Source: a virus. From it: DNA of 20,722 bases. Where the stretch lies: the IMG/VR virus record IMGVR_UViG_3300018481_000087, positions 1 to 20,722 of that record, one strand, 5' to 3'. Positions within the stretch are counted from its first letter, which is position 1, and each line of letters begins with the position of its first letter. Both the position numbers and the translations under genes were made by a program. Positions 1 through 20,722 of this stretch are shown piece after piece. Below the pieces are notes generated by a model. That model made no database searches and had not been told where the DNA came from. It saw only the letters and a program-made list of their open reading frames with translations.

Positions 1-954
1 AGCTTGCTCGTTAGCGTATGTTGTGTAGCTGGAATCAAGCTCGTCGTATGTTGCGCCGGTCGCCTCTATTTCAATCGTTCCTCCATGGAGGGCAGACCAT
101 TCTATTTCACAGTTGACAGACGCCTCCCATTCACCGACCCCGGTGTCCATGGAGGAGCTCTCTTCCCCGATCAGGTTGAAGGCAGCATCGACAATAACGT
201 TCATGATGCCGTTGGTTGGGTCTGGGCTGAACTCTATGTTCGGAGCCGAGGGAGGAGTGAGGGACTGAATGAACTCTGGACCTTCCTGCCACCCGCTGTC
301 CACTCCATAGGCATCCATTACCCTGCCGATGACACGGTACGTTCCAGAACTGTCCAGGTCAACGCCTACCCTTTGGCGGAATACCTCAGACGAGGCGAAC
401 CAGTCCTCCATCTGCCAGGTGGCAATCGCCATCCAGCCTGGATCATCCCAGTCGAACTCTGCGTCGTCGTAGTTGTTGTCTGTGAACACGGCCAGCTTGT
501 ACGCTCGTTGACCGGGAGCAGTCCACCTGATGAGGGGGCGGCTGTCAAGGCTCGGAGTCTCCACGTTCAAGGTCATGACTGCCGCCGCTCTCGGGACGAA
601 CACTTGCCAGGCGCTCGCCGGACCCTCCTGGGCAGCAGCGTTCCTGAACTGCATTCTCCACTGATACACGGTGTCAGCGGTCCACGAGCCTGGAACGACT
701 ATTTCTACTTCGTCGTTGTCTTCAATACTTGCGATAGCAGTGCGCAGTGTCGGCGTCGAGGTCCATGTGTTTGCATCTATGAGATACTGAACCGGGCCGA
801 CGATGGGACTGATCTGCTGACGCATCAGGTAGTAGGCTCCGGCGTCTTCGGCGGTGGGAGCGTTGTACCGCGCCCTGAAGGTGATCGGGTTTACGAAGGA
901 GCCTCTTCCGCTGACTGGCTCTAGGAGAGTGGGTGCGTATGGTGCAGTCATCAT
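1..954 (-). CDS. Minor tail protein with fibronectin III-like domains (C-terminus beyond left edge)
   Basis: The minus strand is open from an ATG at 954 to the window edge: 318 codons, no stop, so the C-terminus is missing. The start lies in an ATGATGA junction and overlaps the tape measure stop by four bases, which suggests translational coupling. The residues look like successive beta-sandwich modules: about 5-120 (ending with a YQWRMQFRN strand and GPASAW), about 124-232 (RPLIRWTAPGQRAYKLAVF, then TYRVIGRVMDAYG) and a third from about 234 (PPSAPNIEFSPDP). This Pro-rich linker plus alternating-strand pattern is typical of fibronectin III-like repeats in phage minor tail proteins and adhesins. 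The place directly after the tape measure is where a distal tail or baseplate protein is expected, so a tail-tip structural role is inferred; host-surface binding is possible but not shown. I see no enzyme motif. The plus-strand frame over the same bases is a shadow. Confidence 0.85.
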   Translation of the reverse strand, partial: MMTAPYAPTLLEPVSGRGSFVNPITFRARYNAPTAEDAGAYYLMRQQISPIVGPVQYLIDANTWTSTPTLRTAIASIEDNDEVEIVVPGSWTADTVYQWRMQFRNAAAQEGPASAWQVFVPRAAAVMTLNVETPSLDSRPLIRWTAPGQRAYKLAVFTDNNYDDAEFDWDDPGWMAIATWQMEDWFASSEVFRQRVGVDLDSSGTYRVIGRVMDAYGVDSGWQEGPEFIQSLTPPSAPNIEFSPDPTNGIMNVIVDAAFNLIGEESSSMDTGVGEWEASVNCEIEWSALHGGTIEIEATGATYDELDSSYTTYANEQA

Positions 955-3900
955 GAAACCCTTGTGGTGATTCCGGCTACGACATTAGCTAGAGCTTCTT
1001 CAATGGCGTTCTCGACATCTCGGATCGTTAGGTTGCTGCTTGCCGGGTCGAACACTAGCTCGATGTTGTCCACTTGGAGATTGACGTTGTTCACATTGCC
1101 TTGTACGGTGCCGATGGTGTTCGCCGCATGCTCTCCGGCGTATCCACTGCTGATTGCGTCGATGTCTGCCATGGAGCTGTTGATGAAGTCGATCCCGGAC
1201 TGTCCCATCCCGGCGATGGACTCCGCGAACGAGAGTGACTGTGGCCCCTGAGCGATGAGGTCCCTCAGGAAGTCTGGGTCTATGCCCATGCTCTCAAGGT
1301 TGCGTAGAGAGTCAACCCACCTTTGGGTTCCCTCCCTCATATGAGAATAGAATCCCTCGACCTGGCGGAGCGAAACAGTAGCCTCGTCTCCGAAAGCGCT
1401 GATCAAGCTAGTGGCGGCGGTGATCGGGTCTTGGACGGAGGCCATCACTGAGGAGACCGCATCGCCAACTTGAGTGATCCAGTCCTTATAGGTTCGTTGC
1501 TGCTCATCCTGGATTTCGTTCAGCTCTTCCGTGATGCTTGTCCACTCATTGCTGTACTTGTCGTATTCCTTGAGAAGCTTCTTCAGATAATCGCGATACT
1601 TGGTAAGAGAGATGGCGTCCATCCGCCACTTGTTTCTTATTATCTCGTCCTCCTTGTCTTTCTTCGCCTGGAGGACTTCCTCTGCGGCTTCCTTCGCCTC
1701 CTCTTCCTCCTGCTTCATGGCGTCCTTGACGCTTTTGATCTGACTCTGGATAGAGATCCATTCTGAGGAATATTTCTTCTCTGCCGCGAGCCGCTTGTTC
1801 AAGACAGCGATGTAATCATCGCCCGATGTCGTGGCAGATTCATAGAGGTAATCCTCCATGCGAACCTGCTGCTCCTTCGCCTTGACGACCTCAGAGATGA
1901 ACTCCTTGAATCTATCAAGATCTTGGTACAGATTCAGAGCTGCGTCAGCTTCTTTCTGGCCGATGAGTTCAACGGCTTGCAGGTAAGTGTCAGTTAGATC
2001 CTGAAGCTCCTGAGTGGGATCCTGCCCCGTCATGGCCCCGCCATAAAGGATGGCAGCCGACAAGCGATCATTGCCCTTCAGCATTCGATTGAATGTTTGC
2101 AGGTTGGCCGTTGCCCCGGCGTTCTCGATAACCGATTGAGCGAAGTATTGCCTGATCGCATTGTTGACCGGAGCATTGAGTTCACGGTTCACAGCCGCAG
2201 ACTGCTCTGGGGTGAGCTTGAAGCGGTCGTCAGGAGCACCACCACCACCGCCGCCTCCACCGCCACCGCCACCGCCACCACCACCGAGGGTACGATTACC
2301 GAATCCGGCTACTAGGTTCTTGAGGAAGCCATCGGTGAGGGCCTTGGCTTTGTTTGCCGCTGCGTTCTTCGCAACGTTGGACGCCGCGATGAGAGCCTGC
2401 CCATGACTCATGGTTCCGAAGTCTCCCCTGAGGGCACCACCCTTACCGGGGCTCGAGTTTACGGCAACGTTGATCTGGATTCCTGCTACTGCCACCGACC
2501 CGTTGACAGCGTTCAGTCCTCCCATGACAGCCCCGAGCTCTCCGAGAACTGCGTCTCCGCCAATGAGATCGATTGTGGTGCTGATGTCAGGCGGTAGCAG
2601 GTTCATCATCTCGAGCATGGCGTAGACCTGCGCAGCCGACAGGCCAGCCTCATGCCCAGCGGCGCTGAGGCCGTAGACAAAGTCCCAAAGTGCTTGAGCG
2701 CCCGCTTCGGAACTTCCTGTTTGTTGGGCAACGGCTTCCGCATACTGAATGGCTTGACCCCTGGCAGTATCCAGAATCCCAATGATCTTGGAGCCCTGCT
2801 CGCTGTACTGGTCGAGGCTGAAGCCTCCTTCATCAACAGCCCTGTTCAGCTCCCAGATGCTATTCGCCAGATCACCCTGAGCCTTCTTGACAGAGATGTT
2901 CCCGCCTGTCATTCGATCCAGGATGGTCGACATCGCATCCAGCTTGTCGCTGGTGGTGCTGGCATTGTCACCTAGAACTGCAACAGCGTGAGCAACATCT
3001 CCGGCTGCTGTTCCTGCCAGCTTGGCAGTCCTGTCGGTCAGGCTGAGAGCGCTGTTGAGTTTCTTCTCTGAGTCGGCAGCCGCTTCGTTCGCTTCCTTCA
3101 GCCCAAGGACCCTCGCTATGACGTCTGCCAGAATGGAGTCCCGTTGCTTGTAGAGATCCTGCTCTTCCTGGTCGGTCATGGGTCCGCCTTCGCGGATCTT
3201 CTGCATGACGATGAGAAGCGCTTCTAGCTCTGTTGAACCTTCGGCTCCAAGTTGCTGCATGTGTCCGAGCATGTCATCGAACGAGATTCCGGTGTTGTAG
3301 CTGAGAAGCTGCGCAGATATGGTGAGGTCCTGCATCTCACCTTCGACGCCCAGCAATGCAGCGTACATCTGGTGACTGTTCTCAACAGTGTTCTCGGTCA
3401 TGGGCGTCAGCAACTCGAACGCACTCTTGAATGCCTTCCCCCAGCCGCCGTATCCGCCCTCTTTGCTCTTGTCCATCTCCTCTCGGAGGCGCTCCATCTC
3501 CAATGTGAGTTGCTGAGCGCTGCCGATGACCGAGCTAGAGAACGTGTCAGCCATGGCGGCGGCTTCTTGCTTAGCATTCTGAAGTCCTGTGTACGTGGCC
3601 GTCAGGGCGATGCCCAGCAACGTAAGAACACCAATCGTCAGCGTGAGCTGGCCAGCCAACTTCAACATAGCTATCCGTGCTGCGGGGGCTCCTGCGATGA
3701 TCGTTCCGAAGAACTTTCTAAGGATCGGAATGGTCCCACCCAGCTTGCCGTGAGCAGCAACGTAGGCAGTCACTCCAGGGAGCTGACTCGCCAGCTTGGT
3801 GGTCGTCAGCATCATGAGAGCCTTGTTGAACAGCCTGACCTTGACGGTGTGCAGAAGAAGCACTCCTCCGACCCCGGCGATGATCGGACCGAGCAACGTC

Positions 3901-5087
3901 ATCCCGGCTACCACCTTGCGGATCGGCTCCGGCATATCGTTCATGATCCCGATAGATTCTTTGGCCGTCCCGATGAACACGTTCATGACGGGGATGACCA
4001 ACTCTGCCATCTCGTACCGGAAGTCTCTCCACTCGTTCGATAGGAGCTGGAGTTGCGCAGCCTGCGTCTGGAGCTGCTTCTCAAGCGCAGCCGAAGTGGC
4101 CCCGCCCGTCTTGGCAGAATTGTTGAAGTCTTCATTAGCCTGAGCGAAGGTCTCTGCCTGGCTGGTGACCAGCGGCAACACTGCACGAAGCGCATCTGCT
4201 TCATTGAAGATCTTTGCCAGTCCGGATTCGGTTCTTCCAGACGCCTCCCACAGGGCGTTCAGGGCTTCCTCGAATCCGAGGGCGTCGAGGGCAGTGGTCG
4301 CTGAGGCGTAACCCATGTCCTTGAACGCCTCGGTCATTTCTTCAGTAGGCTTCAAGAAGCTGCGCAGTGTGGCAGCGTAAGCCGTGCTCGCTCTGGCAGC
4401 GGTCTCGCCGCCCTTCGTCAACGTAGCGATGGCGGCAGCCGCAGTTCCGACGCTGATGCTCAGGGTCGCTGACATGGCCGACCAGTCGCCGATGTTCTCA
4501 ACGAACTCGCTGGCTGTCATCTGGCCGACTTCAATAGCTCGGAACAAGGTGTCGGTGACTCCCGTTGCCGCACCCGCCCCGAGTTGATAGGCGTTCATGA
4601 TTGAGGTTGTGCCACGAACAGCGGAGCCCATGTCGGTCAACCCGGCGACAGCGAAGCGCGCCGATGCATCGAGCACTTTGACGGCATCTGCTCCTTGGAA
4701 GCCTGCAGAGTTCACCTCGTACAGACCCCTGGCGAGTTCATCTGCCGTCTTAGGAATCTCCCGGGCCATCTCTCGGACGGCATCTGTAGCTGCCGTCAAG
4801 GACATCTTCGAAGAATCTGCCACAGTGGACACGTTCGCCATGGCAGTCTCTAGAGTTCGATACGATGACGCAGACTCCAGTGCTGCCACTCCAGAAGCCA
4901 CCAGCCCCACTCCGAAGCCGATCACCATCTTCCTGGTGAGCTCAATGGCGGTGCTGGCCGACCCAGCCACCAGCGACATCACGCCGAGGCTTTCGGTCAG
5001 GCCCTCTGTCGCCCCGGTCGCCTTCTTGAAGGCGCTCACGAAGGAGGAGCTATCGGCTTCTAGTCCTATTCCTATTTCATCTGCCAT
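951..5087 (-). CDS. Tail tape measure protein
   Basis: This 1378-aa protein should set tail length and line the tail tube until DNA ejection. Residues about 75-260 resemble the TP901-type tape measure core (YRTLETAMANVSTVAD, later GFQGADAVKVLDASARFAVAG and MTASEFVENIGDW). Hydrophobic segments lie near 54-70, 391-412 and 478-503, as expected for a protein that contacts the host membrane at infection. A run of 16 glycines at 935-950 splits the protein, and the part after about 1075 is rich in Lys and Glu with coiled-coil character. It is the longest gene in the window and follows the frameshifted chaperone pair, the canonical position. The ATG at 5087 is preceded by GCGAGGTC, a fair ribosome binding site, and overlaps the chaperone extension by 16 bases. 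At roughly 0.15 nm per residue (a rule of thumb), the tail would be about 200 nm. No lytic enzyme domain was recognised. Confidence 0.95.
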   Translation of the reverse strand: MADEIGIGLEADSSSFVSAFKKATGATEGLTESLGVMSLVAGSASTAIELTRKMVIGFGVGLVASGVAALESASSYRTLETAMANVSTVADSSKMSLTAATDAVREMAREIPKTADELARGLYEVNSAGFQGADAVKVLDASARFAVAGLTDMGSAVRGTTSIMNAYQLGAGAATGVTDTLFRAIEVGQMTASEFVENIGDWSAMSATLSISVGTAAAAIATLTKGGETAARASTAYAATLRSFLKPTEEMTEAFKDMGYASATTALDALGFEEALNALWEASGRTESGLAKIFNEADALRAVLPLVTSQAETFAQANEDFNNSAKTGGATSAALEKQLQTQAAQLQLLSNEWRDFRYEMAELVIPVMNVFIGTAKESIGIMNDMPEPIRKVVAGMTLLGPIIAGVGGVLLLHTVKVRLFNKALMMLTTTKLASQLPGVTAYVAAHGKLGGTIPILRKFFGTIIAGAPAARIAMLKLAGQLTLTIGVLTLLGIALTATYTGLQNAKQEAAAMADTFSSSVIGSAQQLTLEMERLREEMDKSKEGGYGGWGKAFKSAFELLTPMTENTVENSHQMYAALLGVEGEMQDLTISAQLLSYNTGISFDDMLGHMQQLGAEGSTELEALLIVMQKIREGGPMTDQEEQDLYKQRDSILADVIARVLGLKEANEAAADSEKKLNSALSLTDRTAKLAGTAAGDVAHAVAVLGDNASTTSDKLDAMSTILDRMTGGNISVKKAQGDLANSIWELNRAVDEGGFSLDQYSEQGSKIIGILDTARGQAIQYAEAVAQQTGSSEAGAQALWDFVYGLSAAGHEAGLSAAQVYAMLEMMNLLPPDISTTIDLIGGDAVLGELGAVMGGLNAVNGSVAVAGIQINVAVNSSPGKGGALRGDFGTMSHGQALIAASNVAKNAAANKAKALTDGFLKNLVAGFGNRTLGGGGGGGGGGGGGGGGAPDDRFKLTPEQSAAVNRELNAPVNNAIRQYFAQSVIENAGATANLQTFNRMLKGNDRLSAAILYGGAMTGQDPTQELQDLTDTYLQAVELIGQKEADAALNLYQDLDRFKEFISEVVKAKEQQVRMEDYLYESATTSGDDYIAVLNKRLAAEKKYSSEWISIQSQIKSVKDAMKQEEEEAKEAAEEVLQAKKDKEDEIIRNKWRMDAISLTKYRDYLKKLLKEYDKYSNEWTSITEELNEIQDEQQRTYKDWITQVGDAVSSVMASVQDPITAATSLISAFGDEATVSLRQVEGFYSHMREGTQRWVDSLRNLESMGIDPDFLRDLIAQGPQSLSFAESIAGMGQSGIDFINSSMADIDAISSGYAGEHAANTIGTVQGNVNNVNLQVDNIELVFDPASSNLTIRDVENAIEEALANVVAGITTRVS
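2238..2285 (-). repeat. GGT/GGC codon run encoding 16 consecutive glycines in the tape measure
   Basis: The bases encode Gly 935-950 of the tape measure with mixed GGT, GGC and GGA codons, so the run is degenerate at DNA level rather than a pure triplet repeat. It separates the hydrophobic N-terminal two thirds from the charged C-terminal part and may act as a flexible linker. Simple repeats of this type can vary in copy number between relatives. Confidence 0.95.
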
Positions 5088-5437
5088 GACCTCGCAGCCC
5101 TTTCAGCAATCTTCCGGGGAATGCGCCTCAAGCTGTGGGTCATAGTTGCAGCCATTGACTTGTCGCCTACTTTAGCTCGCTCTTCCTCCAGGGCAACGCA
5201 TCCGTAGCAATGCACCGAGTCCACTGTGTACGGGGGAGGCTCAAGGGTGCGCCCTCTTTCGTCAAGCCAATCTGACGGATCGCTGCCGCATCGCTGGCAC
5301 AGTCTGCTCTTGTAGTCCAGATATGAGAGGGCCAGATCTCTGTCTTCTGCTTCCCAAGAGCGAAACTCGCTGTGCCGGATACCCCATTCGTGGCAGAGCA
5401 TTAGCTCCACCCGAAGGTGAGGATCCGTCTTTATTCT
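5072..5437 (-). CDS. Tail assembly chaperone, frameshift extension (T part of a G-T fusion)
   Basis: This is the downstream frame of the tail assembly chaperone pair. It is most likely made only as a fusion: ribosomes reading the upstream gene slip back one base at GGGAAAA (5437-5443) and continue in this frame, giving about 188 + 121 = 309 residues. The frame also has a GTG at 5410, but the -1 frame is open across the whole junction (AGA ATA AAG ACG and on into GTG GAG CTA ATG), so an independent start is not needed. Features are a CHEWGIRHSEF segment typical of actinophage chaperone extensions and two CxxC pairs at fusion residues 235/238 and 265/268, which could hold a zinc ion. The C-terminus is basic. 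The T part is known in lambda to contact the tape measure; that role is inferred here. It overlaps the tape measure start by 16 bases. Confidence 0.88.
   Translation of the reverse strand, partial: RIKTDPHLRVELMLCHEWGIRHSEFRSWEAEDRDLALSYLDYKSRLCQRCGSDPSDWLDERGRTLEPPPYTVDSVHCYGCVALEEERAKVGDKSMAATMTHSLRRIPRKIAERAARSWQMK
5405..5421 (-). promoter_or_regulatory. UUCG-capped hairpin downstream of the slippery site
   Basis: On the transcript, CTCACC pairs with GGTGGAG (one G bulged) around a TTCG loop closed by a C-G pair, an unusually stable tetraloop. The stem begins about 15 bases after the end of GGGAAAA. Stimulatory hairpins usually start 5-9 bases after the heptamer, so this one is rather far; it may help frameshifting or be incidental. 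Confidence 0.45.
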
Positions 5438-6000
5438 TTTCCCAAGTTGTACGTCGGCCGTGAGAGGTTTACTTCTAGGGCCGCATTGAACAGGTCACGA
5501 ACTTCTGCGTTGCTCCACTCTTCGTCAGGGTCGTCCCGCAGCCACGCCTCTAGCTCTCCAGGCTCTGACTCGGGCTCAACCACACATGCATCGATGAGAG
5601 CGTACACGAATGTTTCAGGGTCGAATCCTGCTGAGGCTTCTCCATCAACTTCGGCTTTGGCGAGCTGCTCCGCCGTCGGAGGGTGGCTCTCGAGAATCTT
5701 GTCGTACCGCTTGCGCCCCACCGCCTCAAGCACGAACTTGATGCTGCTGTCTCGCAGCCCTTGTCGAAGTGCTTCCACTTCTGCTTCAACTTCTTCGAGG
5801 AGTTGGCGGTCCGCCAGAGTGGCATCGCTGGCACGCACGTCAACGAGGTTTCTCTGCCGGGACCGCCGCCCCTCTGCGTCCCGAAGTTTGTCGGCAGCTT
5901 CTTCTCCTCCTCCGATCCATACGACCTTGCGGACTTTCGTCTTCTTGGCCTTGGCTGCCCGGAGGGATTGCTTCTGCTTGCCTTGTACTTTCGTCGTCAT
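5431..6000 (-). CDS. Tail assembly chaperone, unshifted form (G-like)
   Basis: The 189-aa product lies between the tail tube and tape measure genes. It begins with a basic segment, then acidic helices, then the stretch AVGRKRYDKILESHPPT followed by GFDPETFVYALIDACVVEP and WSNAEVRDLFNAAL. That series is characteristic of actinobacteriophage tail assembly chaperones. The protein is expected to coat the tape measure during tail assembly and to be absent from the mature virion. Its last codons hold the GGGAAAA slippery heptamer, so a minority of ribosomes should make a longer fusion. The ATG at 6000 is preceded by AGAAGGTAG, a reasonable ribosome binding site, about 50 bases after the tail tube stop. 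Residues 1-45 are unusually Lys/Arg rich. Family assignment is firm; the shifted-to-unshifted ratio cannot be read from sequence. Confidence 0.9.
   Translation of the reverse strand: MTTKVQGKQKQSLRAAKAKKTKVRKVVWIGGGEEAADKLRDAEGRRSRQRNLVDVRASDATLADRQLLEEVEAEVEALRQGLRDSSIKFVLEAVGRKRYDKILESHPPTAEQLAKAEVDGEASAGFDPETFVYALIDACVVEPESEPGELEAWLRDDPDEEWSNAEVRDLFNAALEVNLSRPTYNLGKE
5437..5443 (-). other. Programmed -1 ribosomal frameshift site, GGGAAAA
   Basis: The minus-strand codons read TTG GGA AAA GAA TAA, so G GGA AAA fits the X XXY YYZ slippery pattern in exactly the right phase. The upstream gene stops six bases after the heptamer. A one-base slip leads straight into the open frame that ends at 5072. 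The position between the tail tube and tape measure genes is where such sites occur in lambda (GGGAAAG) and many other long-tailed phages. Confidence 0.92.
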
Positions 6001-6053
6001 ATCTGTTTCTACCTTCTCTTATGCGGTTAATGGGGAGATCTACTGATTCGGGA

Positions 6054-6527
6054 TTACTCCACAACTGCGTCGATGCTCGGCTCCGACGTGAGGGTGAACA
6101 TCACCTGGTCCTTGGCCGCTTCGTTTCCAGCGGAGTAGATCCGGGTGTTGCTTGCCACGGTGGCGGGCCACACGTCGCACACGTCTGCCGCTGCCGGAGT
6201 CGCACCTGCGGTGCCCGACGGGAAGATCACGATGTAGCCCTGGGTTCCCTTGGCAAGTGCCGTGAGAATGGGGTTGCTCGTGTCGTCCTCGTAGAACGTG
6301 AGGTCCGAGTTGTCGGTGGTATCTTCATCCGGGATCTTACCGACGAAGGCAGATCCCATATCCGGGGTGTCGATGGGGTTGTTGGTGAACCCGAAGCCGG
6401 TGATTTCGGCGAGCTCGTCTTGCAGCTCTGTACCGGCTGTGATTTCTGACACGGTCGGGCCGGACGGGTCACTGATCGTGGGCACGAAGTGGATCTTTGT
6501 CGTGCCCTTGCGCATGAACCTTGCCAT
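6054..6527 (-). CDS. Major tail (tube) protein
   Basis: The 157-aa product strongly resembles actinophage tail tube subunits: it opens with MARFMRKGTTKIHFVPTI and contains PIDTPDMGSAFVGKIPDEDT, DLTFYEDDTSNPI, KGTQGYIVIFPSGTAG and YSAGNEAAK. Copies should stack as rings on the tape measure to form the tube through which DNA leaves. The start ATG is three bases after the previous stop, with AAGGAG placed seven bases upstream inside the end of that gene, a strong site that suits an abundant protein. The length is normal for the family and no decorative C-terminal immunoglobulin domain is present. The gene lies directly upstream of the chaperone pair, the canonical order. Confidence 0.93.
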   Translation of the reverse strand: MARFMRKGTTKIHFVPTISDPSGPTVSEITAGTELQDELAEITGFGFTNNPIDTPDMGSAFVGKIPDEDTTDNSDLTFYEDDTSNPILTALAKGTQGYIVIFPSGTAGATPAAADVCDVWPATVASNTRIYSAGNEAAKDQVMFTLTSEPSIDAVVE

Positions 6528-6530
6528 GTG

Positions 6531-6716
6531 CTACTCCTTTTCCTTTACTGGTTCTGGGGCTGGTGGGGTCTTCGGCTCACGCTTTGGCGCTTGAACCTCT
6601 TCGTCAACGAGAACCCATCCCCTTTGGGACCAGTACTCATTGAACGCTTTGATCGGCACTTTGGTCTTGGCGTTTTCGTCTTGATCCTGATGCCTCATTT
6701 CGACCATCTTGTTCAT
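6531..6716 (-). CDS. Small conserved-type protein with a Trp-Gly motif, before the tail tube gene
   Basis: This 61-aa acidic and proline-rich protein has an FNEYWSQRGWVLVDEE core at about 24-39, followed by a charged, Pro-rich tail. I recognise the pattern (a small protein with a w..rGW..vde motif between tail terminator and tail tube genes) from actinobacteriophages, but I know no established function. The start overlaps the previous stop in TAATG, so translation is probably coupled. The 3' end carries the ribosome binding site for the tail tube gene. A structural or assembly role is inferred from position only. Confidence 0.8.
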   Translation of the reverse strand: MNKMVEMRHQDQDENAKTKVPIKAFNEYWSQRGWVLVDEEVQAPKREPKTPPAPEPVKEKE

Positions 6717-7099
6717 TACACCTCCTCGGTTTCTGTGACGCTGATGGTTGCGACCACCATACCACGATACGTTCGGTCATCTTCGCGTCCTATGCCATTG
6801 CGACGAAGCATCGGAGGACCCATTACCCCCGTCGTAACCGAGTGGAATGTTCTAAGAGAGTAGATCATCCTTTGTGTTGCCCTGTCTACCTGATCCATAG
6901 AGGAGCCGACCACGTCAATCATGAACACCTGATCATCGATACTGTTCGGAATCCCCATGCTGCCTGACATCTCGGGTCCGGGGTACGAGCGCACATTGTA
7001 GAAAGGAGTTGTGACGTTGACTGGAACTTCCTCAAGTCCGGCCTGGAGCCCGGTGCTTGACTCTAGATAAGTGCGTAGGTCTTCTCCGATTGACTTCAT
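6716..7099 (-). CDS. Probable tail terminator protein
   Basis: The product (127 aa from the ATG at 7099) sits between an HK97 gp10-like gene and the tail tube gene, the usual place of the tail terminator that caps the tube and joins it to the head. The sequence suits the fold: an N-terminal helix (MKSIGEDLRTYLESSTG), then beta strands including FMIDVVGSSMDQVDRATQRMIYSLR and a final strand RGMVVATISVTETEEV. I chose ATG 7099 because it makes an ATGA overlap with the upstream stop and has GAGAGAG in front; a GTG at 7111 would add four residues. Identification rests on position and general pattern, not on a diagnostic motif, so a minor tail protein of another kind is possible. Confidence 0.7.
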   Translation of the reverse strand: MKSIGEDLRTYLESSTGLQAGLEEVPVNVTTPFYNVRSYPGPEMSGSMGIPNSIDDQVFMIDVVGSSMDQVDRATQRMIYSLRTFHSVTTGVMGPPMLRRNGIGREDDRTYRGMVVATISVTETEEV

Positions 7100-7497
7100 G
7101 TCTCTCTCCACACCTTTCCGGGAAGCTCTCTAAGATTCTCCCGGTAGCGTACCATGACCTCTGCCCTGGCCGGAGCTATATGCGGGAAGGGAGGCTGATG
7201 ATACACCCTGCCAAGGGAATCAGTGCCGTAGTAGCCGTGCTCAAGACGCTTGGATTGAGGAGAGTCGTTGCGGATCTCAACGCTCCACTTGTGTCTCACT
7301 GTGTAGAACGCGGAGGCGTACTGCCCGGTGACGATGTTGGGTCCGGGTCTGCCGCTGGCGTGCTCCTTGGTCGTCTTCACAAGGTCCAGCCCGGTTTCGT
7401 CCAAGAGATCATCGTGAGCCTTCTCGAAGTTCCTGGGAAAGTTGCTGAGCTTACGGGTCAAAGCCGACAGCCCGCTCTGATTGATCTTGATCTCCAT
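7096..7497 (-). CDS. HK97 gp10-like tail completion protein
   Basis: The 133-aa product resembles the HK97 gp10-like family: an N-terminal MEIKINQSGLSALTRKL segment, an amphipathic helix with DETGLDLVKTTKEHA, a SGRPGPNIVTGQY loop and a C-terminal PPFPHIAPA segment before a last helix. Members act at the head-tail interface, completing the tail top or the neck. The start overlaps the upstream stop as TGATG and its own stop overlaps the next start as ATGA, so three neck and tail-top genes appear translationally coupled. Length is normal and the family assignment is fairly strong. The exact structural role (connector or tail completion) is inferred from homologous positions in other long-tailed phages. 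Confidence 0.8.
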   Translation of the reverse strand: MEIKINQSGLSALTRKLSNFPRNFEKAHDDLLDETGLDLVKTTKEHASGRPGPNIVTGQYASAFYTVRHKWSVEIRNDSPQSKRLEHGYYGTDSLGRVYHQPPFPHIAPARAEVMVRYRENLRELPGKVWRET

Positions 7498-7895
7498 CAG
7501 ACAGCCGATGTGTCCTTGAACACCTTGATCCGGCGGTGCGTCAGGAATGTCGTTGGGATCTGATCATGAACATAGAACGTGGACCCTGCCGAGATGAGAG
7601 AGGCATCGGCCGACACGTCTACCGTGACAACGTCGTTCGGCAGTATCTCAGCGGAGGTTCTTGGCACCCCGATCTCATACTGGATGCGCTGCACGTTCTC
7701 GCCACCCAGCGTCGTCCCGGCAGGATCTCCCATCGGAGCGATGAACGCCTTCCCGGTGTAGACAGTCTCGTAGGAGGGGGAAGACTGGAGTGTTATTTCG
7801 TTCAGGACATTTCCGGTCCTTCTTTGGATGGTGACGGTGTCGGTCATGAACTTCTCAACCGTCCTGGCGATGCTATTTAGGTTGATCTGTGCCAT
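7497..7895 (-). CDS. Head closure (neck stopper) protein
   Basis: The 132-aa beta-rich protein contains MTDTVTIQRRTG, YTGKAFIAPMGDP, RIQYEIGVPRTSAEILPNDVV and STFYVHDQIPTTFLTHRRIKVF. This pattern (a strand-rich barrel with a central VPxxxxxxxPNDxV segment) fits the stopper or head-closure proteins of actinophages, which sit below the adaptor and hold DNA in the capsid. The start ATG at 7895 has GGAGAAGGCCA upstream. The end overlaps the next gene by one base in TGATG. Position between adaptor and tail completion genes supports the role, although the giant MuF gene and two small genes intervene. Confidence 0.75.
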   Translation of the reverse strand: MAQINLNSIARTVEKFMTDTVTIQRRTGNVLNEITLQSSPSYETVYTGKAFIAPMGDPAGTTLGGENVQRIQYEIGVPRTSAEILPNDVVTVDVSADASLISAGSTFYVHDQIPTTFLTHRRIKVFKDTSAV

Positions 7896-8106
7896 TGGCC
7901 TTCTCCACGATCTCGTTCACGCTCTCCATGAGCGTGGCCAATGCTACCTCAACAGGAGACTGAGCGAAGTCTCCTTGCAAACTTGCCCTAGCTATTGATT
8001 TGAGATCTATCTGACTCAAGCTCTGCTTCAGCGTCTCGCTCGTCTGGTCTGTACCAGAACTCGAAGTATGCTCGATAACTTCCAAGTTTAGAGGGATTGA
8101 GTTCAA
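7873..8106 (-). CDS. Possible short overlapping gene, unknown function
   Basis: A frame of about 77 codons can start at TTG 8106, preceded by GGAGGTG with a six-base spacer, a nearly ideal ribosome binding site. It overlaps the end of the upstream Cys-protein gene by about 119 bases in another frame and the head closure gene by 23 bases. The C-terminal half (PVEVALATLMESVNEIVEKA) looks like a plausible amphipathic helix and fills the otherwise empty bases 7896-7987. The same frame is open further upstream to 8220, but that part probably is a shadow. I do not recognise the family. The deep overlap is a reason for doubt; a later start that leaves a shorter overlap is possible. Confidence 0.45.
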   Translation of the reverse strand: MNSIPLNLEVIEHTSSSGTDQTSETLKQSLSQIDLKSIARASLQGDFAQSPVEVALATLMESVNEIVEKANGTDQPK

Positions 8107-8284
8107 ATGTAACACCTCCATCCTCTCCATCGGGATCTGTATGCGGTAGACCGTCTGACCAGTATCGCAAAGGGATACCATGAGGGAAAGCGTCACACGT
8201 TTGTTGTTCTCCTGAGACATTGGGCGTCATTCCTCTGTTGAAGTGCTTGCATGAGTAGCAGATGGGCAGCGGTCCGTGAATCAT
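7988..8284 (-). CDS. Small cysteine protein, possible zinc ribbon-like, unknown function
   Basis: The 98-aa product starts one base after the stop of the giant MuF gene. It has Cys9-x2-Cys12 (ICYSCKHF), Cys30 in the segment QQTCDAFPHGIP, and then an acidic GEDGGVTFE region. The series CxxCKHF...CxAFPxGIP is one I recall from small proteins of actinobacteriophages in the neck region, with no known function. The cysteines and nearby histidines (His14, His35, His48) could hold a metal, but only three cysteines are present, so this is tentative. The C-terminus (YRPDERDAEAELESDRS) is highly charged and overlaps a possible second gene. Confidence 0.75.
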   Translation of the reverse strand: MIHGPLPICYSCKHFNRGMTPNVSGEQQTCDAFPHGIPLRYWSDGLPHTDPDGEDGGVTFELNPSKLGSYRAYFEFWYRPDERDAEAELESDRSQINS

Positions 8285-8285
8285 T

Positions 8286-11200
8286 TCAGTATCCTACGTT
8301 GTAGCCGAACTCTTCCAAGCTGTAGAGGATGGCGTTGTGCACTGCCATCCTCAGTTCTGGCTCTGTGTGTATTGCGATGGCGAATGCTTCCGCCATGAAC
8401 TCTGCGGCGTTGGTTCCTGCGTAGTACGACCCTACGTTGTCCATGATCAACTCGTCGCCGATCTGGTGAAAGAAGTCTTCGGTCTGCCCCATGAACCAGC
8501 TATAGTCCTTGCCGAGAATCCCGGCGAACGCATCCGGCCCGTCCGCCCTCAAGAATTCAAAGTATTCATCCCCGAAGAAGAACGGCTTCATCCATTCCCT
8601 AACTCCGTCCGGGTTCAGATCTGTAGTGTCGAACCTGATCCAGTCCTCGGTGAATCCTTCCATCATACGGTTCCACATGATCATCTTCTGCTCAGAGGTT
8701 AGGTTCATCGTCAGGTGGTGGCCCAGCTCGTGTACAGCAACGTATCCGTCTGAAGTTGCCACTGGATTGAAGTGATTGACGTCTACCAGCCTTTGAATCT
8801 CCTGACCGATGTCCAGTCTATTGTCCATGTAATAGTTGGAAATAGTTAACTCGTTCTTCATGGCGTCGTTCAGACCGAACGTTCCGTCACCCAGCGGAGC
8901 GATCCGGATGTTCTTAGGCGGCTTGAACTTTAGACCGTTGCGTTCAAGATAGTCGAAGGCCGTGACCAGCTCGGACAGACCCCTCTGTGACCGGAACCAG
9001 TGATCGTCATCCGTTATCGGAAGGATGTAGTCGAAGCTGAGGTAGTCCATCCATGCGGCGTCTCCCGGCAGCACCTCTTTCATGTGGGCACGGAGGCGCT
9101 CTTCTGTCCAGCGCTTGCCCGTCCTTGGGTCTCTGAACGGAATGTTCTGGAATGCATGTATCGGGTTGGCCCAGTCCAGAGCCCAGTCATCAGGATCAAT
9201 CCAGTCCTCAAACTCAATCATGGGGAAGTTGAAGCCCGGAGTGTAGCCCACTCCAGTGAGATCTATCTCTGCGTAAGGGTTGACCTCCTTGATGGCACGG
9301 ATGAGATCGTCAACGGTCTCCTTGCTGAACACCGTCTTGACGCTGGCTTCCACCCCATCGAACCAGTTGCTGATGTCGACCAAGATCAGGCTCGGGTCCT
9401 TGCGGTAGTCTTTGAAGTCTTGCTTCCTGGCCACCAGTGATCGCATCTCACTGAGACCCGCGTCGGTGGAGAGATCGATGTCCAAGTTGAGGAAGCCCTT
9501 GTGGTCTGCTCCGTCGGCGATGCGATCCAGGATCTCGTTCCAGCCAACGGTCATCTCGTCTTGCACGTAGCGCTTGAGGTCTACAAGGGTGCGCCTGTAA
9601 TCCATGCCCAGAGACTTCGTCGCTTCGAGGATGGATCCCTTCATCTTGGCGAAGCCCAAGAACTCTTGGATCCTCTCAGGGGTCTTCAGGCTTATCGGTA
9701 TGCCGCCCCACACATCTGGCAGGATGGCGAGCGACGTCAGCTTTGGACGCTCAATGGGACCGATGATGGCCCGCAGTTGGTCCACCGTCATCGAGCTGTT
9801 CGCAAGGTATCCTCTCTCACGAGCCATGGCGATGAGCTGTTGCTTGGTCCCGGGAGCATCGCGAGTGCCTGTGAACACACGACGGTATCCCCTGATGAGA
9901 TCATTGTCTGGCCGCAGCTTGATGGCGTAGCTGTCGATGCCGTCGCTCAGCATGCGGATGCTGGCGGTGATCGGTCCATTGCGGAACAGGTCAATGGTCC
10001 AGATCATTTCTTCAGGAAGGTCCTTCAGCTTGGCGGCAGCCCACTGCTTGAACTCCCCATCGGACAGGCGAGAGCCTTCCTTGATCAAGTCGTTGATGGT
10101 ACCAGCGCTCAAGCGCCACCGCAGACTCAGCGCCCGCAAGTAGGCAACGTCGGGGAAGACGTGCACTATCGGAACGATCTTGCCGCTCTCGGCAGCGATG
10201 CTGAAGTGAATAGGGTTGCCCATGAAGCTCATGCGAGGCAGCAGAGCGTTATAGATATCTTGCGTCGTGATCCTCGGGGTCTTCATTACGTGACCCAGAT
10301 GGTTCTTCTGATAGACCACGTTGAGCTTCTCGCGAAAGTCTTGCCCACGCATCTTGATGTACAGAGTCTTGGCCAGATCCCTGCGCCCTTCGGCGGTGAT
10401 ACCAATAGAGAAGCGGAGGCTCCCGAGATCGCCGCTCAGACCACTGCGAATCCACGGGATCGGCTCAATGGCGGTTGCCAAGAGCTTGATCATCTCTACC
10501 TCTGCGAGCTGAGGATTCTTGGCAAACGTCTCCCTGATGATCTTGTCTATCTTCTTCAGATCTGTCAGGAGATCCTGCCCACGCCCCATATGAGTCATGA
10601 TCTTCGGGATATACGAAGTGCCCAGCAACCGGCGGAGCATTGCTTCGTCCTGGGCTGCCGCACCCACTGAGCGCATCACCTGAGCGTTGCGGTCGGTGGT
10701 CCACCTCACATAGTTCGCATAATCCTCGAAGCGATTGAGCAGTTGGCCTTTGCTGACCGTTTGATCAGAGAACTTCAGGACGGTCGCCTGCGTCTTGGTC
10801 AAGTGGACCTCGTGAGAGTCAGGGCGCTCCGCTATGGCCGCGATCTTTCTCTCAACGCCCTGCATCGTCTTCGTGCGAAGGTCGTCGATTGCAATGCTGG
10901 TCAGCTCTCGCCCCTGTTGAGCTAGAACTATGGCCTCACTTCTTTCGTAGGGATTCGCCCATCGGTTGAGAATTTTTTGAGCGTTTTCCCCTAAAGCGAT
11001 TTCTCTATCGTCCAGGATGGCCCGAATCACCGTATGCGTGAGTTGGTTGTTGTACGCAAACGAACCTGCACCGCCTACCTGCCCTAGAACGCTGCCCGTC
11101 TTCGCCATGGCCGCGAGGGCATTACGGTCGCGGGCACCTGTCATCTTCTCGATGAGATCCCTGGATTTCCCGCTCCTGGGTCCGTCTGGCAGTCCTGCGA

Positions 11201-11999
11201 AATCACGCTGGCAGTACGGGTGAGCGTATGGGATCACTTCCTTGACTTGGACGACCTTCCCGTTGGCTTTCTCTGAATCCCGGTGATTGGCCCATCCACA
11301 GTCGGTTCCGTCACTTACGATGACCCACTCAACGCCAGATTCCTGCAATCCGAGGAGATACGCCCTATTTCCAACATCTTTCTGAGCTGTCTTGGCGAGC
11401 ATGGACCAGTACTCATCAGCATTGCGGTTCGAGGCCACTGTTCCTCGTGAATGCTGACCTTTCTTGCGGCGGCGCAGGAATCGCACCTTCGGCTCCTCCG
11501 ACGTGAACTGCCCGATCTCCTGGAGCAGCTCCTTCCTGGCAGCTTCGCCTTTCTTGATCGCGTCGTGGTAGAATTCCTTCTGTTTGGGGCTCAAACCTCC
11601 GGATTCAACCTCTTGCTTCGCGATCCGGAGGTTCTTGTTGATCTTGCCGAGGAGTTCCTCTTTGCCACGGCGCTGCATGGCTCCATGCGACCACGTCTCT
11701 ATCTCGCTGATGCCATGATTCGCATTGCGGAGGAAGCGCTTCCTGATGGTGTTGGACCGCCCGCTGGCGGACTTGGACATATTGGTCGGATACTCGGCAT
11801 TATAAGAATCCCGGTACAACTTAGAGAGATCTTGGCGAGCCCACTTGTCAGCGAACTGACGGGCCTCGTTCAGAACCCTGTTGATCTCTAGCTGGCTTCC
11901 GCCTTCTTCAACAAGGTTCTGAACGGTGAGGGTGTACTCCCGCATGGCCTTCTCAAACTGTTCATTGACAGCCTTGTCGATCTCTTGCGTACCGGGCAT
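8286..11999 (-). CDS. Giant MuF minor capsid protein with C-terminal zinc metallopeptidase domain
   Basis: This 1237-aa protein has three regions. Residues 1 to about 300 are a helical segment ending in a MuF-type minor capsid domain, recognised by DGTDCGWANH (230-239), ANGKV and HPYCQRDF (260-267). Residues about 310-1000 match nothing I know, apart from a short SAP-like stretch near 717-746 (MTVDQLRAIIG). The last part is a gluzincin-like metallopeptidase: HELGHH at 1090-1095 gives the two zinc histidines and the catalytic glutamate, and NAAEFMAEAFA at about 1198-1208 offers Glu1200 or Glu1204 as third ligand. MuF proteins sit inside the head near the portal and may enter the host with the DNA; known long forms carry toxin or enzyme domains (polyvalent and MuF-toxin proteins). 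Delivery of a protease to the cell is therefore an inference. An alternative is head maturation proteolysis. The gene starts one base after the adaptor stop, with a weak ribosome binding site, so coupling is likely. Its place after the capsid genes instead of next to the portal is unusual. Confidence 0.88.
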   Translation of the reverse strand: MPGTQEIDKAVNEQFEKAMREYTLTVQNLVEEGGSQLEINRVLNEARQFADKWARQDLSKLYRDSYNAEYPTNMSKSASGRSNTIRKRFLRNANHGISEIETWSHGAMQRRGKEELLGKINKNLRIAKQEVESGGLSPKQKEFYHDAIKKGEAARKELLQEIGQFTSEEPKVRFLRRRKKGQHSRGTVASNRNADEYWSMLAKTAQKDVGNRAYLLGLQESGVEWVIVSDGTDCGWANHRDSEKANGKVVQVKEVIPYAHPYCQRDFAGLPDGPRSGKSRDLIEKMTGARDRNALAAMAKTGSVLGQVGGAGSFAYNNQLTHTVIRAILDDREIALGENAQKILNRWANPYERSEAIVLAQQGRELTSIAIDDLRTKTMQGVERKIAAIAERPDSHEVHLTKTQATVLKFSDQTVSKGQLLNRFEDYANYVRWTTDRNAQVMRSVGAAAQDEAMLRRLLGTSYIPKIMTHMGRGQDLLTDLKKIDKIIRETFAKNPQLAEVEMIKLLATAIEPIPWIRSGLSGDLGSLRFSIGITAEGRRDLAKTLYIKMRGQDFREKLNVVYQKNHLGHVMKTPRITTQDIYNALLPRMSFMGNPIHFSIAAESGKIVPIVHVFPDVAYLRALSLRWRLSAGTINDLIKEGSRLSDGEFKQWAAAKLKDLPEEMIWTIDLFRNGPITASIRMLSDGIDSYAIKLRPDNDLIRGYRRVFTGTRDAPGTKQQLIAMARERGYLANSSMTVDQLRAIIGPIERPKLTSLAILPDVWGGIPISLKTPERIQEFLGFAKMKGSILEATKSLGMDYRRTLVDLKRYVQDEMTVGWNEILDRIADGADHKGFLNLDIDLSTDAGLSEMRSLVARKQDFKDYRKDPSLILVDISNWFDGVEASVKTVFSKETVDDLIRAIKEVNPYAEIDLTGVGYTPGFNFPMIEFEDWIDPDDWALDWANPIHAFQNIPFRDPRTGKRWTEERLRAHMKEVLPGDAAWMDYLSFDYILPITDDDHWFRSQRGLSELVTAFDYLERNGLKFKPPKNIRIAPLGDGTFGLNDAMKNELTISNYYMDNRLDIGQEIQRLVDVNHFNPVATSDGYVAVHELGHHLTMNLTSEQKMIMWNRMMEGFTEDWIRFDTTDLNPDGVREWMKPFFFGDEYFEFLRADGPDAFAGILGKDYSWFMGQTEDFFHQIGDELIMDNVGSYYAGTNAAEFMAEAFAIAIHTEPELRMAVHNAILYSLEEFGYNVGY

Positions 12000-12000
12000 G

Positions 12001-12336
12001 TCATCTCGGGTAGTTTCTCTTCATGGACGTAATGAGAAGACCCGAGAACGATGTTTCCTCTTCCAACCCTGTTCCTCCTTCGTTACGGAACCTCTTCATG
12101 ACCTCCAGCAGTGCCTGAAGGTCACTGGAGTGACTGACGCTGATGCCTGGGACGGTGACGCTGCCCGCCTCCAGGGTGAGGCCGACCAGGCGTGCGTTGA
12201 GAACATGCATGACCACGAGGTCATAGTTCCCGTACACGTCATACAGAACCTCAAGCTCCGCGTCAGTTGGGCCTCCGTCAACCTCGAGCCCAACCCACTG
12301 CCGGATAATGATCAGGTCATCAGCCGGTAGCGCCAT
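12001..12336 (-). CDS. Head-tail adaptor (connector) protein
   Basis: The 111-aa helical protein has the pattern of the HK97 gp6 / SPP1 gp15-like adaptors of actinophages: ADDLIIIRQWVGLEVDGGP at the start, a DAELEVLYDVYGNYDLVVMHVLNARL helix pair, then VTVPGISVSHSSDLQALLEVM. A ring of such subunits docks under the portal and receives the stopper. The ATG at 12336 lies inside the end of the upstream small gene (17-base overlap), with AAGG ahead of it. Length and the position soon after the major capsid gene fit the family. No catalytic motif is expected or seen. Confidence 0.78.
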   Translation of the reverse strand: MALPADDLIIIRQWVGLEVDGGPTDAELEVLYDVYGNYDLVVMHVLNARLVGLTLEAGSVTVPGISVSHSSDLQALLEVMKRFRNEGGTGLEEETSFSGLLITSMKRNYPR

Positions 12337-12634
12337 CGTGTGCCTTCAAGCGGTCGATCTTGTCTTGCTTCTTGCCTTCGCCGTTGAGGCCACGCTCTTC
12401 GAGCAGCTCATCAAGCTGCGCAATGTTCATGCGGGTGTAGTCTGTGGCTTTGCTGTCCTCGATGACGATGTTCTCGGAATCTTCCCCCTCCTCTCCCCGA
12501 GGAGTGAACACCTCTGGGTTCGTGACGAGATCTTCGGCCCAGCCGGGAAGCTCGTTGCCTGGGTAGAACCAGACGGCCTCATTGGTTTCCGGGTTGACTG
12601 CGAATGTTTCTCGCTGGACGATTTTCTTGCTCAT
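12320..12634 (-). CDS. Small protein with C-terminal SAP/HeH-like helix pair
   Basis: The 104-aa acidic protein has an N-terminal region (ETNEAVWFYPGNELPGW) and a C-terminal helix-extension-helix-like motif, MNIAQLDELLEERGLNGEGKKQDKIDRL at about 69-96, given here by its ends. SAP/HeH motifs of this type can bind nucleic acid and are frequent in small phage proteins found between the capsid and adaptor genes. The function is not known; a role at the neck or on the inner capsid is an inference. The ATG at 12634 has AAGGAGACG upstream. It overlaps the adaptor gene by 17 bases. It follows a GC-rich hairpin that may reduce read-through from the capsid gene. Confidence 0.75.
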   Translation of the reverse strand: MSKKIVQRETFAVNPETNEAVWFYPGNELPGWAEDLVTNPEVFTPRGEEGEDSENIVIEDSKATDYTRMNIAQLDELLEERGLNGEGKKQDKIDRLKAHDGATG

Positions 12635-12656
12635 GATTCGTCTCCTTCAAGACTAA

Positions 12657-12681
12657 GGACCGGGAGGATCTCCCCCGGCCC
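12657..12681 (-). terminator. GC-rich hairpin after the major capsid gene
   Basis: On the transcript, GGGCCGGGGG pairs with CTCCCGGTCC-side bases to make a 10-bp stem with two G-U pairs and a five-base loop (AGATC), followed by TTAGTCTT. The U tract is poor, so this is a weak intrinsic terminator or an mRNA-stabilising hairpin. Partial termination after the major capsid gene is common in phages and would raise capsid protein over the downstream neck proteins. Confidence 0.5.
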
Positions 12682-12736
12682 TCAGCCTAGCCATGTCACG
12701 TAGCTCTGTGTGCAACCATCGTCGCTGGGATTATCC

Positions 12737-13774
12737 TTACGGAATGACGTCCGCAGCGATGACGAGGTCTGGGTTGGGCATGATAGGAACGGCGATGGCC
12801 GTCCCCAAGGTGGTGGTCTGAACCGGGCTGTCGTTCTCCAGAACGACTGCCACGACGCCAGGCATGTCGCTTTCGGCGATCAGGCCCCTTCCAGCCAGCT
12901 TGAGCGCTTCGGCGGTGATGCCGTAGTGCGTGGCACCGAGGGGTTCCCCCGGAGGAGGCAGGAACAGCACCTTGTCTGCCGGGATGAGCCTCGTCGATGT
13001 TCCGTTGACGCGAGCCTTCGTGTCGAACAGCATCACGGGCGGAAGCCCGTTGGCTGCGAAGACCGCATCGATCATCTCGTTGTTCATCCGGGCAGGGACC
13101 GTCCCTGCGAATCCTGCTGCCGCTTGCATGGAGTCGTTGTTGTACAGATAGCCGAGCACCTGGCGGCTCATGAGGATGGTTCCCGGCTCGACGCCGTTGT
13201 CATCCACGTAGAGCTGCATCCACGTGAGGAGGTCCGTGAGGACGTCCGTGGTGGTGGTAGCCCATGTGACCGCTGCCGTCGGCTTGTGGGTGCCGCTCAT
13301 GCCGAAGTCGGCTTCCAGTGCGAGGCCGTTCTCAGCCAGCGTGAACTTGCCGGTGTAGAGCACCTGCGCCCGAGCAACTTCGATCCTCATCTGCACAGAA
13401 CGGATCATCCGCTCGGCGTCGTTGTAGATCTGGTTGATCAGGGCAGTTGAACCACCGGTCTCACGCAGAGCACGGAGCCGGAGAGTTTCCTCTTCACCGA
13501 GTGGGATCTGGCGGCTGACCGGGGCGAGTTCGCCTCGGATGCGGCTGAATCCCTGTCGACCGGTCATGGTCGGCACCGTGTCGAAGGCACGGTACTCAGC
13601 GATGTCGACGTCCTGGAACGCCTCCCGAGTGGCGGACCACTCGAGCTGATCGTTGAGCGTGTTGGGCAGCCATTGCTCCAGCACCATCTGGTTCTTGAGG
13701 ACCTCGTTGTCGAACTCCCGGACGTACTGCGTCAGGAGAGCTGGTTCGACCAGGTCAAATACGAAGTTTGCCAT
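12737..13774 (-). CDS. Major capsid protein, lambda gpE family
   Basis: The 345-aa protein fits the phage capsid E family, the HK97-fold shell subunit used together with gpD-like decoration proteins. Visible marks are an N-terminal FDLVEPALLTQYVREFDNE helix, the LAPVSRQIPLGEEETLRLRAL segment (about 84-105, the E-loop to spine helix region), an LTDLLTWMQLYVDDNGVEPGTILMSRQVLGYL stretch and a PADKVLFLPPPGEPLGATHYG segment typical of the family. Length is typical. The ATG at 13774 has AAGGAGAA upstream, a strong site suited to the most abundant virion protein. It follows the decoration gene by 12 bases, as in lambda (D before E). No covalent cross-link residues are claimed. Confidence 0.93.
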   Translation of the reverse strand: MANFVFDLVEPALLTQYVREFDNEVLKNQMVLEQWLPNTLNDQLEWSATREAFQDVDIAEYRAFDTVPTMTGRQGFSRIRGELAPVSRQIPLGEEETLRLRALRETGGSTALINQIYNDAERMIRSVQMRIEVARAQVLYTGKFTLAENGLALEADFGMSGTHKPTAAVTWATTTTDVLTDLLTWMQLYVDDNGVEPGTILMSRQVLGYLYNNDSMQAAAGFAGTVPARMNNEMIDAVFAANGLPPVMLFDTKARVNGTSTRLIPADKVLFLPPPGEPLGATHYGITAEALKLAGRGLIAESDMPGVVAVVLENDSPVQTTTLGTAIAVPIMPNPDLVIAADVIP

Positions 13775-13786
13775 GTCGTGTTCTCC

Positions 13787-14206
13787 TTATCGCTCGTATC
13801 GGATGAATGGAAGTTCCACCTCGGCGGCGGCGTCGAGCTCTCCTTCGGAGCCCGAGAATACCGGGAGCTTGTCCCGGCGGACGATGCCTTCCCAGAACAA
13901 CGCTGCACCAGCCACGGTGAAGACGTCGCCTGATGCGTCTGTGAGACGCACGGCATCGAAGAGATGTCCCCTGGCGGTCTGACGACCGTCGGAAGCAGCT
14001 CCGTTGTAGGGACCGTAGAGTCCTCCTGTGGTTACCTGTCCGAGGACGGTTCCACTTGGGATGTAATCCGCAAACCCCAAACCTGTCGTGAAGAGCGCCA
14101 GATTGAGGGTAATAGACCGGCACGTATCGAAACCCTTGCGGGAGAGGAGCCAGCCTTTTGAATCAACACCCCAGGAGTCGGTCGTGACTTGCAGGGAAAT
14201 ACCCAT
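13787..14206 (-). CDS. Head decoration protein, lambda gpD-like
   Basis: The 139-aa product contains ADYIPSGTVLGQVTTGGLYGPYNGAASDGRQTARG (given here as a landmark by its ends, about 46-80), a segment characteristic of the lambda gpD/HDPD family, followed by a beta-rich domain with FTVAGAALFWEGIVRRDKLP. Trimers of these proteins bind the outside of the expanded capsid and strengthen it against packaged DNA. The gene lies between scaffold and major capsid genes, the usual order when gpE-family capsids are used. ATG 14206 is preceded by AGGAGATG. Length is slightly longer than lambda gpD (110 aa). Confidence 0.9.
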   Translation of the reverse strand: MGISLQVTTDSWGVDSKGWLLSRKGFDTCRSITLNLALFTTGLGFADYIPSGTVLGQVTTGGLYGPYNGAASDGRQTARGHLFDAVRLTDASGDVFTVAGAALFWEGIVRRDKLPVFSGSEGELDAAAEVELPFIRYER

Positions 14207-14222
14207 GTTTCACATCTCCTGT

Positions 14223-14999
14223 TCAGTTCTTGTTCTTGAGGTGGGGGTGGCGCTCGTGCAGGATTGTGCGTGCCGCTGTCTGGGGATCTGTTCCCTTTGA
14301 GCGGGGTTTCCTGGGTGAACGACCAGGATCGGATCGTTGGCGGGGCTGACGCTTGCTTCGAGGGCGGCGACCATCACGGCTCCGGGACTCAGCATCATCG
14401 TCATTTCCTCCTTCTCCATCCGACGTTTGGAACAGCTCTGGCATGTCTTCTTCGAGTTCCTCAAGGGCTTCCAGAATCTCGTCTTCGTCCGCGTCCAGCT
14501 CCACGTCCATCAACTTGCGAATGCGCTTGGCCTTGCTGGCCTTGACGCCTAGCTCGTCGATGATCACGTCCTTGATCCGCTGATCGAGTTCGAGTTCCTT
14601 GACCTTCTTGTCGCTCTCGGCTGTGGCAGCCTTTACGGCTTCTTCGACGTCCACCGTTTCGGTGGAATCATCGCCACTTGTCGCCTTCTTCTTGACCGGC
14701 GGCCTTTCAGCCTTTGCCTTCAGTGCTTTGGCCTCTTCGATCGAGTCGACTCCGATCTCCCGCAAGAGTTCACGCTTCGCTGAGCGCTTGATCTTGCTTC
14801 GTCCTCGGTTGACGAGCTTGTCGAGTTCGGATTGCTTGAGGGTAACTTCCTCATCGCCATCCGCATCGTCGTCTTCGTCTTCCTCGTCGTCTTCGTCTTC
14901 CTCGCCGTCTTCCTCTTCTTCCTCCTCCTCCTCACGGAGTTCTTCGAGAAGTTCGAACAGGTCGAGTTCATCGTCGAGTTCACACTTAGTCTTTGCCAC
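14223..14999 (-). CDS. Capsid scaffolding protein
   Basis: The 258-aa protein is almost entirely charged and helical, with no catalytic motif. Residues 7-51 are nearly all Glu and Asp, followed by LKQSELDKLVNRGRSKIKRSAKRELLREIG, acidic helices, and a strongly basic tail from about 205 (SRDGRRPRSKRQPRQRS) to the end. Long acidic helical proteins with a basic C-terminus placed just before the capsid genes are scaffolds: they guide prohead assembly and then leave. The GTG start at 14999 has AGGAG seven bases upstream. About 77 bases separate it from the portal stop; they contain two small inverted repeats (15018-15032 and 15043-15061). No protease domain is fused, so its removal must occur by exit or by another protease. 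Confidence 0.82.
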   Translation of the reverse strand: MAKTKCELDDELDLFELLEELREEEEEEEEDGEEDEDDEEDEDDDADGDEEVTLKQSELDKLVNRGRSKIKRSAKRELLREIGVDSIEEAKALKAKAERPPVKKKATSGDDSTETVDVEEAVKAATAESDKKVKELELDQRIKDVIIDELGVKASKAKRIRKLMDVELDADEDEILEALEELEEDMPELFQTSDGEGGNDDDAESRSRDGRRPRSKRQPRQRSDPGRSPRKPRSKGTDPQTAARTILHERHPHLKNKN

Positions 15000-15076
15000 T
15001 GTCTGCTCCTATCTGGTGCGCCTGCTCGGCGCTTGTATGGAGCACGATAGCACTGATCGTGAGGTCGAACGCAACA

Positions 15077-16708
15077 TCATGCGTCGATGGTCGGAATATC
15101 CCCGTCCTCTTCCTCGTCTTCTTCATTGAAGGACAACACGTCACCCGGTGCGATGCCCAGCCTTTCGGCAGCTAGCTCTGGGTTTCCGGTGATGCTGAGC
15201 ACCGCCTGAGCACCTTCGTAATCGCGCTCTGTGATGCGTTCGATCTCCGTGACGTAGTCGCTGATCGGGTAGCCCTTGTTGACCAGATATTGAACCGCTG
15301 TCTCCAGGCTGATCGCTCCGGCTTCAAGGAGTTGGGTCACCACGGTCATGGCTTCCTGCGCATCTGCCGGGAGGAAGCTGCCGAACTTGACGTTGGTTTG
15401 GTGGATGACGTCCCCGCCTGGATATTCGCCGTTGGCCTGCGTCATCCTGATCACGAAGCTGAACAGAATCCGGTACTTGTAGTCCCGAACCAAGCGCATG
15501 TTCTTGATCATCCCAGAATGCGGTGTGAAGCTCAGAGTCAGAGCGATGCCGCTTGGAACCTCGTTGGGCTTGACCCTGCCGAGCAGTGACTCCGGTGTGC
15601 GGCTGTTCACTGCCAGACGCTCGAGCAAGCCGTCCTTGAGTTTGAGAAGTGCATCCAAGCTACGACTTGTGTCCAGCAGGGTGGCGGTTCCGTCTCCAGT
15701 GCGCAGGATTGTTCCGGGACCGTAGCTCTCCTGAGTGTTCTCGCCCATGCCAGTCACTGCGATCGGTGGCGAGCCGGTGGTGGCTGCGGCTGCCTGAGTA
15801 TCAGTGTCGGTGCTGGAGATGTCATCCAGGATCTGCAGGACGTCAGCCAGAACGCTCTCCCCAAAGTGCTCCTGTCCGGCGATGGTGTTCGGAATGTGGA
15901 TCACCGGGATGAAGTCAACTTCCAGGTCGGTCCAGTCTGTGACGACGTCGTAAGGCTCGTTTCCGAATGGATTGTTCTCGTTCACCGCTGCCTCGAGCGT
16001 CCAGATGGCGTCCCTGTAGAAGCACGTCGGAGGAGCGTCACGATCTTCATCGTCTGTCTGGTCGATGTACCACTCGTGGCGGCGGACGAACGTTTCTGTG
16101 TGTCCGGCAACGTTGTCTTCTTCAAACTCCCACGCAACCCAGACTTCGTTTGGGAACTCGTCTGTCTGAAGCTCTCTCGGGTCGAACACTGGGAAGTAGA
16201 AACCTGGGTCGTACACTCGCAGGCGGACACGCCCCTTGTCTGGATCCCAGCCCAAAGCGTAGACGCTGTCGCCGAACTTGATGGCTTGCTCTTCTGCCTC
16301 CAGCATCTTCAGGCTGAACTTCTCTGAGTCCGCCCACTGCTCTATGAACTTCTGCTGAGCGGTGGCACTTGCTTGATCCACCTCTGCGTCTTCACCTTGT
16401 GCGCCTTCGGTCTTGATCTCCCAGTCGTCACCGAGGAGAGAGCTCAGAGCCGTCTTCACGATCAGGGCAGCGTCGCCGTACTCACGACGATCGTCATGCT
16501 CAGTGGATGTCGTGGCCCCGAGCCAGATCCGAGCCTTGTTCTTGACGTATGCCTCCAGCATGGAGTACGCCCGCAAGCGCCGCTGGTCTTCGGCACCGAT
16601 CCACTGCAATGGCTCCGCAGGAGACACGATGGAAGTGAACTTCGGCTTGAAGTCGAAGCTAGACCAGCGGTCCATAAGGATGTCCAGGGGTCGCATCATG
16701 CTGACCAT
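15077..16708 (-). CDS. Portal protein
   Basis: The 543-aa product is of portal length and lies immediately after the large terminase gene. It has an N-terminal helical segment (LRAYSMLEAYVKNKARIWLG), a clip/stem type middle part with AEEQAIKFGDSVYALGWD and RVRLRVYDPGFYFPVFDP, then IPVIHIPNTIAGQEHFGESVL, RTPESLLGRVKPNEVPSGIAL and a helical crown; the C-terminus is acidic. Twelve copies should form the ring through which DNA is pumped and to which adaptor and MuF protein bind. The ATG at 16708 is two bases after the terminase stop and its ribosome binding site (GGAG) lies inside the end of terL, so the two are likely co-translated. The family assignment is secure from the RTPESLLG segment and position. 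Confidence 0.92.
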   Translation of the reverse strand: MVSMMRPLDILMDRWSSFDFKPKFTSIVSPAEPLQWIGAEDQRRLRAYSMLEAYVKNKARIWLGATTSTEHDDRREYGDAALIVKTALSSLLGDDWEIKTEGAQGEDAEVDQASATAQQKFIEQWADSEKFSLKMLEAEEQAIKFGDSVYALGWDPDKGRVRLRVYDPGFYFPVFDPRELQTDEFPNEVWVAWEFEEDNVAGHTETFVRRHEWYIDQTDDEDRDAPPTCFYRDAIWTLEAAVNENNPFGNEPYDVVTDWTDLEVDFIPVIHIPNTIAGQEHFGESVLADVLQILDDISSTDTDTQAAAATTGSPPIAVTGMGENTQESYGPGTILRTGDGTATLLDTSRSLDALLKLKDGLLERLAVNSRTPESLLGRVKPNEVPSGIALTLSFTPHSGMIKNMRLVRDYKYRILFSFVIRMTQANGEYPGGDVIHQTNVKFGSFLPADAQEAMTVVTQLLEAGAISLETAVQYLVNKGYPISDYVTEIERITERDYEGAQAVLSITGNPELAAERLGIAPGDVLSFNEEDEEEDGDIPTIDA

Positions 16709-16710
16709 TG

Positions 16711-18069
16711 CTATCTCCGATTCTTGAGACGTTCGTCTTTGAGTTTGTCAGATCTGATGACTTGATTCCCGATCATCAACTCCCACATACACCATACCAT
16801 TGCATCCATACGGTCTGGAGACCAAGCTGGGTCTGGATCGATGTGATCCCATGTTGTCATCTGGTCTTCCAGGAGATCAAGACTGTCAACGATGTGGCAG
16901 CGGTGTTGAGAGAACAAGTTGGCGATCGGCTCCGCACGCTTGGCCTTTCCGCGAGTGGCATGAACCACCTTGACGGGGACGTTCGGATCGATGCCGTGGA
17001 TAACATGCTTCACCATGTCTCCACCATTGTTGATCTCTGCCACCATCAGGTCGGCCTTGTATTCGTAATACGCCTTGATGGCTGCTTTGGCCCAGTCGGT
17101 TGGAGTGCCGTGACAGCTCACGTCGTCCATTACGAAGCCGTGCGGACGCTCTGGCGTCTTTGCCCACGGTACGTACTCTGGCAGAGATCTCACCATGCCG
17201 CCCACGACGATGCCATGCTCGTCACCGTTCTCACTGGCAGCAGGGTCAACTGCCACGACGACACGATCCAGGTCGGGAAGGTCCATCTGGCTGACACGGC
17301 TGGAGTCGAGCCCATCCATGGTCCACAGTGCGTTCTCAACATCCTCGAGCAGCTCACCCTCGAGTTCCTGCCGACCCATGCGAGTGCCGCCATAGTCACT
17401 CCACAGAGCCTCCTTCACTTCCTCGTTGAGGTATGGATTCTCCGTCATCTTGCCCTTGGTAACGACGACCTTCGGATCGTCGTTGACCAACTTGCGGATC
17501 AGCTTTCGTGTTCTCGGCGTTGTAGAGGCAATGGCATGCGGCCGAGGCCCGCTGCGCAAGCCATAGCGAATCTGCTGCCAGGACTCGTCGAGGTACCTCC
17601 AGGCAGCCATTTCCTCACACCAGACTAGGCATCTGTTACCGCCAGCGCGGAAACGCTCAACGTCATTGGGGCTGTTGGAGCCGAACAGCTTTGCCTCAGA
17701 TCCGTTGGACCACTTTGCGATGATGCCGCCAGGCTTGTTGAGAACTCTGACTCCTTTGTCGTGCAAGCGCAATCCGCTGGGGCCTTCAACGCAACTGGTG
17801 ACGGCGTCTCCGAGGGTCGGTGCCACGATGCTGATCCAGTGACCACCAGGAACATCCGGCAGGCATGGCGGACCGTGAACATGGTCGTGAACGTACTTGG
17901 CGGCTGCGGCTGTCTTGCCGCTACCACGGCCACCGAACAAGATCCACAGCAACCACGGAGGGTCTGGAGGGATCTGGTGCGGGAGGGGCGTCCAATCAAT
18001 GTCACTCGTTGGAGAGAGAATGTGCAGCGCATGGTCGAACGCAGCAAAGTAATCCTCATCCAGTGACAT
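16711..18069 (-). CDS. terL: Terminase large subunit (packaging ATPase and nuclease)
   Basis: The 452-aa motor protein packages DNA into the prohead and cuts it. ATPase motifs: Walker A GGRGSGKT at 46-53, Walker B RCLVWCEE at 146-153, coupling motif ASTTPR at 181-186. Nuclease motifs (RNase H fold): VVAVDPAAS with Asp275, LMVAEINNGGDM with Glu345, and SPDRMDAMVW with Asp419 and Asp422. All expected acidic residues are present, so it should be active. The length is usual. ATG 18069 is the first possible start after an in-frame stop; no Shine-Dalgarno-like sequence precedes it, and a GC-rich hairpin lies 20 bases upstream, so its translation may be unusual or coupled. No gene for a small terminase subunit is recognisable next to it; it could be upstream of the window or be one of the small frames at 18159-18508. 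Confidence 0.96.
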   Translation of the reverse strand: MSLDEDYFAAFDHALHILSPTSDIDWTPLPHQIPPDPPWLLWILFGGRGSGKTAAAAKYVHDHVHGPPCLPDVPGGHWISIVAPTLGDAVTSCVEGPSGLRLHDKGVRVLNKPGGIIAKWSNGSEAKLFGSNSPNDVERFRAGGNRCLVWCEEMAAWRYLDESWQQIRYGLRSGPRPHAIASTTPRTRKLIRKLVNDDPKVVVTKGKMTENPYLNEEVKEALWSDYGGTRMGRQELEGELLEDVENALWTMDGLDSSRVSQMDLPDLDRVVVAVDPAASENGDEHGIVVGGMVRSLPEYVPWAKTPERPHGFVMDDVSCHGTPTDWAKAAIKAYYEYKADLMVAEINNGGDMVKHVIHGIDPNVPVKVVHATRGKAKRAEPIANLFSQHRCHIVDSLDLLEDQMTTWDHIDPDPAWSPDRMDAMVWCMWELMIGNQVIRSDKLKDERLKNRR

Positions 18070-18088
18070 GGCGACATACTACACAGAA

Positions 18089-18133
18089 GAGCCCGCCCTC
18101 GGACCTGCATGTCAGAGGCCGGAGAGCGGGCTC
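18089..18133 (-). terminator. Strong GC-rich inverted repeat just upstream of terL
   Basis: GAGCCCGCTCTC pairs with GAGGGCGGGCTC (12 bp, one G-U pair) around a loop of 21 bases; the 3' arm is followed by TTCTGTGT, a weak U-rich run. It ends 20 bases before the terL start codon. It may be an intrinsic terminator that separates the upstream structural gene from the packaging operon, a structure limiting terL translation, or part of a packaging recognition site. The sequence alone does not decide between these. Confidence 0.55.
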
Positions 18134-18158
18134 GTCTTGGGGGTTCCGCATGAAGCGG

Positions 18159-18311
18159 TTAGCGCAAGCGCATAGAAGTCCCGAGAGACTTCCGAGCGCC
18201 GACCTGCATCAAACCGACGCGACCCTCGCTAGACGAGAGGTAGATTCCGGCTGGATACGGGTGTGGAACCCTGATCTTGACCCTGGAACCCTGGACGGGG
18301 TGGGTGCGCAT
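18159..18311 (-). CDS. Possible 50-aa basic protein, unknown function
   Basis: The frame starts in a TGATG junction with the 65-codon gene upstream and ends at TAA 18159. The product (MRTHPVQGSRVKIRVPHPYP at the start) is basic, with no recognised motif. The coupled start and use of codons common in neighbouring genes (GTC, AAG, CGC, ATC) support it; shortness and lack of a family argue against. It ends about 90 bases before terL, with the hairpin between. Confidence 0.42.
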   Translation of the reverse strand: MRTHPVQGSRVKIRVPHPYPAGIYLSSSEGRVGLMQVGARKSLGTSMRLR

Positions 18312-18508
18312 CACTTCACCTTTCTACTGTCGCCGAGCATTCCCACGCTCTGGGCGGGGTTGGTGCTGGACGTTCGCACGCTCTGGCGTGCATTGGTCGC
18401 CGGGAGGCGGTCGATACTGCGCTTCGACTGGAAGAATCTCTTCGACCGTGATGCTGAACTACCGACTGCCATTGACGTGTTCTTGATACTGGCTCCGAAA
18501 CCGGGCAT
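18311..18508 (-). CDS. Small basic Ser/Arg-rich protein with strong ribosome binding site, unknown function
   Basis: The 65-codon frame begins at ATG 18508, preceded by GCAGGAGGTGACAGC: an almost perfect Shine-Dalgarno sequence at a good distance. The product is basic (SRSKRFFQSKRSIDRLPATN) and Ser-rich, without signal peptide, membrane segment or familiar motif. It lies between the Trp-repeat protein (62 bases upstream) and terL. Codons agree with those of neighbouring genes. The same frame is open further upstream into the end of the Trp-repeat gene, but the ribosome binding site marks this start. A DNA-binding or packaging accessory role could be imagined from position and charge, but nothing shows it. 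Confidence 0.65.
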   Translation of the reverse strand: MPGFGASIKNTSMAVGSSASRSKRFFQSKRSIDRLPATNARQSVRTSSTNPAQSVGMLGDSRKVK

Positions 18509-18541
18509 TGCTGTCACCTCCTGCGGGTAGCCTACTCTGTG

Positions 18542-18559
18542 CCGTGCCGGTGCGCACGG
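18542..18559 (-). other. Short inverted repeat after the Trp-repeat gene
   Basis: CCGTGC and GCACGG form a six-base-pair stem around a six-base loop, 10 bases after the Trp-repeat stop. No U-tract follows, so it is a poor terminator; it may protect the mRNA end or be chance. Confidence 0.3.
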
Positions 18560-18569
18560 TATTCGGTCA

Positions 18570-20722
18570 CTACAGTGCGAGCCATGGGATGATGGACCAT
18601 TGAGAGCCATCCCAGATCTTGACGCGACACGGCTGCCACTCCGCACCTGTCCAGACGTTGATTTCGCCACCAGCCGTGATGAAGGTCGCAGTCCAAGTTC
18701 CCCATTGACCCGATGCCACGGCCTGAGTGGAGCCCTGAGTTGAGGCCTCCGCCACCCACTCCGCTATCGAGATCTCTGCCTGAGCATGAACGGTGTGTGT
18801 CGCCGGGGCGGCTGCGCTCCACGTACCGAAGTTGGAAGCTCCGCTGGCACCGACGCTCTTCGTCGTCGTTGAGAGGCCTTGCCACGCTCCCCAACTTGTT
18901 GAAGCTGTCGCCGATGAGCTCCTCGACGCCGATGCTGTACCGCTCCAGATCCATGTGCCGAGAGCCGTTGCACTGATCCGGAGACTAGCTGTTGCGGAGG
19001 AGGCCCAGCCTCCCCACGAGCCCTGACAGCTTGCGAATGTGAAACCTTCTCCGCTGGCGACGGCTTCAGACGACCATCCTGTTGTGAGTGCTGCTGTCGC
19101 GAGGACTTTCTTCGTAGTGGTGACCGAAGCTGTCCAGACCGTTGTGGAAGCCGCCGTGGCAGACACTCGCTTCGTGGTGGTGGCTGTGCCAGACCACGCA
19201 ATGTTCAGCGCCGCTGTGGCCGAACGGTTGACCAAGGTCGTGACGCTGGCAGCCCATCCTGCCCAGAATCCAGCGGAGGTGGCCGTGTGGGTGGTGAGCG
19301 CCGTAGAAGTTGCCGACCAGCTTCCGATTGATGAAAGCAATGTTCCGCGAACGGTCTTCGTGGTTGTTGCGGCAGCTACCCAGCCTCCCCATGAGGCGCT
19401 CGCTGTTGCGAACACTTCGGTTCCAGGAGCTCCTGCGGTTGCTACTGCCGAAAGGGTTGATGCAAAGGAGGAGGAAGCCTGAGCATTCACTGTCTTGGAG
19501 GCGGTTACTACTGCCGTCCATCCTCCCCATGAGGCAACGAATGTTCCAGATACGTTCTTTGTTGCCGTGGATGAGGCAGACCATGCTCCATATGAACCAA
19601 CGAATGTTCCTGGCACGCTCTTTGTTGCGGTTTCTGAAGCGGTCCAGCTTCCCCATGAACCGAGACAAACAGCGTTGACCGTCGGCTCGGCCGGAGGCAC
19701 CAGGATCGTCTTCGCGACCCATGGCCGGGAAGTGTTCGTGAACGTGCCGGGGTCTTCAGCCGTCGTCGCTGTCAGAGGCTTGTAGCTGACACCCAGCCCG
19801 ACCGACGTAGTCGAGCTGGCCGACTTCGTGAGGATGCCGGTGTAGTAGCCGCTCGGGTTGGCCGAGATGACATCGGCGGCGTTCGTCATGTCGAGGGCGC
19901 AAGCGACGACCGACAACCATTCTTTCGACGCGACCGTCCCCGAAGCTGGCGGGTTGGCGTTGCCGGTGGCGCTCGTCGCCGCAGTCGGGATGACGATGTC
20001 GGTGGAAACGTTCGTGACGCCGTGCGTCCCCGCTTTGATCGCCATGACGGCACACGAATAGTCGTTGGCGTTTGTCGCTGCGATCGACAACGTGTCGGAG
20101 CCGTCGGCGATCAAGGCGTAGACGGCAAGGCGGCAGTTCGTGCTCACCACCTCATCGGATAACTGCACCCAACCGTTGCCAGGCGAGGCTGTCCAGGCGG
20201 TCGTGGTTGTGTCGTTGGCTGCGAACGCGAGCAGAAGGTCGCCGGTCGTCACCCCCGACGGGAGCGTGACCGAGAACGCTGGGGCAGCATCGGTGCCGTT
20301 GGTCGCCGCCGACATGGAGCGAACTTGGGGAGAGGCAGACGTGTCATAGGGGCCAAGGCGAGCAGTGGCATTCCCTAGGGAGTCCATCCTGACCGTGAAC
20401 TCGGGCGACTGGACACGGCCATACGTGATGCGCCCGACCTGCGTTCCAATATTGGCGGATGTACCCGATGCTTCCTGTATCGGTGTTGCCGAGTTGCCCG
20501 CATACAGAGCGACCCAATAAGCGACAGGGGAAGCGCTCAGGTTGAGCTCGAGCTCCCACCGGTACACGTTGCCCAGGATCATCGGCCCGGCAGCGGTGAG
20601 GTCGGCGATGAGGGCTTGGTCGGTTCCTGCCAACCGGAGCTGACCAGTGGACAACGCCCGAAGGTCGCAGACCCTGGTGCCACCGGCTGCATCCTGTTGA
20701 AGCAAGACGAACGGTGACGACG
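18570..20722 (-). CDS. Trp-repeat virion surface or fibre protein (N-terminus beyond right edge)
   Basis: The frame is open to the right edge, so the N-terminus is missing; a TTG at 20705 is only the first start-like codon inside the window, and residue numbers here count from it. Residues 1-124 are strand-rich (NVYRWELELNLSASPVAYW, TYGRVQSPEFTVRMDSLG) and recall a concanavalin/LamG-like lectin sandwich. Residues about 125-340 form a second beta domain (PSGVTTGDLLLAFAAN, WVQLSDEV, SCAVMAIKAG, PWVAKTILVPP) of a type common in phage and cell-surface proteins. Residues 341-682 are about 16 repeats of 20-21 residues, each with a Trp core and Ala/Ser/Thr strands. The C-terminus (NVWTGAEWQPCRVKIWDGSQW) is a Trp-rich motif of phage tail proteins. 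A role in host or carbohydrate binding, or as a capsid or tail fibre, is inferred. No enzyme motif is seen. The gene lies ahead of terL on the same strand. Confidence 0.82.
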   Translation of the reverse strand, partial: SSPFVLLQQDAAGGTRVCDLRALSTGQLRLAGTDQALIADLTAAGPMILGNVYRWELELNLSASPVAYWVALYAGNSATPIQEASGTSANIGTQVGRITYGRVQSPEFTVRMDSLGNATARLGPYDTSASPQVRSMSAATNGTDAAPAFSVTLPSGVTTGDLLLAFAANDTTTTAWTASPGNGWVQLSDEVVSTNCRLAVYALIADGSDTLSIAATNANDYSCAVMAIKAGTHGVTNVSTDIVIPTAATSATGNANPPASGTVASKEWLSVVACALDMTNAADVISANPSGYYTGILTKSASSTTSVGLGVSYKPLTATTAEDPGTFTNTSRPWVAKTILVPPAEPTVNAVCLGSWGSWTASETATKSVPGTFVGSYGAWSASSTATKNVSGTFVASWGGWTAVVTASKTVNAQASSSFASTLSAVATAGAPGTEVFATASASWGGWVAAATTTKTVRGTLLSSIGSWSATSTALTTHTATSAGFWAGWAASVTTLVNRSATAALNIAWSGTATTTKRVSATAASTTVWTASVTTTKKVLATAALTTGWSSEAVASGEGFTFASCQGSWGGWASSATASLRISATALGTWIWSGTASASRSSSATASTSWGAWQGLSTTTKSVGASGASNFGTWSAAAPATHTVHAQAEISIAEWVAEASTQGSTQAVASGQWGTWTATFITAGGEINVWTGAEWQPCRVKIWDGSQWSIIPWLAL
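18666..19685 (-). repeat. About 16 tandem 60-63-bp repeats encoding a Trp motif
   Basis: The repeats encode units like SWGGWxAxxTTTKxVxATA. The last Trp of each unit falls at residues 354, 375, 396, 442, 463, 484, 504, 524, 544, 568, 587, 608, 629, 650 and 671 (numbered from TTG 20705), with one Trp-less unit near 417. The period is 20 or 21 residues. DNA copies are diverged, so the array is old or under selection at protein level, not a recent expansion. Confidence 0.88.

Follow-up and report, generated by a model that had tools for sequence, protein, structure and literature searches.

A tryptophan-anchored 21-residue repeat in a putative tail-fibre protein of uncultivated tailed phages

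An ORF at one end of the uncultivated virus record IMGVR_UViG_3300018481_000087 encodes an array of 16 units of about 21 residues, 15 of which carry an anchor tryptophan, and four further groups of uncultivated phage contigs carry this repeat too. Because of the period of 21, the anchor Trp and the recurrence of the repeat in these other phage groups, we read the array, at about even confidence, as a two-sheet beta-solenoid with an Ala/Gly core that would serve as shaft in a receptor-binding or tail-fibre protein, from a phage that is tailed and probably infects an actinobacterium; the shaft role, the length of the rod and the host are what we infer. Fibre shafts set the reach and the stiffness with which a binding tip is presented, and only a few phage fibre-shaft folds are known. 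Should the reading hold, the 21-residue repeat with its near-fixed core pattern would be a new and possibly modular shaft element, the repeat profile would help to annotate tail proteins that are now called 'hypothetical', and the array would offer a natural test of a curli-like beta-solenoid that lacks Asn/Gln ladders.

Organization of the array-bearing ORF

The window, by which we mean the whole uncultivated virus entry of 20,722 bp that was analysed, is probably a fragment that lacks most of the genome, and the array-bearing ORF has lost its 5' end and start codon at the contig end (Table 1).

Table 1. Coordinates of the array-bearing ORF, its parts and other genes of the window
Feature	Coordinates	Strand	Basis or remark
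Array ORF, at least 716 aa	18570..20720	-	Open frame from contig end to stop
N-terminal region, residues 1-127	20340..20720	-	Beta-rich by eye
Second N-terminal domain, residues 128-345	19686..20339	-	Common to the fibre-like protein of G005
Trp-repeat array, 16 units, residues 353-690	18651..19664	-	Periodicity, unit list, independent profile
Degenerate Trp-less unit, residues 418-440, inside array	19401..19469	-	Unit list; profile score
C-terminal tip, GGEINVWTGAEWQPCRVKIWDGSQWSIIPWLAL	18573..18671	-	Read from translation; overlaps last unit
Terminase large subunit	16711..18069	-	PHROGs E 4e-23; next gene downstream of array ORF
1237-aa protein	8286-11999	-	After capsid gene; conserved N-terminal part is PHROG 37388
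Tape measure protein	951..5087	-	PHROGs E 2e-33; Pfam PhageMin_Tail

An earlier, sequence-only reading had located the array at positions 18666-19685, which agrees with the unit boundaries to within about 20 bases, and had set it between two lectin-like domains and a Trp-rich tip. The position between these parts stands, but the lectin nature of the N-terminal domains finds no library match. Residues 1-127 match nothing in Pfam, PHROGs, NCBIfam or the PDB sequences, and among the N-terminal domains it is only residues 128-345 that have a detectable relative, in the single related phage record G005 (tblastn E 1e-20, with alignment); part of the N-terminal half of the ORF is 43% identical to this G005 protein. 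In G005, FN3 comes after the shared domain, at the place where the window ORF has the Trp array, which looks like a domain swap. The window (at 20722) and G005 (L131) both end within the same fibre-type gene. Kinship of the window N-terminal domain with those of L133 and L096, two array-bearing records described below, was not supported when the domains were compared. A short motif, [VI]W-x-G-x-x-W, occurs twice in the C-terminal tip. The ORF is without a match to a known tail-fibre family in PHROG, Pfam or NCBIfam, and the simplest reading is that the protein would act as a tail fibre or adhesin.

The repeat unit

The units lie within residues 346-690 of the ORF. Successive anchor Trp residues are mostly 21 residues apart, with spacings of 20 and 23 also occurring, and residue-identity autocorrelation is highest at lag 21 (z 6.8) and rises again at lags 42 (z 4.0) and 63 (z 3.3), so that the regular 20-21-residue period proposed from the sequence is borne out. 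The proposed count of about 16 Trp units also holds, save that one of the 16 lacks its Trp; this degenerate unit has the lowest profile score in the array (-21.5). One aromatic per turn describes the anchor Trp of the other 15 units, but in many units there are two Trp, as W-G-x-W, or a degenerate version of this pair. The repeat consensus is T-[IA]-x-x-x-W-G-x-W-x-A-T-A-x-A-x-V-x-x-P-A, and the residue at +2 from the anchor Trp is Ala, Gly or Ser in 15/15 window units. Across 83 homologous units the pattern is W3, A5 (84%), A7 (86%) and A9 (71%) with Thr or Ser in between, and units vary in length mainly in two predicted bends.

Since whole-sequence scores from hmmsearch were spoiled by composition bias, a composition-matched profile test was used, with a profile of 21 positions built from units of other contigs only. 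The window array scores 31.3 on this profile against -7.8 +/- 4.4 for its shuffles (n=1000, maximum 14.1; z 9.0); shuffles in which W and G are kept fixed score 3.1 +/- 5.1 (maximum 22.5), which places the window array at z 5.5. Units differ from one another most at the third position of codons, and where residues are identical the codon is a different one in 54% of cases; the repeat is thus conserved at the protein level.

Adjacent units of the window are not more similar than distant ones (permutation p 0.24), and recent unit duplication is therefore not supported as the origin of the period, which appears to be maintained and not just the product of recent copying; clear recent duplication is seen in L096 only (p 0.0005). 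These findings bear on a rival reading in which the Ala/Ser/Thr-rich array would be mostly disordered and serve as a flexible linker, perhaps with glycans attached, and repeat expansion would have left the Trp period as a by-product. Ala, Ser and Thr do account for more than half of the array residues and AlphaFold confidence is low, but the position-specific Ala/Thr alternation is kept across five unrelated phage groups and the window period is maintained among units that are no more alike as neighbours, and we consider such a linker improbable.

Related arrays in other uncultivated phages

The further arrays lie on viral contigs and were found with patterns on W-G-x-W spacing, which proved necessary for finding relatives. 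They are carried by L093/L135 (109.8 kb), L096/L139 (63 kb), L124 (7.9 kb) and L133/L137, the last pair being two records whose overlap is 99.9% identical. With the filter off, tblastn connects these arrays with each other as well as with the window, which reaches L093 at E 1e-11 in a database of 2.3 billion bases, with scores inflated by shared composition; with the filter on, the L093 array matches other phage arrays at E 3e-12 to 3e-4 and the window only at 0.04. L257 and L258 turned out to be chance matches.

The arrays adjoin phage structural genes. L093 has a tail sheath gene and is thus from a contractile-tailed phage, the neighbourhood in L096 includes a major head protein and a tail-fibre-like protein, a terminase is 3 kb away in L124, and the adjoining gene in L133 encodes an SU10-type adaptor. 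This setting, together with the FN3 and DUF4082 domains carried by the L096 proteins, argues for the fibre-shaft reading, as does a tail-fibre match in the gene directly upstream of the terminase in the related phage L003. The terminase relatives L002-L008 are without the array, and one of them has the N-terminal domain.

The L093 array has one stretch of about 27 units, and in L096 a single 1673-aa ORF holds several array stretches. The arrays of L093 and L139 are split by a LamG-like domain (judged by eye in L093) and have at their end a common C-terminal motif, LGDEAVDRxxxxxxxVWELV. In the L124 protein (L124:2-1033) a second short repeat type, TLxLRVxPPT, follows the Trp array to the end.

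Database searches

The sequence-only reading did not recognize the repeat as a named family, and we likewise found no match in Pfam, PHROG, NCBIfam or the PDB sequence entries; a profile search of the PDB gave chance-level matches only (E 0.24). Among 50,697 cultured phages there was no match at useful E-values, the best being no better than E 8; a control indicated that the low-complexity filter does not hide arrays like that of L093, while divergent arrays like that of the window could escape. Neither tblastn with the whole ORF in cultured phages nor a first scan of viral contigs returned anything. A pattern scan of prokaryote genomes of 84,980 species, which arrays as divergent as the window's own would escape, yielded 106 stretches, but translation showed no real array among them, and the matches of the first loose pattern and genome scan were mostly due to chance, in unrelated frames. 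When a profile was run on 396 genomes from a single bacterial phylum, no array turned up; that run did not include a positive control, but the same profile does find the arrays in the contigs from which it was built. Our literature search found no description of the repeat. It is apparently an undescribed family as far as its sequence goes, and we judge it to be a new repeat family with an architecture of a known kind.

Predicted structure and proposed fold

AlphaFold was applied to single chains only. With 36 homologous rows, the window array is modelled with about two strands per unit at a mean pLDDT of 52 and a pTM of 0.45, and the regular L124 array gives a pLDDT of 62 and a pTM of 0.58, with strands from Trp3 to Ala9 and within positions ~14-20. 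Among known structures the window model comes closest to CsgA of Pontibacter korlensis (Z 19.6, with an rmsd of 8.2 over 255), and further neighbours are RsaA (Z 16.6), the HK620 tailspike (15.1) and EtpA (14.4). The L124 model aligns to SufB with Z 12.1 and rmsd 3.0 over 162 residues, where for repeat proteins a Z below about 13 may mean merely a common arrangement, and also to adhesin, tailspike and pectate-lyase helices. Foldseek gave E-values that were not significant. Two short strands per unit, as had been suggested from the sequence, are thus predicted by both models, and the accompanying suggestion of a beta-solenoid or stalk agrees with the strand number and with neighbours that are mainly beta-solenoids, but the confidence of the models is low. 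Models and neighbours favour a two-sheet beta-solenoid, as support and not as proof, and this reading draws also on the core-type alternation and on the location of length variation at bends.

In the fold that we propose, one 21-residue unit would make one coil of the two-sheet beta-solenoid, passing through strand B (~14-20), the tight bend W-G-x-W, strand A (Trp3 to Ala9) and a length-variable bend (10-14). Ala and Gly at alternating positions would provide a thin core, and equivalent Trp residues would be stacked as a ladder near one edge, with Trp and Gly at the bends. The general spacing of beta-stacks is about 0.48 nm; with coils this far apart the 16 units would give a rod of about 7-8 nm, which would separate the N-terminal domains from the C-terminal tip. 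The number of units would set the reach, and longer arrays such as that of L093 would extend further.

Comparison with known repeat systems

Curlin repeats are 23 +/- 5 residues long and consist of two strands with core-facing N-psi-psi-Q, joined by X-G-X-X arcs (PMC10192328). The array shares with them its repeat length (21) and, in strands predicted at low confidence, two strands per unit; the strand-arc-strand-arc layout is the same, W-G-x-W resembles the X-G-X-X arc, and the array may work like a curlin solenoid. It differs in having neither QX10Q nor Asn/Gln ladders, in its Ala/Thr strands with Trp at the bends, and in its occurrence in phage structural contigs, whereas curlin belongs to the curli operon. 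At E up to 10, neither the ORF of the window nor the array by itself nor the array of L124 matches the Pfam curlin model. With QX10Q absent, the array is therefore curli-like in layout and no established curlin. More tentatively, the repeat may constitute an undescribed family confined to phages, in which a curli-like two-sheet beta-solenoid, with an Ala core and with Trp ladders in place of Asn/Gln ladders, gives phages of varied tail types a tail-fibre shaft that can be extended.

In triple beta-spiral shafts each short repeat has two strands, a tight bend at Gly or Pro, and a loop that varies. Known virus fibre shafts are mostly trimers, and the adenovirus and reovirus fibres share a core among three chains. 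The array is like the triple beta-spirals of these two viruses in its short two-strand repeats, tight Gly/Pro bend, variable loop and proposed place in a fibre shaft, and is unlike them in its period of 21 with W-G-x-W. The two strands of the unit, its tight bend with a conserved Gly and its variable bend would also suit an obligate trimeric shaft of this or a similar kind, with a core common to three chains. The single-chain models, however, already form a closed repeating arrangement that aligns, at low confidence, to monomeric solenoids, and we regard the trimeric shaft as unlikely.

Choline-binding repeats are about 20 residues long, and Trp is common in sugar-binding sites. The array resembles these repeats (CW_binding_1) in length and in being rich in aromatic residues, and differs in its Ala/Thr/Ser-rich composition; Pfam CW_binding_1 does not match it at E up to 10. 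Choline-binding repeats form a solenoid of beta-hairpins (PMC4471590). The array might similarly be a folded multivalent binding surface whose exposed Trp rows would hold on to glycans in the wall or capsule of the host, as choline- and glucan-binding repeats do, and related arrays are accompanied by DUF4082 and by a LamG-like domain (the latter in L093, by eye). In the Trp3-x-Ala5-x-Ala7 alternation, however, Trp3 shares a face with the small residues of core type, an arrangement that suggests burial, and the array matches no binding-repeat family; a glycan-binding surface therefore seems to us quite doubtful.

The favoured solenoid shaft has a further parallel in the HK620-type tailspikes, beta-solenoid rods in phage receptor-binding proteins that are among the structural neighbours of the window model. 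Tailspike coils are irregular and longer, and tailspikes are trimers; the array has no sequence match to them or to other PDB chains.

Gene neighbourhood

The array ORF sits among phage structural genes. Along the minus strand it is followed by the genes for the terminase large subunit, portal, scaffold, major capsid protein, the 1237-aa protein, small proteins, the tail tube and the tape measure protein; the tape measure gene identifies the phage as long-tailed. The terminase is nearest to those of Streptomyces phages OnionKnight and mu1/6 (~49%), the capsid protein is nearest to those of Arthrobacter phages (~40%), and G+C is 54-61%, from which an actinobacterial host is likely.

Near the C-terminus of the 1237-aa protein is VAVHELGHHLTMN, an HExxH motif of zinc-peptidase type, and Pfam Matrixin matches the protein only at E 0.09; the protein might combine a role in the head with an enzymatic tail. 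The ~500 bp between the array ORF and the terminase gene (18070-18569) are without a convincing gene, and two weak terminator-like sites are present on the minus strand, at 18105-18090 and, inside the terminase gene, at 17959-17943.
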